64,000 nt of DNA. Source: Cognatundibacterium jejuense (GTDB lineage: Bacteria > Pseudomonadota > Gammaproteobacteria > Burkholderiales > Burkholderiaceae_D). The DNA lies in NCBI RefSeq assembly GCF_014284255.1, contig NZ_JACOFV010000006.1, positions 1-64,000 of the forward strand, read 5' to 3'. Positions 1 through 64,000 of the stretch are shown here, piece after piece. The notes beneath the pieces are model-generated. The model was not told the DNA's origin, did not search any database, and saw only the letters and a program-made list of their open reading frames with translations. Within the stretch, counting starts at the first letter, position 1; each line of letters starts with the position of its first letter. Both the position numbers and the translations under genes were made by a program.

Positions 1-11
1 TACCTCGCAAT

Positions 12-227
12 ATGGAATTAAAAGCCTTTGATCCTCATCGCAAAGAATTTAGCTGCATGTATGAAGTCGACCACGTCCCGCCGGTTGATCCGGAGGCGGA
101 AGCCTGGTTTCAGGAAGGCATGCGTGTCGCGGGACGTGATTTGCAACCTAATCAGCGTTACCAAATCACGCACAAATTACTCGACTTCCGTTGTACTCTC
201 ACTACTAAGTCCTCATTTGTCGTGTAG
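12..227 (+). pseudogene. Truncated DUF6396/Sel1-repeat-type protein fragment
   Basis: The first about 50 residues (acidic start, then DHVPPVDPEAEAWFQEGMRV and DLQPNQR) resemble, from memory, the N-terminus of DUF6396/Sel1-like repeat proteins that occur near secretion and Rhs loci in Burkholderiales. After NQR the expected DY-x-KAA helical repeats are missing and the frame runs into unrelated sequence, so the gene looks cut off at about position 160. The reading frame is also open upstream to the window edge, so the true start may lie outside. The 3' end overlaps the end of the convergent gene by 15 bases. The family call is by recognition only; the truncation is seen directly. Confidence 0.5.
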
Positions 228-716
228 CGAACATGCCTGCACTTTGGCCCCAAAGAAATTTGCTTGTAATTGAAACGCCTGCAAGATTCTTTGTCGTCCG
301 GGTTCATCCTCTGGCAAGGCAAATACGACTTTTAAAAATTTGGGTGCATGGGCAGCGCGACTACTGCCGATATCGTTTGCCAATAAATCTTGCTCGAGCA
401 ATGTCATTACCGACGGGATGACATGTTGTTGTGCGGCACGCATTTCTTCCAATACTTCGGTCTCAGTCACATTCACTGTGTCGTGTGCGCCTTGAAATTT
501 CTTTACGCCGCCAATGTTGACTGCCATACCGCCGGTAATTTCAAATTCGGTCGCGGATAGCCGCTCGTAATGAAATGCCTCCCAGCCTGGTACACCACGT
601 CTACGTTGGGCGACCACGGCCATCGCGGCGGCGGCTGTACCACCGCCATTGATCATTCCGACAGGCAACATTTCCGCTAAACTTGGCGGGATGGGGGCGT
701 TGATAGGTTCGGTCAT
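213..716 (-). CDS. Hypothetical protein, 167 aa
   Basis: I do not recognise this protein. It has an acidic/proline N-terminus, a Gly/Ala-rich stretch (INGGGTAAAAMAVVAQRRRG), then an alpha/beta-looking central part and a C-terminal charged helix region with PEDEPGRQRILQAFQL. There is no signal peptide and no transmembrane segment, so it is probably cytoplasmic. The start follows a purine-rich AGAGTGAGA at a usable distance. It stands alone: its 3' end abuts a degraded gene and its 5' end faces a 360-base gap. Amino-acid composition is ordinary, which supports a real gene. Confidence 0.6.
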   Translation of the reverse strand: MTEPINAPIPPSLAEMLPVGMINGGGTAAAAMAVVAQRRRGVPGWEAFHYERLSATEFEITGGMAVNIGGVKKFQGAHDTVNVTETEVLEEMRAAQQHVIPSVMTLLEQDLLANDIGSSRAAHAPKFLKVVFALPEDEPGRQRILQAFQLQANFFGAKVQACSLHDK

Positions 717-1075
717 GACAATTTCTCACTCTAAAGATGCTGAAATGCCATTGTATGCTGAGTCGGTGCAGGGATCATATAAGATCGTTTGGACATAGCC
801 GGAGCGCAGATAAAGGGGAACTTATTGATAAAAAGACTGCCCAAGCAGCCAGACCATGGAAGAAACCTACCTGCGAGCAACGATGACAGATTCGTGACAT
901 TTTGAGCAGAATTGCTGCAAGAACGTAACGAAAAGTGAATATCTAGCAAGAAGCCCCTAATCACAGGTAGAATTCAGCGTCATTTAATTTGGAAGCATCT
1001 CTCTACGTGATATCTACGTCAGATATGCGATGATATTTATTCGCTGCACAGCAGTTCAACTTTAAGGAAATATTC
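717..1075. other. Intergenic region, divergent promoter space
   Basis: This stretch separates the divergently transcribed unknown gene and the prolyl isomerase lipoprotein gene, so it should hold both promoters. A TTTAAGGAAA-like ribosome-binding region sits just before the isomerase start. No gene, repeat or clear hairpin was seen. Confidence 0.4.
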
Positions 1076-2005
1076 ATGTCGATCAAATCCCGCGTGGTTT
1101 TGGGTAGTGCTATTGCGTTGTTCGCGCTGAGCGCTTGTAATGATAAAGATAAAGCGGCATCTGCCACGACAGCTGCGGCAACTGATAGCAAAGAAGCAGT
1201 TGCAGCGACCGTCAACGGTACCCCTATCGCGAAAAAACAACTGGATCAGATCATGCAGCAACAAGCTGCTCAAGGGATGCCTGACAATCCAGAAACACGC
1301 AAAATGGTGATCGACAATCTGGCAATGCAAATCATCGTTGCTCAGGAAGCCGAGAAAAAAGGCCTGGATAAAGCACCTGAAGTGAAAGAACAGCTGGAAA
1401 TGGCACACATGTCCATCCTGGCAAATTCTTTTGTTAAAGATTACATGAAGACAGCAACAGTGACTGATGAAGCGCTGAAAGCTGAGTACGACAAGTTCAA
1501 AGCTTCCCAAGGCGGCAACGAATACAAAGCACGCCACATCCTGGTAGCGACTGAAGCTGAAGCGAAAGACATTATCGCTAAAATCACTAAAGATCCAAAA
1601 GCGTTTGATGGCTTGGCAAAATCCAAATCCAAAGATCCTGGTTCTAAAGACAAAGGCGGCGATCTGGGTTGGTTTAACCCACACAATATGGTGCCTGAAT
1701 TCGGTAACGCTGTAGCGAAACTCGAAAAAGGTAAATTCACGACTGAACCTGTTAAATCTCAGTTCGGCTACCACGTGATCATGTTGGAAGACTCACGTCC
1801 ATTGGCAGTACCGTCCTTAGAAGAAGTAAAAGCCGGTATGACTCAGCAATTGCAACAGCAAAATCTGAAAAAAATGCTGGACGACATGAAAGCAAAAGCA
1901 AAGATTGATATCGTTGCTGCACCAGCTGCAGCTTCTGCTGCGGCAGTAAGCGCGGCACCTGCTGCACCAGCATCAACTGCAACTGAAGCTGCTGCATCTA
2001 AGTAA
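1076..2005 (+). CDS. Parvulin-type peptidyl-prolyl cis-trans isomerase lipoprotein
   Basis: This is a PpiC/PrsA/SurA-type folding factor expected to act in the periplasm on exported proteins. Residues 1-21 form a lipoprotein signal with lipobox LSAC (Cys21 lipidated). Residues about 45-130 are a helical SurA-like chaperone region beginning with VNGTPIAKKQLDQI, and residues about 146-240 form the parvulin domain, with KARHILVATEAEAK, GGDLGWF and QFGYHVIMLED as family hallmarks. The C-terminal 40 residues are Ala/Pro-rich and probably disordered. The start follows AAGGAAAT. The gene is a single unit closed by a strong terminator. Assignment to the parvulin family is firm; the precise client is unknown. 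Confidence 0.92.
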   Translation: MSIKSRVVLGSAIALFALSACNDKDKAASATTAAATDSKEAVAATVNGTPIAKKQLDQIMQQQAAQGMPDNPETRKMVIDNLAMQIIVAQEAEKKGLDKAPEVKEQLEMAHMSILANSFVKDYMKTATVTDEALKAEYDKFKASQGGNEYKARHILVATEAEAKDIIAKITKDPKAFDGLAKSKSKDPGSKDKGGDLGWFNPHNMVPEFGNAVAKLEKGKFTTEPVKSQFGYHVIMLEDSRPLAVPSLEEVKAGMTQQLQQQNLKKMLDDMKAKAKIDIVAAPAAASAAAVSAAPAAPASTATEAAASK

Positions 2006-2020
2006 TCGCCTTATCCTTCA

Positions 2021-2059
2021 AAAATGGCTCATCACCTCACGGTGGTGGGCCATTTTTTG
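2021..2059 (+). terminator. Rho-independent terminator of the prolyl isomerase gene
   Basis: AAAATGGC and GGCCATTTTTT arms flank an inner ATCACC/GGTGGT stem, giving a long hairpin followed by a T run 16 bases after the stop codon. Confidence 0.85.
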
Positions 2060-2119
2060 TTTGCCAATTCGGTTTTTTAAACTGTACTTTAGTTTAGGTG
2101 TCACACATAGGAGAAGCAC

Positions 2120-2698
2120 ATGTTGGAATTAAATCCAAAATCAACCGCCTTAATTCTGATTGATCTGCAAAATGGCATTACTGCGTTGCCACTGGCACCG
2201 CGCTCTGGCGCTGAAATTTGTGCTATCTCTGAACGTCTGGCGGCGCAGTGTCGCACAGCGGGTGCTACCGTAGTGTTGGTCAATGTTGGCTGGGCAGCGG
2301 ACGGTGGTGATGTCTTGAAACAGATGGTTGATGTACCGATGGCGAGACCCGCTGGTGGCTTATCGGCCGATTGGAGTGATCTGGTACCTGGCCTGGCACA
2401 GCCTGGAGATTTACACGTCACCAAACATCAATGGGGAGCTTTCTACGGCACCGATCTGGATTTGCAATTACGTCGCCGTGGCATAGACACCATCATTCTG
2501 GGTGGCATAGCAACTAACTTTGGTGTCGAATCGACCGCCCGTGCAGCCTGGGAACATGGCTATCAAACCATCGTTCTTGAAGATGCTTGTAGTAGCATGA
2601 GCGAGGAATTACACCGCATGAGCACGCAGCATATACTGCCACGCATCAGCCGCGTCAGAAGCTGTGCGGATATACATTTCCTTACATCGACGGACTAA
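2120..2698 (+). CDS. yecD: YecD-type isochorismatase-fold hydrolase
   Basis: A cytoplasmic isochorismatase/cysteine-hydrolase-fold protein of 192 residues, close to E. coli YecD in pattern. Visible markers are the catalytic-type aspartate in LILIDLQNG (Asp15), the lysine in TKHQWGAFYGTDLDLQLRRR (Lys102), and GGIATNFGVESTARAAWEHG. The position that carries the nucleophilic cysteine in nicotinamidase-like members is Gly135 here, as in YecD and the EntB isochorismatase domain, so the enzyme is not a cysteine amidohydrolase; a vinyl-ether-type hydrolysis is possible but unproven. The start is preceded by TAGGAGA. It is a single gene with its own terminator. Confidence 0.88.
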   Translation: MLELNPKSTALILIDLQNGITALPLAPRSGAEICAISERLAAQCRTAGATVVLVNVGWAADGGDVLKQMVDVPMARPAGGLSADWSDLVPGLAQPGDLHVTKHQWGAFYGTDLDLQLRRRGIDTIILGGIATNFGVESTARAAWEHGYQTIVLEDACSSMSEELHRMSTQHILPRISRVRSCADIHFLTSTD

Positions 2699-2729
2699 GA
2701 TTTGACCTCCTGCTTTGTGTAGAAAATGC

Positions 2730-2761
2730 AATAATGACGCCGCAAATGTTGCGTCATTATT
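2730..2761 (+). terminator. Hairpin terminator after the YecD-type gene
   Basis: A perfect 11-base inverted repeat (AATAATGACGC / GCGTCATTATT) with a 10-base loop ends in ATTATTCTT, between the yecD-type stop and the next start. Confidence 0.7.
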
Positions 2762-2782
2762 CTTACCAAAACAGGATTATGC

Positions 2783-4942
2783 ATGCCAAATAATAATTTC
2801 GTCTGGACTGGCAGTGAGATCACGCTGGACGTGCGTCCAGATCGTCTGGATATACGTGACCGTCAATTCACACCGGCGGTACGCCACCTTCACCCAACTT
2901 GTCCTTCTCCAGATTGGGTCGCTGCGCATTGGCAGGCATATGTCGATGCGGGCATGATCTTGAATCAAGGGTCAGCTGGTGCCTGCACCGGGTTTGGTCT
3001 GTCCGCAGTGATTAATTATCTGCATTGGTGCGAGAACCCCGATCATCAGCAAGTCAGCCCGCGCATGGTTTACCACCTCGCCAAATTTTACGATGAATGG
3101 CAAGGTGACGACTATGTTGGTTCCAGCTGCCGTGGTGCGCTTAAAGGTTGGAATAAACATGGCGTATGCAGCCGCGATCTGTGGCCATTTACCGTGCATG
3201 CTAATAACACTGCCGTCAGTTGGGAGGCACCAAAAACAGGTTGGGAACAAGACGCCCAAACACGGCCATTGGGTGTGTATTATCGCATCAACAAAGACAG
3301 CATCAGCGATATGCAAGCAGCACTTGCAGAGACGGGAGCAGTGTATGTATCGGCCAGTGTGCATACCGGCTGGTATTTGTCTTCCTATCGGCAGCCTAAA
3401 AAGCCGCAGCCACTGACCAACCTAGATCAATTACCTTTGATTCCGGCACAAGCTCAAGGCATCGGTGGCCATGCGTTTGCTTTGATTGGTTATACCTCGC
3501 AAGGCTTCGTGGTTCAAAATTCCTGGGGGACGGGATGGGGATGTCAGGGTCTGGCAATACTCACTTATGAGGACTGGCAAAATAATTGCACTGATGCGTG
3601 GGCGGTCTCCCTTGGTGTGCCAAGCAGCGGTGTCAGCGCCTACGCCAGTACCGATTCTTACACGCCATTTCAATCCGGCCCGTCGATGCTCGCGGGATTA
3701 GTACCACCGATGGCGAGTAGGCGAAGCGGGCCTCCTCAACATAAAAAACCAGTCCACGCTGCGCACAGTCTACCGCCGCTGAGTCTGGACCAGGCCTATG
3801 GTTTGAGTCTTGTCATGGATAATAATGGCGCACTTATTCAACGGTTGGTGGCATTCAAAAATGCCGCTACCAGCGCCGAGCACATTGTCTATCATGCGCC
3901 GCTCGCCGCTTACACCCAACATAAATCAAAACGTGCTTTCAAACTCACGCTGTTTGCGCTCAGTGGTCTGGCGGATGAAGACACTACCCTGGCACATATT
4001 GCCTCGCTGGCACCGTATTTTCTGGCGAATGGCAGTTATCCAATTTTCCTGACATGGAATAGCGGTCTGGGTGATAGCCTGGATCAATTGCTATCGAGTG
4101 AATTTTCTACAGCTGGTAAAAGCACCGCGCAAGACATGAGCATAGAAAGCTACGCCGCGACCAATGGTGGCAAAGCCGAGTGGACGCTGTTAAAACAAAA
4201 TGCCGAACTATCTGTGCTCAATGACAGCCCACCACGCGGCTTGCATGTACTGGCGCGTTATTTGCAAAAATTGGCGAACGAAATTGGCCAAGACCATATG
4301 GAAATTCATCTGGTAGCTCATTCTGCAGGCGCACAACTGATTGGCAACTTGTTGCCGTATCTGAAAAAATTGAAGATCAAAACGTGCAGCTTGTTCGCTC
4401 CGGCTTGCAGCTTAGATTTTGCCAATGCAAAATTTTTACCTGTACTGGAATCGGGTCTGATTGCACGCAACCAATTTCATTTGCACGTATTATCCGACGA
4501 ACTGGAAAAAACTGACAATGTAGCGCAGATTTACAGCAAATCTTTGCTGTATCTGTTGGCACGTAGCTTTGAAGCTCGACATAAAACGCCAATGTTAGGC
4601 ATGGCAACGTCTTTGGACGCTGATTTTTTTTCCGGAAAAATCAAGGACAATGCACAATGGAATCCGGCGGCAATTCCAGCGCTCAGAAAATGGAACGACA
4701 CGTATTGGGGTAAACAATTGCCTAGAGGATTTGCAGCTAAAGGGCAAGGTTTAACACCCAAGCAAGCGAGCACTTTACATATCCAGCAGCAACGCTACGT
4801 GCATAGCGGTCATGAGGCATTACGGGCAGGTCATACGACGTTTGATTACGATGAAAAAACCATCAGTGCAACACTTTTGCGCATCGCCGGAATGAAGCCG
4901 GACCAGACTTTGCCATATCCGGTTGGCAATTTAAACTTGTAA
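2783..4942 (+). CDS. Papain-like C1 peptidase fused to an alpha/beta-hydrolase-like domain
   Basis: A 719-residue two-part protein. Residues about 35-275 are a C1 (papain-like) cysteine protease: the Q-x-x-x-x-x-C motif is NQGSAGACTGF (Gln62, Cys68), the histidine is in GGHAFALIGY (about His230) and the asparagine in QNSWGTGWG (about Asn245), so the catalytic set is complete. A Pro/Ser/His-rich linker near 290-330 follows. Residues about 350-690 contain HLVAHSAGAQLIGNLL, an alpha/beta-hydrolase nucleophile elbow (Ser514) with Ala in place of the first Gly. No signal peptide or propeptide is evident, unlike secreted papain enzymes. Start chosen at the ATG after ACAGGA; the ATG four bases upstream is out of frame. 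The C1 call is firm; the hydrolase call and substrate are inference. Confidence 0.85.
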   Translation: MPNNNFVWTGSEITLDVRPDRLDIRDRQFTPAVRHLHPTCPSPDWVAAHWQAYVDAGMILNQGSAGACTGFGLSAVINYLHWCENPDHQQVSPRMVYHLAKFYDEWQGDDYVGSSCRGALKGWNKHGVCSRDLWPFTVHANNTAVSWEAPKTGWEQDAQTRPLGVYYRINKDSISDMQAALAETGAVYVSASVHTGWYLSSYRQPKKPQPLTNLDQLPLIPAQAQGIGGHAFALIGYTSQGFVVQNSWGTGWGCQGLAILTYEDWQNNCTDAWAVSLGVPSSGVSAYASTDSYTPFQSGPSMLAGLVPPMASRRSGPPQHKKPVHAAHSLPPLSLDQAYGLSLVMDNNGALIQRLVAFKNAATSAEHIVYHAPLAAYTQHKSKRAFKLTLFALSGLADEDTTLAHIASLAPYFLANGSYPIFLTWNSGLGDSLDQLLSSEFSTAGKSTAQDMSIESYAATNGGKAEWTLLKQNAELSVLNDSPPRGLHVLARYLQKLANEIGQDHMEIHLVAHSAGAQLIGNLLPYLKKLKIKTCSLFAPACSLDFANAKFLPVLESGLIARNQFHLHVLSDELEKTDNVAQIYSKSLLYLLARSFEARHKTPMLGMATSLDADFFSGKIKDNAQWNPAAIPALRKWNDTYWGKQLPRGFAAKGQGLTPKQASTLHIQQQRYVHSGHEALRAGHTTFDYDEKTISATLLRIAGMKPDQTLPYPVGNLNL

Positions 4943-4964
4943 AAAACATTTTGAAATTTTGCAT

Positions 4965-5003
4965 AAAAAAACCGCCATCAAACCAACGATGGCGGTTTTT
5001 TTT
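4965..5003. terminator. Bidirectional terminator between convergent genes
   Basis: AAAAAACCGCCATC and GATGGCGGTTTTTTTT form a near-perfect stem with A and T runs on both sides, serving the protease gene and the convergent helicase gene. Confidence 0.92.
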
Positions 5004-5015
5004 CATTGCTTTAAT

Positions 5016-7394
5016 TTACTTCGATGGCTTACGACGCGTCGTGCCGCTGTCTTTATCAAACTTTGACGGACGACCATTCGAGAACTTACCTGCTGGCTTG
5101 CTATCGGAACGGCTGTCAGAACGCGCACCTGGCTTGCCTGCTGCCTTTTCTAATACGCGACGATCGCCACCAGATTTTTTCTGTCCTGCCGGGAAATCAT
5201 GCGCCACGCCACCACTGGTTGGCTCGCCGACTGGGCTGATTTTAATCTGCTTACCAGCAACCCATACACCTTTGAGTTGCGCCAGCAATTCAGGTGGCAT
5301 ACCAACCGGTAAATCCAACGTGCTGTGATTATCAAAAATATCGATACGACCAATGTATTTTGCTTCCATGCCTGCCTCATTGGCGATGGCACCAACGATA
5401 TTGGCTGGCGTTACGGTATCGGCTTTGCCGACTTCAATGCGGTAAGTTTGCATAGGAACGCTGACCTTGCCTTTGGACGCTTTTTCTTTTTTAGGCTTGG
5501 CGGGACGGTCGTCTTCATCTGGTGCGCTAAACGCACGTTCTACCACCTGATTCATACGGCTACCAGGTGCAGCGTCAGCGATACGTGGTGCGCGTTCAGT
5601 GCGCTCTGTACGTTCAGCACGTGGTTCGCTACGCGGCGAACGGGCTGGCGCGGAGGTACTGCCGCCTGCTTTTTCAGCACTGATGCGCAAAGACTGACCA
5701 GCAACACGAACGGATTTCAAATGATCGAGCATGTCTGCTGGCAAATCATCTGGCAAATCGAGAATCGTGTAATCGTCGTAAATGTCGATGCGGCCGATAA
5801 ATTTGGATTCGATATTCGCCTCATTGGCAATCGCGCCAACGATATTACCCGGTTTAACACCATGTTCGTGGCCGACTGCGATGCGGTAAGTTTGCATACC
5901 TGGTTCCGCAGTACGTGGGCTATGCTCGCGACGGACACTGCGGTCTTCGCGTTCAAAACGATCACCACGGTCACGGCCAGGGCGGTCACCGCGATCACCT
6001 CTGTCGCCGCGATCATTACGTGCAGGGCGCTCATCACGCCAGCTATCATCGGACTTCACTTCTTTGCGATTTTTATCCAACAACAAAGGTTCGTCGCCGC
6101 GCGCCATTTTGGCTAACGCAGCAGCAATTTCGATAGCCGGAATATTGTGTTCACGCTCGTAATCTTCGATCAGCGATGTGTATTCGTCCAGACCACCTTC
6201 TGCTAATGCGGTGGAAATCTGATCTTTAAAGCGGGCGATACGCACATTGTTGACCGTTTGTATCGTCGGCAATTCCAGTGGAGACACGGGTTGGCGAGTA
6301 GCGCGTTCAATCGCTTTCAAGAGATTTTTTTCACGTGGAGTGATAAACAAAATCGCCTCGCCGCTGCGGCCAGCGCGGCCAGTACGGCCGATACGGTGAG
6401 TATAGCTTTCTGGATCATACGGTACGTCGTAGTTAATCACGTGGCTGATACGCTCTACGTCCAGACCGCGGGCGGCGACGTCGGTCGCAACCAAAATATC
6501 GATCTTGCCGTCTTTTAATTGCTGAATCGTGCGTTCACGTTGTTGCTGATTGATATCGCCATTGATTGCTGCAACGGAGAAGCCTCTTGCATCCAGTTTG
6601 GCGGCCAATTCTTCAGTGCCCAGTTTGGTACGTGCAAAGATGATCATGCCGTCGAATGTTTCTGCTTCCAGAATACGGGTTAACGCATCCAGCTTATGCA
6701 TTCCGGAGACTAACCAGTAACGCTGGCGAATATTATCGGCAGTGCCAGTTTTAGCGGCAATTGTCACTTCAGCAGGCTTATTCAGATAAGTTTGTGCAAT
6801 ACGCTTAATCGCTGATGGCATCGTGGCCGAGAACAAGGCAGTCTGGCGACCTTCCGGTGTTTCTTGCAAAATGCGTTCAACGTCGTCAATAAAGCCCATG
6901 CGCAACATTTCGTCGGCTTCATCGAGAACCAATGTTTTAATTTTGGACAAATCCAAAGAACCCTTGTCCAAGTGATCAATCACCCGGCCTGGTGTACCAA
7001 CGACCACGTGCACGCCACGGCGTAATGCTGATAATTGTGGGCCATAGCTTTGGCCGCCATAAATCGGCAACACGTGAAAACCTGGAATATGGCGGGCATA
7101 AGTCTGGAATGCCTCGGCAACCTGAATTGCTAATTCGCGGGTTGGTGCCAGCACCAAAGCTTGCGGTGTAGTTTGACGGATATCTAAGCGTGACAAAATC
7201 GGCAAGGCAAACGATGCCGTTTTGCCGGTACCAGTTTGCGCTTGGCCCAGGACATCGCGGTTATCCAGCAAAATAGGAATCGTTGCCGCCTGAATAGGGG
7301 AGGGTGTTTCGTAACCGACATCTTGTAAGGCGCGCAATAAAGGCGCACTCAGTTGCAGATCGGAAAAAGTAATAATAGGTGTGGATTCTGACAT
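5016..7394 (-). CDS. deaD: DEAD-box RNA helicase with two DbpA-type RNA-binding domains
   Basis: An ATP-dependent RNA helicase for ribosome assembly or RNA turnover, especially in the cold. Motifs in order: Q motif region FSDLQLSAPLL, Walker A AQTGTGKT, PTRELAIQ, VLDEADEML, SAT, and in the second RecA domain VATDVAARGLD and HRIGRTGRAGR. A basic RGDRGDR-rich linker (about 450-495) follows. The C-terminus carries two copies of a DbpA-like RRM fold, at about 499-575 and 647-722, each starting MQTYRI and containing IVGAIANEA and IGRIDI; the usual DeaD/CsdA has one. The tail is basic and Ser-rich. Family assignment is certain; deaD rather than another dea/rhl name is inferred from the DbpA domain. 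It is monocistronic with a long leader. Confidence 0.93.
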   Translation of the reverse strand: MSESTPIITFSDLQLSAPLLRALQDVGYETPSPIQAATIPILLDNRDVLGQAQTGTGKTASFALPILSRLDIRQTTPQALVLAPTRELAIQVAEAFQTYARHIPGFHVLPIYGGQSYGPQLSALRRGVHVVVGTPGRVIDHLDKGSLDLSKIKTLVLDEADEMLRMGFIDDVERILQETPEGRQTALFSATMPSAIKRIAQTYLNKPAEVTIAAKTGTADNIRQRYWLVSGMHKLDALTRILEAETFDGMIIFARTKLGTEELAAKLDARGFSVAAINGDINQQQRERTIQQLKDGKIDILVATDVAARGLDVERISHVINYDVPYDPESYTHRIGRTGRAGRSGEAILFITPREKNLLKAIERATRQPVSPLELPTIQTVNNVRIARFKDQISTALAEGGLDEYTSLIEDYEREHNIPAIEIAAALAKMARGDEPLLLDKNRKEVKSDDSWRDERPARNDRGDRGDRGDRPGRDRGDRFEREDRSVRREHSPRTAEPGMQTYRIAVGHEHGVKPGNIVGAIANEANIESKFIGRIDIYDDYTILDLPDDLPADMLDHLKSVRVAGQSLRISAEKAGGSTSAPARSPRSEPRAERTERTERAPRIADAAPGSRMNQVVERAFSAPDEDDRPAKPKKEKASKGKVSVPMQTYRIEVGKADTVTPANIVGAIANEAGMEAKYIGRIDIFDNHSTLDLPVGMPPELLAQLKGVWVAGKQIKISPVGEPTSGGVAHDFPAGQKKSGGDRRVLEKAAGKPGARSDSRSDSKPAGKFSNGRPSKFDKDSGTTRRKPSK

Positions 7395-7750
7395 GGCGAT
7401 GCTCGCTCGTTCGCTCGTATCGCAGGATGCGACAAGATTTGGGGCGTAGTTTACTCTGTTGTCATACAGTCAGGGAGAAACTACGGCTTAGTTTGCACAA
7501 AAAACAGGCAATTCTTCCTGAAAAGCCTACTTTTCCAGCTAAAAGTTAGTTTTAGAGCTATCTTTTTTTGCTCTTTTGTGAAAAAGAAATCGTTTAGCTT
7601 ATTTAAAAAATTTTAAAAAAATCAAAACCTTTCAACGCAGAGACACCGAGACACAGAGAAAAATTGAACAAAATACCGCTTTTCTTAGGGTGGCCGTAAC
7701 CCGTGCTAATCTCTCGGCGCTACCATTTGGCGGGTTGCAAGCTCACTCTC
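7395..7750. other. Helicase leader region with dispersed repeat remnants
   Basis: This gap holds the helicase promoter and leader (AT-rich, several T and A runs). Toward the solute-binding gene it contains an ACGCAGAGACACCGAGACAC-type low-complexity repeat and a degraded GGGT...AACCCG / GCGGGTTGC inverted element at about 7685-7740 that may act as the end of the solute-binding gene transcript. No gene seen. Confidence 0.4.
7631..7665. repeat. Purine-rich CGCAGAGACAC-type intergenic repeat
   Basis: The run consists of repeated AGAGACAC/GAGACACAGAG units. Similar CGCAGAGACGCAGAGA strings are common intergenic repeats in many environmental bacteria (from memory). Only one copy is seen here. Confidence 0.4.
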
Positions 7751-8548
7751 TTACTTCGCCATCAACCCATATCGACGCAACATTGCGTCTTGTTCACCAT
7801 TCGCTTGAATATGAGCAATTGCCCGATTGATTTGCTCGATTTTCCAGACTGATTTTTGCGATAAACCACATTGGGTCGAGAGTACTGAGAACGGGGTCTT
7901 AGACAAAACAAACTGATCGCGTTGGTCTGGGAAATTTTTGAAATAGCCTTCAATCTCTGCCTCAGAACTGATTAAACCGTCTGCGCCACCCTTGGTCAGC
8001 AAACGAAACATACTTGAAACATCAGTTAAGTCGATACGTTTGATTTTTCCTGTTGCGACCTCTTTATCAATTTGTGGATAAAAATAACCTAGACGCGTGG
8101 CTATTTTTTTATCGAACAATTGCTGCGGAAATTGATTTAAAACAGGTTTGTCACGTAACACCACAACACGTTCAATCTGCGGCAAATTTGGTAAAGACCA
8201 AAATAGCTGATCGCGATTGTCTGTCCATTGCGGACTGAAATAGCACACCATATCAGCCTGACCAGTAAATAGGGCTTGCTCTACACGACGACGGGAGTAG
8301 ACCACATACATCGTGCTTGCACCGATTTCTTTCGCAATTGCATCACCGAAATCTTTGAGTACGCCACCAGTCAGGTGGCTACTTTGATCAAATATATTCA
8401 GCGGATAGCCGAGTGTATCGAATACGGCAAACTTGATTTCCTGTTGTGCCTGTTGTGCCTGAACGTTTGCTGAAAACAGCCAGCAGCTCAGCAGCATCAG
8501 AACTGTGCTTCTTAGCTTAACAAAAACCAAATGCGTTCGATGTTTCAC
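7751..8548 (-). CDS. Extracellular solute-binding protein, family 3 (PBPb fold)
   Basis: A periplasmic amino-acid-type binding protein of 265 residues. Residues about 1-31 are a signal peptide (STVLMLLSCWLFSANVQAQ). The mature part follows the type-II periplasmic-binding pattern: KFAVFDTLGYPLNIFDQ opening, GGVLKDFGDAIAKEIG, a YFSPQWTDNRDQLFWSLP segment and a C-terminal INRAIAHIQANGEQDAMLRRYG typical of PBPb proteins. No permease or ATPase lies nearby, so it may feed a distant transporter or act as a sensor; two similar stand-alone proteins occur near 48 kb. The specific ligand cannot be told from the sequence. Confidence 0.85.
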   Translation of the reverse strand: MKHRTHLVFVKLRSTVLMLLSCWLFSANVQAQQAQQEIKFAVFDTLGYPLNIFDQSSHLTGGVLKDFGDAIAKEIGASTMYVVYSRRRVEQALFTGQADMVCYFSPQWTDNRDQLFWSLPNLPQIERVVVLRDKPVLNQFPQQLFDKKIATRLGYFYPQIDKEVATGKIKRIDLTDVSSMFRLLTKGGADGLISSEAEIEGYFKNFPDQRDQFVLSKTPFSVLSTQCGLSQKSVWKIEQINRAIAHIQANGEQDAMLRRYGLMAK

Positions 8549-8580
8549 GCTGTCTTATCCTTCATCAAGTTAATGATTGT

Positions 8581-9510
8581 TCACGTATTCATCACGGGCA
8601 TCAAACTGGAGGAATAAGGAAACCCACGGTTACCTTGCAGGCCGCCTGTATGAATTGCCACAACTCTTGTTCGTTCAGGAAAATACGCTTGCATACAAAG
8701 CGTATGTAGCGCAAATAGCATTTTTCCAGTGTAGACGGGTTCCAGCGGGATTCCAGTCTGACTTACAAAATTTTTGCAGAAAGACATTAGCACAGAACTA
8801 ATTTTCGCGTAGCCACCATGGTGAAAATCAGTCAACAGACGATAGTTATCGTATTCGGGGTAACCAGCCTGTTGCAACAAATTTTTAATATCATTATGCA
8901 AATAATCTGCATTATTGAATGCAGCTACACCAATGACCTGACTCTTTCTCTCAGCACCCGCCAATACCCCTGCCATTGTCGCGCCAGTACCACATGCGAG
9001 CATGAAAACATCAGGGCAGCTTCCGATGCTAGTGCTTACTTCGGCTACTAATTCAGCGACGCCGTGCAATGCTGCAGGGCTACCACCTCCTTCAGGCAAC
9101 CATACGTGTTGCGGACTCACCTCTGGCAGACACTGACGCCAATAATCAGGTTCGTCGCGCAGTTGTCGGTAGCATTCCCGGCCGACATAGCGTATTTGCA
9201 TCCCTAAGCGGCGGCAATCCTCAAGCATCGCACTGTCCATGCCGTCAGCAGCACGTATCAATGCCGTCGACGCATAACCCAAGATAGCAGCAGCATGAGC
9301 CAAAGCATGAATATGGTTAGACCAGAGTCCGCCCATACTGACCAGATGTGGGTGCTTTCCTTGCAAAGCCATCAATGGATATTTCAATTTACGAAACTTG
9401 TTACCAGATACCTGGGAATGCAAAAGATCATCCCGTTTGACCCAAAGGTCTATCCCCGGGAATAAATCACTGTAAACTCGCTGACAAGGAGAGGAAGAGG
9501 CAAAGAACAC
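8581..9510 (-). CDS. PLP-dependent D-cysteine desulfhydrase / ACC deaminase-like enzyme
   Basis: A fold-type II PLP enzyme (tryptophan synthase beta superfamily) of 309 residues. LWVKRDDLLHSQVSGNKFRK carries the PLP lysine in SGNKFRK; MGGLWSNHIHALAHAA matches the GG-x-x-SNH substrate loop; ACGTGATMAGVLAG is the phosphate-binding glycine loop. Known relatives are D-cysteine desulfhydrase (DcyD) and 1-aminocyclopropane-1-carboxylate deaminase. The Gln of the usual GGxQSNH loop is Trp here, which argues for a diverged substrate. It lies 32 bases upstream of the solute-binding gene on the same strand, so the two may form an operon, which would fit use of an imported amino acid. Confidence 0.82.
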   Translation of the reverse strand: MFFASSSPCQRVYSDLFPGIDLWVKRDDLLHSQVSGNKFRKLKYPLMALQGKHPHLVSMGGLWSNHIHALAHAAAILGYASTALIRAADGMDSAMLEDCRRLGMQIRYVGRECYRQLRDEPDYWRQCLPEVSPQHVWLPEGGGSPAALHGVAELVAEVSTSIGSCPDVFMLACGTGATMAGVLAGAERKSQVIGVAAFNNADYLHNDIKNLLQQAGYPEYDNYRLLTDFHHGGYAKISSVLMSFCKNFVSQTGIPLEPVYTGKMLFALHTLCMQAYFPERTRVVAIHTGGLQGNRGFPYSSSLMPVMNT

Positions 9511-9624
9511 GATGCAATTCTGACGGCGATGATGGTAAAGTAGTATTGTACGCGTACCATCTGCATGAAGTGAATGTCGCTTTGCCGTTCACCGCACCTG
9601 GTACTCATTTTGACCGGAGAGGAC

Positions 9625-10299
9625 ATGCCCGCAGATCTCGATCAGCCACTCGTCAGTGCCAGACATCAATTATCAGAATTGATTAAACAAATCAAAGAAA
9701 CCGGGCAGCAAGACAATCTCTTGCCGACGCTGGAGACGGTATTGACCAAGCTTGAAGGATTGGCACAGCATGACCACCTGACCGGCGCACTCAACCGACG
9801 CACTTTACTCAGCATGCTCGAAGCTGAATTGGCGCGTTCTTATCGTACCGGACATACGTTCTCGTTTGCCGTCATCAGCGTCGACGGACTTGAAAACATC
9901 CTTGAAAAACATGGGCAAGCTGTGGCTAAACAGGTCTTGCAAATGCTCAGTAAAGAGGCCTTAGACATGTTACGCACGCTTGATTCCTTTGGTCGTGTCG
10001 CCGCAAATGAGTTCGCCATTGTGATGCCGACAACTTGGCTTGATCAAAGCATGAAAGCGATTGCACGTCTCAAAAAACGAACTTCTGCAGTAGATTGGAA
10101 TAAACTGGCGCCAGATTTAGTCATCACGTTTTCGACTGGGCTGACCACCAACGCGATTAAAGATACAGCTGAAACCATGCTGCAACGTGCCACAATCGCA
10201 TTACAAAATGCCAAAGCCAAAGGCCCTGATAGCATCACCGATATAGATCCTCCTTTACCAGAATACGACCCTAACGCTCCCGAAAATAATCCACTCTGA
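9625..10299 (+). CDS. Degenerate GGDEF-domain protein
   Basis: A 224-residue soluble protein with an N-terminal helical stretch (1-50) and a GGDEF-type domain from DHLTGALNRRTLL (about 50) to the end. The signature position reads AANEF (residues 126-130) instead of GGDEF, so both glycines and the aspartate are changed and diguanylate cyclase activity is unlikely; it could be a c-di-GMP or GTP binding relic or a scaffold. No inhibitory RxxD site is visible. I chose the ATG preceded by GGAGAGGA rather than an in-frame ATG 51 bases upstream that lacks a ribosome-binding site. It is monocistronic; downstream lies a convergent unit. Confidence 0.82.
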   Translation: MPADLDQPLVSARHQLSELIKQIKETGQQDNLLPTLETVLTKLEGLAQHDHLTGALNRRTLLSMLEAELARSYRTGHTFSFAVISVDGLENILEKHGQAVAKQVLQMLSKEALDMLRTLDSFGRVAANEFAIVMPTTWLDQSMKAIARLKKRTSAVDWNKLAPDLVITFSTGLTTNAIKDTAETMLQRATIALQNAKAKGPDSITDIDPPLPEYDPNAPENNPL

Positions 10300-10406
10300 A
10301 CGTAACAATGAGTAGAAATAAATGACATGTGCCAGCATGCTCAAGAAGTTTTGTGGTATTTCAATGGTGGCAATGCGATTGAATTTGTCCTTTATCGACA
10401 TTTACC

Positions 10407-10571
10407 TCAAGGAGAGGTAGCGCATGAACGCGCTGCCTGAATGGTCTGGGACTGGATATCATGGAATTTACCAAGATACAAAATTCCCAAAAAGAGACTA
10501 GCAGCAACACCGATGAATACCAGCAGTTCAACGATGGCCTGCCCGCGCAATAATGAACGATCCACTGACAT
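10407..10571 (-). pseudogene. TadE-like pseudopilin N-terminal fragment, 54 aa
   Basis: A short ORF starting MSVDRSLLRGQAIVELLVF, followed by a hydrophobic helix (IGVAASLFLGILYLG) and KFHDIQSQTIQAAR before an early stop. RGQAIVELLVF matches the N-terminal signature of TadE/TadG-type minor pseudopilins, which anchor by one N-terminal transmembrane helix. TadE proteins are usually much longer, so this looks 3'-truncated; the bases downstream do not continue the homology in any frame I read. Its ATG lies 5 bases after the stop of the upstream lipoprotein gene, indicating translational coupling. Confidence 0.6.
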
Positions 10572-10576
10572 AAGCA

Positions 10577-11353
10577 TTATTTCACGTCGAAAACTGTTGA
10601 ATTAATGGGCACGTTGGCTTTGACTGAGACAGGCTTTGTAACAAGCACACCAAATTGATCTTTTGTAAGAAAATTGCGCGCATATGCTGGCAAAAATTTT
10701 CCATCAATTTGGATAAACTTGGTTATTCCCTTTGGTTCTAAAATACAAAACTCCCCTAAGGCTTTGTTGAACTCGCTACTTGCTTGGCATTTGAGCGGTA
10801 TCCCGTTGACAACTTTAGGAACGGAATAGAGGGAAGTATCTTCCGCCGGCTCTTGGACCATATCCACCTGAAACTGCGGCCCAACGCGCTCACCGTTTTC
10901 TTGCACGTCAACTGCATAGCTCTTACCATTCTTTATTATCAGGTGCGATTCGGTTTTTACAATCGACGTTCCACAGCCTTTCTCTGGCACGTCGTCGTTG
11001 ATATTGATACCGTAGCTAAAGTTGCTATGTAAATAGTTTTTGCCATCACTGATGTAGACGTCCTTATCGATGATGAAATCGACTGGCACGTTCACAAAAG
11101 GCTTCACTGGTAAATTTCTTGCTTTTGCCAATTCGACACAGGATTCATAAATCGTTTTGTACCAGTCACGGTATTGGGAGAAATTTTCTGGTTGAGTAAC
11201 GGTGACGACTTCGTACGTCTGTCCCGCAACGCTGTTGGCATCACTATTTGTTGCATCTGAACTGTCCGCACTATTGCCGCACGCAACCAATTGAAAAGTG
11301 AGCATGGCAACGACACCAAATTTGACCTGTCCGTATTTCTTGTTTAACTGCAT
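10577..11353 (-). CDS. Hypothetical lipoprotein, 258 aa
   Basis: The N-terminus is a lipoprotein signal with lipobox LVAC (Cys25), followed by an Asn/Ser/Asp-rich linker typical of surface lipoproteins. The mature part has two or more cysteines (ESCVELAKARN, KGCGTSIV, LKCQAS, EFCILEP) that could form disulfides in the periplasm. I recognise no domain. It is followed after 5 bases by the TadE-like fragment on the same strand and diverges from an OmpA-family lipoprotein, which suggests a former link to pilus or envelope functions (inference). Confidence 0.72.
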   Translation of the reverse strand: MQLNKKYGQVKFGVVAMLTFQLVACGNSADSSDATNSDANSVAGQTYEVVTVTQPENFSQYRDWYKTIYESCVELAKARNLPVKPFVNVPVDFIIDKDVYISDGKNYLHSNFSYGININDDVPEKGCGTSIVKTESHLIIKNGKSYAVDVQENGERVGPQFQVDMVQEPAEDTSLYSVPKVVNGIPLKCQASSEFNKALGEFCILEPKGITKFIQIDGKFLPAYARNFLTKDQFGVLVTKPVSVKANVPINSTVFDVK

Positions 11354-11742
11354 GTTGAATCTCCGCCTAATAAGCTTGCAATTGGAGGTAAGCCTTTCGT
11401 GGCATCAGCGATACCACGCGCGACTCTTCAATCGGTGGCGAGCGAGGCTTGCCAATAAGGATTAAAAAAACTCAGCTACTCAGTCATACCTTGACCTAGC
11501 CGACGATGACATAAAACGAATTTGTTCATGATTTCTCGGTTAGGTTATAAAATGAAACTAAATACTGCGGGCGAAGAGTAATGTGAAAAACAAATTACGT
11601 TTTGACAATTACACATTGTTACACTCCTCATAGCAACGTTAAACTAGAAAGATTTGTTCATTAAAATCTTGCTATTGAAAAAAAGTAGTCGTACTCCCCC
11701 ACAAATACCGCACATCTTTACCTATATCAAACGTCGAGTTAA
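11354..11742. other. Divergent promoter region between two lipoprotein genes
   Basis: AT-rich intergenic region carrying the promoters of the lipoprotein (minus) and OmpA-like (plus) genes. The part nearest the minus-strand gene contains a branched inverted-repeat element described separately; the rest shows no gene or repeat. Confidence 0.4.
11387..11453 (-). promoter_or_regulatory. Candidate structured leader (three-way-junction-like inverted repeats)
   Basis: An outer pair (GGCAAGCCT / AGGCTTACC read on the minus strand) encloses two hairpins, CGATT-GAAG-AGTCG and CGTGGTATC-GCT-GATGCCACG. The two inner stems pair fully (with G-U) only as minus-strand RNA, while the outer stem has one C-A mismatch there. 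It ends about 30 bases before the lipoprotein start. It does not match a riboswitch I know; it could also simply be a DNA inverted repeat. Confidence 0.35.
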
Positions 11743-12816
11743 ATGAAAAAACTATCGTTATCAACATTAAGTATCTGCCTGATCACTTTTTTAAGTATCG
11801 CGGGCTGCAATAAAAAACCGGTTGAAGCACATTCTGTGAACCCGGCTGCCAGTCCAGCGAGCGCCGCGTCGGAAACTGCGACGCCACCTACAATCGCTGC
11901 AACACCTGCAGCTCCAACTGCAGCAACGCCGTTTGATCTGGACTCCGTTGCCATGACTACTGTTAACCTGCCGCCATTTCCTTATGTTGACTATCCGGTA
12001 ACGTTAGACGAAAGTTATCGCTCTGGATTACCTCCTACGCCATTTGATATTGCTTATGTCATTGCAGGAAATGAGTTAAAAACCGTAGAAGGAAAAGTGT
12101 CGATACGCCACTTCCCCAACAATCCAGCAAAGCTCTCTGTGGTCGCAGCACAGCGCAATTATGACGAAGCGATCAAAGCACTTGGTGGTGTGAAGGTGAA
12201 TAAGCTTGAGCCCACAGATCCTGCCTTTATAAAAGCGCAACCAGGCGGACTTGAAACTCTTTTGGGGAAATTGCATATCAACGATAGTCCGCGCTCCGAT
12301 AATCATGGCCTTGAGTCGTTTAGCCAATACCTTATCCGCACCAACAAAACCAATATCTGGATAGCTGTCATTGAAGAAAACGGTGGAATAACGACCACAT
12401 TGGTCACCGTAGAAGAAAAAGCACTGGAACAAAGTGTTGCACTGATTAAGGCAGATGCGATGGCGGCAAGTTTGCAAACACAAGGTCATGTTGCCCTGTA
12501 TCTTTCCTTCGATACTGACAGTGATATGATCAAAAGTGCGAGCAAACCGGTCGTAGAAGAAATCGTTAAACTGCTACGTTCAGATGACAAGTTACAACTC
12601 AATATCGAAGGTCACACCGACAACGTCGGTTCAGCTGAACATAACAAAACCCTGTCGCTAGCGCGTGCGCGTGCGGTAGTGAAGGAAATCACCGATAAAG
12701 GTATAGCCGCTGCGCGACTCAATGCGATTGGTCTTGGTGCAGAGAAACCTCTGCAAGACAATACGACAGAGCAAGGCAGAGCAAAGAATCGTCGCGTCGA
12801 GTTGGTAAAGCGCTGA
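11743..12816 (+). CDS. OmpA-family lipoprotein
   Basis: A 357-residue envelope protein. The signal ends in lipobox SIAGC (Cys22), then an Ala/Pro/Thr-rich linker to about residue 65. The middle (about 70-235) is an unassigned domain. The C-terminal about 110 residues are an OmpA-like peptidoglycan-binding domain: YLSFDTDSDMIKSAS, LNIEGHTDNVGSAEHNKTLS, LARARAVVKEI and GRAKNRRVELV, with the Asp and Arg that contact diaminopimelate in this family present. It probably tethers the outer membrane to peptidoglycan. It diverges from the lipoprotein/TadE-like pair. Confidence 0.9.
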   Translation: MKKLSLSTLSICLITFLSIAGCNKKPVEAHSVNPAASPASAASETATPPTIAATPAAPTAATPFDLDSVAMTTVNLPPFPYVDYPVTLDESYRSGLPPTPFDIAYVIAGNELKTVEGKVSIRHFPNNPAKLSVVAAQRNYDEAIKALGGVKVNKLEPTDPAFIKAQPGGLETLLGKLHINDSPRSDNHGLESFSQYLIRTNKTNIWIAVIEENGGITTTLVTVEEKALEQSVALIKADAMAASLQTQGHVALYLSFDTDSDMIKSASKPVVEEIVKLLRSDDKLQLNIEGHTDNVGSAEHNKTLSLARARAVVKEITDKGIAAARLNAIGLGAEKPLQDNTTEQGRAKNRRVELVKR

Positions 12817-12937
12817 TTGGCTGGCGCTAAGTTGTACAACACAACTTAGCATTTCACAATTCCCAACTCACTACAGTTTAAGTCAGCCAAAGATCTCCGA
12901 TAATCCAAATACCGCGACATCACGGTATTTGGAAGTC

Positions 12938-13804
12938 TCATTTTTTTGCGGGTGTCAACACGACCAAGCATGTCGCAAGCACTACCCCGGCGCATCCTGC
13001 CAGAGTGCTCAACGTGATATTTTCGTTGAGAAATAAAAATCCCCACAATAAAGCAAACAAGGGAATCAAAAACGTCACCGTCAGTGCCTTGGTAGGACCA
13101 ATGTCGTGAATCAAACGGAAGTACAACAAATAGGCAATCGCGCTGCAAAGCAGGGACAGCGCGGCAGCGGCCAGCACAATGGTAGTCGTGACAGCGCCTG
13201 GAACGGGTGAAAATGGCAACGACGGTAACAGAAATAGCGCACCACCCACCTGAGACGCTGTTGCCATTAAAACCGGATTGACGTCGACCGACAGCTTCTT
13301 GGTATATACACCAGCTAAGGCATAACAAATCGTCGCCGCAGAACATGCCAGCAATGCCAGCAATAACTCGGTACTCCATTCCACTGGCCCCAACCGTACC
13401 AGCATGGCTACTCCAAGCACGCCGACCAACATGCCTGCCATTTTACGTAGTGTGAATTTTTCTCCTAAAAAAATCGCTGCCATCACTGCGCCCCACAAGG
13501 GACTTGTCGCATTCATAATCGCCGAGTACCCAGCTGGAATATGCTGCGCCGCATAGGCATAAAAGACTGCAGGTAAGGCAGTGCTGATGGCACCAAGTAT
13601 CAGGAACGATTTCCAATACTGACGGAAAACAATCGGCTGTTTGCTGACTAACATCCAGGCAATCAGTGCCAGACCGGCCAGACCAACGCGGATCTCAGCC
13701 GTCCAGAATGCGCCAAGCACAGGAGCGATAATGCGCATGAATAAAAACGAGGCACCCCAAATCGCCGCCAGGCTAAATAATCGGAATAAGTCACTACTGC
13801 GCAT
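12938..13804 (-). CDS. DMT-superfamily (EamA) permease
   Basis: An inner-membrane transporter with about ten hydrophobic segments arranged as two EamA repeats; the first starts SLAAIWGASFLFMRIIAPVLG and the second near LLALLACSAATICYALAGVY, with GPTKALTVTFLIPLFALLWG near the end. Members export amino acids, purines or other metabolites, and the substrate is not predictable. I chose the ATG giving about 289 residues, the family's usual length; an upstream GTG would add 24 hydrophilic residues. It is a single gene downstream of and convergent with the OmpA-like gene. Confidence 0.87.
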   Translation of the reverse strand: MRSSDLFRLFSLAAIWGASFLFMRIIAPVLGAFWTAEIRVGLAGLALIAWMLVSKQPIVFRQYWKSFLILGAISTALPAVFYAYAAQHIPAGYSAIMNATSPLWGAVMAAIFLGEKFTLRKMAGMLVGVLGVAMLVRLGPVEWSTELLLALLACSAATICYALAGVYTKKLSVDVNPVLMATASQVGGALFLLPSLPFSPVPGAVTTTIVLAAAALSLLCSAIAYLLYFRLIHDIGPTKALTVTFLIPLFALLWGFLFLNENITLSTLAGCAGVVLATCLVVLTPAKK

Positions 13805-13914
13805 GTCGGTTCCAGATAATCCAAAGAGCGTCAGCTTAACAAAGACTGCGGTTCTGCGCTCGCCAGAATCGGACACAAGATAGCAGACAATCTGCTCAGG
13901 ATTGTAGATACAAA

Positions 13915-14670
13915 TTACATAGGCTTAAAGCACCAGGCGTAGGCTTGACTGACTTTGAGTTTTTCATTACTACCATGCAATTCAACCGTGTAACGCCCCA
14001 TCTCGTCGCGGTGTGCTTTGGATATCGCATCGGCGCGCACCACCACGCTGCGGTGAATTTGCCAGAATTGTTCACTATCGAGACCATCCATAATTTCTTT
14101 CAGTGGTTTGCGCACGTGGGCTTCATCGCTTGCGCATACCACCCGGGTATATTTTTCATCCGAAGTAAAAAACAGGATTTTATCGATCGCGAACATCTTG
14201 ATCGTATCGCCAACACTGGCGCTGACCCAACGTATCCGCTCCGGCGCATTGCTGCGCAGGCGTTTATCTAACGCCGACATTAACTGGCTGATATCGGGCG
14301 CATCTTGCTTGCTGTCGATCCGTGTTTTCAAACGCTCTATGGCTTCAATCAGACGCGCTTGTAATATTGGTTTAAGCAAATAGTCCACAGCGCCAGCCGC
14401 AAACGCGTCAATCGCATAACTGTCATACGCCGTGGTGAACACGGCATGACAACGCCCTTTGACGGCATGGGCGACGTCTAAACCTGTCATGCCCGGCATA
14501 CGGATATCTAAAAAGGCGATATCTGGTTGGTGTTCGTGTATCGCCTCAAGTGCTTCTGCGCCGTGTTCGCATTCAGCAACGATCTTTAATTCTGGCCATA
14601 GTTCAGCCAACATACGGCGCAGCTCTTTGCGTGGCAAATCTTCGTCTTCTGCGATGATTGCAGTCGTCAT
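13915..14670 (-). CDS. LytTR-family response regulator (AlgR/LytT type)
   Basis: A two-component DNA-binding regulator of 251 residues. The receiver domain occupies residues 1-120, with acidic residues in IIAEDEDLPR, the phospho-acceptor Asp55 in FLDIRMPGMTG, and the lysine in YLLKPI. The C-terminal part (about 145-251) is a LytTR domain: IRWVSASVGDTIKMF, ILFFTSDEKYTRV, and HRSVVVRADAISKAHRD. It follows the sensor kinase gene by 21 bases on the same strand, forming a cognate pair. Targets are unknown. Confidence 0.93.
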   Translation of the reverse strand: MTTAIIAEDEDLPRKELRRMLAELWPELKIVAECEHGAEALEAIHEHQPDIAFLDIRMPGMTGLDVAHAVKGRCHAVFTTAYDSYAIDAFAAGAVDYLLKPILQARLIEAIERLKTRIDSKQDAPDISQLMSALDKRLRSNAPERIRWVSASVGDTIKMFAIDKILFFTSDEKYTRVVCASDEAHVRKPLKEIMDGLDSEQFWQIHRSVVVRADAISKAHRDEMGRYTVELHGSNEKLKVSQAYAWCFKPM

Positions 14671-14692
14671 ATTTTTCTCCCACCGTCTCTGA

Positions 14693-16051
14693 TTATTTTT
14701 CTAAAGGTAAGCAAATGATTGCGGTAACACCGCCTTCAGGATTGGCTTTTAAAGTCAGGTTCGCAACATCGCCATACATCGATGCAAGGCGTTCTCTGAT
14801 GTTTTCCAGACCAATGCCAGAGCCACTCGTCGTGCCACCAAAGCCAACACCATCATCTGCCACGCTCAGCTCAAGCAAGCTTTGCTTATCAAACACCAGT
14901 TCACGTGCGTTGATTGCAATATGAGCTGGCCCTATTTTTGGTTCAACGCCATGTTTGATTGCATTTTCGACCAGGGAAATTAACATTAAAGGCGGCAAAG
15001 CAGCATCTGCAATTTCAGATTCAATCGAGAAATTCAGGCGTGGAATTCTGGCCTGCATCAAATTCAAATAAGCACGAGCAGCATCGAGTTGCTGTTGCAG
15101 CCGTGCTTGAGAAGAACTGCCATCTGAGCGAAATTTTGGGATGGTCGTCCGTAAATAATCGACCAGATGATCAACGATTGCGGTTGCTCTGACTGGTTCG
15201 GTATTAATCGCAGAGCGCACGCCAGCTAAAGTATTAAACAGGAAATGGGGCTCCACTTGCGCCACCAACACCGACAAACGTAATTCAGCTTCGCGCCTGG
15301 CTTCTTGTGCCTGCTTTAGTTCACGCAAACGCTGATCTTCCAACAGCCGTTTTTTCTGACGGAAAAACAGCCACAGGTCAAATCCACCACCCAAAGAAAT
15401 CACGATTAAGGTGTCGACGAAGCCGTTCACAACCGGTGTTAAGAACTGGTTGATATTTTGATTCGCTTCTTTAGCTGTTTGCTCATCTGACGATGCAGCG
15501 GTGGAGGCGGCACTTACTTGGGGTTTTGGTTTTACAGAATGGAAGCTGTTAATTCCACTCTCCAACTCTTTACTTGCCGGACTATTGTGTCCCTCAAATT
15601 TGGCTGCAAATTCAAAGCTGCCATGTACTTTTTTTTCTGAGCTGACCCAATCACAAAAATAATCGGATAATTGATAGATGCCATAGCTGAGCAATCCGCC
15701 AAATACCAACGCCAATGTCAGGTAAATAGCTTCTTTTTTTTCGACAAACTGAAGCTGCCGTACTAACACAGCCAAACCCGGCCCAGTCAGGTATAAAGCC
15801 GACACACCTATACTAATTGGCAACATCACCGGTAATACTTTACTCAGCGGCAAACTCAATAGCGTTGTGATTACCAGGATAAGCAAATCGATCACCACCA
15901 GTGGTATCAGCCATGCCAGGCTTCGATAGTAATACCATGTGCGCGAAAAAACCGGATAGTTGCGTGCCCGGGTAAGCCAGCTGTCACTACCGATTGAAAC
16001 TTCAGGCGGTAGTGGCTGTTCAGTGGAGCGATTATCTATTTTAGTCATCAT
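14693..16051 (-). CDS. LytS/YehU-type sensor histidine kinase
   Basis: A 452-residue membrane kinase. The first about 170 residues carry four hydrophobic helices, interrupted by an extracytoplasmic loop rich in charged residues; a further helix near 220-240 precedes a coiled coil (KKRLLEDQRLRELKQAQEAR). The His_kinase domain has VEPHFLFNTLAGVRSAI (phospho-His near 268) and the ATPase domain has LISLVENAIKHG, VADDGVGFGG and GIGLENIRERLAS. It is the first gene of the pair with the LytTR regulator. The signal is unknown. Confidence 0.92.
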   Translation of the reverse strand: MMTKIDNRSTEQPLPPEVSIGSDSWLTRARNYPVFSRTWYYYRSLAWLIPLVVIDLLILVITTLLSLPLSKVLPVMLPISIGVSALYLTGPGLAVLVRQLQFVEKKEAIYLTLALVFGGLLSYGIYQLSDYFCDWVSSEKKVHGSFEFAAKFEGHNSPASKELESGINSFHSVKPKPQVSAASTAASSDEQTAKEANQNINQFLTPVVNGFVDTLIVISLGGGFDLWLFFRQKKRLLEDQRLRELKQAQEARREAELRLSVLVAQVEPHFLFNTLAGVRSAINTEPVRATAIVDHLVDYLRTTIPKFRSDGSSSQARLQQQLDAARAYLNLMQARIPRLNFSIESEIADAALPPLMLISLVENAIKHGVEPKIGPAHIAINARELVFDKQSLLELSVADDGVGFGGTTSGSGIGLENIRERLASMYGDVANLTLKANPEGGVTAIICLPLEK

Positions 16052-16188
16052 CCTTATGTTCCCTCAGGCAAAAGCATCGCTACTCAAGCTTAGCGAATCA
16101 ACGCAAATTTAAGGAAAATCAGAATAGAAATGGAAGTATGCGACGAAATCGCAGATAGCCTGATGAAATCAGGCCAAAGCGCGATGGA

Positions 16189-16635
16189 TTACGCAGTATC
16201 ACCGGCGACCTGATCGCCGCTGACGTCGTCAGCACCGGATTCAGTCACGGCAGGTCGTTGTTGTTGCTTGGCAATCCGAACGATGGTGTTGCGTATCGAA
16301 CTCAATACCGCGACAGAATTGAACGGTTTGACGATAAAACCTTGTACGCCACGTTGTTGGGCAGCTTGCAAAATTGTGGCATCGATCTTAGAAGAAACCA
16401 TAAACAACAATGTCTTTGGTAATTCTTTACGCAAATTATCAAGGATAGCCAAACCTTCTTCATTCGCTTCGCCGATATCGATACAAATAATTTGCGGTTT
16501 GAGTTTGATCACCCGCGCCAAACTGGAAGGTGTCAGATTCGCATCACCAATCACTTCATGACCACCGTTATTTAATACGGATGTCAGCAAATTTCGGGCA
16601 ACGGCATTCGCATCCAGGATAACGGCTTTAAGCAT
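16189..16635 (-). CDS. Stand-alone CheY-like receiver protein
   Basis: A single-domain response regulator of 148 residues: VILDANAVARNLL at the N-terminus, Asp53 in IICIDIGEANEEG as phospho-acceptor, MVSSKID, and GFIVKPFNS with the conserved lysine. The usual acidic pair near residue 8-9 is reduced to one Asp (LDAN), so phosphorylation chemistry may be altered. The last 25 residues are a Gln- then Asp/Gly-rich tail. It lies upstream of the LytS-type kinase on the same strand but 137 bases away, so it may be separately transcribed. Confidence 0.85.
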   Translation of the reverse strand: MLKAVILDANAVARNLLTSVLNNGGHEVIGDANLTPSSLARVIKLKPQIICIDIGEANEEGLAILDNLRKELPKTLLFMVSSKIDATILQAAQQRGVQGFIVKPFNSVAVLSSIRNTIVRIAKQQQRPAVTESGADDVSGDQVAGDTA

Positions 16636-16755
16636 AAGTACACCATGAAGTTTGAGTCATCTGCATATTAATGCAAAAATATAAAAAGTAGTAAACCAGG
16701 TGCTGTCGTTGGCACATTCTGTGGCTGGTTTGCCCTGATTTGCTCGCATTGCAGC

Positions 16756-19260
16756 CTAGCGATTGCTATCTTCCCGTCCACCTACCTCAGGTTTTGCGTT
16801 TTTTACGTACATATCCAGCCAACGATCTTGCTCCCATAACATCTGCATAATGGATTCACGGGCGCGATAGCTGTGACTTTCGTTTGGTAACATGACCAGA
16901 CGAGTCACTGCGCCCAGGCCTTGCAAGGCCTGATACATGCGTTCACTCTGTAGCGGGAAAGTGCCGGTATTGTTGTCTTGTTCGCCATGAATCATGAGTA
17001 ACGGGTCTTTGATCTGGTTAGCAAAGTTAAACGGCGACATATCCTGATACACTTTTTCAGCCTGCCAGAAATTTCTGTCTTCAGATTGGAAACCAAAGGG
17101 TGTCAATGTGCGGTTGTATGCGCCGGAACGTGCAATACCGGCGCGGAACAGGCGGGTATGGGCGAGCAAATTTGCCGTCATAAACGCACCGTAACTATGA
17201 CCACCGATAGCGATGCGATGGCGATCAGCGACGCCAAGCCGCACCACTTCATCGACAGCGGCTTCTGCATCCATTTTCAATTGTTCGATATAGGTATCAT
17301 TTGGCTCCCTTTTACCTTCGCCAATAATCGGCATACCTGGACCATCCAGCACGGTATATCCACGCGCTAACATCACCGTCGGGCTGTTATACGAAATGCG
17401 GTTGTATTTATAGGCCGAACCTGTGACTTGTGCTGCTGCATCCGCCGTTTTGAATTCACGCGGATAAGCCCACATCAACATCGGGCGTGGTCCATCACGC
17501 TTAGGCTCGTATCCTGCTGGTAAGTACAAAGTCGCACTTAACTCTACGCCATCAGCACGTGCATACCGGATTTGTTGCTTTTTTATGCCCTTTAATTGCG
17601 GCAAAGGTGTAGCGAAATTCGTTAATGCGCGTGGCGATTCGTTGCCAGCGAGATCACGTACAAAATAGTTTGGACGCTCATCGCTCGATTCTCTGCTCGT
17701 AATAATCCTGCTACCATTGTCATTCAAGAGCCCCACCACGTGTTCATAATAAGGCGCTTGTGAACGGAATAAATGTACGCTCTGTTTGGTGGTGAGATCG
17801 TATCGGTCTAAGAAAGGTCGATCACCTTCAGGACTCGCGCCCAGACCAGCGAGAAAAATGGCTTTTTCGTCTGGCGTAGTTTTCAAGGTCGGTAAACCGA
17901 ACTGATTCAACTCGATCACCGGATTACCCTGATTGGCGTATTGATCTTCCGTCTTACGACTAAACAGCAATTCCGGTTTAGCATCGGCAGCGCCGGGATG
18001 GATACGCCAGGTGCGGGTATCACGGGTTTTCCACCAACTTTCTGTGACGAGAGCCAAACCATCATTGCCCCACTGCACGCTGGCAAAACGCCATGCCAGT
18101 TCCATCAATTTTTGTGGTGGTGTATTAAACGGTGCTGGTTGTTGTACCAGCAAATCGCGTACTTTGGCGGTAACTTCCGGATCACCGCCAGCCTGCGCTT
18201 CCAGCCAATACAGGGTCGCGGGCTTGTCGGTGCGCCAGCCAAAATCACGCGGCCCCAGCTGGACTGCATCACTACCGATGGGTAAGCGCTCACGCATAGG
18301 GCGTTCAGCGACAGTCTTTATTTTCTTACCTTGTTTATCCCACAGTTCGATTAATTGACCGAAGCGATCCATGGGCAACATCGTGGAATAGGGACGGCGT
18401 AATTGCGTGGTCAAGATCATTTTGCCATCGGGTGACACCAGTGCTTTACTGAGAGTCAACACCGGATTTAGACGGTGCAATTCACCTTTGGTATTTACAA
18501 AACCTAATTGCGTTTGCAGTTCCCAATCCAATATTGCCGAATCGGTAGGTGTTTTGAGCATATCTGGGTAAGTGCGGTTTTGGGTAGTTTTGCCACCCTT
18601 GGTTTCCAGGGTATTTGGGCCGTCTGGGATAAATGGCGCGGGCGGCAAAGGCTTTTGACGCAGTGGCAGTAAATGCACAAATAATTGCTCGGACCCATCG
18701 CTCCATTCAAAACCGGGGCTGGTGGTTGCATTTAATTTATCGGCAATCAGCCGGTGCACTCGCGCTTTCTTGACATCGAGCAGCCATAACTCTACTCCAC
18801 CCTCGACCCAGCAACTAAATGCGACCCATTGCTCATCGGGTGACCATGCAGTGTCGGCGATACGTGGATTCTTGGGCAAGCCACTGACTGCAACGGTTTT
18901 TCCGGTTGTAACATCGAGGATACTGAGGCCATTTCCGAACTCAAACTGACTCGCGGCACGAGTACGCGGATTGATGCGTAAGCCAGCGAGTCGCAATTCA
19001 GGCTGCGCAACTTCGGCGATGCCCGGCAAACCTGGCAACGACATCAACAAGGCAGTTTTACGTTGGGGACCTAACTTAAAATTCGGACCGCGTGGTGCAT
19101 CAACGATCGCCTGCAACTCGGGTGGTGGCATTTTGTAGATGCCGTCATTGGGATTCACTGCTCTTGCGCCATTCGCTGATAAACAAAAAGGTGAGACAAC
19201 CAGCAACAACAAAGGGGTCAGTCGGCGCAAGTTCGAAGGCATAGTCAAATAATGATGCAT
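16756..19260 (-). CDS. S9-family (prolyl oligopeptidase-type) serine peptidase, glutamyl-endopeptidase-like
   Basis: An 834-residue exported serine peptidase. The N-terminus is a signal peptide (LTPLLLLVVSPFCLSANG). Residues about 40-560 form a beta-propeller-like region, followed by an alpha/beta-hydrolase domain. GGHSYGAFMTANLLAH holds the nucleophile (about Ser689); HGEQDNNTGTFP carries the Asp and LPNESHSYRARES the His, so the triad is complete. The C-terminal pattern resembles S9C/S9D glutamyl endopeptidases rather than DPP-IV. A second in-frame Met at residue 7 is also a possible start. It is a single gene with no terminator hairpin seen immediately after it. Confidence 0.9.
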   Translation of the reverse strand: MHHYLTMPSNLRRLTPLLLLVVSPFCLSANGARAVNPNDGIYKMPPPELQAIVDAPRGPNFKLGPQRKTALLMSLPGLPGIAEVAQPELRLAGLRINPRTRAASQFEFGNGLSILDVTTGKTVAVSGLPKNPRIADTAWSPDEQWVAFSCWVEGGVELWLLDVKKARVHRLIADKLNATTSPGFEWSDGSEQLFVHLLPLRQKPLPPAPFIPDGPNTLETKGGKTTQNRTYPDMLKTPTDSAILDWELQTQLGFVNTKGELHRLNPVLTLSKALVSPDGKMILTTQLRRPYSTMLPMDRFGQLIELWDKQGKKIKTVAERPMRERLPIGSDAVQLGPRDFGWRTDKPATLYWLEAQAGGDPEVTAKVRDLLVQQPAPFNTPPQKLMELAWRFASVQWGNDGLALVTESWWKTRDTRTWRIHPGAADAKPELLFSRKTEDQYANQGNPVIELNQFGLPTLKTTPDEKAIFLAGLGASPEGDRPFLDRYDLTTKQSVHLFRSQAPYYEHVVGLLNDNGSRIITSRESSDERPNYFVRDLAGNESPRALTNFATPLPQLKGIKKQQIRYARADGVELSATLYLPAGYEPKRDGPRPMLMWAYPREFKTADAAAQVTGSAYKYNRISYNSPTVMLARGYTVLDGPGMPIIGEGKREPNDTYIEQLKMDAEAAVDEVVRLGVADRHRIAIGGHSYGAFMTANLLAHTRLFRAGIARSGAYNRTLTPFGFQSEDRNFWQAEKVYQDMSPFNFANQIKDPLLMIHGEQDNNTGTFPLQSERMYQALQGLGAVTRLVMLPNESHSYRARESIMQMLWEQDRWLDMYVKNAKPEVGGREDSNR

Positions 19261-19605
19261 GTTTCTGAGTTCAAGACGCGGTCAATGAAAAATGAGGACC
19301 CAAATTGGGGGCATACATGAATGAGCTACCAATCTCATTCTGCCTGGAAAGTACAGCAGTGTAGCGCGACGCCATTCTTTGTCTACTGATAATTTTGAAA
19401 TAGCGGTAAGGTCAACCGTATTTGCTGCAGCGCACATGGCTGCGCTTTTTACGACAAATACCGTCGCTTTTTCATGCTTTTTTCGTATTCTCAGTGTGCA
19501 ATTGAGCATGAGACTCGCTCCTTAGGCTAATTATCCTTAGTATGATGCCTGTGTAGCGGGTGTCATTTCGCAACGAATGCAACTAGTCCATAAAAAGAGA
19601 TTAAT
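19261..19605. other. Intergenic region between S9 peptidase and chemoreceptor genes
   Basis: This divergent promoter region contains no recognisable gene or repeat. AAAAAGAGATTAAT precedes the chemoreceptor start and includes its ribosome-binding site. Confidence 0.4.
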
Positions 19606-21627
19606 ATGTCAACAACATCACCTACCTGGTTTGCCAACCTGGGTTTGCGCGGGAAAATGCTCATCGCGGTATTAGCGATGGTTGTGATCGGCTTCACCGT
19701 CACCACCAGTTTACTCAGTTTCCAGGCCAGCAAGATGCAATCGGAATCGGCTGAACAATATGCAACGCAATTGGCGATATATAACGCCGGCCTGATTACC
19801 GAAAAAATCGATCTCGCCCTGCATGCCGCCCGCAACATGGCTGCTAATCTGGCCGCGATGCAAGCGTCTGGCCAAGCGAACCGCGCGAATGCCGACCTGT
19901 TGTTAAAGAGCATCCTGGAAAGCAATCCTGAATTTACCGGTGTCGGCACTATCTGGGAACCCAATGTGTTTGACGGTAAAGATAGCGAATACATAGGCAA
20001 ACCCGGACACGATGCGACAGGGCGCTACTTACCGTATTGGAATCGTGGCAGCGGTCAAACCCAGGTGGAAGCCTTGACTGATTACGACAAGGAAGGCGCT
20101 GGTGACTATTATTTGCTGGCCAAAAAGAGTGGTAAAGAAGTCCTGTTGGAACCATACATGTACAAAATCGCTGGTAAAGACGTATTCATGACGACGATAA
20201 CCGTGCCGATTGTGATCGCTGGTAAGTTCGCGGGTGCGGTCACGGTTGACCTGCCGGTGGCAGGCTTTCAGCAAGAGGTGAGTAAAATTCGTCCTTACGA
20301 AACCGGTTATGCAAGTTTGTTATCGAACAAAGCAGTGTTTATCGGCGACGTAGACGCTAAGCGTGTAGGTACTGAATTAGGAAAATTATCCGGTAACGAA
20401 GCGGCGTTATCCGCCATTGCTCATGGCGAAACATACTCAGATACGATAGACGATACGAATTTAAACACGCGTATGTACCGGATTTTTGTGCCTATTCGCA
20501 TCGGTGGTAGCGATACGCCGTGGTCATTTGTGATCAACGCTCCGGAGGACAAAATTCTGGCTCAGGTGCGTCACCTGCGAAACGTTTCTATCATCGTTGG
20601 CTTCTTAAGCGTGCTGGTGGTATCGGCAATGCTGGTCTTTGTCATCAATAAGTTAATCATCCGCCCTCTCGGTGGGGAGCCCGATGTTGCAGTGGATATC
20701 GCCAGACGCGTTGCAGAAGGTGATTTAACTACACATGTTGAATTGCAAGCCGGTGATCAAAGCAGCATGTTGTATGCGCTGCATATGATGCAGGTGCAAT
20801 TGCGTGGCATCGTTGGTGCGATTCGCGAAAGTAGTGAATTTGTATCGGGCGCTTCAAGTGAAATTGCAAAGGGCAATCTGGATCTGTCGCAGCGCACCGA
20901 AAATCAGGCATCCTCGCTGGCACAAACAGCCAACAGTGTCGAACAGATGAACGACACCGTGAAAAAGAATGCTGATAATGCCGAGCAGGCGCGCCAACTG
21001 GCGGTTTCTGCTTCCCACACGGCACATCGCGGCAGTGCCGAAGTTGAAAAAGTGGTGGCGACCATGCAAAATATTTCGGTTGAATCACGCAAAATGTCCG
21101 ACATCATCGCGACCATAGAAGGAATTGCTTTCCAAACCAATATTCTGGCCTTGAATGCCGCCGTAGAAGCTGCGCGGGCTGGCGAGCAAGGTCGTGGCTT
21201 CGCTGTTGTGGCGAGCGAAGTGCGCAATCTGGCTCAACGTAGTGCCATTGCCTCCAAAGAAATCAAATCATTAATTGAAAATTCTTTGCACAAGGTGAAT
21301 GAAGGTACGGTAGTGGTCGATGCGGCTGGTGCCACGATGAAAGATATTTTGTCTGCGGTTGAAGGTCTGTCGACCATCCTCGACGAAATTTCAACCGCCT
21401 CGTCGGCGCAGAGCCAGGGTATTGCACACATTAACGGCGAAATCAGCCTGATGGATGAATCGACTCAGCAAAATGCGGCTCTGGTAGAAGAATCCGCCGC
21501 TGCAGCCGACTCATTGAAAGATGAAGCGCAAAAACTGTGGCAGTCGCTGACAATTTTCAATATTGGCAATAATGCCCCATCAGCAAGCTCATCCTCTGTG
21601 GCAAAACGCATACATCGTGCGCCTTGA
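19606..21627 (+). CDS. Methyl-accepting chemotaxis protein with dCache sensor domain
   Basis: A 673-residue chemoreceptor. Transmembrane helix 1 lies at about 17-40 (MLIAVLAMVVIGFTVTTSLL); the periplasmic dCache-like sensor spans about 45-320, with YLPYWNRGSG, VLLEPYMYKIAGKDVFMT and GAVTVDLPV marks; helix 2 is near 325-350. A HAMP domain (RPLGGEPDVAVDIARRVAEG) follows, then the signalling hairpin with [20 protein letters not shown] and [18 protein letters not shown]. dCache domains usually bind amino acids or organic acids. The C-terminus ends in Arg/Pro-rich residues and lacks a CheR/CheB tether pentapeptide, unlike the other receptor in the window. Confidence 0.94.
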   Translation: MSTTSPTWFANLGLRGKMLIAVLAMVVIGFTVTTSLLSFQASKMQSESAEQYATQLAIYNAGLITEKIDLALHAARNMAANLAAMQASGQANRANADLLLKSILESNPEFTGVGTIWEPNVFDGKDSEYIGKPGHDATGRYLPYWNRGSGQTQVEALTDYDKEGAGDYYLLAKKSGKEVLLEPYMYKIAGKDVFMTTITVPIVIAGKFAGAVTVDLPVAGFQQEVSKIRPYETGYASLLSNKAVFIGDVDAKRVGTELGKLSGNEAALSAIAHGETYSDTIDDTNLNTRMYRIFVPIRIGGSDTPWSFVINAPEDKILAQVRHLRNVSIIVGFLSVLVVSAMLVFVINKLIIRPLGGEPDVAVDIARRVAEGDLTTHVELQAGDQSSMLYALHMMQVQLRGIVGAIRESSEFVSGASSEIAKGNLDLSQRTENQASSLAQTANSVEQMNDTVKKNADNAEQARQLAVSASHTAHRGSAEVEKVVATMQNISVESRKMSDIIATIEGIAFQTNILALNAAVEAARAGEQGRGFAVVASEVRNLAQRSAIASKEIKSLIENSLHKVNEGTVVVDAAGATMKDILSAVEGLSTILDEISTASSAQSQGIAHINGEISLMDESTQQNAALVEESAAAADSLKDEAQKLWQSLTIFNIGNNAPSASSSSVAKRIHRAP

Positions 21628-21712
21628 AGTGGTGCTTTGCAATGAGCTGGATAGACCAGCTTAAAGGCATCCTAGCCTTTCAAAACACAAGGATTATCGA
21701 ACTTGCGCAAGG

Positions 21713-21749
21713 AAAAGGTGAGAAAAAGCGACTGATTCTCGCCTTTTTT
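21713..21749 (+). terminator. Terminator after the chemoreceptor gene
   Basis: AAAAGGTGAGAA pairs with TTCTCGCCTTTTTT, giving a stem with a T run. It lies in the 310-base gap before the peptide transporter; the rest of that gap is AT-rich promoter-like sequence without a gene. Confidence 0.75.
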
Positions 21750-21937
21750 GAAAATCTCATTGGCACACTTTTTGCTGCATCGCAGCATATGTCTTTCTAT
21801 ATGAGTTTTTCATCGTGGTAAGCTAGCCGCCGAATTGATGCAATTCGAAACATTTTGCATTCAATATTGAAAATTAATTTGCCACAAAAGTATTTAAAAA
21901 GTATTTATTAACTAAAAACCAAAAAACGGAGAGCAGT

Positions 21938-23467
21938 TTGAACAAAATTCAACCATCCGGGGCGCACACCATCCTCGGGCACCCTGACAGCTTATTTGTC
22001 CTGTTTTTCACAGAAATGTGGGAACGTTTTTCTTACTACGGCATGCGTGCATTGCTGGTCTTGTTTCTGGTCACGAGTGCCGCAAAAGGCGGTTGGGGCT
22101 GGACCCGTGAAGAAGCAACCGCGCTATATGGCTGGTACACTGGTCTGGTATATCTGACACCTATCCTCGGTGGCTATATTGCTGATCGTTTCCTTGGCAG
22201 TCGCCGTTCTGTGGTGCTCGGTGGTTTCATTATTGCCGCCGGACACGCGTCACTCTTATTTGATACACCAACGATGTTTTACGTAGGTTTATCACTGGTG
22301 GTTGCCGGTACGGGACTGTTTAAACCGAACATTTCCGCCATCGTTGGTCAGTTGTATAACAAAGATAACGAACACGCACGTGATTCCGGCTATACCCTGT
22401 TTTACATGGGTGTGAATTCTGGCGCGTTCTTCGGTATTTTGTTGTGCGGCTATATCGGTGAAAAAATTTCCTGGTCGTATGGCTTTGCGCTGGCTGGCGG
22501 TTTTATGCTGTTGGGCGCTATTCAGTTCTTCCTCGGCCAGGGTATTTTCGGCGATATCGGTTTATCTAAGTCGCAACAGAAAACAGAAGTCGTCGCTGAA
22601 GTCGAACCTGAACCGCATATCGTTAAAGACCGATTGAAAGCGATTTTCGTTTTCTCTTTCTTTACGATTTTCTTTTGGTTCGCGTTTGAACAAGCGGGTG
22701 GTTCTATGACCATTTTTGCTGCCGATTACACCGACCGCACACTGGTTGGTACCAGCGGCATGCTGTTTAAAGTCGTCAACAGTCTGATGACGGTGATACC
22801 AACGGCGATTCTGAGCTGGTTGTTGCTGAAATTGTTTGCTGGCACGGCAAAACGCTATCTGGTATCGAATCTCCTGTTGATCACCTGTATCGGTATCATC
22901 TGGGCGTTGGTGATCTGGATGCTGGGTCGTGAATTCGGGATGTCACAATCAGACGTACCCGCAACCTGGTTTGGTGTACTGAACTCCTTCTTCCTGGTGA
23001 TTCTGGCGCCGATGTTCTCTAAGATGTGGGATAAATATTGGTCGCCAAGCGGTCCGATCAAATTCGGTACTGGTCTGGTGTTGCTGGGTCTGGGTTTTGC
23101 TGCCTTGTCTTACGGCGCAGCAGGTATCCCTGCTGGTGCAAAAACAGCTTCTGTCAGCATGGTCTATCTGATCGCCGCTTACTTCTTCCATACGATGGGT
23201 GAGCTCTGTCTGTCACCAGTTGGCTTGTCGTATATCAGTAAATTGGCACCACAACGCCTGTTGGGTCTGATGTTTGGTGTCTGGTTCCTGAATACATCAA
23301 TCGCGAATAAGCTTGCAGGTATGAGCGGTAGCTACATCGATAAAATCTCGGAAACGTATTCTCTGTCGACGTTCTTCCTGATCTTCACTATCGTTCCTAT
23401 TGCTGCTGGTATCGTGATGATGCTGTTGAACAAGTGGATGGCGAAGAAAATGCACGGTATTCACTAA
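21938..23467 (+). CDS. POT-family proton-dependent oligopeptide transporter
   Basis: A 509-residue inner-membrane symporter of the PTR2/POT family (DtpA-like), importing di- and tripeptides with protons. The family hallmark ExxERFxYYG is present as EMWERFSYYGMRALLVLFL in helix 1, and the PTR2 motif region FYMGVNSGAFFG follows; about 12-14 hydrophobic helices are visible. The start is TTG with GGAGAGCAG upstream; the next in-frame Met would delete the conserved ERF motif, so the TTG is needed. With the exported S9 and M3 peptidases it would complete a peptide-scavenging route (inference). Confidence 0.92.
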   Translation: MNKIQPSGAHTILGHPDSLFVLFFTEMWERFSYYGMRALLVLFLVTSAAKGGWGWTREEATALYGWYTGLVYLTPILGGYIADRFLGSRRSVVLGGFIIAAGHASLLFDTPTMFYVGLSLVVAGTGLFKPNISAIVGQLYNKDNEHARDSGYTLFYMGVNSGAFFGILLCGYIGEKISWSYGFALAGGFMLLGAIQFFLGQGIFGDIGLSKSQQKTEVVAEVEPEPHIVKDRLKAIFVFSFFTIFFWFAFEQAGGSMTIFAADYTDRTLVGTSGMLFKVVNSLMTVIPTAILSWLLLKLFAGTAKRYLVSNLLLITCIGIIWALVIWMLGREFGMSQSDVPATWFGVLNSFFLVILAPMFSKMWDKYWSPSGPIKFGTGLVLLGLGFAALSYGAAGIPAGAKTASVSMVYLIAAYFFHTMGELCLSPVGLSYISKLAPQRLLGLMFGVWFLNTSIANKLAGMSGSYIDKISETYSLSTFFLIFTIVPIAAGIVMMLLNKWMAKKMHGIH

Positions 23468-23493
23468 CATCGGTGCGGTTTGCTTTAAAGTAT

Positions 23494-23532
23494 AAAAAAT
23501 CCCCGCTTGCCAAAACAAGCGGGGATTTTTTT
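23494..23532. terminator. Bidirectional terminator
   Basis: AAAAAATCCCCGCTTG pairs perfectly with CAAGCGGGGATTTTTTT around a short loop, between the convergent transporter and thiolase genes. Confidence 0.93.
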
Positions 23533-23572
23533 ATGGCGATATCAGCATCAATACCGCATCGAGTTCAACATA

Positions 23573-24751
23573 TTACGGACGTTCAATTGCCAGTGCGACA
23601 CCCATGCCGCCGCCAATACACAGGCTAGCCAGGCCTTTTTTGGCGTCACGACGAATCATTTCATGGATCAGGCTGACCAGAATGCGGCAACCAGATGCAC
23701 CGATAGGATGGCCAATCGCGATCGCACCACCATTGACGTTGATCTTGCTGGTGTCCCAGCCCATTTCTTTATTCACACCAATAGCTTGTGCAGCGAACGC
23801 TTCGTTGATTTCCATCAGATCCAGATCTGCATGCGTCCAGCCGGCTTTTTTCAAGCACAATTGTGCTGCCGGTACCGGGCCCATGCCCATGATCGTTGGA
23901 TCGATGCCAGCAGATGAATAAGCTTTGATGCGCGCCAACACTGGCAAACCCAGCCCTTCTGCTTTCTTGGCAGACATCATTATCACTGCTGCCGCACCGT
24001 CATTGAGACCGGAGGCATTACCTGCTGTCACTGTGCCGTTTTTGTCGAACGCTGGACGCAATGCTGACAGAGATTCGAGCGTGGCACCATGTTTAATGAA
24101 CTCATCGGTATCAAAAACCACCGTGCCTTTTTTGCTGACGATTTCTACCGGAATGATTTCATCTTTGAATTTACCGGCTTTTTGTGCTGCTTCTGCCTTG
24201 TTTTGAGACGCTAAAGCAAACAAATCTTGCTCTTCACGAGACACGCTGTATTTCTTCGCAACGTTTTCAGCAGTGATACCCATGTGGTACTGGTTGTACA
24301 CGTCCCACAGACCATCAACGATCATGGTATCGACCAGTTTGGTATCGCCCATGCGGAAGCCATCGCGGGAGCCATTCAATACGTGCGGCGAAGCACTCAT
24401 GTTTTCCTGACCACCCGCAATAATCACATCGGCATCGCCCACTTTAATTGCCTGGGCTGCCAGATGCGTCGCTTTCAGGCCGCTACCACAGACTTTATTG
24501 ATCGTCATTGCTGGGACGGTGTCTGGCAAACCGGCTTTGATGACTGCCTGACGTGCGGCATTTTGACCAACACCCGCGGTTAAGACTTGTCCAAGCAATA
24601 CTTCATTAACCTGATCACCATTGAGACCAATTTTGGCTAACAAGCCCTTGATCACAATCGCACCTAATTCTGATGCCGGGATTTTTGCCAGGGAGCCACC
24701 AAATTTACCAACGGCAGTACGACCAGCAGCAACGATTACAACGTCTTGCAT
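23573..24751 (-). CDS. phaA: Acetyl-CoA C-acetyltransferase (thiolase II)
   Basis: A 392-residue biosynthetic-type thiolase condensing two acetyl-CoA to acetoacetyl-CoA, the first step to polyhydroxybutyrate, or running in reverse in degradation. The nucleophile is Cys88 in [16 protein letters not shown]; the second half has [15 protein letters not shown] with the His and ends [13 protein letters not shown] with the acid/base Cys. I chose the ATG after CTGGAGAA; an upstream start would add 19 residues unlike the family. The neighbouring phasin gene supports a polymer role, but phaB and phaC are not in the window, so phaA versus atoB/bktB is not settled. Confidence 0.92.
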
Positions 24752-24876
24752 ATGAATTCTCCAGTTTTCCAAAAAAATGAAATGCTTAGCAATAATTGAA
24801 ACATTCACGCTTTACAACAAGCTGACAGATTACACCACCAACGACAATAACGGCGGCCTGAACTAAATTTCAGACG

Positions 24877-24908
24877 AAAAAAAACCCCCGTGGGAGTCGG
24901 GGGCTTTT
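24877..24908 (-). terminator. Terminator of the phasin gene
   Basis: On the minus strand AAAAGCCCCCGAC...CGGGGGTTTTTTTT forms a GC-rich stem followed by eight T, about 50 bases past the phasin stop. Confidence 0.85.
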
Positions 24909-24960
24909 AGCTTTTTCACTAAGCACGAAAGTTTATAAAAAATTCGCGCTTAATTTTTAA

Positions 24961-25521
24961 TTACTTCTTTTTAGCAGTTGCTTTTTCAGCAGCTTGTGTA
25001 AATTGCTGAGTTGCTTTGCTGAGGTTTTCTTCCAAAGTCTGAACAGCTTGTTTCGTTGTTTTAGACAGTTGTTCGTAGCCTGCGTTGATGTTACCAACAA
25101 CCGATTTCAAAGCAACAACAGCTTGTTCGGAACCAGCTGGTGCATTTTTTGTCACTTCGTCGATCAAACCGATTACTTTCGTGTTTGTTTCAGCGATGTG
25201 TGCTTCAACTGCTTTAGTGAATTCTTGCTGAGTTGCCGTTGTGATGCTTGCCAGGTGACGGCCATATGCCAGTGCTTTTTCTGCACTTGGTTGGGCTTGA
25301 GCTGCTGTCAATGTGAAGAATTCTTGTGGATCTTTAGCAGCCATTAATTGCTTAGCAGTTGCTGTACTTTCTTCGAAAGATGCTTTAGCAGCATTGACGT
25401 TCAGAGCAAACAATTGCTCCAGACCTTCAAATGCTTTTTTGTTCAATGCTGTCAAAGAAGCAAATTGTGCTTCCAGGTTAGTTTTAGTAGCAGCGATAAA
25501 TTGTTCTGGTGATGTAGTCAT
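24961..25521 (-). CDS. phaP: Phasin family protein (PhaP)
   Basis: A 186-residue, almost entirely helical, Ala/Gln/Thr-rich protein without cysteine or membrane segments, matching the phasin-2 pattern: PEQFIAATKTNLEAQFASLT near the start, KAFEGLEQLFALNVNAAKAS, and DPQEFFTLTAAQAQPSAEKA. Phasins coat polyhydroxyalkanoate granules. The C-terminus is Lys-rich (EKATAKKK). The start is preceded by GGAGAATG. It sits between its own terminator and the repair operon, upstream of the thiolase gene on the same strand but separately terminated. Confidence 0.93.
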   Translation of the reverse strand: MTTSPEQFIAATKTNLEAQFASLTALNKKAFEGLEQLFALNVNAAKASFEESTATAKQLMAAKDPQEFFTLTAAQAQPSAEKALAYGRHLASITTATQQEFTKAVEAHIAETNTKVIGLIDEVTKNAPAGSEQAVVALKSVVGNINAGYEQLSKTTKQAVQTLEENLSKATQQFTQAAEKATAKKK

Positions 25522-25728
25522 GACATTCTCCGGTAGTGAGGATTAAGTAATCGGCAGCGCCTACCACGAATTTGTTTATGGTGCACCGCAACAACCCTGA
25601 TTCTACACGTCGGATTTTATACGTCAAGTACTTTTTGTGCATCGCACCAAAATGAGCTAAATGATATTACTTGGCATAACAGCAATACTCAATATCCATG
25701 CGGGTTTCCAGCTTTTTTAGATAACTTA

Positions 25729-26232
25729 TCAAGTCAACCGCAAACTCAAGGACTGATGTTTTTCTGCCTCAAACTTGAGCAGGCTTTGTTTATTTTTTAA
25801 GCCACCGGCATACCCGGTTAGCGCACCGCTAGAGGCAATTACGCGATGGCAAGGAACAATAATTGATATGGGATTGCGCCCATTAGCCGCGCCTACCGCT
25901 CTCACGGCTTGTGGATTTTCTATCTGTCTTGCGAGGTCGCCATAACTTAATGTGGCACCAAAAGGTATAGCTTGTAAGGCACGCCACACCTGCTGTTGAA
26001 ACGGAGTTCCCGCTGAGAAATCTAAAGGTAAATCAAATTGCTCGCGAGTGCCGGCAAAAAATTCTCCTAATTGCTGCGTGGCAAGATTTAATGTATCCAC
26101 GTCGTCTGTCCGTTGCCATCCGTCCATACCTTTGAAATGGCGGTGGTCTTCAAAATACACACCAGCCAATCCAAGCTCACTCGCCGCCAGAGTTAAGCGA
26201 CCTAAGGGACTATCGAATTCAGTAAATTTCAT
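25729..26232 (-). CDS. ogt: Methylated-DNA--protein-cysteine methyltransferase
   Basis: A 167-residue suicide repair protein that moves methyl groups from O6-methylguanine to its own cysteine. The active site is PISIIVPCHRVIASSGALTG with Cys128; the helix-turn-helix region GTPFQQQVWRALQAIPFGAT and SYGDLA precede it. The start with TAGGAG upstream was chosen; a longer upstream form would overlap the preceding gene by 55 bases and add non-homologous residues. It follows the Ada-AlkA fusion gene by 17 bases, so the two form one alkylation-repair operon. The name ogt fits its length and lack of an Ada N-domain. Confidence 0.93.
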   Translation of the reverse strand: MKFTEFDSPLGRLTLAASELGLAGVYFEDHRHFKGMDGWQRTDDVDTLNLATQQLGEFFAGTREQFDLPLDFSAGTPFQQQVWRALQAIPFGATLSYGDLARQIENPQAVRAVGAANGRNPISIIVPCHRVIASSGALTGYAGGLKNKQSLLKFEAEKHQSLSLRLT

Positions 26233-26249
26233 TTTATAACTCCTAAGAC

Positions 26250-27734
26250 CTATTTTAATGATTGCCATAGCAAAAGAGCAGCATAGGCACGCCATGGCGA
26301 CCACAAGGCGGAACGCTCTAATAGTTGTTTCTCACTGCAGCGAATTTCAGCAGGTTCGCTTGCTTGGGCGGCCGCCTTTTGCAAACCCAAGTCGCCAGCT
26401 GGAAAGGCATCTGAAAACCTGAGCGCCCGCATTGCAATGTATTGGGCAGTCCATTCACCAACGCCGCGTATTTGCTTCATCTGCGTGATCGCTTGTTCCA
26501 GACCACGATCAGCGGCCTTTTCAAAACCGCCATCGAGGGCAAATTGCGCGACATTCTGCAAAGTAGCGGCACGTGCGCCTGGAATGCCAATACTCGCTAC
26601 TTGGTCGATCGATAACTGCGTTAACAACAGTGGTGTTGGAAAATGATGTGTCACTGCTGCAAAGGGCGTTGTCACTGCGACGCCAAAGCGCTGCACTAAA
26701 CGTCCCGCAACCGTGGTCGCACCAGCAACACTGACCTGTTGTCCGAGTACGGCACGGATCGCCAGTTCAAAGCTATCGAAGGCTCCGGGTACACGCAAAC
26801 CAGGCGTTTTCTGAATCTGACTAGCCAACATAGGATCTTCTTGCAAATGGCTGTGGATCGTTTGCGGATGGGCTTCCAGATCAAATTGTTGACGAATTTT
26901 TGCCAATAAAGGCATCAATACTGGTGTTAATTCTGGTGCTACTTGCAAGCAAATCTGGTTTTTTTCAGGCAAATGACTGACCTTCAACCAACCCGACTTT
27001 CCGTCCATTGAAACACTACGTACATAAGCCATACCCGATTTTTCTACGATTACCGTTTCCAACCCCGGCATGGCACGACCACGTAAATAGTGCATCAAGG
27101 CGTCCCATTCATACGGAGGTCGATATGCAAGACGCAGCGTCAGGCTTTCATCTGCGGAAGGTGTGGCACGCCGTACTTCACCCGGCGTCATGTGATAACG
27201 CTCAGAAAACAAAGCATTAAAGCGACGCACACTACCGAACCCAGCGGCAAAGGCAATATCAGCCATACTTAATGCCGTTTCTTGCAATAATTTTTTTGCA
27301 AACAGCAAACGCTGGGTTTGTGCCATTTCTACCGGGCTGACGCCAAATTCTTGCAACAAAACACGGCGCATTTGCCGCGAAGATAGACCAACCTGTTGTG
27401 CCAGCGTTTCGATGCTGGATTCATTGAGCGCTCCATTCGCGATTTTTTTCCAGATCGCATGGGCAAGATTTTGCTGTATCGCGTATGGTGCAAGTTCTGG
27501 CCGACAGCGCAAACATGGCCGGAAACCCGCGGCCTCGGCAGCTGCTGCCGTCGTAAAAAATATACATGATGTTTCTCGCGGCGTTTTCACACCACAAATC
27601 GGACGGCAATAAATCCCTGTGGTTTTGACCCCCGTAAAGAACACCCCGTCAAAACGGTTGTCGCGCGCCGCCAGAGCACGATAATAGTGCTGCTGGTGTT
27701 GTGCAAGTGTCGGGATATGTTTATCAGAGCTCAT
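26250..27734 (-). CDS. alkA: Ada methylphosphotriester domain - AraC HTH - AlkA glycosylase fusion
   Basis: A 494-residue bifunctional repair and regulatory protein. Residues about 10-85 are the Ada N-terminal zinc domain with all four cysteines (TGIYCRPICG and FRPCLRCRPEL), one of which accepts methyl from phosphotriesters. Residues about 100-190 are an AraC-type helix-turn-helix (GLSSRQMRRVL and DIAFAAGFGSVRRFNALF). Residues about 205-494 are an AlkA-type 3-methyladenine glycosylase with an HhH motif (MKQIRGVGEWTAQYIAMRAL) and catalytic Asp in FPAGDLGL. By analogy with Ada, methylation may switch it to activate its own operon; that is inference. The start lies upstream of ogt in the same transcript. 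Confidence 0.93.
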   Translation of the reverse strand: MSSDKHIPTLAQHQQHYYRALAARDNRFDGVFFTGVKTTGIYCRPICGVKTPRETSCIFFTTAAAAEAAGFRPCLRCRPELAPYAIQQNLAHAIWKKIANGALNESSIETLAQQVGLSSRQMRRVLLQEFGVSPVEMAQTQRLLFAKKLLQETALSMADIAFAAGFGSVRRFNALFSERYHMTPGEVRRATPSADESLTLRLAYRPPYEWDALMHYLRGRAMPGLETVIVEKSGMAYVRSVSMDGKSGWLKVSHLPEKNQICLQVAPELTPVLMPLLAKIRQQFDLEAHPQTIHSHLQEDPMLASQIQKTPGLRVPGAFDSFELAIRAVLGQQVSVAGATTVAGRLVQRFGVAVTTPFAAVTHHFPTPLLLTQLSIDQVASIGIPGARAATLQNVAQFALDGGFEKAADRGLEQAITQMKQIRGVGEWTAQYIAMRALRFSDAFPAGDLGLQKAAAQASEPAEIRCSEKQLLERSALWSPWRAYAALLLWQSLK

Positions 27735-27989
27735 GTTGAATTAGAAATTTGTTAAATACGCTGGTAACAAGGTGGCCGCGAATCACTCGTAACCATCGTC
27801 AGTAAAAGCAGGCTGCGCCAGACCTCTTTATACGCGGCCTCTCAGTTTTGATCTAGCCATTTTCGGACAAACAACTCTGTGTATGAACTCGCAATTCTTC
27901 TTCCTGCGCCACAAAATTATTGATTGAATTTTTTTAGTTTCGGCTAGTCTGATACTATTCAATTTCTCTTTTTTAATATATTAATTCAC

Positions 27990-30152
27990 ATGACCAAACC
28001 TCTGCTCATGCTGCTATGTTCTGCACTGGCAATTCAATCCGGTGTTGCAGCAGAAACTTCCGCGCCATCCACACAAGCTAGCCCTGTCAAAAAAACGCCA
28101 CATCCAAAAGCGCTTGCGACGAATCCTTTACTGATAAAAAGCACGCTGCCATTTGAATATCCAGTTTTCGATAATATTCATAATGAAGACTATGCACCCG
28201 CATTTGCAAAGGCGATGCGCGAAGAAGATGCCGAGATCAAAGCAATTGCTAATAACCCGGCGAAACCAAGTTTTGAAAATACCATCGTCGCTCTCGAGCG
28301 TTCAGGGCAAACATTAAAACGCGTCAGCACGATTTTCTTCAATCAGACTGGCGCCAATACCAATCCGTCATTAGAAGCTTTATCTGGTGATCTGGCGCCG
28401 AAGTTATCTGCGCACAGAGACGCGATCGTGTTGAACGCGAAATTGTTTGAGCGTATTCAATCCTTGATGGACAAGAAATCCAGCTTACATTTAGACGCAG
28501 AATCTGAACGCTTGTTGGATCGCTATTACGCAGATTATGTGCGCTCGGGTGCGAAGTTGTCCCAAGCCGACAAAGAAAAACTGAAATCCCTGAATGCCCA
28601 GTTGGCCACCATGGAAAATAAGTTTAACCAGAACGTATTGAAAGAAATGAATGCATCTGCTTTGGTCGTTGATACTAAAGCTGAGTTAGCGGGTCTGTCA
28701 GTGGCTGAAATTGATATTGCTGCCGCTGCTGCCAAGGAAAAAGGTCTGGATGGCAAATATCTCATTCCGCTGATGAACACCACGGGCCAACCCCTGTTGG
28801 CAACATTGGAAAACCGTGGCACCCGTCAGCATTTATATGAAGCATCGATCAACCGTGGTAGTCATGGTGGCGACGCAGATAATCGCGAAGTTACGTTGAC
28901 ACTGGCCCGCCTGCGTGCCGAACGCGCTCAGTTATTAGGTTACCCTAACTTTGCTGCCTATAGTCTGGAAGACGAAACCGCAAAAACACCAGCGGCAGTC
29001 AATAAAATGCTGAGTGGGTTAGCCCCTGCAGCGGTTGCGAATGCAAAAAAAGAAGCTGCTGAATTGCAAAAAATGATTGACGACGAGCATGGTGGATTTC
29101 AGCTCGCAGCGTGGGACTGGGCGTTTTATAGCGAACGTCTGCATCAACAAAAATTTGCGTATGATGACAGTCAGTTACGGCCGTATTTTGAATTGAATAA
29201 CGTATTGCAAAATGGCGTTTTTTACGCAGCCAATCAACTCTATGGCATCACTTTTAAAGAGCGTAAAGATTTGCCAGTGTATCAACCAACCGTGCGCGTG
29301 TTTGAAGTGTTTGATGCCGATGGTAAGTCACTCGCTATTTTTATCTCCGACATGTATGCACGCAGCAATAAGCGTGGTGGGGCATGGATGAATAACTATG
29401 TGGATCAGTCTGCTTTGTTCGGTTCCAAACCAGTAATTGCAAATCACCTCAATATTCCACAACCACCTGCTGGTGAACCAACCTTGTTGACACCAGATGA
29501 AGTTAAAACCGCATTCCATGAGTTTGGTCATGCGCTGCATGGTATGTTCTCGCAAGTACGCTATCCGCGCTTCTCCGGTACGAATGTGCCACGTGACTTC
29601 GTGGAATATCCATCTCAAGTCAATGAGATGTGGGCAGTTTGGCCTGAAGTATTAAAAAACTATGCCAAACACTATCAGACTGGTCAGGCAATTCCACAAG
29701 ACCTGGTCGACAAAATCATCGCCAGCGGCAAGTTTAACCAAGGCTTTACGACCACGGAATATATTGCAGCAAGCTTGCTGGATCAACGCTGGCATCAATT
29801 GTCGGCGAAGGATATTCCAAGCGACACGATGGCATTTGAAGCAACAGCGTTAAAAGAAGCAGGGGTTGATTTTGCACCGGTACCACCACGTTACCGTACG
29901 CCGTATTTCTCACACAGTTTTGGAGGCGACTATTCTGCTGGTTACTACGCCTACCTGTGGAGCGAAGTACTGGATGCCGACACCGTAGAATGGTTTAAAG
30001 AAAACGGTGGCCTCAGTCGCAAAAACGGTAACTGGTTCCGTCAGCAACTTTTGTCACGCGGCGGCAGTATTGATCCTATGCAATCGTTCCGTAATTTCCG
30101 TGGTCGCGATGCAAAAATCGAACCTTTGTTGATTCGTCGTGGTTTGAATTAA
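27990..30152 (+). CDS. dcp: M3-family zinc metallopeptidase (peptidyl-dipeptidase Dcp-like)
   Basis: A 720-residue exported peptidase. The first about 21 residues are a signal peptide (MLLCSALAIQSGVAAE), followed by a Pro/Ser/Lys linker. The M3 zinc site is FHEFGHALHGMFSQ (His510, Glu511, His514) with the third ligand Glu in the following SQVNEMWAVWPEVL helix, and substrate loops PPRYRTPYFSHSFGGDYSAG are intact. Dcp releases dipeptides from C-termini of short peptides. The signal peptide places it in the periplasm. It is a single gene with a terminator; the name is inferred from the overall pattern. Confidence 0.92.
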   Translation: MTKPLLMLLCSALAIQSGVAAETSAPSTQASPVKKTPHPKALATNPLLIKSTLPFEYPVFDNIHNEDYAPAFAKAMREEDAEIKAIANNPAKPSFENTIVALERSGQTLKRVSTIFFNQTGANTNPSLEALSGDLAPKLSAHRDAIVLNAKLFERIQSLMDKKSSLHLDAESERLLDRYYADYVRSGAKLSQADKEKLKSLNAQLATMENKFNQNVLKEMNASALVVDTKAELAGLSVAEIDIAAAAAKEKGLDGKYLIPLMNTTGQPLLATLENRGTRQHLYEASINRGSHGGDADNREVTLTLARLRAERAQLLGYPNFAAYSLEDETAKTPAAVNKMLSGLAPAAVANAKKEAAELQKMIDDEHGGFQLAAWDWAFYSERLHQQKFAYDDSQLRPYFELNNVLQNGVFYAANQLYGITFKERKDLPVYQPTVRVFEVFDADGKSLAIFISDMYARSNKRGGAWMNNYVDQSALFGSKPVIANHLNIPQPPAGEPTLLTPDEVKTAFHEFGHALHGMFSQVRYPRFSGTNVPRDFVEYPSQVNEMWAVWPEVLKNYAKHYQTGQAIPQDLVDKIIASGKFNQGFTTTEYIAASLLDQRWHQLSAKDIPSDTMAFEATALKEAGVDFAPVPPRYRTPYFSHSFGGDYSAGYYAYLWSEVLDADTVEWFKENGGLSRKNGNWFRQQLLSRGGSIDPMQSFRNFRGRDAKIEPLLIRRGLN

Positions 30153-30177
30153 GTTGATATTCTGACGCTTGATCGTT

Positions 30178-30214
30178 AAAAAGGGAGGTGCAAAAAATGC
30201 ATCTCCCTTTTTAA
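30178..30214 (+). terminator. Terminator of the M3 peptidase gene
   Basis: AAAAAGGGAGGTGCA pairs with TGCATCTCCCTTTTT; the hairpin starts 25 bases after the stop codon. Confidence 0.9.
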
Positions 30215-30360
30215 TAGGTTTAACCAGCATCTAGAGATGGTGCAACCCGCGCTACCAGATAGCCACAAAAAACAAAACGCCCGATGAAATTCATCAGGCG
30301 TTCGCAACTCTGTTCGCGCACAAGCTCTGTCAGGCTCGTTCGTCTGAGCAAAGCAAATAA

Positions 30361-30705
30361 TTATTCAAGCTTCCAGACAAAATCAACTTTTGCCCAAGTT
30401 TGTTCAGGCTTGCCATCCTTGGTACCTGGTTTAAATTTGCACTGTGCCAACGCGGTCAGTGCAGCTTTATCCAGGCTCTTAGAACCGCTGGATTTCTCTA
30501 CTTTAGAATCAACCACTTTACCGTCTGTACCAACCAGAAAACCCATGCCAACGGTACCGGTTTCTTCATTCATCAAAGCTGCTTTAGGATACTTTGGTGG
30601 ATCGCAAGACTTATTGTCCATGACTGGTGCAGTTTCTGCTGCCATTGCGGAAGAAGCTGCAGCGAGTAGCAATGATGCAATCAATGTAGAGAGCGATGAT
30701 TTCAT
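30361..30705 (-). CDS. Periplasmic stand-alone TonB C-terminal domain protein
   Basis: A 114-residue protein with a cleavable signal (MKSSLSTLIASLLLAAASSA) and then a TonB/TonB-like C-terminal domain: PPKYPKAALMNEETGTVGMG and SLDKAALTALAQCKFKPGT. It lacks the transmembrane anchor and Pro-rich spacer of true TonB, so it cannot transduce force from ExbBD on its own. Two cysteines (in KSCDPP and AQCKF) could make a disulfide. The ATG before the signal peptide was taken over an upstream GTG-type start. It lies downstream of the chemoreceptor on the same strand, 130 bases away. Confidence 0.85.
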   Translation of the reverse strand: MKSSLSTLIASLLLAAASSAMAAETAPVMDNKSCDPPKYPKAALMNEETGTVGMGFLVGTDGKVVDSKVEKSSGSKSLDKAALTALAQCKFKPGTKDGKPEQTWAKVDFVWKLE

Positions 30706-30835
30706 AATGATATTTCTTTTCGTTTCGAATAAATATAAAAAGTACTTATTTTTGATGCATAGGACTGACATTGCATGGTTCTGGCAAGTAGTGAACCTAA
30801 ACCTGCGCCAGACCAGCTATATCAGTCCTTAGGAA

Positions 30836-32605
30836 TTAAAACTCTTCCCAACCGTCATCCGCACCTGCTGATTTCGCATTTGATGAACTCGACGCGCTTG
30901 ATGTCTTAGTTGCTGGACGAGATGCAGGCAACGACTTCATCGGTGCGCGTGCTTTAGGTTTCGTGGCTCTCAAAGCTGGTTCTACACGTTTTGGCGCTGG
31001 CGCCTGTGCTGGACGATGCGTCAGTAAAGAGTCATTGCCACTCAATTTAAAGACGCTAACGACTTTCGCTAACTCAGCTGCCTGATCTTGCAAACTTTGC
31101 GCCGCCGCCGCTGCCTCTTCAACCAACGCTGCATTTTGTTGGGTCACGCCATCCATTTCAATAATGGCGTGATTGACTTCTTCAATACCGGCGCTTTGTT
31201 CCTGACTTGCTGCGGTAATTTCAGCGATGATGTCGGTCACGTGTTTCACGCTGCTGACCACCTGATCAATCGTCACACCCGCTTGTCCCACCAGTTTAGT
31301 ACCGACTTCGACTTTTTCAACCGAGGTATCAATCAAGGTTTTAATTTCTTTTGCCGCCGCAGCACTACGCTGAGCGAGGTTACGCACTTCGGCGGCAACC
31401 ACCGCAAAACCACGGCCTTGTTCACCAGCACGTGCCGCTTCCACAGCGGCATTCAAGGCCAGGATATTGGTTTGGAACGCGATACCATCAATCACGCTAA
31501 TGATATCGACAATCTTCTTGGATGATTCATTAATCGAGCCCATGGTGTCCACCACCTGCGCAACCACCACACCACCTTGACGCGCAACTTCTGAAGCAGA
31601 AGCAGCGAGTTGATTCGCTTCTCTTGCATTGTCAGCATTTTGTTTAACGGTGGTCGTCAATTCGCGCATAGAAGACGTGGTCTTTTCTAGCGAACTAGCT
31701 TGTTGCTCAGTGCGGGAGGACAAGTCCAGATTACCCATCGCAATTTCGCTCGATGCAGTTGCAATCGTGTCTGTACCGGAACGGACTTGCGCCACAATAT
31801 TAACAAGGCTGTCGCGCATGTTTTTCATTTCGAAAATCAGGCTATTTTGATCACCAGCAGCAACATCGATCGGGGCTGTCAGTTCACCAGCAGCAATCTG
31901 ACCAGCAATTTGAGCAGCATAACCTGGCTCGCCACCTAATTGCTTGAGCAAACTACGGCTGATGTACAGCGCCGCCACCACACCGCCAGCAAGCGCAATC
32001 AACCCCAAAATCAACATCAGACTAGTCGCTGCCTTGAATGCTGAGCTAGCTTCAGCGACGACCTGACCGTTGACTTTATCTTCCAAAGTCACTAATTCAT
32101 CCAAGGTATCTAACCAGCTTTGTTGTACCGGGCGTACTTTTTTAATCAAAGCGATAGTCGCCATTTCCTGATTATTCGCCAGACCTAATTCTTGTGCTTT
32201 TGCTGGCAAACCTGACGCCGCGCTTTCACGCTCGGTCAATTTGCTGATCAAGTCTTTCATTTCCTGACTTGGTACGCCGTCAGTTTCTGATAATTTCAAG
32301 AACTTTTCTTTGGCTTCAGAATATTTTTTGGATTGATCGGCAATTTTGGCCAGATCTTTTTCCATGTCTGCAGCTTCATTGAGGAGTGTCAGATTGCGTA
32401 AAGAGACCATGCGATCATACACAATGGCACGCATATCCAGCGCCAGACGAGTTTGTACATTACTGACATTTACGATATTTTCCAAACGGCCTTGAATCTG
32501 CGCCATTCTGGAAACACCGACGATCGTGACGGCAATGAGGAGTGCCAATACCAGAGCAAAACCTAGCCCCAGACGCTTACTAACGGTCATATTTGAGAAA
32601 TTCAT
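30836..32605 (-). CDS. Methyl-accepting chemotaxis protein with 4-helix-bundle sensor and C-terminal tether
   Basis: A 589-residue chemoreceptor of the Tsr/Tar type. Helix 1 ([20 protein letters not shown]) is followed by a four-helix-bundle periplasmic domain (about 35-190), helix 2 ([20 protein letters not shown]), a HAMP domain and the signalling hairpin [20 protein letters not shown] with [18 protein letters not shown]. After an Ala/Pro/Lys-rich flexible linker the last residues are DDGWEEF, fitting the xWxxF-type pentapeptide that docks CheR/CheB in E. coli Tar (NWETF). It probably senses small molecules at the membrane; the ligand is unknown. Confidence 0.94.
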
Positions 32606-33125
32606 TGCGTAACTAGTCTGAAAAAATGGTTAAAACTAACAAAATCCCGGTTTTGCTTAGAATATCGGGGCAATATCAGCTGCTTAGGTAACGCTGACTA
32701 CCTCTTATCTTACTTCGACTAAATGCGCTTCGGAAATAAGATGTAAATAAATTTTCGAGATATAAGTCAGAAATATACTTGAATTTTACTTCGTGGAAAT
32801 GTCTTTTTTAAGTAGTTTCCACAACTCGAACTTGAGTACTGGTATTGCCGATAAAACTTATTATCAATTTAGCTCAATTTATTTAGAGACACGCTTTACA
32901 CGCAACTTAATTATGAATCGCAATTTGAAACATGACCTGAATTTTCTTTGTCAATTTTTGTCAATTTCGACTAAATAACTTCGAAAATCAAAAACCGTTT
33001 GCGCCTTGATAAGCAGCATCACTGATTAGATATAAGCTTACTTTAGCGAAATGCTAATCTTAAGGATAAACACGATGTCATTCCTGTCAACGTGTAATTT
33101 CACAACACTTCCATTCGGGGTTTCC
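32606..33125. other. AT-rich divergent region before the xdh operon
   Basis: Between the chemoreceptor and xdhA this region is AT-rich. It contains a tandem TTTGTCAATT repeat near 32950-32970 and AAGGATAAAC just before an alternative in-frame ATG at 33075 that would extend XdhA by 17 residues. No separate gene was recognised. Confidence 0.4.
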
Positions 33126-34616
33126 ATGTCCGGCAAGATTCGTTATTTCTTTCAAAAGCAAATTCATCAAGTCGACAATATTCCGACAACACGTACCTTG
33201 CTCCAACATTTACGCGAAGACTTGCATTGCACTGGCACCAAAGAAGGCTGCGCTGAAGGTGATTGCGGCGCGTGTACGGTGGTCGTTGGCGAAGTTAACA
33301 ATGGCCAATTGACAATGAAATCTGTCAACGCCTGTTTGCAGCTGATGCCAACACTTGATGGCAAAGCGATTTTTACTGTTGAAGACTTGCAAATCGGTGA
33401 AGACTTGCACCCTGTTCAACAAGCGATGGTCGAATGCCACGGATCACAATGTGGCTTCTGTACTCCGGGATTTGTGATGTCCTTATGGGATCTGTACCTT
33501 GATCGTGAACCACCCTGCGCACCATTGCAACGTAAGCAGATTGATATTGCCCTGTCCGGCAATCTTTGCCGCTGTACCGGCTATCGTCCGATTATTGACG
33601 CAGCACATAAAATGGAACAATTGCCACGCCAGCATTTCGATAAAAACGCTGTGCTGCGGATACTAAACACAATCGAGCAGAGCGAAACCCTCGACTACGT
33701 TCATGCTGGCCAACATTTCTTTGCCCCACGCAAGCTGAGCGACTTAATTGCGTTGCGCAAGACCTATCCACAAGCATGCCTGTTGGCAGGTGGTACGGAC
33801 ATTGGTATCTGGGTGACCAAGCAATTCCGCGATTTAGGTCATATTATTTATCTTGGTAAAGTCGTAGAATTACAACAGATCAGCGAAGAAAATGACACTT
33901 TAAAAATTGGTGCTGCGGTCAGCCTTGATGATGCATATCGCCATATTTGCCAGCACTATCCGCAAGAATTAAATGATCTATGGCAGCGCTTTGCCTCATT
34001 GCCGATACGTCACGCAGGTACGCTTGGCGGCAATGTAGCCAACGGTTCACCGATTGGTGATTCTATGCCATGGCTGATTGCCTTAGGCAGCCGTGTCGTT
34101 TTACATGGTGGTGCTGGTGAACGAGAACTGGCCTTAGAAGATTTTTATCTCGCGTATCAAAAGAAAGATCTGCAAGCAGATGAAATCGTCTCTGCGGTAC
34201 GTATTCCCTTACCGCGCGCGAATCTGATTTTCCGCACTTATAAATTAGCGAAGCGTTTTGATCAGGATATTTCAGCAGTCTGTGCTGCTTTTTCGGCAGA
34301 CCTGGTAGGTGACCGTTTAAGCAATGTGCGTATTGCTTTTGGCGGTATGGCTGCGACGCCAAAACGCGCACAGAAAGCCGAAATGGTCCTCAATCAACAG
34401 ACATGGAATGAAGCCAGTCTGAATGTCGCCATGAGTGCCCTGGCGGAAGATTACGCACCTTTGTCAGATATGCGTGCGTCCGCCGGTTACCGTTTGCAAA
34501 CTGCACAGAATTTATTGCGTCGTTTCTGGCTGGAAACCTGCCCGGATTCGCCGCTTACCACGCAAAGTGTGAATGCCTTTGCGAGTGCGAATATGAATGC
34601 GGCGGAGGCAAAATGA
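33126..34616 (+). CDS. xdhA: Xanthine dehydrogenase small (FeS/FAD) subunit
   Basis: A 496-residue subunit that passes electrons from the molybdenum site through two [2Fe-2S] clusters to FAD and NAD. The plant-type cluster ligands are in CTGTKEGCAEGDCGACTVVV, the second cluster ligands in QCGFCTPGFVMS and NLCRCTGYRPI; the FAD-binding domain follows with LLAGGTDIGIWV and LGGNVANGSPIGDS. The start given is the ATG before SGKIRYFF, the family's normal N-terminus; an upstream ATG at 33075 has a better ribosome-binding site. It overlaps xdhB by four bases (ATGA) and starts the purine operon. Confidence 0.94.
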   Translation: MSGKIRYFFQKQIHQVDNIPTTRTLLQHLREDLHCTGTKEGCAEGDCGACTVVVGEVNNGQLTMKSVNACLQLMPTLDGKAIFTVEDLQIGEDLHPVQQAMVECHGSQCGFCTPGFVMSLWDLYLDREPPCAPLQRKQIDIALSGNLCRCTGYRPIIDAAHKMEQLPRQHFDKNAVLRILNTIEQSETLDYVHAGQHFFAPRKLSDLIALRKTYPQACLLAGGTDIGIWVTKQFRDLGHIIYLGKVVELQQISEENDTLKIGAAVSLDDAYRHICQHYPQELNDLWQRFASLPIRHAGTLGGNVANGSPIGDSMPWLIALGSRVVLHGGAGERELALEDFYLAYQKKDLQADEIVSAVRIPLPRANLIFRTYKLAKRFDQDISAVCAAFSADLVGDRLSNVRIAFGGMAATPKRAQKAEMVLNQQTWNEASLNVAMSALAEDYAPLSDMRASAGYRLQTAQNLLRRFWLETCPDSPLTTQSVNAFASANMNAAEAK

Positions 34617-36952
34617 AAGATTTGGCACAAACAAATACATCAGCACCTTGGACAGAAGTCGGCAAACCACATCCGCATGAATCTGCGGTATTACACGTTT
34701 GCGGTACGGCTAACTACACCGATGATTTACCGGAATTGCAAGGCACCTTGCATGCCGCGCTCGGCTTATCCACGCAGGCACATGCAAAAATTAACAACAT
34801 CAATCTGGATGCGGTTCGCGCGGCAGAGGGTGTCGTCGCTGTGTTTGCAGCAAAAGATTTTCCCGGCACCAATGAATGCGGTCCGATTATCAAAGATGAT
34901 CCGATTCTTGCTGATGGTAAAGTCGAATATGTCGGTCAACCAGTGTTTGTCGTTGTCGCCCACAGCCACGATCAGGCACGCCGCGCAGCGCGCCTGGCAA
35001 AAATTGACTATGACAATTTGACACCCATCCTACATCCAAGAGCCGCACGCGACGCCGAATCCTATGTCCTGCCACCAATGTCTTTATCACGCGGGGATGC
35101 GCGGCAAGCGCTGGAAAAAGCACCGAATCGTATTCAGGGTAGCTGGCAAGTGGGTGGGCAGGAACAGTTTTATCTCGAAGGCCAAATCGCGTATGCGATT
35201 CCAAAAGAAGCAAACGGAATGGCGGTCATGTGTTCGACTCAACATCCAAGTGAAATGCAGCACATTGTCGCGCATGCGTTGGCTATACCGTCGCATAGCG
35301 TGCAGGTCGAATGTCGGCGCATGGGTGGTGGTTTTGGCGGTAAAGAATCACAATCGGGTCTGTGGGCAGCGGCAGCAGCCTTGTGTGCTTTCCATTTAAA
35401 GCGCCCGATTAAGTTACGTGCAGATCGCGACGATGACATGATGGTTACCGGTAAGCGTCATGAATTTCACTACGATTATGACGTTGCTTACGATGAGCAA
35501 GGCTTAATCCTCGGTGCGAGATTTGAGATGGTGTCGCGCGCTGGTTTTTCGGCAGACTTATCGGGGCCGGTAGCAACCCGTGCTGTCTGCCACGTCGATA
35601 ACACTTACTACCTGTCAGATGTCGATATTCGCGCGATGTGCGGCAAAACCAATACCCAATCAAATACCGCGTTCCGCGGCTTTGGTGGGCCACAAGGTGC
35701 GATCCTGATTGAATATGTCATCGATGAGATCGCGCGCTTATTGGGACAAGATGCGCTCGATGTGCGCAAGCTAAATTTCTATGGTCGCAATGATGCCGAA
35801 GGTAGAAACGTCACGCATTACGGCCAGAAAGTTGCTGACAATGTCATCCATGAATTAGTGGCTGAGATTGAAGCGAGTAGCAGCTATCGTGCTCGTCGAC
35901 TTGCCATCAACGAATTTAATGCGCAAAGTCCTGTTCTAAAAAAAGGGCTGGCGCTGACACCCCATAAATTTGGTATCGCGTTTAACGTCACACACCTGAA
36001 TCAAGCGGGTGCATTAGTTCATGTATACCTTGATGGATCGGTGCTGGTCAATCATGGTGGCACCGAAATGGGACAAGGCTTGAACACCAAGGTAGCGCAA
36101 GTTGTGGCCCATGAGCTTGGCGTACCACTCTCTGAGGTTCGCGTGAGCGCAACCGATACGACAAAGATTGCCAATACTTCGGCCACTGCGGCGTCAACGG
36201 GTGCTGATCTCAACGGTAAAGCGGCGCAGGATGCAGCACGTCAGATACGCGAACGGCTGTCTGAATTTGCGGTAAAAACTTACGGTGGCAATGTTGTTGA
36301 CGTACGATTTTCTGATGGACAGATTTACTGTAATGGCTCCAGCATTGCGTTTGAAGAGGTCGTCAATAAAGCTTATTTTGCCCGCGTACAATTGTGGTCC
36401 GATGGTTTTTACGCCACACCGCATTTGCAATGGGATAGTAAGACCATGACTGGTAGCCCGTTTTCTTATTACGCTTATGGTGCGGCGGTGTCTGAAGTGA
36501 TTGTCGATACCTTGACTGGTGAATGGAAATTACTGCGGGCGGATGCTTTGTATGATGCTGGCAATTCCCTGAACCCTGCGATTGATGTTGGCCAGATAGA
36601 AGGCGCGTTTATTCAAGGCATGGGTTGGTTGACGACGGAAGAATTAGTCTGGAATGCCAACGGCAAATTGACTACGCATGCACCGTCGACGTATAAAATT
36701 CCGGCTATATCTGATTGTCCGGAAGACTTCCGCGTGCGTTTATTTAAAAACACCAATGTCGCTGATAGCATCCATCGTTCAAAGGCAGTTGGCGAACCGC
36801 CATTGCTGTTACCATTCTCAGTCTTCTTTGCCATTCGCGATGCGATCGCCAGCGTTGCTGAAGGTAAGATCAATCCACCGCTCACTGCACCTGCTACCAG
36901 CGAAGCCATTTTACGTGCTGTGACGGCAGTACAAACTTTGCAATCTCAGTAA
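34613..36952 (+). CDS. xdhB: Xanthine dehydrogenase molybdenum-binding (large) subunit
   Basis: A 779-residue subunit holding the molybdopterin site that hydroxylates hypoxanthine and xanthine to urate. Hallmarks are GGQEQFYLEGQIAYA, RRMGGGFGGKESQ, NTAFRGFGGPQGA, GTEMGQGLNTKVAQVVAHEL and RSKAVGEPPLLL, the last containing the active-site Glu. The start overlaps the end of xdhA, indicating coupled translation, and guaD follows after four bases. The insertion chaperone gene xdhC is not adjacent. Confidence 0.95.
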   Translation: MKDLAQTNTSAPWTEVGKPHPHESAVLHVCGTANYTDDLPELQGTLHAALGLSTQAHAKINNINLDAVRAAEGVVAVFAAKDFPGTNECGPIIKDDPILADGKVEYVGQPVFVVVAHSHDQARRAARLAKIDYDNLTPILHPRAARDAESYVLPPMSLSRGDARQALEKAPNRIQGSWQVGGQEQFYLEGQIAYAIPKEANGMAVMCSTQHPSEMQHIVAHALAIPSHSVQVECRRMGGGFGGKESQSGLWAAAAALCAFHLKRPIKLRADRDDDMMVTGKRHEFHYDYDVAYDEQGLILGARFEMVSRAGFSADLSGPVATRAVCHVDNTYYLSDVDIRAMCGKTNTQSNTAFRGFGGPQGAILIEYVIDEIARLLGQDALDVRKLNFYGRNDAEGRNVTHYGQKVADNVIHELVAEIEASSSYRARRLAINEFNAQSPVLKKGLALTPHKFGIAFNVTHLNQAGALVHVYLDGSVLVNHGGTEMGQGLNTKVAQVVAHELGVPLSEVRVSATDTTKIANTSATAASTGADLNGKAAQDAARQIRERLSEFAVKTYGGNVVDVRFSDGQIYCNGSSIAFEEVVNKAYFARVQLWSDGFYATPHLQWDSKTMTGSPFSYYAYGAAVSEVIVDTLTGEWKLLRADALYDAGNSLNPAIDVGQIEGAFIQGMGWLTTEELVWNANGKLTTHAPSTYKIPAISDCPEDFRVRLFKNTNVADSIHRSKAVGEPPLLLPFSVFFAIRDAIASVAEGKINPPLTAPATSEAILRAVTAVQTLQSQ

Positions 36953-36956
36953 ATCC

Positions 36957-38255
36957 ATGACTATCACTCTTGCCCTACGCGCCAGCCTTTTGCATTACAC
37001 CGATGATCCGGCATTGACGGAGGACGGTATCCATTGGCATGCCGATGGTTTGCTGTTATTGGAGGGAGAAAAAATTGTCGCAGCTGGAGACTATGCTGCT
37101 TTAAAACATCTGGTTCCTGATGAACTGACGGTGCAACATCACCCAGGCAAAATCATTATGCCGGGTTTTATTGATACGCATATTCACTATCCACAAACGG
37201 ATATGATCGCGTCGCCAGCCCCGGGTTTATTACCGTGGCTGGAGCAATATACGTTTCCGACAGAAAGACAATTCCAAAATCCAGCGCACGCGAATGATGT
37301 CGCTTCGTTTTTTTTGGATGAATTGCTACGCTGTGGCACCACCACGGCAATGGTGTATTGCACAGTGCATCCAGAGTCCGTCGATGCTTTTTTTACGCAA
37401 AGTGAACAACGTAATCTGCGTATGGTCGCTGGCAAGGTCATGATGGACAGACATTGCCCGGAATTTTTACAAGACACCGCAGAAAGCAGCGCGCGCGATA
37501 GCGACGCACTAATACAACGATGGCATAACCAAGGTCGCCAGTTATATGCGATTACGCCGCGCTTTGCGCCAACTTCAACGCCAGAACAATTGCATCTGGC
37601 CGGAGAGTTAGCCAAGCAATATCCTGACACATTTATTCAGACACACGTCGCGGAAAATAAAGATGAGTGTGCATGGGCCAGATCACTGTTCCCCAATGCC
37701 CGCAGCTATCTGGATATCTACGACCAGGTCGGTCTGATGCGTCCACGCGCGATGTATGCGCATTGCATCTGGCTCGATGATGAAGACAGACGACGCATGG
37801 CGGAAACGCAATCCGCAGTGGCATTGTGCCCGACATCGAACTTATTTTTAGGTAGCGGCTTGTTTGATTTTGACAAAGCAGAAGCAGCGAATGTGCCTTT
37901 GTCGATTGCTACCGACGTCGGTGGCGGAACATCGTTCTCGATGCTACAAACGATGAATGAAACCTACAAAGTTGCGCGCATGGGTGGACGCTATCTGCCA
38001 GCTTCTCGTATGTTTTACACCGCAACCTTGGGTGCCGCACGTGCCATGCAATTACACAATACCATAGGTAATTTTCAGTCCGGAAACGAAGCCGATTTTA
38101 TTATCGTCGATCCAAAGGCCACGCCATTGCTAGCTCGGCGCAGTGCGCATATCAATTCTTTGGAAGAGCAGTTATTTGTTCTCGCAATGCTGGGAGATGA
38201 CCGCTGTATCGAGGCGACTTATGCGGCGGGTAAGCTGGTACACAGTAAGATATAA
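36957..38255 (+). CDS. guaD: Guanine deaminase
   Basis: A 432-residue zinc amidohydrolase converting guanine to xanthine, the substrate of the preceding enzyme. The metal site HxH is in PGFIDTHIHYPQTD; further ligands are in TPRFAPTST, QTHVAENKDE and IATDVGGGTSFSM. It ends the xdhA-xdhB-guaD operon, with a terminator 110 bases later, so guanine and hypoxanthine would converge on urate. Length and motifs agree with bacterial GuaD. Confidence 0.95.
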   Translation: MTITLALRASLLHYTDDPALTEDGIHWHADGLLLLEGEKIVAAGDYAALKHLVPDELTVQHHPGKIIMPGFIDTHIHYPQTDMIASPAPGLLPWLEQYTFPTERQFQNPAHANDVASFFLDELLRCGTTTAMVYCTVHPESVDAFFTQSEQRNLRMVAGKVMMDRHCPEFLQDTAESSARDSDALIQRWHNQGRQLYAITPRFAPTSTPEQLHLAGELAKQYPDTFIQTHVAENKDECAWARSLFPNARSYLDIYDQVGLMRPRAMYAHCIWLDDEDRRRMAETQSAVALCPTSNLFLGSGLFDFDKAEAANVPLSIATDVGGGTSFSMLQTMNETYKVARMGGRYLPASRMFYTATLGAARAMQLHNTIGNFQSGNEADFIIVDPKATPLLARRSAHINSLEEQLFVLAMLGDDRCIEATYAAGKLVHSKI

Positions 38256-38361
38256 GCGCCCCTAGCGTTGACACTTAGTTGCTATATATAAATCGCAAAT
38301 TCCTTACTACACTCTTCCTGCCACAATGAAAGGGCAGATATTTTGTCAAAAATTTTAATGT

Positions 38362-38396
38362 AAAAAGCCCGCTTTGAAACAAAGCGGGCTTTTTTT
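38362..38396 (+). terminator. Terminator of the purine operon
   Basis: AAAAAGCCCGCTTTG pairs with CAAAGCGGGCTTTTTTT around a four-base loop. Together with the next hairpin it fills most of the 320-base gap after guaD; nothing else is seen there. Confidence 0.92.
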
Positions 38397-38519
38397 GATA
38401 CTGAAGGCCTCCATCAGGATCGGAATGGCAATCGTTGCAGTTAAATGTGGATTGATCCAAGTACACCAACGCTAACCGCTTCGCAGCGACAATAAAGTCC
38501 TTGCTTGGTCAACCACCAT

Positions 38520-38553
38520 AAAAAAAACCGGGAAAACTTCTCCCGGTTTTTTT
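38520..38553. terminator. Terminator of the TonB-dependent receptor gene (bidirectional)
   Basis: AAAAAAACCGGGA and TCCCGGTTTTTTT form a compact stem 22 bases past the receptor's stop codon on the minus strand. Confidence 0.9.
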
Positions 38554-38575
38554 ACATTCTAATTTAAGTTAAAAA

Positions 38576-41350
38576 TTAGAATTTGTAGTTCGCAGTGACA
38601 TAGCCAAAACGACCGTGTGGATCATAGTACGAAGGATCGTAACCAGATTGGAAGTACTGACCGCCTGTAATTGCCGTTGGTGGCATTTTATTCAAGAAAT
38701 TCTTCATACCAACACGGATCGTTGTATTTTTCAAACCTGTATAAGTTCCTTGTAAATCCCAAGTTTGGAAGGCGCTAACAGGAATGGCTGTCGTGATAGG
38801 ACTGAAACCTTGAGGAACGTTATCATCATATCCAGATTGATAATTTTGTGTCACGGTTAAGCCATACGCACCATTCGACCAGTCGAAGTTCAACTGATGT
38901 TTCCATTTGAAAATAATACCGCCGTTAGTAACCGCATTCAATACGTTACCATCAGCGTCAACAGTTTTTCCTACGCTTGGCTGTACGGTACCATCAGGCA
39001 AGGTAACCTCGAAACCACGTGTATAAGTACCATTTAAACGCATGCCGAAAGTACCATATTCTGGTGATTTCAACACCTTCCACTTAAGGTCAATGTCAAC
39101 CCCATCAGTTTTCTCTCTACCGGCGTTCAGATTTAATAAAGTAATTTGTGAAATATTGCCTGACGCATCACGTGTTACCAATCCTGTGTAGGCTGGATTA
39201 CCAGCAGCAGCACCTTTAACAACAGCTTGAGCACCGTATGAAGTGATCAAATTGCGGATGTTAATATTCCAGTAATCAACGGCAACGTTCAGATCTTTAG
39301 TTATATCAGCAACGATACCGAGAGAAAATTGCTTAGACTTTTCTGGCAACAGATTTAAATTGCCACCGGTCAATTGATTAAATTGGCCTTTGATTTTAGC
39401 AACTGGATCTGTAAAAGTTACCGTATTACTAAATGCTTGTGGGGTGTACAGCTCAGGCAATGCTGGTTGGCGGTAACCTGTACCATACGATGCACGTAAC
39501 AGAACTTGAGAAATAGGGTGATAACTCAGACTGATTTTTGGGTTCGTAGAGGTTGCATCAGGGTATCTATCCGTCCGAGCAGCCAAACTTGCGTCTAAAT
39601 TCTTGAGAAGTGGTACAGACAATTCACCGAATACAGAGGCAGAATGACGGCTTACATTAAATGGCAGAACCTGGTTACCATAGCCAGAGATGTCGCCAGT
39701 TTGATAAGCTGCACTTGGATTGTAATTCATGTTCTCGTTGCGCCATGAGAACCCTGCTGCACCCTGTGCCATACCTGCTGGCATTTTAAACAAATCGCCG
39801 GAAATTTTACCATCCAGAGAGTCGGTACCTAAACTAGAATCCAACATATTACCGTTGTAGTTCAGGGCAGCAATTTGTGCTGCCAATGCCGGAGTCTGGG
39901 TTTTTGTGAACGGATTAAATGCTGGGTTGTTACTCAGCAATTGAGCCATTTTGAATTGTTGCTGATAACCGCCCAGAGTCGCTTCAGATACAGTGCTCGA
40001 ATTGTGTGTGTAAGCGATATCGTAGTCGTAATTCTGGAAAATCGTACCACGTAAGCCAGTTACAAAATGAATCTGATTTGAAGTGTCTGAGTGAACACGA
40101 CCACCGCCGTCAAACGCACGATAGCTGACAGAAACCGGACCTGAAATACCCAATCCAGCTAAATACGAAGTTGGATAGTAAGGACTAGTTGGAGATAAAA
40201 TAATCCCTGGGTAAACATTGTTCTTAACAAACAGTGTATCCGGATACAAGAATGCGGAAGAATAAGGTGATGCTTGTTCCGTCACTGTCGTTACCGCATG
40301 GGCAAAGAACCCATCAATGAAGAACTCATGATCATCTGACAGTTTGAAGCGGAAATTTGCACCTAAATTTGTACGATCCACATCTGGAACCAATGGAACC
40401 AGTGGTGAAGGATTATAACGGCAAGTAGCTTCCGCAACGTTCCATGAACTACCATTCTGTGCACATGTGTTGCCTGCTAAGCCACCAACTGCAAGTGGAT
40501 TATCCTGGCTTACCCCAGTATTAATACTGTAAGGAGGAATAGTGTTAGGAGCTGGGGAACCTGGAATCGTATTGATGCGACCGCTAGGTGTTGCGCTTGT
40601 GTCCCACAACCCATTCACGTCATCCCAGGAATGCTGCGCGTAAGAACGCTGAGAGCCGTAGATGGCTTTTTCTTTTGAGGCATCTAGAGACACAGTAATG
40701 TTATAGCGATCTTTTTCAAAATCACCAAAGCCCGCAACGATACCTGCTTTTGAACTTTGACCACCGCCGTCCGAGGTTCCGCCGAAAGTGCCCGTCAATT
40801 CTATGCCAGAGAAATTCTTGCGGGTAATGAAGTTGATAACACCGCCGATAGCATCTGAACCGTACACGCCAGAAGCGCCATCTTTCAAGATTTCGACATG
40901 ATCAATCATCGAAACTGGAATTGAATTGATATCAACTGTCGTACCATCAGATGCATAATTTGCAACGCGACGACCATTAACCAAAATCAATGTTTTATTT
41001 GCACCCAAAGCGCGCAAACTTGCAGAGGCTAAACCGTAGGTAGTTGAACCAGTACCTTGAGCAGTTGTAGTACCGCCTACAGCACTATTAATCGACAAGG
41101 TATTCAACAGTTGCTCTGTTGATGTCGCGCCAGTTTTTAAAATGTCTTCGTGTGTAACTACTTGAACCGGCAACGCACCTTCTTTTTCTGCACGTTTAAT
41201 ACTTGATCCAGTAATTTCAACGCGTTGTACTGCTTGTGCGTTTGTGCCAGGTGTTGCTTCTTGCGCAACGGCCACTTGACCTATTGCAGCAAATGCAACA
41301 CCGCCAACGAACATCAGACGAACTGACTTCGCTAAAATTTTTTCAACCAT
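38576..41350 (-). CDS. TonB-dependent outer-membrane receptor
   Basis: A 924-residue outer-membrane active transporter. The signal peptide ends near VAVAQ; a TonB-box-like VQRVEITGS follows at about 44-52. The plug domain includes LPVQVVTHEDI, LRALGANKTLILVNGRRVAN, and GSDAIGGVINFITRKNF; the remainder is a beta-barrel ending HGRFGYVTANYKF with the terminal Phe needed for Bam recognition. The Asn/Tyr/Gly-rich pattern is that of large-substrate (oligosaccharide, peptide or siderophore) receptors; the ligand is unknown. A strong TTAGGAGGAG precedes the start. No substrate-handling gene lies directly next to it. Confidence 0.94.
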   Translation of the reverse strand: MVEKILAKSVRLMFVGGVAFAAIGQVAVAQEATPGTNAQAVQRVEITGSSIKRAEKEGALPVQVVTHEDILKTGATSTEQLLNTLSINSAVGGTTTAQGTGSTTYGLASASLRALGANKTLILVNGRRVANYASDGTTVDINSIPVSMIDHVEILKDGASGVYGSDAIGGVINFITRKNFSGIELTGTFGGTSDGGGQSSKAGIVAGFGDFEKDRYNITVSLDASKEKAIYGSQRSYAQHSWDDVNGLWDTSATPSGRINTIPGSPAPNTIPPYSINTGVSQDNPLAVGGLAGNTCAQNGSSWNVAEATCRYNPSPLVPLVPDVDRTNLGANFRFKLSDDHEFFIDGFFAHAVTTVTEQASPYSSAFLYPDTLFVKNNVYPGIILSPTSPYYPTSYLAGLGISGPVSVSYRAFDGGGRVHSDTSNQIHFVTGLRGTIFQNYDYDIAYTHNSSTVSEATLGGYQQQFKMAQLLSNNPAFNPFTKTQTPALAAQIAALNYNGNMLDSSLGTDSLDGKISGDLFKMPAGMAQGAAGFSWRNENMNYNPSAAYQTGDISGYGNQVLPFNVSRHSASVFGELSVPLLKNLDASLAARTDRYPDATSTNPKISLSYHPISQVLLRASYGTGYRQPALPELYTPQAFSNTVTFTDPVAKIKGQFNQLTGGNLNLLPEKSKQFSLGIVADITKDLNVAVDYWNINIRNLITSYGAQAVVKGAAAGNPAYTGLVTRDASGNISQITLLNLNAGREKTDGVDIDLKWKVLKSPEYGTFGMRLNGTYTRGFEVTLPDGTVQPSVGKTVDADGNVLNAVTNGGIIFKWKHQLNFDWSNGAYGLTVTQNYQSGYDDNVPQGFSPITTAIPVSAFQTWDLQGTYTGLKNTTIRVGMKNFLNKMPPTAITGGQYFQSGYDPSYYDPHGRFGYVTANYKF

Positions 41351-42066
41351 AAAGAACTCCTCCTAAGTTTTTTGAATTTACGCTTGCACGTATCCAGCTT
41401 TTGTACTGAAATAAAATCTTCATATATACAGAAAATTTAAACAAACATTTCCTCAGATACTCCTGAATCAAATCTTTGGTTCACCAAGATATGTGACCAA
41501 ATTATGAAAAAATATTTATGCGCTATAGGAACATTTTGAACAAATACATGTCAAGTGGGTCTTTTTTTTTTATTCAAAAAAACCACACTGATCTCATCTG
41601 GCAAGCGCTTTTTTTGTCACAAAATGGCGCGATTTTTTCTAAATTTATGTACATCTGAAATAATTCCGCAGCGCGATTTAGGCTCTCAGATTAAGGAAAA
41701 ATCTTTTCATTCCAAATAATCTTCATAATAACTCTCACATCAAATCGATTTTGTTAATGATTTACACTGTTCATCGAATTTGTTGTGGGCTCACGTATAA
41801 AACTATGTTACATAGTTACGCACCAGATTTGTGCAAAGTCTACAACATCAGAAGGGTGAAAAAAATTGACAAAAAAAAGATTGCTTTTTCAATTGGATGT
41901 TGAGGGGATATTTTGTCGCTAAATTGCAACGAGAAAATATTGCCGATATGCATTAATGATCGCTAACTCGAAGAAGAACAGCATTTCTTTTGGTAGTGGT
42001 AAAAAAAGACGCTGAGAATTTCTCAACGCCTTTTATGATGCTTTTTATGCAATTAATGATATTTAT
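41351..42066. other. AT-rich receptor upstream region
   Basis: About 700 bases of very AT-rich sequence with several A/T homopolymers (for example T11 near 41565). It must hold the receptor promoter. An AAAAAAAGACGCTGAGAA...TTCTCAACGCC hairpin at about 42001-42034 looks like a minus-strand terminator for the IS remnant. No gene recognised. Confidence 0.4.
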
Positions 42067-42466
42067 AGGACTTACACAAGTCGCATACGAATCCCTTTGA
42101 TAATTCCGTGTGCATTAGCACTATCCTTCCGTCGCACTAATTCAATATTGTTTGTGTTACTTTTAGCAATAATAGTGTCATCAAATAACAGATATTCATC
42201 CGAACTCATGACAGCCTGTGAACCCACATTATCCTAGACCGATTGTGGTGTCAGATGCTCGTGCAAGTACATTCGGTTAATGGCATCATGACTCATGATT
42301 TCTGTATGGTCAGCAAATTGGTCAGCTTATGATTTACTGGCGTCACAAGCAGATATCGGCAATAACCAAGGCGTCTCGGGCTTTGTTTCATTCCCTCCAA
42401 AATACCTAATTTCTTTAAATTATGGGTTTACATCAACTTGTAAACGTTTGTAACTGCGCAAGTCCC
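42067..42466 (-). mobile_element. Internally deleted insertion sequence (MITE-like) with terminal inverted repeats
   Basis: The two ends are inverted repeats: AGGACTTACACA at the left and GGGACTTGCGCA (reverse strand) at the right, 9 of 12 identical. Between them lies only the 5' part of a transposase gene. The left end fuses directly to the transposase codons, so the 3' two-thirds of the element is missing. Flanks ATTTAT and ATTTAA could be a six-base target duplication with one mismatch, although the region is AT-rich. Confidence 0.65.
42072..42391 (-). pseudogene. DDE transposase 5' fragment, frameshifted and interrupted
   Basis: From an ATG preceded by GGAGGGA, the frame reads MKQSPRRLGYCRYLLVTPVN then HKLTNL; the homology continues in another frame as ADHTEIMSHDAINRMYL and LHEHLTPQSV, meets a TAG where a Trp is expected, and goes on with SDEYLLFDDTIIAKS and IELVRRKDSANAHGIIKGIR. 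SHDAINR followed by LLFDDT is the N-terminal layout of IS4/IS701-like transposases (first catalytic Asp in FDDT), as I recall them. Only about 125 codons of some 300-400 remain. It cannot be functional. Confidence 0.7.
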
Positions 42467-43006
42467 ATTTAAAAAAGACAAATTGCCAATAATCAGGTGC
42501 TTACATACGGTCATTTAAGAAGTTTTAATCTACTGAATATGATTGCCAAAACGCAAACAATGCGGGCTAATGCGACATTAGCGTTCGCCGAATCACCAAT
42601 TTTTTGTGTGTATAAACTAACGTTTAATGATACTTTGTAATGATATTTGTTGGTTTTTTGTACTCTTTTAGAAAATTTATTTGTAGAAACACCCGATCAG
42701 CAACTTTTTGCAGGTAAGTCAAAAATTGGGCACAACGACAAAGAAAAAACGCAATGTCTCAGTTGTCATTGTTAGCTACTGGAATTCAATAAAATTTTTT
42801 AGGTGTATCTGATCAACTTTGATGCTGTTAAGGATTGAAGCCTCTTGTGCGAATGTGCGATTCAGAATCTGCCATTCAGACCCATGGCACACTTAAACGA
42901 AAAAAAGCTGAGGCTCCTCATGGGAGACTCAGCTTTTTTTCTTTGTTGCCCTTGGCTATATCATCAGAATTACTTCAGAGTTTTGCCTGATGAAAGTAGA
43001 TTTCTA
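42467..43006. other. AT-rich gap between IS relic and cytochrome gene
   Basis: This stretch shows no gene. Its only clear structure is the cytochrome terminator listed separately. Confidence 0.4.
42900..42940. terminator. Terminator of the cytochrome c5 gene
   Basis: AAAAAAGCTGAG and CTCAGCTTTTTTT enclose an inner CTCC/GGGAG stem, with A and T runs on both sides, about 65 bases past the minus-strand stop. Confidence 0.9.
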
Positions 43007-43549
43007 TTATTTCGCTGGAGCCTCGGCCGAGGCCGCTGCCACTTTTACTTCTGGTTCCGTAAACTGTCCACCACTTGCGTTTGCCATATGAACGACGGCG
43101 CGGGCGACTTCTACGTCGTCTAGATCTGGGTTGCCGCCTTTGGCTGGCATGGCGCGAATACCTTCAACGGCATGTTTCAACAAGGTGTCATACCCTTGTG
43201 CAAGGCGAGGTCCCCAAGAGCCGGCATCTGCAAATTTCGGTGCACCTGCAGCACCAGTGCTATGGCAAGCGGAACAAACCATTTTGTAGACGGCTTCGCC
43301 AGACTGCAATTGTTTAGGGCCGCTAGTGTCTTTGAATGTGAAACCTTCATCAGCAACAGGTTGAATACGTGCTGCAACAGCTTCGGCGGTCAAGGCAGAA
43401 GAACCAGCGCCGACCTTTTTATCGTTGGAAACGTATTGCACTAACAAAACAATCGCAATAATTGGAACCAAAAATCCTGCGAGAACTGCGGCGATGAGTT
43501 GTTTAGGTGTTTTTATCACTGATTCGTGTTCGTCGTGCGCGTCGCTCAT
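43007..43549 (-). CDS. Membrane-anchored cytochrome c5-type protein
   Basis: A 180-residue class I c-type cytochrome. Residues about 18-40 are an uncleaved membrane anchor (LIAAVLAGFLVPIIAIVLLV), then a linker and a haem domain with CSACH (Cys92, Cys95, His96) and a distal Met134 in AMPAKGGNPDLDDVEVARA. Such proteins carry electrons in the periplasm between the bc1 complex and terminal oxidases in Burkholderiales. It is a single gene with its own terminator. The Ala/Val/Lys-rich tail has no clear role. Confidence 0.92.
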   Translation of the reverse strand: MSDAHDEHESVIKTPKQLIAAVLAGFLVPIIAIVLLVQYVSNDKKVGAGSSALTAEAVAARIQPVADEGFTFKDTSGPKQLQSGEAVYKMVCSACHSTGAAGAPKFADAGSWGPRLAQGYDTLLKHAVEGIRAMPAKGGNPDLDDVEVARAVVHMANASGGQFTEPEVKVAAASAEAPAK

Positions 43550-43959
43550 GGTTTCCTCTTTGCAAATGAAATGGTCATCCCGGTTGCTTGCCAGTGATAC
43601 AAATCAACTGACACCAAAGTTTTGGATTATAGAACCAAAAGATCAAGCTTTGCGGATAAAAGCATGGTTTGTCTGATTTGCATCAGTGAATTTTATTGTG
43701 CAAGACGGTAACAAGAGCCGGGATCGCCTGTCAGGATGCAATTTTGCATCGACATTCAACAATGAAAGTCAGACTTTTTTCCAGTTCAGGGTAACTTATT
43801 GAATTCGGTTGATCTTTTTTTGCGAGTCTTCCGCTATTAACAAGATCCAAAACGTCAAAAGTCCGCTTAGTTTCGCTAAATATTAAAAATATTGTGTTAG
43901 GTGCAATGCAAAATCGCTCTTAAACGGATACAATTGCGATCCTCAGAAGTGAGTACAAC
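43550..43959. other. Intergenic region before tRNA-Arg
   Basis: AT-rich region holding the cytochrome promoter (minus) and the tRNA promoter (plus). No gene, repeat or hairpin worth listing was seen. Confidence 0.4.
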
Positions 43960-44034
43960 GCGACCGTCTTCCAACGGATAGGATACGAGTTTCCGAAGCT
44001 CGCAATACAGGTTCGATTCCTGTCGGTCGCACCA
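43960..44034 (+). tRNA. tRNA-Arg (anticodon CCG)
   Basis: The 75-base sequence folds as a cloverleaf. The acceptor arms GCGACCG and CGGTCGC pair fully, the anticodon stem is CGAGT/GCTCG with loop TTCCGAA (anticodon CCG, codon CGG), the T arm is CAGGT-TCGATTC-CTGTC... with GTTCGAT, and CCA is encoded. No integrase or att-like repeat lies next to it, so it does not appear to host an island here. Confidence 0.95.
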
Positions 44035-44335
44035 GTTGCATTACTTTTGATTCCCAAGCGCAAGTTACTTGCCACGCTGCTCTGCTCCCAAGTTTTCATT
44101 CGATACATGCTTAAGTCCAATGTCGCTGGCGCGATTTTGCACAAGTCCCATCATTTTAGTTGCTTCCACAATATCGCTTTGTGTCTGCTACACTCTTCCT
44201 GCTTGTTGTTATTAAATAATTTTAATTTTTAAATACTACCAACTTTACTTCGGTGTAAAACGCTCAATGGTCGCGTTGCGTGGGCATAGCATCCGGGTAC
44301 ATATGGTCAATATCTCAACTTCAAAAAGGTGTTCT
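44035..44335. other. Region between tRNA-Arg and the first M16 protease
   Basis: The 300-base gap contains a solo copy of the IS end described separately and the promoter/leader of the protease gene (AAAAAGGTG before its ATG). No gene recognised. Confidence 0.4.
44138..44151. repeat. Solo copy of the IS-relic terminal repeat
   Basis: TGCACAAGTCCCAT differs at one base from TGCGCAAGTCCCAT at 42455-42468, the right end of the MITE-like element. No partner end is seen nearby. Confidence 0.4.
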
Positions 44336-47113
44336 ATGACGTCTTCTCGTTTCTCGCTATCCGCTGTCAGTTTATCTTTGGCATTTGCTTTTGGTGGATT
44401 AATGCATGTACCTGCCATCGCAGCGGAGTCTGCACCTCCGGCGGCAGCTAACGCAAAATTACCGGCTGGCATACAGTTTGTACGAAACGTCGAAGGCATC
44501 AATGAGTATGTGCTACCGAATGGTTTAAAAGTATTGTTGGTACCAGATGCGAGCAAACCAAGCACCACCGTCAACATCACCTATCGTGTTGGTTCACGCT
44601 ATGAGAACTATGGTGAAACCGGGATGGCGCATTTGTTAGAGCATTTGATGTTTAAAGGTAGCAAGCAACATCCGCGTTTGTGGGAAGAAATGTCGCAGCG
44701 CGGTGTGCAGTTTAACGGCACGACTTCCTATGACCGCACAAACTACTACGAAACCTTTGCGGCAAAACCAGAAACCCTGAAATGGGCGCTTTCCATGGAA
44801 GCGGATCGCATGGTGAATTCACGAATTTCTGGTGAGGACCTGAAAACAGAATTCTCGGTGGTCAGAAATGAAATGGAAAAAAACGAAAACTCGTCTATAG
44901 GCATGCTGATGCAGCGTGTCACTTCCAGCGCGTATCAATGGCATAACTATGGCAAAGATACGATAGGTGCACGCACTGACGTAGAAAATGTCAATATCCC
45001 TCATTTGCAAGCATTTTGGCGTAAATACTATCAGCCAGACAATGCAACGCTGACCGTTGCAGGCGCGTTTGATGCAAACCAGGTATTGCAATTAGTGGTC
45101 CAATATTTTGGTAAAATTCCACGCCCCAAACGCGTAATTGAACCAACCTACACTCTTGATCCGACACAAGATGGTGAACGTGATGTGACCGTGCGCCGCG
45201 TTGGCGAATCACCTGCCGTAGTGGCGATGTATCACACGATGCCTGCCGCGGATCCTGATTACGCAGCGACTGAGGCACTCGCCTTAATCCTCGCAGACAG
45301 CCCAAATGGCCGCTTGTACAAAGCCTTGGTAGAAGCGAAGAAAACCGTTGACGTCTTCCCTTATGCAGCCAATCTGGATGAGCCAGGTTTCTTACTGATA
45401 GGCGCAAATCTGCGTTCTGACCAGGATACTGCCGAAGCCAAGAAGATCATGGTCAGTACGATCGAGGGCTTTGCTCAACAACCGGTAACCGAAGAAGAAT
45501 TAGCCCGCGCTAAAGCAAAGCTGAATTCGGATCTGGCACAGATATTTAATGACCCTGAAAAATTCGCGGTGGCTTTGTCAGACAACATCGCTTCCGGCGA
45601 CTGGCGTTTATTCTTGTTGTTCCGCGATCGCGTCAATGCGCTGACCGTCGCCGACGTCCAAAGGGTTGCCACAACCTGGCTCAAAACCAGCAATCGCACG
45701 ACTGGTAGCTTTATTCCTGAAGCAAAACCAGAGCGTGTACCAGCGCCAGCCAAGGTCAACGTGACAGAACAAATCAAAACCTTCAAACCTGGTGTAGCAA
45801 TTGCTCAGGCCGAAGTCTTTGATAGCTCGACTGCCAACATCGATAAACGTACTCAGATTGGTTCACTCGACAATGGCCTGAAATATGCGTTGTTGCCGAA
45901 AACTACACGTGGCAATACGGTCGTCATGGCAATGAACCTATATCTGGGTGATGCACAAAGCCTTAAAGATCAAGCACTGAATGCTGAATTGGCAGCGGCA
46001 ATGCTTAATCGTGGAACTGAAAAACTCAGCCATCAGGCATTTACTGAAGAACTCGATAAACTCAAAGCCAAGTTGCAAATTACGGGTGGTGCCGGTAATG
46101 TCAGCGTGACACTGGAAACTGTACGTGACAACTTGCCACGCGTGTTGGAATTGGTGCACGATGCCTTGCGTCAACCCGCGTTCAATGAAACGGAATTCAC
46201 CCAACTGGTGAACGCACAATTGGCGCAACTGGAAGAATCCAGTAAAGATCCGCAGGCATTGGCTATTGATGCGGTACGTCAGGCGAACAATAGCTGGCCA
46301 GCTGGTGACCCGCGTCGTTATCAAAGTATCGCTGAAAAAATCGCAGGTTTAAAGAATGCTAAGTTGGCGGATGTTCGCGCGTTCTGGAAGGATTTCTATG
46401 GCATTAATCAAGCAAATCAGGCGCAAGTTGCCGTGGTGGGAGAGTTTGATGCGAATGCGCTTAAAGGCCAACTAGCATCTGCGTTTGGTGCATGGAAAGC
46501 TGGTCACGATTTCCAACGCCTGAACAAGGTGTACAACGCGACTCAAGGCAAAGATCAACGCATTGCGACGCCAGACAAAGCAAACGCATTTTTCTTTGCC
46601 AATATGAGCGTACCAACCAGCGCGCAAAGTCCTGATTATCCAGCCTTAGTCATGGCAAACTATCTGCTCGGTGGCAACGTAAATTCGCGAATATTTAACC
46701 GTATCCGTCAAAAAGATGGGATCAGCTATGGTGGTGGCTCCTCGTATTCTGCAGCGTATCTTGACGAGGTAAGCAGTTTCTCCGCCTATGCTATCTACGC
46801 TCCGCAAAATCGCGAAAAGCTAGAAACCGGTATGCGTGAAGAGATCAACAAAGCAGTCAGGGACGGCTTCACAGCAGCAGAATTAGAAGATGGCAAAAAG
46901 AGCTATTTGCAAGAACGTCAGCTAGAACGTAGTCAGGACAATCTGTTAGCTCAAAATCTCGCCAGTAACTTGTTCTTGGGATTAAATATGCAACATGATA
47001 CTGAACTCGAGAAAAAAATATCGGCGCTCACCGTGTCCGATCTCAAAACAGCAATGCAAAAGTATCTGGCTTACGAAAAAATGGTACGTGTTTTTTCAGG
47101 TGATTTTAAGTAA
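44336..47113 (+). CDS. M16-family (insulinase/pitrilysin-type) zinc protease
   Basis: A 925-residue exported metallopeptidase with signal peptide (SAVSLSLAFAFGGLMHVPAI). The N-terminal half holds the inverted zinc site HLLEH in GETGMAHLLEHLMFKGS, with the third ligand Glu in SVVRNEMEKNENS; NGTTSYDRTNYYETF and the R/Y motif region RIRQKDGISYGGGSSYSA of the C-terminal, catalytically silent half are present. Two M16 halves close as a clam shell around peptides. The ATG with AAAAGGTG upstream was chosen over upstream ATGs that add 11 or 23 non-signal residues. A paralogue of the same layout lies 10.7 kb downstream. Confidence 0.93.
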   Translation: MTSSRFSLSAVSLSLAFAFGGLMHVPAIAAESAPPAAANAKLPAGIQFVRNVEGINEYVLPNGLKVLLVPDASKPSTTVNITYRVGSRYENYGETGMAHLLEHLMFKGSKQHPRLWEEMSQRGVQFNGTTSYDRTNYYETFAAKPETLKWALSMEADRMVNSRISGEDLKTEFSVVRNEMEKNENSSIGMLMQRVTSSAYQWHNYGKDTIGARTDVENVNIPHLQAFWRKYYQPDNATLTVAGAFDANQVLQLVVQYFGKIPRPKRVIEPTYTLDPTQDGERDVTVRRVGESPAVVAMYHTMPAADPDYAATEALALILADSPNGRLYKALVEAKKTVDVFPYAANLDEPGFLLIGANLRSDQDTAEAKKIMVSTIEGFAQQPVTEEELARAKAKLNSDLAQIFNDPEKFAVALSDNIASGDWRLFLLFRDRVNALTVADVQRVATTWLKTSNRTTGSFIPEAKPERVPAPAKVNVTEQIKTFKPGVAIAQAEVFDSSTANIDKRTQIGSLDNGLKYALLPKTTRGNTVVMAMNLYLGDAQSLKDQALNAELAAAMLNRGTEKLSHQAFTEELDKLKAKLQITGGAGNVSVTLETVRDNLPRVLELVHDALRQPAFNETEFTQLVNAQLAQLEESSKDPQALAIDAVRQANNSWPAGDPRRYQSIAEKIAGLKNAKLADVRAFWKDFYGINQANQAQVAVVGEFDANALKGQLASAFGAWKAGHDFQRLNKVYNATQGKDQRIATPDKANAFFFANMSVPTSAQSPDYPALVMANYLLGGNVNSRIFNRIRQKDGISYGGGSSYSAAYLDEVSSFSAYAIYAPQNREKLETGMREEINKAVRDGFTAAELEDGKKSYLQERQLERSQDNLLAQNLASNLFLGLNMQHDTELEKKISALTVSDLKTAMQKYLAYEKMVRVFSGDFK

Positions 47114-47139
47114 GCACGTGTTCAATGCATAAAAAAAGG

Positions 47140-47174
47140 GTGTCGGATATTAATTGAATCGATTATTCCGACAC
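47140..47174. repeat. Inverted repeat GTGTCGGA/TCCGACAC
   Basis: A perfect eight-base inverted repeat with a 19-base AT-rich loop just downstream of the M16 gene. It may add to the termination signal that follows or act separately. Confidence 0.5.
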
Positions 47175-47179
47175 GAGTT

Positions 47180-47215
47180 TGGCCTTGCTACTATTTCGGG
47201 CGAGGCCATTTTTTT
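47180..47215 (+). terminator. Terminator downstream of the first M16 protease
   Basis: TGGCCTTGC pairs with GCGAGGCCA (one G-U) and is followed by seven T. Confidence 0.75.
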
Positions 47216-47653
47216 ACAGCTTCTCTCGCAGAACTGTGTCCTCGTCTTCGCGGAGGATGACCAAGTGCCGATTTGTTGCATGCCATACCAGTCATCCAAC
47301 CGCCAAGCTGCAATGAGTCATTCCCGTGCAGGTGAGCATGTGGTGGCGCATTAGCCCCTTGATGCCGGATAGCAGCACAGCCGAAATGAAACAAAGTCGT
47401 TGGCATGCTGTTGCTTTATATAAAATGAAATAGGCTTGTACTGTTCTTTCATCCTGCCTTTGTTGTTCTCAAGGTACATTTTTAATCTTAGTCTGGCTTA
47501 TATTATCTATCGGCAATGCTCATGATCACATGTGACATTATTGCTTTGAATTAACATCATGGAGATAAGAGAACCCCTAGGTTATAAAAAAGCAGAGCCG
47601 GAAGCAAATTCTGGCGTGCCTTCTCACTGACTACCCAGCTGTCGAAAAAATTT
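47216..47653. other. Intergenic region before the solute-binding pair
   Basis: No convincing gene. A minus-strand frame at 47191-47406 is open but has no recognisable protein features and overlaps the terminator. The part nearest 47654 is the promoter and leader of the solute-binding gene. Confidence 0.4.
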
Positions 47654-48454
47654 ATGCGTGGATTTCCCACATTATTGAATGCAATATTCGTGGCGGTCAT
47701 ATTGACTTCGCTGCCTATCACTGCTGCCTCAGCGCCAGTAGACCGTCTGCGTCTGGCCTCTCTGGACTGGTCTCCTTATGTTAGTCCATCATTACCTGAC
47801 GAGGGATTCGTTGCGGCGATAGTGAAAGCAGCGGCGCAAAAAAGTCAGTCAGAGGTCAGTATTGATTATTTTCCATGGAGCCGCACGGTACAAGTTGGTT
47901 TAAACGATGCGGACTATGCCGGATATTTTCCGGCGTTTTATTTGAAGGAGCGCGAGAAAAGCTGCTATTTCTCAAACACTTTGGGTAATAGCACGGTGGG
48001 TTTTGCATCGCTAAAAAATAAACTCTTTGATTGGCAAACCTTACAAGATTTGCAGTTTTATTATATTGGTGTGGTACAAGACTACGCGAACGGCGAAGAA
48101 TTCGACGCGCTGGTCAAACAACGTATCATACGGACGGACACCGCCCCCTCAGACATCAGCAACGTCAGAAAACTACTTGCTGGTCGCGTTGATGTGATTG
48201 TGATCGACAAAAACGTGTTGCGTCAGTTGCTCATTACGGACAACAGCCTGAGCAAAGACAAACTGAATATTGTCTTTCACGCTAAAGAATTGACCAATTT
48301 TTCTATGCATATTTGCTTCCAGCATACAGCTCGTGGCTTGCGTTTACAGAAAATTTTCAATGCAGGTTTAAATACACTCAATATCAAACAACTCGAAAAC
48401 CAGTATTTTTTGCAATTACAGCCAGGCGTTGTATCCAAGAGCACAGCGCATTGA
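47654..48454 (+). CDS. Periplasmic solute-binding (PBPb) family protein
   Basis: A 266-residue exported protein. Residues 1-26 form a signal peptide ending in ITAASAPV. The mature part follows the family-3 binding-protein layout: LRLASLDWSPYVSPSLPDEG, FPWSRTVQVGLNDADYAGYF, YYIGVVQDYANGEEFD and VRKLLAGRVDVIVIDKNVLR. FPWSRT and LLxGRxD are typical of the diverged polar-amino-acid-binding-like group that often stands alone. A second member lies 120 bases downstream, apparently in the same unit. No permease is nearby; the ligand is unknown. Confidence 0.82.
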   Translation: MRGFPTLLNAIFVAVILTSLPITAASAPVDRLRLASLDWSPYVSPSLPDEGFVAAIVKAAAQKSQSEVSIDYFPWSRTVQVGLNDADYAGYFPAFYLKEREKSCYFSNTLGNSTVGFASLKNKLFDWQTLQDLQFYYIGVVQDYANGEEFDALVKQRIIRTDTAPSDISNVRKLLAGRVDVIVIDKNVLRQLLITDNSLSKDKLNIVFHAKELTNFSMHICFQHTARGLRLQKIFNAGLNTLNIKQLENQYFLQLQPGVVSKSTAH

Positions 48455-48574
48455 GTATTTTATCTAAGTCAAACTCAACTTCTATCTTCTCTCATAGGAA
48501 GCCGGTCGAGAAGCAATTTTTGCTGGATACATTTTTGTCATATTCTATTCATTCATCGTGTGTAGAATCAGCGC

Positions 48575-49336
48575 ATGAGTTTTTATGTTTCTCGCCTTAT
48601 TTGTCAACGAATTATCATCGTCTGCGCGTTTGCGCTAGCTGCATGCAGCGCTTTTGCTACTGAATTGACAGTCGTCACGGAAGAATTACCACCACTGAAT
48701 TACGAGGATCACGGCGTCGCCACCGGCTATTCAACTGAGCTTATTGAGGCGGTCTTGCGAGAAGCGAAGATCAAATCGACGGTCAATATTTTGCCCTGGG
48801 CACGCGCTTATCAAATGGCGACAACGCAGCCTAATACGCTGATTTTTTCGACCACCCGTAATGCTGATCGCGAGGAGTTATTTGAATGGATAGGCCCTAT
48901 TAGTTCAAGACAGATCTACTTATACAAACTCAAAAGTCGCACAGACATTGAAGTCAAAACTGTCGCTGATAGCTTTCATTACAAAATTGGTCTGGTTCGC
49001 GAAATGGCATCCGCGAAAACGTTTTTAAAAAATAATAATGTGCCGGACACTGCAATAGACTATGCACCGACTGCAGAATCAAATCTAAAAAAATTATTAG
49101 TCGGCAGAATCGATCTGATCATTTCCCTGGATTGGAGCGCGGCATATCAAATGAAAAAAGAAAAACGCAACCCCAATGAGCTAGAACCTATGCTGGTGTT
49201 AGATGATAAAAGTAGCTATTACTTCGCACTGAACAAGCAAAGCGATCCGGTTCTGGTAAGAAAAATCCGTAAAGCGTTTGAAAAAGTGAAGCAATCCGGA
49301 TTAATGGACAGACTCAGAAATAAATACATGCATTGA
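48575..49336 (+). CDS. Periplasmic solute-binding (PBPb) family protein
   Basis: A 253-residue protein with N-terminal signal (IIIVCAFALAACSAFA; a cleavage or lipobox-like AAC is possible at about Cys24). Motifs: LTVVTEELPPLNYEDHGVAT, GYSTELIEAVL, LPWARAYQMA, LIFSTTRNADREELFEWIGP and LKKLLVGRIDLIISLDWS. It shares its architecture with the preceding gene but is only distantly similar, so it is a neighbouring paralogue rather than a recent duplication. Both probably sample periplasmic amino-acid-like compounds. Confidence 0.85.
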   Translation: MSFYVSRLICQRIIIVCAFALAACSAFATELTVVTEELPPLNYEDHGVATGYSTELIEAVLREAKIKSTVNILPWARAYQMATTQPNTLIFSTTRNADREELFEWIGPISSRQIYLYKLKSRTDIEVKTVADSFHYKIGLVREMASAKTFLKNNNVPDTAIDYAPTAESNLKKLLVGRIDLIISLDWSAAYQMKKEKRNPNELEPMLVLDDKSSYYFALNKQSDPVLVRKIRKAFEKVKQSGLMDRLRNKYMH

Positions 49337-49396
49337 CAAAGGTACCGTCCGGCTACTTCAATGAATATCAGGCTCTTTTTGCTACACAGCTTGTCG

Positions 49397-50449
49397 TCAA
49401 AACAAAGTTAATTGCCCGCTGCTCCCCTTATCAATCTCAGCTAGCCTGACCCCGAGTCCCAACAACCTCACCGGTAAATGCCGTCGAGCAAAGCCGGTTT
49501 CTAATAAGTGACCATAGACCTCCTGGCTCATGTTTTTACCCACACACTCCACCGTGGTGACACGAAAATCTGAAAAACGTATTTTGACGAAAAGTTTATG
49601 AATATGAGGGATAGCACCCGCCCTGTCCGCGCGCCGTTCAAGCGAAGTATATAACTCCGGCATTTCTGCCACACAGGCTGCGAGGTCAGGTAAATCGTTG
49701 GTATAAGTTTCTTCAACGCTGACCGATTTACGTTCGGAACTGGTGTCCACTTCACGCAAATCGATACCACGACAAAGCTGGTATAAGTTGTTTCCAAGCT
49801 TACCAAAATGCAAAGTTAAATCAGCTAATGACCATGTAAGCAAGTCCTTACATTCATTAATTCCCATGCTGTGTAACTTTGCAGTGGTGACCTTTCCCAC
49901 ACCAAATAAGCGCTTAACAGGTAAAACGGCGACAAAATCCTGTACCTGATCGGGCAAGATCACAAACATGCCATCCGGCTTATTCCAGTCACTGGCAATT
50001 TTGGCGAGAAATTTATTTAGAGCAACCCCAGCTGAAGCTGTTATACCTACTGTATCGGCGATGCGAGCACGAATTTCTTGGGCAATGAGCGTTGCGCTGC
50101 CATGGTGGTGTGAGGATTGACTGACATCCAGATACGCCTCATCGAGTGACAAAGGTTCAACAGCATCAGTGTAATCGCGGTAGATCGCCAAAATTTGACG
50201 TGAAGCAATGCGATATTTTTCCATCGCTGGCGGCAATATCACCAGATCCGGACAACGGCGTAATGCCTGCGACATTGGCATTGCAGAGTGAATACCAAAG
50301 CGTCGCGCTTCATAATTACAAGTTGCCACTACCCCGCGCTGATCCGGCCGTCCTCCAACGGCCAAAGGACGACCACGAAGAGACGGATCATCCCGCATCT
50401 CTATTGATGCGTAGAAACAATCACAGTCGCAATGGATGATTTTTTTCAA
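49397..50449 (-). CDS. dinB: DNA polymerase IV (Y-family)
   Basis: A 350-residue translesion polymerase. The catalytic core shows IIHCDCDCFYASIEM with Asp8, LSLDEAYLDVS with the Asp-Glu pair, and SWNKPDGMFVI; a helix-hairpin-helix GVGKVTTAKLHSMGI and the little-finger domain from about 240 follow. The C-terminus LGVRLAEIDKGSSGQLTLF ends in a QLTLF motif typical of beta-clamp binding. It bypasses lesions, fitting with the alkylation-repair genes elsewhere in the window. No LexA box was identified by eye. Single gene. Confidence 0.95.
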   Translation of the reverse strand: MKKIIHCDCDCFYASIEMRDDPSLRGRPLAVGGRPDQRGVVATCNYEARRFGIHSAMPMSQALRRCPDLVILPPAMEKYRIASRQILAIYRDYTDAVEPLSLDEAYLDVSQSSHHHGSATLIAQEIRARIADTVGITASAGVALNKFLAKIASDWNKPDGMFVILPDQVQDFVAVLPVKRLFGVGKVTTAKLHSMGINECKDLLTWSLADLTLHFGKLGNNLYQLCRGIDLREVDTSSERKSVSVEETYTNDLPDLAACVAEMPELYTSLERRADRAGAIPHIHKLFVKIRFSDFRVTTVECVGKNMSQEVYGHLLETGFARRHLPVRLLGLGVRLAEIDKGSSGQLTLF

Positions 50450-50601
50450 CTCGGAGAATCAGGCATAAAAGGAATGCCCTATTTTAGCCTAAATTATGCA
50501 AATTACTGTATATAAAATCAGTATTTGTGATTGCATGTCCAATGACAAACCAACTGATTTACGTCACTATTGAGTTATTCTTCTCTTTTTAGATTTTGAT
50601 C

Positions 50602-51069
50602 ATGAAAAAAATTCTCTCTTTACTTGCTAGTTTTGCTCTGAGTTTGAGTTTAAATATTGCGCATGCTGACATCGCCCATCCTTACGATGAAACAGCAGAT
50701 GCACCAGCGATGGTTACCAAAGCGCTGGCAGAAGCCAAAACAGCAAAAAAAGATGTATTGGTTATTTTTGGTGCCAACTGGTGCAAAGATTGCCTGGAAT
50801 TAAGTAAATCTATGCAAGGTCAAAGCGCAGCCTTAATCGCCAGCAAATTTGTGGTCGTCAAAGTCGATGTTGGCCAATTCGATAAAAATCAGGATCTGGC
50901 CAATAGCTATGGCAACCCGATCAAAAAGGGCATTCCTGCCGCGGTGGTGTTAAAACCAGACAATACCGTCCTGTATGCGTCGAAAGGTGGTGAATTATCG
51001 AATGCGCGACGAATGAGCGAACAAGGTGTTTATGATTTTTTTAATCAGATTGTCACTCAACGTCAATGA
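50602..51069 (+). CDS. Exported thioredoxin-fold protein
   Basis: A 155-residue periplasmic protein. Signal peptide MKKILSLLASFALSLSLNIA is followed by a thioredoxin fold with FGANWCKDCLELSKSM (Cys61, Cys64; WCKDC), VVKVDVGQFDKN and GIPAAVVLKPDN with the cis-Pro loop. It resembles DsbD-gamma/TlpA-type thioredoxins that reduce or exchange disulfides. The ATG directly before KKILS was used. It stands alone; a weak GCTGGCAGACAAA hairpin follows. Confidence 0.88.
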   Translation: MKKILSLLASFALSLSLNIAHADIAHPYDETADAPAMVTKALAEAKTAKKDVLVIFGANWCKDCLELSKSMQGQSAALIASKFVVVKVDVGQFDKNQDLANSYGNPIKKGIPAAVVLKPDNTVLYASKGGELSNARRMSEQGVYDFFNQIVTQRQ

Positions 51070-51270
51070 GATTTTTATTATAAAATAGCAAAGTAATCAT
51101 GTAACAAGGCTGGCAGACAAAAAGCATAGTTTGTTTGTTTGTCAGTCAGCATTTTCCCTCAAGTTTAAGCAGTACCGACGATCTTTGTAACGCCACACGA
51201 AGCTTGCATTACAGGCACTAGACTGCAAACTTAGTGTTCCCTTTTATCAGTAAACTGTGCGGGCAAGGCT

Positions 51271-53649
51271 ATGACTGGAAAATCAAACCTGATCGCGATC
51301 GACTCCTCCATGCCGTCCTTACCGCCGCAGGATGAGTTGGAAAAAAGTCATACCTTGCTGAGTAACTTCTCGCGCTTTTTGCCGGGTATGTTTTTTCAGT
51401 TCCAACGCTATTCCGAACATCAATTTTCCTTCAAGTACGTCAGCGCAGCCGTTGAGCAATTGTTTGAGATAACAGCAGAACAGTTAATCAATGACGCCAG
51501 TATTTTGTATCGAAAAATACATCCTGATGATTTAGCGTATTTAATCATCGGCATACGCCGTTCCGCAGCAGAACTCACCATCTGGCATCATGAATATCGT
51601 GTTTTACGCACTGACGGCGGCGAACGTTGGTTAGCCGGTGATGCGACACCAGAGAAGCAGGCCGATGGCAGCGTGTTATGGCATGGTTTCATCAGCGACA
51701 ATACCGAACGCAAACTCACGGAACAAAAATTACTCGCTGCCGAACAACAGATGCGGCTGGTAATGAAAGCCTCGAATCAGGGCTTGTACGATATCAATTT
51801 ACAGTCGGGTAAAAGTACCTTCAGTCCGGAATATTTGCAAATGCTTGGTTACTCAGCAGAGGATTTTCCTGACTCTTCGCAATTTTGGAATTATTTCTGG
51901 TCTGATGGCGTACATAAAGATGATGTGGCAAATCTCAGAAAAGCGTATCAAAAACATTTTGCCTCGCGAGGAACAATTGATTACCACGCAGAATTCCGAC
52001 AAAAAAATAAAGCCGGCGAATGGCGCTGGATTATGTCGATCGGGGCGGTAGTCGAATGGGATACTAACCAACGCGCAGTGCGCATGGTCGGCACGCATAT
52101 TGATATCACTGAACGTAAGCGCATTGAAGAAGAATTGATGCTGAATCAGGAACTCCTCAATGCCAGCAAAAATCGCTACAAAGAATTAGCCAGAGAACTA
52201 GAAATTCTGATCGCCAATGCGCCGGTGGGCATCATGTTCGTCAGTAATGATGTGATTGTCAGGGCCAATCAGGCCTTGGCCGAGCTTTGTCGCTTTCCCG
52301 ATGCGCAATCGATGATAGGCGTCAAAACTTCTTTCTTATATCAACATCTGGATGACTATGAAGCCTTTGGCGATGCGGTCATTCCCAAATTACTCGCCGA
52401 TGAATTAGTTGAAATCGAATGGCGCTTGCATCGCAATAACGGTGAAGCATTTTTTGCACGGGTCGCTGGTCGCGCTTTGTCCTCAGAGACCTACCACAAG
52501 GGTACGGTCTGGATGATCGAAGACATCACCGAACAACGACGCACACTCGATGCATTGCGTGACAGCGAAGGTCGCTTGCAACGTCTGATGAATTCAAGCT
52601 TGATCGGTATCGTGCATGGCAATCAACGGAAGCGCCTATTGGACGTGAACCAAGTTTTCTGCCAGCTGTGCGGCTATACGCGAGAACAAATTATCGGTGA
52701 GAGCTATTTCTGGCGTGAGCTGATGTCAGAATCTGATCAATACATTTGTATGCAAGCGTATAACGAACTTCAAACGACTGGTACCACTTCGTCGTTTGAG
52801 ATCATGCTCAGGCATGCGGATGGTCGCTCTATTCCTGTTTTGGTTGGTGTCAATCATCTGGAAAACTCCCAGCAAGAATGGGTAGCGTTCACTATGGACA
52901 TCAGCGACCGTCTGCGCATGCATCAACTCAAAACCGAATTTATTTCCGTGGTCAGCCATGAACTACGTACGCCACTCACATCGATACGTGGCTCACTAGG
53001 CTTGCTAGAGTCCGGAGTGGCCGGTACCTTATCCGACGCTGCTCAACAATTGGTACGTATTGCTAACGCCAACAGTAAGCGCCTGATTGGTCTGGTCAAT
53101 GACATCCTCGATATGGATAAACTCGCCAATGGTAAAATGAGCATCAAATCCGAACCCGTCGATCTGGTCGCTCTGTTATATCAGGCAATAGAAGCAAATA
53201 CCGCCTACGCCACCAATTTGCACGTCTCGTTAGTGGCAGATGTACGCCTGATTCCTGATTCGACGACCGATACACCACACGCGTGGTGCCTTGGTGACAG
53301 TGACCGCTTAATGCAAGTCATCACCAACCTGATTTCGAATGCCGCCAAATTCTCTCCGGAAGACGCAGAAGTCAATATCCGGTTGTTCCAGTCCAACCAT
53401 GTTTATCGGATGGAAATTTGCGATCATGGCCCAGGGATACCATTAGAATTTCAGGCGCATATTTTTGAACCCTTTACGCAGGCTGACAGCACTAATACGC
53501 GACAACAAGGCGGAACCGGTCTTGGTTTATCGATTGCAAAGACTTTGATAGAAAAAATGCGCGGTGAGATCTTCTTCGTCAGTTGTCCTGAACACGGCAC
53601 GACTTTCTGGTTTGATTTACCAATTTATGATCCGGTAAAATCGGCTTAA
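51271..53649 (+). CDS. Multi-PAS hybrid-less sensor histidine kinase
   Basis: A 792-residue soluble kinase without transmembrane segments. About four PAS/PAC modules can be picked out: about 25-150, 160-285 (ending RMVGTHIDITERKR), 300-430 (WMIEDITEQRR) and 435-550 (VAFTMDISDRLR). The HisKA dimerisation domain carries FISVVSHELRTPLTSIRGSL (His563), and the ATPase domain has LISNAAKFSPEDAE, MEICDHGPGIPLE and GGTGLGLSIAKTLIEKM. There is no receiver domain or adjacent regulator, so its partner is elsewhere. The PAS modules probably bind small ligands or flavin/haem; none is identifiable. Confidence 0.92.
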   Translation: MTGKSNLIAIDSSMPSLPPQDELEKSHTLLSNFSRFLPGMFFQFQRYSEHQFSFKYVSAAVEQLFEITAEQLINDASILYRKIHPDDLAYLIIGIRRSAAELTIWHHEYRVLRTDGGERWLAGDATPEKQADGSVLWHGFISDNTERKLTEQKLLAAEQQMRLVMKASNQGLYDINLQSGKSTFSPEYLQMLGYSAEDFPDSSQFWNYFWSDGVHKDDVANLRKAYQKHFASRGTIDYHAEFRQKNKAGEWRWIMSIGAVVEWDTNQRAVRMVGTHIDITERKRIEEELMLNQELLNASKNRYKELARELEILIANAPVGIMFVSNDVIVRANQALAELCRFPDAQSMIGVKTSFLYQHLDDYEAFGDAVIPKLLADELVEIEWRLHRNNGEAFFARVAGRALSSETYHKGTVWMIEDITEQRRTLDALRDSEGRLQRLMNSSLIGIVHGNQRKRLLDVNQVFCQLCGYTREQIIGESYFWRELMSESDQYICMQAYNELQTTGTTSSFEIMLRHADGRSIPVLVGVNHLENSQQEWVAFTMDISDRLRMHQLKTEFISVVSHELRTPLTSIRGSLGLLESGVAGTLSDAAQQLVRIANANSKRLIGLVNDILDMDKLANGKMSIKSEPVDLVALLYQAIEANTAYATNLHVSLVADVRLIPDSTTDTPHAWCLGDSDRLMQVITNLISNAAKFSPEDAEVNIRLFQSNHVYRMEICDHGPGIPLEFQAHIFEPFTQADSTNTRQQGGTGLGLSIAKTLIEKMRGEIFFVSCPEHGTTFWFDLPIYDPVKSA

Positions 53650-53680
53650 ACTTGAGTGGGTGCAACCCGCACGGTGCTCA

Positions 53681-54721
53681 CTATACTTCAGTCTTGAATG
53701 TACTTAGCTTACGTGATTGATGAAATTCGCCAGGGCTAAGATTAGTCCAGCGTTTGAATGCACGCCTGAAGCTGCGGGCATCAGAATAGCCGAGTTGCTC
53801 AGCAATAAGTTCCTGACTCAGATCTGTTTGCAATAAGCGTTTGGCACGATCTATCCGGATGTTTTCGATAATCTGAAAATACGACATTCCTTCCCGCGCC
53901 AGCAAGCGTTGTAAAGAACGTGGGCTGGTTCCCAAGGCCTGTGCCATTTGATCAACATTATGTAGTTCACAATGCTGATTAACCAAGGTTCTTAACAAAC
54001 TTTGCCGTCCCAGTGCGCCGACAGCTGCCAGCTCTTGTTCGCAAGCAGCTCCGGCCTCTTGCACGATCTTCAGATCGGGGGATTTTAAGGGTATTTGCAA
54101 TATGTCATTGGTGATTAAAACACGACTGACATCAGCGCCGGTAACGACAGTACAAGCAAACATCTGCTCATACAAAGCCAAACTGATTTTTGTCATGCCA
54201 CGTAATTCGACCTGGTGTAAGCGAAATGCTGGCCCACACAATTCGCGCGCGGCGTTGACGGCGGTGAGTAAATGATCGACCGCTAAAAAGTCCTGCAATT
54301 CAACGTCGTCAAACAACGCATGCGCAATCAAGGCTGAATACGGACTACCCGCTTCAAATTGCAAATGCACCATAGAACCAGCAATTAACTGATATTTGAG
54401 ACCAAATTGCAAAGCATCCAAGATGGTTGGCTGCGCCAGCATGCCACGTGCCATCTGCCCTAATTGTGGTAGTGATTTTCGTGCCCCCGACCAGATACAA
54501 ATCTCATCACCGGCATGATGTCGTGCTTGCAGCAAGCCTTCGCGCGCCTGTAAATAACTAATCCGGCCGCCCTTTTGCTGTTGAAATTCGGGAAATAAGT
54601 CAGGACCATGCCAGTTTTTCTCACGCGCAATCGCCAGCAAACCCGTGAACGGATGCGCCGGAAAAATTGCATCTTGCACCGATAACAACGGTGCAATGGT
54701 GTCGGAAACCTTGACTGACAT
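53681..54721 (-). CDS. AraC-family transcriptional regulator
   Basis: A 346-residue regulator. Residues about 20-200 form an Arabinose_bd-type effector domain (GLLAIAREKNWHGPDLFPEF and LPQLGQMARGMLAQPTI), and residues about 240-340 carry the two helix-turn-helix motifs: MAQALGTSPRSLQRLLAREG and IAEQLGYSDARSFRRAFKRW followed by SPGEF. It diverges from the GMC oxidoreductase gene across 308 bases and is likely to control it. Its stop is 30 bases from the convergent kinase gene. Confidence 0.92.
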   Translation of the reverse strand: MSVKVSDTIAPLLSVQDAIFPAHPFTGLLAIAREKNWHGPDLFPEFQQQKGGRISYLQAREGLLQARHHAGDEICIWSGARKSLPQLGQMARGMLAQPTILDALQFGLKYQLIAGSMVHLQFEAGSPYSALIAHALFDDVELQDFLAVDHLLTAVNAARELCGPAFRLHQVELRGMTKISLALYEQMFACTVVTGADVSRVLITNDILQIPLKSPDLKIVQEAGAACEQELAAVGALGRQSLLRTLVNQHCELHNVDQMAQALGTSPRSLQRLLAREGMSYFQIIENIRIDRAKRLLQTDLSQELIAEQLGYSDARSFRRAFKRWTNLSPGEFHQSRKLSTFKTEV

Positions 54722-55029
54722 TGTTTAAAATTATTTATTTCATCATTGATCTTCACGCGTTGTCTTGCACAAACAACGTGGCAGCAAATGTCCTTACTTT
54801 ATCTGAACGGGCGTACTAATATCTTTCTTGCGCTGAAGTGAAACAATCTTGCTAGCGTTAGTATATTTGCGCAAGTCGTAGTTGTTACCGTACATGGTAA
54901 AGCGTGATTCAGCAACACTGCACTGCAACATAAAAAGAAGCCGGAGCAAGATTGCGCGTGATTTGGTTCATACCAAAAAACACCTCGACAATCCTGCATC
55001 CGTCTTCACCATAAAAATACGGAGACTCT
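54722..55029. other. Divergent control region, araC-type regulator / GMC oxidoreductase
   Basis: This region contains both promoters. A palindrome at its centre is listed separately; ATACGGAGACTCT forms the ribosome-binding site of the oxidoreductase. Confidence 0.45.
54885..54900. promoter_or_regulatory. Palindromic candidate operator
   Basis: TTACCGTACATGGTAA has five-base perfect arms around a six-base centre and lies between divergent regulator and target genes. AraC proteins usually bind direct repeats, so its role is uncertain. Confidence 0.35.
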
Positions 55030-56631
55030 ATGAATCAAAACAGTGACTACATCGTGGTCGGTGGTGGTGCCGGTGGTTGTGCGGTCGCCGGACGCCTGAC
55101 TGAAGATCCCAGTATCAGTGTGACGGTGCTCGAAGCCGGTGGCGGTGGTGACAGTTGGGTGGTCAATGCACCGATCGGTGTTGTCGCGATGTTGCCAACC
55201 AAGCTCAATAACTGGGCTTTTGAAACAGTCCCACAACCAGGCTTAAACGGACGACGTGGATATCAGCCACGCGGCAAGATGCTGGGTGGCTCGTCCGGCA
55301 TCAATGCCATGGTGTATATCCGTGGCCATAAAGTCGACTACGATCACTGGGCAGCGTTAGGCAATACTGGCTGGTCGTATGATGATGTACTGCCCTACTT
55401 TAAACATTCTGAAAACAATGAAACCCATGGGGGGAAATTTCACGGTCAGGATGGCCCTTTACGCGTCAGTGAATTGCGCAGCGATAATCCGTTCCCGCAT
55501 TTGTATGTGGAAGCAGGAAAGCAAGCAGGATTCCCGGTAAACACCGATTTCAATGGCGCGGAACAAGAAGGTGTCGGCATCTATCAGGTCACGCAATATC
55601 AAGGTGAACGTTGGACTGCGGCACGTGGCTATTTGCATCCGCATATGGGTAAGCGCACTAACCTCAGAGTAGAAACCGGTTGTCAGGTCACGAAAATTTT
55701 GTTTGAAGGAAAGCGTGCTATTGGTGTGCAAATGATGCAAAACGGCACACTCAAAACACTGCGCGCCAATCGTGAAATTTTACTGGCTGCAGGCGCTTTC
55801 CAAAGCCCGCAGTTATTGATGCTGTCTGGTGTTGGCGACGCTAAAGCCTTACAGGCATTAGGAATTCCGGTTATCCATCACTTACCTGGCGTCGGCAAGA
55901 ATTTACAGGATCATCCGGATTTCGTTTTCAAATACAGGGCAAAGAGTTTAGATCTGTTGGGTATTTCGGCGGGTGGTAGTATTCGCATGATGCGGGAGTT
56001 CAGCCGCTATCAAAGTCAACGTCGTGGCATGCTATCGTCAAATGGTGCGGAGGGCGGTGGCTTCTTAAAAACCGATGCCAGCATGGCAGCACCCGATATT
56101 CAATTGCACTTTGTCGTCGCCATGCTGGACGATCATGCACGCAAGCTCCATCTGGGTCACGGTTACTCCTGCCACATGTGTTTATTGCGCCCTAAGAGTA
56201 TAGGCGAAGTGACACTGGCGACGCCCGATCCACTGGCTGCACCCTTGATCAATCCGCGCTTCCTCGAACATCCGGACGATATGGAAAGCATGGTCAAAGG
56301 CTTTAAGCTAACGCGCAAAATCATGGATGCGCCAGCCTTGGCAAATGCGCGTAGCAGCGATTTCCAGACTGCCAATGTGCATACCGATGACGATATTCGT
56401 GCCGTTATACGCGCCACCAGTGACACGGTGTATCACCCGATTGGTACCTGCAAAATGGGCGTGGATGCGATGGCGGTGGTTGATCCTGCCCTGAAAGTGA
56501 TAGGGCTGGAAGGATTGCGTGTGGTCGATGCCTCGATTATGCCAACCCTGATCGGTGGCAATACCAATGCACCAACCATGATGATAGGAGAAAAAGCAGC
56601 AGACATGATTAAGGCAGAGTTACGCCAGTAG
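55030..56631 (+). CDS. GMC-family FAD-dependent alcohol/choline dehydrogenase
   Basis: A 533-residue flavoenzyme. The N-terminal Rossmann loop VVGGGAGGCAVAGRLTEDP binds ADP of FAD, GGSSGINAMVYIRGHKVDYD is the GMC signature 1 with flavin contact, GAFQSPQLLMLSGVGDA is signature 2, and the C-terminal active-site His and partner are in YHPIGTCKMGVDAM and GGNTNAPTMMIGEKAADM. Members oxidise primary alcohols or choline-like substrates; the aliphatic alcohol dehydrogenase AlkJ is similar in pattern. No betaine genes are nearby, which argues against BetA. It is divergently paired with the AraC regulator, suggesting inducible use of an alcohol. Confidence 0.93.
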   Translation: MNQNSDYIVVGGGAGGCAVAGRLTEDPSISVTVLEAGGGGDSWVVNAPIGVVAMLPTKLNNWAFETVPQPGLNGRRGYQPRGKMLGGSSGINAMVYIRGHKVDYDHWAALGNTGWSYDDVLPYFKHSENNETHGGKFHGQDGPLRVSELRSDNPFPHLYVEAGKQAGFPVNTDFNGAEQEGVGIYQVTQYQGERWTAARGYLHPHMGKRTNLRVETGCQVTKILFEGKRAIGVQMMQNGTLKTLRANREILLAAGAFQSPQLLMLSGVGDAKALQALGIPVIHHLPGVGKNLQDHPDFVFKYRAKSLDLLGISAGGSIRMMREFSRYQSQRRGMLSSNGAEGGGFLKTDASMAAPDIQLHFVVAMLDDHARKLHLGHGYSCHMCLLRPKSIGEVTLATPDPLAAPLINPRFLEHPDDMESMVKGFKLTRKIMDAPALANARSSDFQTANVHTDDDIRAVIRATSDTVYHPIGTCKMGVDAMAVVDPALKVIGLEGLRVVDASIMPTLIGGNTNAPTMMIGEKAADMIKAELRQ

Positions 56632-56954
56632 CCAATAAAATTTGAGCGCTCAAACCTTTGAGCCATCGCTGCGCTTGTAAACGTCGCGGTGGCTACCCTA
56701 TAAGCCGGCGTATGACCCGTTACCAATATCTCGCTGTAGTGCGCCACAGCAAGGCAAATTTGCTTGTTTCTTTCATGCGCCTTCAGCCTTTAACAAGGTC
56801 TATTATGCGCTTAGAAAAATACACCGCAGCACCAAAGTAAGTTGATCAACTTTCAGCAAAAAAACATCTCATTTACATTGCAAAAAACGCCACGAAGTTT
56901 CTGAGCTGGCATAGAATAGATCTCCTTTATATGAAGTGAACGGGATACGATTTC
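56632..56954. other. Region between oxidoreductase and mutarotase genes
   Basis: No gene seen. It contains the AAGTTGATCAACTT palindrome and an AGATCTCCTTTATATG-like leader before the mutarotase start. Confidence 0.4.
56839..56852. promoter_or_regulatory. 14-base perfect palindrome upstream of the mutarotase gene
   Basis: AAGTTGATCAACTT is a perfect dyad about 100 bases before the start codon, a possible operator; no regulator is identified. Confidence 0.3.
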
Positions 56955-57779
56955 ATGGATTTTTTGACCCTGACTGCGCGCGATGGCGCGACGGTGAGTA
57001 TTTGCCATCAAGGTGCACATGTCTGTTCGTGGATACCAGCTGGCGGCACAGAACAACTTTTCTTAAGCAAAAAATCAGAGTACCAGGAAGGTGTGGCAAT
57101 CCGCGGCGGAATTCCAGTCATTTTTCCGCAATTTGCCAGCATGGGTACCCTACCTAAACACGGTTTTGCCCGCACCGCTGAATGGAAGTTGCTACAGCAA
57201 CAGCAAACGGAAGATGGTGCAGCACAAGCAATTTTTTACCTGAAAGAAAATATTGCTCGCCTGACGATCTGGCCGCATGTATTCAATGCACAATTGGCTG
57301 TCAGTGTGCACGACAATAGTTTGCAGGTCGCTTTATCGATACAAAATACCGGTGACACCACCTTTAGCTTTACTTCTGCCCTGCACACCTATCTGGCCGT
57401 CAACGATATCCGTGAAGCGCGTCTGCGCGGTCTGCAAGGAGCACTTTATCGCGACAGTCTGACTGGCAAGAGCCATTGCGAAGAAACTGCAGAACTGTTG
57501 CACATTGAGGGTGAAACCGATCGTATTTACGCCAATGTTTCAGACCAGCTGTGCCTGCAACAAGCGCATCAACATCTACATATTCACACCACGGGTTTTA
57601 CTGATGCAGTGGTGTGGAACCCGGGACCACAAGCGGCACTCAAACTCAGCGATATGGAGCTTGATGGAGACCAGCGTATGCTTTGCGTCGAGGCAGCGAA
57701 CATTATGCGCCCCATTTCACTGGCTCCCGGGGAAATCTGGACAGGTAGCCAGAGTTTTATGGTTACGCAGATTGAATGA
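56955..57779 (+). CDS. D-hexose-6-phosphate mutarotase (YeaD family)
   Basis: A 274-residue aldose-1-epimerase-fold enzyme interconverting the anomers of hexose 6-phosphates. Markers are YQEGVAIRGGIPVIFPQFAS near the N-terminus (phosphate-binding RGGIPVIFP), KHGFARTAEWKL, HTYLAVNDI with His, VVWNPGPQAALKLSDM and CVEAANIM with the acid/base Glu. It lies upstream of the second M16 protease, 69 bases before its start. A role in glycolysis or glycogen use is inferred. Confidence 0.92.
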   Translation: MDFLTLTARDGATVSICHQGAHVCSWIPAGGTEQLFLSKKSEYQEGVAIRGGIPVIFPQFASMGTLPKHGFARTAEWKLLQQQQTEDGAAQAIFYLKENIARLTIWPHVFNAQLAVSVHDNSLQVALSIQNTGDTTFSFTSALHTYLAVNDIREARLRGLQGALYRDSLTGKSHCEETAELLHIEGETDRIYANVSDQLCLQQAHQHLHIHTTGFTDAVVWNPGPQAALKLSDMELDGDQRMLCVEAANIMRPISLAPGEIWTGSQSFMVTQIE

Positions 57780-57848
57780 CTGTTAGTTTATTGTTTTGTT
57801 CTTACGTTGCCACTTTTTAAATTACCTTTGATCATTTTCAGGAATACT

Positions 57849-60617
57849 ATGCCTACCCATTCTGTTCGCCAATCAGGAATCTCGGTGTCACTCAAACCAG
57901 TATTACGCGCTTTAGTACTCGGCGGCGCCATTTTGTTCACGGCTCCTGCGGCTTTTTCTGACACACTGCCTAAAGGCATCACTCAGGTGACCAGCGTTGA
58001 AGGTATCACTGAATATCGCTTACCGAACGGCTTGCGCGTTTTGTTAATGCCAGATGCCACTAAGCCGACGGTGACAGTCAATGTGACTTATTTGGTCGGT
58101 TCACGTCAGGAAAATTACGGCGAAACCGGTATGGCGCATTTGCTGGAACACATGATGTTCAAAGGCACGCCTAAAAATCCTAAGATCACTGAAGAATTCA
58201 ACAAGCGCGGTATGCGTATGAACGGCACGACCTCATTAGATCGTACCAATTACTATGAATTATTCCAGGCCGATGACAGCAATCTGGAATGGGCGTTGTC
58301 GATGGAAGCCGATCGCATGGTCAATTCCAATATTGCCCGCAAGGACCTCGATACCGAAATGACTGTGGTGCGTAACGAATACGAACGCGGTGAAAACTCA
58401 CCTGGTAGCGTATTGATGAAACGCATGCAAAGCGTAGCTTACGATTGGCATAACTACGGCAACTCTACCATCGGCAATCGTAGTGATATTGAAAACGTCA
58501 AAATCGAAAATCTGCAAGCCTTTTATCATCAATACTATCAACCGGACAATGCGGTATTGCTGGTCGCCGGTAAATTTGATCAGACCAAAGTTTTGCAATG
58601 GATTAATAACTCGTTTGGCAAAATTCCTAAGCCAAAGCGTAGCTTGCCAGTATTCTGGACGGTAGAGCCAACCCAGGATGGTGAACGTAGTTTCATGGTG
58701 CGCCGTGCAGGTGATATTCAAATCGTGATGATTGCTTACAAAGTACCAGCTAATCTGCATACCGATCGCGATGCCATGAGCTTTGCCAGCGACATCCTGA
58801 CCAACGCCCCACATGGTCGTTTGCATAAGCAACTGGTAGAAACCGGCAAAGTTGTACAAGTATTTGCAACAGAGGTTGGACGTGTAGAACCTGGTCTTGT
58901 CATTATCGGTGCGGCAGTCAAAAAAGGGGATTCAGTCGATGCCGCTAAAGACGCCTTACTGGCGGGGATTGAAGATTTCAAAAATAATCCGCCAAGCAAG
59001 GAAGAAATCGATCGCGTCAAACGTGATAACGCCAATAGTTTTGAAAAAATGCTCAACAACCATGAGTCGATTGGTATCAGTATGTCTGAATATATCGCCA
59101 TGGGTGACTGGCGCTATTTATTCAAAGACCGTGATGATGCCGACAAAATGACGTCAGAAGAAGTCGCCGCAGCAGTTAAACATTACATGGTGCGGGACAA
59201 CCGCACGGTAGGTATGTTCATCCCGGAAGATAAGCCGCAACGCGCTGAGGTACCGGCAGCACCAGGCATTGCTGAAGTGATGAAAGACTTCAAACCTAAG
59301 GCCGCGAAACTCGAAGGTGAAGCCTTTGATCCAGCACCAGCCAACATCGACAAACGCACAGAAATTAGTCAGATCGGCAATCTGCAAGTCGCTCTTTTAC
59401 CTAAAAAGAATCGTGGTGAAACGGTGAATGTCTCAATCTCTTTGCATTGGGGCGATGAAAAAAGTTTGTTTGGCAAGAGCACAGTCAGCGGTATGGCAAG
59501 TAGTTTGCTCGCCGCAGGTACCAGCAAATATAGCCGTGCCGACATCGACGATCAGATGTCTAAGCTGAAAATGAGCGGTGGCTTGTTCTCTTACCAGACG
59601 ACCAAAGAAAATCTGGCCGCCTCACTGGCGCTGGTCGCACATGTGATGCGCGATGCCACTTATCCAGAAAGTGAATTCACGCAATTGCGCGATCAGACCC
59701 TGGTTGGGCTGGAAGCTTCACGTAATGAACCTGGTGCAATTGTCGGACGCGAAATGGCGCAGTATTTCAATGTCTATCCACAAGGCGACTTCCGTGCGCC
59801 TAAAACGCTGGATCAGTCTTTGGCAGATGTGCGTAGTGTCAAATTGGATGACATTAAAGCCTTCCACAACGACTTTTACGGCGTGTCTAAGGGGGAATTG
59901 TCTATCGTTGGCGATATGGACGTAACAGCGACCAAAGCAGCCATCAACAGCGCGTTTGGCGACTGGGCGAGCAAAGCGCCATACACCCGTATGGTCAGCC
60001 AACGTGCTGATCCGGCACCGGTGCGTAAAACTTTCAACACACCGGACAAAGAAAGTGGAGTGTATGCCAGCGCGATGACTTTGAGCTTACGTGAGGATGA
60101 CGAAGCGTTTGCGGCCTTGCGTGTCGCTAACTACATCTTTGGCGGTGGCGCTGGTTTGAACTCACGCCTGATGGAGCGCATCCGTCAAAAAGAAGGCCTG
60201 TCATACGGTGTAGGCTCTAATCTGTCTGCGGGTGAGATTGATCCGGTAGGTAGTTTCAGCATCAGCGGCACAGCAGCACCACAAAATCTGGCGCGCGTTG
60301 AAGTAGCGATTAAAGAAGAATTAGCCCGTGCGCTGAAAGATGGCTTCACTGCCGACGAACTCGCCAAAGCAAAATCCGGCTTGTTACAACAACGCGTGCA
60401 ATCCCGCACGAACGACGGCAGCGTGGCTGGCGGCTGGAATAGCAATTTATTCCTGAAACGCAGCTGGGCATGGTCACAAGCCATGGATAACAAAATCAAG
60501 GCACTGACGGTGGAGCAAGTGAATGAGGCATTCCGTCGTTACATTGATCCGGCAAAGATGAGTGTGTTCATTGCTTACGATGAAGCCAAAGCGAAAGCCG
60601 CCGCACCGTCAAAATAA
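57849..60617 (+). CDS. M16-family (insulinase/pitrilysin-type) zinc protease, second copy
   Basis: A 922-residue exported protease paralogous to the one near 45 kb. The signal peptide is VLRALVLGGAILFTAPAAFS. The zinc site is HLLEH in GETGMAHLLEHMMFKGT with Glu in TVVRNEYERGENS, so it too is catalytically complete; RIRQKEGLSYGVGSNLSA lies in the silent C-terminal half. The start after CAGGAATACT was preferred because it begins the signal peptide. The pair may process different peptide sizes (inference). The gene may be co-transcribed with the mutarotase. Confidence 0.93.
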   Translation: MPTHSVRQSGISVSLKPVLRALVLGGAILFTAPAAFSDTLPKGITQVTSVEGITEYRLPNGLRVLLMPDATKPTVTVNVTYLVGSRQENYGETGMAHLLEHMMFKGTPKNPKITEEFNKRGMRMNGTTSLDRTNYYELFQADDSNLEWALSMEADRMVNSNIARKDLDTEMTVVRNEYERGENSPGSVLMKRMQSVAYDWHNYGNSTIGNRSDIENVKIENLQAFYHQYYQPDNAVLLVAGKFDQTKVLQWINNSFGKIPKPKRSLPVFWTVEPTQDGERSFMVRRAGDIQIVMIAYKVPANLHTDRDAMSFASDILTNAPHGRLHKQLVETGKVVQVFATEVGRVEPGLVIIGAAVKKGDSVDAAKDALLAGIEDFKNNPPSKEEIDRVKRDNANSFEKMLNNHESIGISMSEYIAMGDWRYLFKDRDDADKMTSEEVAAAVKHYMVRDNRTVGMFIPEDKPQRAEVPAAPGIAEVMKDFKPKAAKLEGEAFDPAPANIDKRTEISQIGNLQVALLPKKNRGETVNVSISLHWGDEKSLFGKSTVSGMASSLLAAGTSKYSRADIDDQMSKLKMSGGLFSYQTTKENLAASLALVAHVMRDATYPESEFTQLRDQTLVGLEASRNEPGAIVGREMAQYFNVYPQGDFRAPKTLDQSLADVRSVKLDDIKAFHNDFYGVSKGELSIVGDMDVTATKAAINSAFGDWASKAPYTRMVSQRADPAPVRKTFNTPDKESGVYASAMTLSLREDDEAFAALRVANYIFGGGAGLNSRLMERIRQKEGLSYGVGSNLSAGEIDPVGSFSISGTAAPQNLARVEVAIKEELARALKDGFTADELAKAKSGLLQQRVQSRTNDGSVAGGWNSNLFLKRSWAWSQAMDNKIKALTVEQVNEAFRRYIDPAKMSVFIAYDEAKAKAAAPSK

Positions 60618-60641
60618 GGCATTAAAAATAAAACCTTAGCA

Positions 60642-60670
60642 GGGATTGGCGGACTGCACCCGCCAATCCC
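60642..60670. terminator. Strong hairpin after the second M16 protease
   Basis: GGGATTGGCGG and CCGCCAATCCC form a perfect 11-base stem with a seven-base loop, 25 bases after the stop. There is no T run, so it may be a Rho-stabilising or REP-type hairpin rather than a classical terminator. Confidence 0.55.
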
Positions 60671-60778
60671 ACTCAGCCTGCGAACTACCCCTACTAACTA
60701 GTCAGACCTGCAATTTCCTTGCGACCCGCATGAATACTAGGAGGTTGTATCGCAGTAAGGTAGAACAAGCACATAAAG

Positions 60779-60792
60779 GGTTCTGTTGCAAT
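60779..60792 (+). repeat. IS6-type terminal-repeat-like string
   Basis: GGGTTCTGTTGCAA resembles the ends of some IS6-family elements as I recall them. It lies 1.8 kb from an IS6 transposase remnant; no matching opposite end was found. Confidence 0.3.
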
Positions 60793-60909
60793 CGCGAGTC
60801 CAAGGCCACCAAATCAGCTCAAACAGCACTCACTGAAACTTAGTTTTTTTTGTCACAACTTACATCACCTCATCTGAATCATATTTAATCAGCATTTTTC
60901 TATAAATCA

Positions 60910-61135
60910 TCATTGCAGGTATTTGACTTTATATCTTTCATATTCTTGATCTTGTTCAGATTGGGAACTCGAAGCAATTGGAGGATTTTTTTGCCACCAC
61001 CACGTTATTATTGCAGCTATTACTAAGCCAGCAGCTTCACAACCACCCGCAACAAACACCAGGAATAACTAAGAAGAACAATCTACCATCTGGATCAATA
61101 CGAGTTAAAGGATTTCCCCCGACATACGCATACGT
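60910..61135 (-). pseudogene. Displaced Rhs C-terminal tip (orphan rhs-CT), frameshifted
   Basis: On the minus strand the sequence opens with TYAYVGGNPLTRIDPDGRLFF, the conserved end of an Rhs core including the DPxG motif, and then enters a hydrophobic/glycine-rich tip: LVFVAGGCEAAGLVIAAIIT, WWWQKNPPIASSSQ and a polar end EYERYKVKYLQ. Joining the two parts requires a one-base shift in ATTCCTGG. Core fragments fused to a different tip and lying downstream of an rhs gene are a known feature of rhs loci. There is no start codon and no expected ribosome-binding site, so it is a silent cassette. Confidence 0.65.
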
Positions 61136-61176
61136 AAAAAAACCGGCAAAGGATGTTTCCCTTACCGGTTTTTTTG
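61136..61176 (-). terminator. Terminator of the rhs tip/immunity unit
   Basis: AAAAAAACCGG and CCGGTTTTTTT with further AAGG/CCTT pairing form a hairpin flanked by A and T runs, about 60 bases beyond the immunity-candidate stop. Confidence 0.85.
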
Positions 61177-61237
61177 TCTATAAGTATAAAGAGATGAGAC
61201 TGTGTACTATAGCCGTATTATGAGAACGTTATAAAAA

Positions 61238-61561
61238 TTAGTTTTTAATGCCATTGACCTCAATACTTTGCAGCAATTCATCTAAAGAAAAGTCATCTAA
61301 ATTCGCCCATTTCATACGTGCCTCTATAAATCTCCGTAAAGCGACAATTAATTCATGCACGTGACTTGGCATATTTTCTGCAACACAAATCTGTATCGTT
61401 CGAAAATCTTTCACCGAAAACGATAACAATCTACCGGTAGCGTCGTATCCGGCATATTCATTATGCTGAATATCGATTGCCTCAATACTCTGCTCCGCAT
61501 CTTTTAACGACCAATAGATAGATACGTCGCCGTTTTCATCAATAATCAATGGCATTTTCAT
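61238..61561 (-). CDS. Candidate Rhs immunity protein, 107 aa
   Basis: A small acidic cytoplasmic protein: MKMPLIIDENGDVSIYWSLK, DAEQSIEAIDIQHNEYAGYD, ATGRLLSFSVKD, ending LDDFSLDELLQSIEV. Proteins of this type (ENGDVSI... NEYxAYDxxGRLL) are, as I recall, common just after rhs toxin tips and are thought to be immunity proteins. Its ATG lies one base after the rhs stop (TAATATG), so it is translationally coupled to the toxin, which is how immunity genes are arranged. The specific interaction is inferred from position. A longer upstream start would merely read through the rhs end. Confidence 0.75.
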   Translation of the reverse strand: MKMPLIIDENGDVSIYWSLKDAEQSIEAIDIQHNEYAGYDATGRLLSFSVKDFRTIQICVAENMPSHVHELIVALRRFIEARMKWANLDDFSLDELLQSIEVNGIKN

Positions 61562-61562
61562 A

Positions 61563-62612
61563 TTAAAACCTGTCACACCAATTTTTATCCGGAGACTTTT
61601 TCTCCCAAGGACGATGTCGTCCAATACCTTGCACTTGAGGAGTTTTACCATTGCCATCTGGCGAACCTCTACGATGGTAGTGAGGCCACTCGCCATATTT
61701 ATTACCCGTTCTATTTCCCCACGGAGCAATTATTATATTTTTGTCAATGCCTATCTCTCCACCAGATTTAATACCAATCGCATTAACCACAATACCCGCT
61801 CCTACTCCTCCCCAGTATTCTCTCGAACTGAAATCAACTGCGTCATTGGTTCCCATTATTTCGCGAATTAAAGACGTCATCCCTAAAGACACACCGTCAC
61901 CAAAACCTGCAGCGGCATTAACAACAGGCTGAGGAATAGCCGGCATATCAGCCCACCCCGCGCAGCTCCCATTTTCATTTCGATACAAACACATCTCCAA
62001 TTCCGATGGATCCGTTCCAGAAACAGGATTCCCACCCACATAGGCATAGGTATTGATGCCACCGTTGAGTCCAATCGGATCACTCGTTACATACCGCCCC
62101 GTTTGCGGATCATAATACCGGTTGTAGTTGTAATGCAACCCCGTCTCTTGATCTTCATACTGCCCCGGAAACCGTAACTTGGACGTGATCGTTGCTTTAT
62201 CAGTTGTGACTGCAGGTGTCGTGACCGTAGCGCGTCCAAATGGCGTATAACTCGCACTCCACACGATATTGCCTGCTTTATCGGTCGCTTGCATCGGTGT
62301 TTGCAAATGATCGTTATGGTAGTAGGCGATGGTGTCTTGACCTGAGCTGTTCTTGGTTTTGATGAACAGTATTCCGGTCATAAAGCCATTGTCTGGTTTA
62401 GGACCGTATTGGGTCGTAATGGTAGCGCTACCGCTTAATGTCGTGGTTTGATCTGCATTGAGTGTGATGTCTTGCGTTGCTTCTGCGATCAAGCCTTCGT
62501 CAGCGTAAAGGAAGCTGGTGCATTTTGCCGGGTTGAGGCTTGCTCCATCATATCTTTTCCAACATCGGTAAGAACTGGCACGCACAACGATTAATAGAAG
62601 AGTGATCCACAA
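61563..62612 (-). pseudogene. 5'-truncated Rhs protein with C-terminal toxin-like domain
   Basis: The frame holds the end of an Rhs core: TSFLYADEGLIAEATQ, YYHNDHLQTPMQATDKAGNI, FPGQYEDQETGLHYNYNRYY, DPQTGRYVTSDPIGL and TYAYVGGNPVSGTDPSELEM (up to about residue 205). The variable tip (206-349) ends IAPWGNRTGNKYGEWPHYHR, followed by RGSPDGNGK...GIGRHRPWEKKSPDKN and CDRF, a His/Arg-rich motif seen in other Rhs tips, possibly a nuclease; I cannot name it. The first about 18 codons are out-of-frame IS6 sequence, so the normal core and start are missing. The coupled downstream gene is the probable immunity partner. Confidence 0.82.
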
Positions 62613-62739
62613 ACACGCCGCGCTCTTGCATCATCTCTTCAATACGGCGATAACTCAAAGGATAAGCGGCATACCACCGTATACAAACCAAAATCACTTC
62701 CAGCGGAAAACGTCAGCCTTTGGTGTTCACCGTCGTCAT
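62548..62739 (-). pseudogene. IS6-family transposase N-terminal fragment
   Basis: From ATG the frame reads MTTVNTKG, meets TGA, then RFPLEVILVCIRWYAAYPLS, YRRIEEMMQERGVFVDHSSI, NRCACQFLPMLEKI and a stop. This is the N-terminal part of an IS6-family transposase (zinc/HTH region and start of the catalytic domain). The DDE catalytic part is missing: the sequence changes to rhs about position 62555. The in-frame stop replaces an Arg codon (CGA to TGA). It is a dead remnant that marks the recombination breakpoint in rhs. Confidence 0.8.
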
Positions 62740-62818
62740 CAAAAATTACCGTTCGCATCAAACTCCTTCGTTTAAGGTAATCACTCTCTTTTCAAAATTA
62801 ACGCGACATCCCTACTAA

Positions 62819-63460
62819 CTACCCCTTCCAACTACGCTGCAAGCCGGTGTCCGTATGGATCCAGCCACCGTTTGCACTAGCGCGGTAATAGAAGCCCACA
62901 CCACCCTCACGAAAACTGGTGATCAGCGAGCCCAGTACTTCTTCATGTAAATGGGGAATACGGATGTCAGCGGCTTTGCCGTCCATATGCAAGGATTTAC
63001 GTGCGGCAGGAACACCTTGTTCGATCAACCGACGATTAGAATCTGGTGTGCGATATCCAGATAAAATTTCTAGCGGTTTGGTCATACCAAAACGCGCCAC
63101 ATAGGCTTGGGTGGCCCATAAGGTTTCAAACAACTTAGGATCGATTGCTGCGGATTGTTTGCCATTCACGTCACGCAAAATATGGCACAACTCCTGATAG
63201 GCAGAATCGATAATTTCACCATCTTTCCAGTAGAGCAATTTGCTACGCTCGTTGGATGCCGGGCGGATCAGATCAATCGTCCGTGGCTTTACCCAAAAAT
63301 CGATGTCTAAAGCTTGCGAGTCGAACAGATCAGGCGGCGGCGCTAATTCGGACGATTTTGCATCCGCCGCATGCGCAGAGCCTATTAATTTTGTGGTGCT
63401 GAACAGGCCAGCAGCGGTGAGAAGAATACTTTTCTTTAATATTTGGCGGCGTGTAGTCAT
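62819..63460 (-). CDS. DUF882 / YcbK-type M15-like murein-associated protein with Tat signal
   Basis: A 213-residue exported protein. The N-terminus MTTRRQILKKSILLTAAGLF has a twin-arginine pattern (RRQILK) and ends near GSAHAAD. The domain at about 125-213 matches the DUF882 peptidase-M15A-like fold: LSGYRTPDSNRRLIEQG, SLHMDGKAADIRIPH with His and Asp, and GWIHTDTGLQRSW with the second His, the usual zinc ligands. Relatives are predicted peptidoglycan carboxypeptidases or amidases in the YcbK family. Enzymatic activity is inferred. It directly follows the IS/rhs debris. Confidence 0.9.
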   Translation of the reverse strand: MTTRRQILKKSILLTAAGLFSTTKLIGSAHAADAKSSELAPPPDLFDSQALDIDFWVKPRTIDLIRPASNERSKLLYWKDGEIIDSAYQELCHILRDVNGKQSAAIDPKLFETLWATQAYVARFGMTKPLEILSGYRTPDSNRRLIEQGVPAARKSLHMDGKAADIRIPHLHEEVLGSLITSFREGGVGFYYRASANGGWIHTDTGLQRSWKG

Positions 63461-63796
63461 AGGCAGTCTGATTCAGAAATAAGAAAAGTGCTCACTAAAA
63501 TGAAAAAAATCATGGCCTGAATTCCTGTGAAAGGGCTTATGCAAAACCATCAGGAGACAAAACGGCAAACAAAAATCTCGCTTTAATAAATACCCCAGGT
63601 TTCGCAACCGGGTCATTTTGTGAAGTTCCTGTACACCAAGTGTAATGCCAAAATACAAATATGCAACGCCCATCTCCTTTTTTTACATCCGGGAACACGG
63701 ATTCTGCATTCCGTCGCAATCTATAGGCAATTCTGTCGATAACAAGACTACACTTAAGTATTGCTCAATATTAATTAACTCACTTAATTTTATATT
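63461..63796. other. Intergenic region, DUF882 / DUF2807 genes
   Basis: A divergent promoter region. A minus-strand frame runs through most of it but shows no recognisable protein. No strong hairpin or repeat seen. Confidence 0.35.
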
Positions 63797-64000
63797 ATGA
63801 AAAAAAATATCGCCTGGCTAGTTGTAGCCCTGATCACTCTCTCAGCATGTGAGGTAAAAATTGATGGCGAAAAAATCGTCGGTAGTGGTAAATCCATCAC
63901 CGAGCAAAGACCGGTAACCGCATTTACTGAGCTTGAAAATCAAAGTTTTTTCGATATCGTCATCACCAAAGGGGATAAAGACGAAGTCGAAATCACCGGG
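63797..64000 (+). CDS. DUF2807 (head-GIN domain) lipoprotein, 3' end outside window
   Basis: The first 68 codons are visible. Residues 1-18 are a lipoprotein signal with lipobox LSAC (NIAWLVVALITLSACEV), followed by GSGKSITEQRPVTAFTELEN and SFFDIVITKGDKDEVEITG. The GSGKxITEQRxV...F-x-x-I-x-x-x-G pattern is that of DUF2807/putative auto-transporter adhesin head-GIN proteins, whose function is unknown but which sit on the cell envelope. The gene continues beyond the window edge. Confidence 0.85.
   Translation, partial: MKKNIAWLVVALITLSACEVKIDGEKIVGSGKSITEQRPVTAFTELENQSFFDIVITKGDKDEVEITG

Follow-up and report, generated by a model that had tools for sequence, protein, structure and literature searches.

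What is a cluster of rhs and IS6 pieces, with one small gene among them, doing between two peptidase genes in the 64 kb stretch of DNA analysed here (the window): is it what remains of an rhs gene that once resided there, a toxin-immunity module carried in from elsewhere, or plain debris?

Layout of the cluster and its insertion site

Between 62812 and 60910 the minus strand carries, in this order, an IS6 element's 5' end, an rhs core end, a tip, a gene for a 107-aa protein, a terminator and a second rhs core end. The IS6 fragment, the core end with its tip, the 107-aa gene at a spacing of one base and the terminator had all been proposed in a first-pass annotation, and all were recovered on that strand. 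The features are the following.

60692-60699, strand-less: left copy of TACTAACT
60778-60806, plus strand: end of another IS6 element, 28 of 29 bases identical to the 3' end of an IS6 copy on contig C4 (L051)
60910-61047, minus strand: rest of the second tip in a different frame, to a stop; no toxin domain recognised
61037-61138, minus strand: second rhs core end (end of TIGR03696) and start of the second tip, to a stop
61136-61175, minus strand: terminator hairpin after the putative immunity gene, 18-bp stem
61238-61561, minus strand: putative immunity gene (107 aa), whose relatives adjoin the same toxin domain at nine of nine other loci
61566-61766, minus strand: predicted 67-aa toxin domain, motifs APWGNRT, PHYHRR, QGIGRHRPWE and DRF
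61767-61997, minus strand: linker, the start of the tip, with an in-frame ATG shortly after the core DP motif
61998-62549, minus strand: rhs core end lacking its 5' part, with TIGR03696 and PF03527 matches
62550-62812, minus strand: IS6-family remnant, comprising the 5' terminal repeat and the beginning of the transposase, truncated at its junction with rhs
62813-62820, strand-less: right copy of TACTAACT, a candidate 8-bp target-site duplication abutting the IS6 terminal repeat

The first core end lies within a 349-aa ORF, residues 122-203 of which match TIGR03696 (E 4.7e-26) and residues 95-129 PF03527 (E 2.1e-13). The first residues of this ORF are IS6 DNA read out of frame and not Rhs; the rhs core begins at the IS6 junction near 62550, which bears out the earlier statement that the 5' part of the core had been lost and leaves a gene without its delivery part. 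A single base lies between its stop codon (61563-61565) and the start codon of the 107-aa gene (ATG, 61559-61561).

Of the second core end (TYAYVGGNP...DPDG), a stretch of 17 residues aligns with the final positions of TIGR03696 (E 0.0034, 17.9 bits against a curated cut-off of 32.5). Though weak and below the cut-off, this match is correctly placed, and we take the second core end to be genuine but short; the Rhs homology of TYAYVGGNP, on which the first-pass annotation had staked its reading, thus held, if weakly. The tip behind it is split over two frames, one running from TYAYVGGNP to GVCCGWL and a stop, the other from GGCEAAG through WWWQKNPP to KYLQ and a stop, and beyond the core end it showed no family or homologue in Pfam, NCBIfam or the plasmid collection. 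Of the proposed second core end with a different tip, the core end stands and the tip, frame-shifted and with no recognised toxin domain, does not, so that the two alternative tips of that proposal reduce to one usable tip.

Elsewhere in the source genome, rhs core matches occur only on contig C8 and are 42% identical. The array on that contig (positions 3651-10305 of L090, C8:125000-136070) is led by a 1133-aa RHS-repeat protein, behind which come two separate core ends, their tips differing from each other and each being followed by a 161-aa gene of its own.

The cluster is flanked upstream by a co-directional M15-type peptidase gene (PF05951) and downstream by a converging M16 peptidase gene (PF00675, PF05193). 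The M15 gene was matched in all 43 genus genomes, and 30 M15 loci were examined, one of which was the window's own, leaving 29 for comparison. A closely related M16 gene ends 98-265 bp from the M15 gene (measured between the last aligned bases) in six of these 29 relatives, with no rhs between them; a diverged M16 gene (35-41% identical) lies within the compared stretch at another seven, and at the remaining 16 no M16 gene was found in the stretch, some of these stretches being cut by contig ends. Comparison of related genomes for an intact rhs, as the first-pass annotation had suggested, yielded an rhs core match at none of the 29 M15 loci. Because the flanking genes are adjacent without rhs in six same-genus relatives, the 2.1-kb cluster is an insertion between the M15 and M16 peptidase genes. 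The rhs displacement architecture invoked earlier is upheld in so far as an orphan module is accompanied by a second dissociated core end, whereas nothing points to the decay of a resident complete rhs gene, the flanks lying close together in those six relatives. No complete rhs of the same core clade lies directly upstream, where the M15 peptidase gene is found instead; such an upstream rhs is a usual, not a necessary, feature of dissociated tips.

The IS6 remnant starts at an IS6-like terminal repeat (62812). Contigs C4 and C5 of the source genome contain IS6 pieces that align with it, five further partial matches to it being counted there. The octamer TACTAACT occurs in the 64 kb window, on the strand searched, only at 60692 and 62813; when the spacer to the left (60618-60776) was shuffled 5000 times, 39 of the shuffles contained it. 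IS6 elements duplicate 8 bp of their target, and the TACTAACT pair is compatible with such a duplication, though its left copy abuts no IS end. By eye, GGTTGTATCGCAGTAA at 60743-60758 also resembles an IS6 end, and several IS6 ends may be nested to the left of the cluster. Since IS6 pieces are present on both flanks, IS6 activity is suggested to have brought or trimmed the cluster.

The toxin domain and its coupled partner

The usable tip consists of two parts, a linker half and then a separate domain of 67 residues. The linker half by itself matches six loci (L006, L007, L011, L012, L014 and L015), which were left out of the loci counted for the toxin domain. The domain proper was found at nine further places, namely a Methylomonas plasmid, a Neisseria record, three IMG/VR viral contigs (L081, L082 and L097) and four bacterial genomes. 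Compared with six homologues it is 46-62% identical over an aligned stretch of 75 residues, and the positions invariant in all seven sequences include A-P, G, R, H-x-H, Q-G, R-H-R-P-W, D and R-F.

The carriers differ. On the plasmid of Methylomonas sp. DH-1 (L008) the domain ends a 1,897-aa annotated Rhs protein (WP_082881143.1), in Neisseria gonorrhoeae (L009) it ends a 179-aa protein with, by eye, a signal-like start, and on L081 and L097 it is carried by viral contigs. In genome G079 (L010) it forms an orphan directly after adk, the identity of which NCBIfam confirms. L078 is from genome G456, and L079 (genome G447) retains only the end of the toxin domain and has an interrupted immunity gene. 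In L088 (genome G902) the toxin domain is broken and the frame upstream of it matches an RHS core model (E 2e-7), and in L082 about 100 bases separate toxin and immunity gene. A P22-like portal gene (PF16510, E 3.2e-176) stands upstream of the domain in L081 with two ORFs (317 and 150 aa) between them; no Pfam family was found in one neighbouring L081 protein or in the L097 carrier. Further copies were not counted anew, among them L077, L086 and L094 for L010, L084 and L095 for L078, L085 for L079, L096 for L081 and L098 for L082; likewise NZ_CP119140, another gonococcal record that has the domain, was counted with L009.

Several of these loci have peculiarities of their own. The gonococcal record NZ_CP119142.1 (L009) is labelled a plasmid but, at 2.17 Mb, is probably a chromosome, and the toxin-like 179-aa protein is absent from its gene table of 17 features. 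L078 carries two related immunity genes in tandem behind one toxin (1686-2608). L088 has, on its minus strand at about 1680-1125, an intact 117-aa immunity frame beside the broken toxin. In L081, the portal gene is followed (1977-5600) by three genes or gene fragments that begin almost identically and diverge at their C-terminal ends, a set that resembles displaced rhs tips but lies on a viral contig.

The toxin domain is rare in the sampled genomes. Its toxin part was found in none of 42 genus genomes besides the source genome, where one linker match was seen, and true matches numbered one among 368 genomes of the class sample, three among 397 of the phylum sample (G079 again included), one among 398 of the order sample and two, both already known, among eight in the family of G456, all these samples overlapping. 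No match was obtained in 50,697 phage records, and a scan of genome contigs gave one locus, with the linker only. Three further candidates, L013 (E 7.5e-4), L080 (2.5e-4) and L089 (9.8e-4), were rejected as chance matches, having stops inside the match and no ORF matching the immunity profile. A Streptomyces plasmid match (H7, E 0.2) is outside the nine loci.

No Pfam or NCBIfam family was recognised up to E 10 for the toxin domains of the window, L008 and L010, in searches in which HMMER's filters drop most weak matches, and the single NCBIfam match of the whole L009 protein (E 0.016, residues 1-23) falls outside the domain. The domain of the window gave no match up to E 1 in PADLOC and PHROGs, and a toxin profile of four sequences found none among PDB sequences. 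An AlphaFold2 model of the domain, from an alignment of five sequences, had a mean pLDDT of 49.6 and was unusable for a fold search or for recognising a BECR-fold RNase.

The 107-aa protein had no convincing match in Pfam, NCBIfam, PADLOC, PHROGs or PDB sequences either, the weak ones being NifT (E 0.033), two PHROGs (0.21 and 0.25) and one PDB chain (1). Its model reached a mean pLDDT of 84.5, and Foldseek with this model against PDB and viral models returned nothing at E 0.001. The best structural match on a second look, 2l6o (titled as a Shewanella protein; Z 6.1, rmsd 3.9, 97 residues aligned), was dismissed as too weak. Among 60 genomes, the source genome included, the gene occurs in the source genome only.

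At all nine other loci, including that of the 1,897-aa Rhs, the gene immediately downstream of the toxin domain encodes a relative of the 107-aa protein, and the doubt raised in the first-pass annotation, that the protein might never be found next to rhs tips, is thereby settled in favour of the pairing. As the rows of the immunity profile had been chosen for adjoining a toxin, each was scored by a profile built without it, and these held-out profiles were run against the ORFs of the window and the 98 loci together, 4748 distinct ones in total. The resulting E values were about 1e-13 for the window, 7.1e-16 for L008, 1.3e-9 for L009, 6.8e-13 for L010, 7.2e-7 for L082, 9.8e-17 for L078 and 4.8e-15 for L079, with a weak 0.027 for L081, and the sole other match up to E 10 was the remainder of the interrupted L079 gene. 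An earlier profile without the window row, run on 5543 ORFs including repeats, detected the window protein at E 2.5e-15. The proteins of L088 and L097, neither of which was ever in the immunity profile, scored 1.2e-18 and 2.3e-6 (420 ORFs). Used alone, with no profile, the 107-aa protein of the window found its relatives with an E of 0.0012 or better at six of eight loci, with 0.045 at L078, and missed that of L081; among 72,556 plasmid records it matched a single record, at the gene beside the Methylomonas toxin. Most of the similarity is found within the first 50 residues, where identity is 40% to Methylomonas and 46% to L010.

That the 107-aa gene is an unrelated neighbour and no immunity gene would agree with the absence of any family model naming the protein and with conservation mainly in its N-terminal half, yet we regard this as very improbable given the coupling at nine of nine loci on different vehicles, the held-out profiles and a control set of 931 ORFs, taken from 25 other rhs loci, in which the immunity profile had no match at E 1. 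Judged from these comparisons of sequence, the toxin domain and the 107-aa protein constitute a family that travels as a pair on different vehicles.

Predicted function and present use

As a whole, the locus is in our view quite probably an orphan rhs C-terminal module, comprising one complete tip and the immunity gene of a travelling family with several vehicles. The tip and immunity gene, now lodged between the M15-type and M16 peptidase genes, would have been cut from a delivery protein at the IS6 junction. In the complete pairs, the window included, the toxin has a pI of 9.7-11.7 and its partner one of 4.2-5.2 in eight of eight cases, a difference in charge read from these pairs alone; the immunity protein of L088, where the toxin is broken, has a pI of 5.8. 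Because the model of the toxin domain was unusable, the nuclease reading is drawn from this charge and from the conserved His and Arg. The most likely mechanism, with about an even chance, would be that of a small basic nuclease to which the acidic immunity protein binds directly, so blocking it; that the nuclease is an RNase, although the likeliest kind, we put at roughly even.

Delivery from this locus is unlikely, since the core is without its 5' part and no match to the T6SS component Hcp (PF05638) was found in the genome (98.7% complete), in a search whose control matched one of 14 genomes, that of E. coli. That the pair no longer serves as a delivered weapon in this genome has, as we see it, about an even chance of being right. 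A similar weight is given to the next step, in which the immunity gene, and perhaps the toxin from an internal ATG, would be expressed by read-through from the M15 gene ending at 61175-61136. The hairpin at that position has a free energy of -24.4 kcal/mol and a z of -6.8, none of 200 shuffles being as good, although a generic terminator scan did not list it. A promoter scan returned five sites inside the cluster against 5.3 expected, that is, no signal above chance. A weak hairpin within the IS6 remnant counts against read-through. The likely use of the module would then be protection against neighbours that carry the same toxin, or a reserve of tips.

The strongest competing explanation of present use is that nothing in the cluster, not even the pair, is expressed or has a function today, the insertion simply decaying; we hold this to be a serious possibility, somewhat short of even. 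It draws on the frame-shifted second tip, the core without its 5' part, the promoter scan, the IS6 ends on both sides of a site that is empty in six relatives, the missing Hcp match and the breakage also seen at L079 and L088, two of the other nine loci. Against it, toxin domain and immunity gene alike retain complete reading frames and their conserved motifs, albeit in a single genome, the terminator is intact and the upstream M15 gene is co-directional. As it concerns present use, this explanation is compatible with a real toxin-immunity module.

The pair could also work inside the cell as a type II-like toxin-antitoxin system expressed from internal starts, by analogy with an orphan rhs of Salmonella. 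An in-frame ATG at 61997 starts the tip a few codons past the core motif, with a GGA upstream, and PMC7043789 provides a precedent in internal promoters and starts around that motif. With no promoter above chance and a weak translation signal in the window, however, we rate such a system as improbable. Returning to the orphan-module explanation, its boldest form would have an uncatalogued nuclease and an obligate acidic partner move as one unit between Rhs, short secreted and phage-borne proteins, the pair in this genome being planted by IS6 where a housekeeping transcript supplies the shield; this combination we consider rather unlikely as a whole.

The way in which such cassettes spread is illustrated by this one toxin-immunity family, occurring as it does on several unrelated vehicles, and its toxin domain, being short and with few conserved residues, is directly testable. 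An orphan behind a housekeeping gene would moreover allow the idea that immunity genes are kept as shields to be tested. In L088 the toxin is broken and the immunity frame is intact, as that idea would have it, yet in L079 the immunity gene is broken too.

Comparison with known systems

In dissociated rhs tips (PMC2935791) and in orphan CdiA-CT/CdiI and rhs modules (PMC3150448), as in the window, a core-end fragment is joined to a variable tip and a small immunity gene; those modules likewise are without a delivery part and are arrayed with a second dissociated core end. Unlike those modules, the array of the window stands alone, with no complete rhs directly upstream, at a site that is bordered on either side by IS6 remnants and unoccupied in relatives. 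Orphan CdiA-CT/CdiI modules are described as functional, with expression of orphan immunity (PMC3150448), and an orphan Rhs toxin of Salmonella as expressed from internal promoters (PMC7043789). The Salmonella locus resembles ours in arrangement, with an orphan toxin beside its immunity partner and, close to the core motif, a possible internal start, but here no promoter signal exceeds chance.

Many Ntox toxins are predicted RNases (PMC3482391). Like the domain described here, the Ntox families are short C-terminal toxins that have conserved His and Arg residues and an immunity gene next to them, whereas no Pfam model matches our domain up to E 10; it may be described in PMC3482391 under another name. 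In the open-licence literature, nothing was retrieved for the toxin motif letters or the two Methylomonas accessions, and among the papers found there on rhs, toxins, IS6 and orphans none deals with this toxin-immunity family, judging by titles. The MafB-CT cassettes of Neisseria (PMC4287609) are C-terminal, some of them silent, and each is followed by an immunity gene, as is the case here, whereas the Neisseria homologue of our domain is a 179-aa protein with a signal-like start by eye. With the MuF-type polymorphic toxins of phages (PMC5576092), the family shares a position near phage portal genes and small downstream immunity ORFs, the portal gene in L081 differing in being P22-like (PF16510) and standing two genes before. 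As far as the family libraries searched tell, the new part of this locus is its toxin-immunity family, set in an architecture that is already known.
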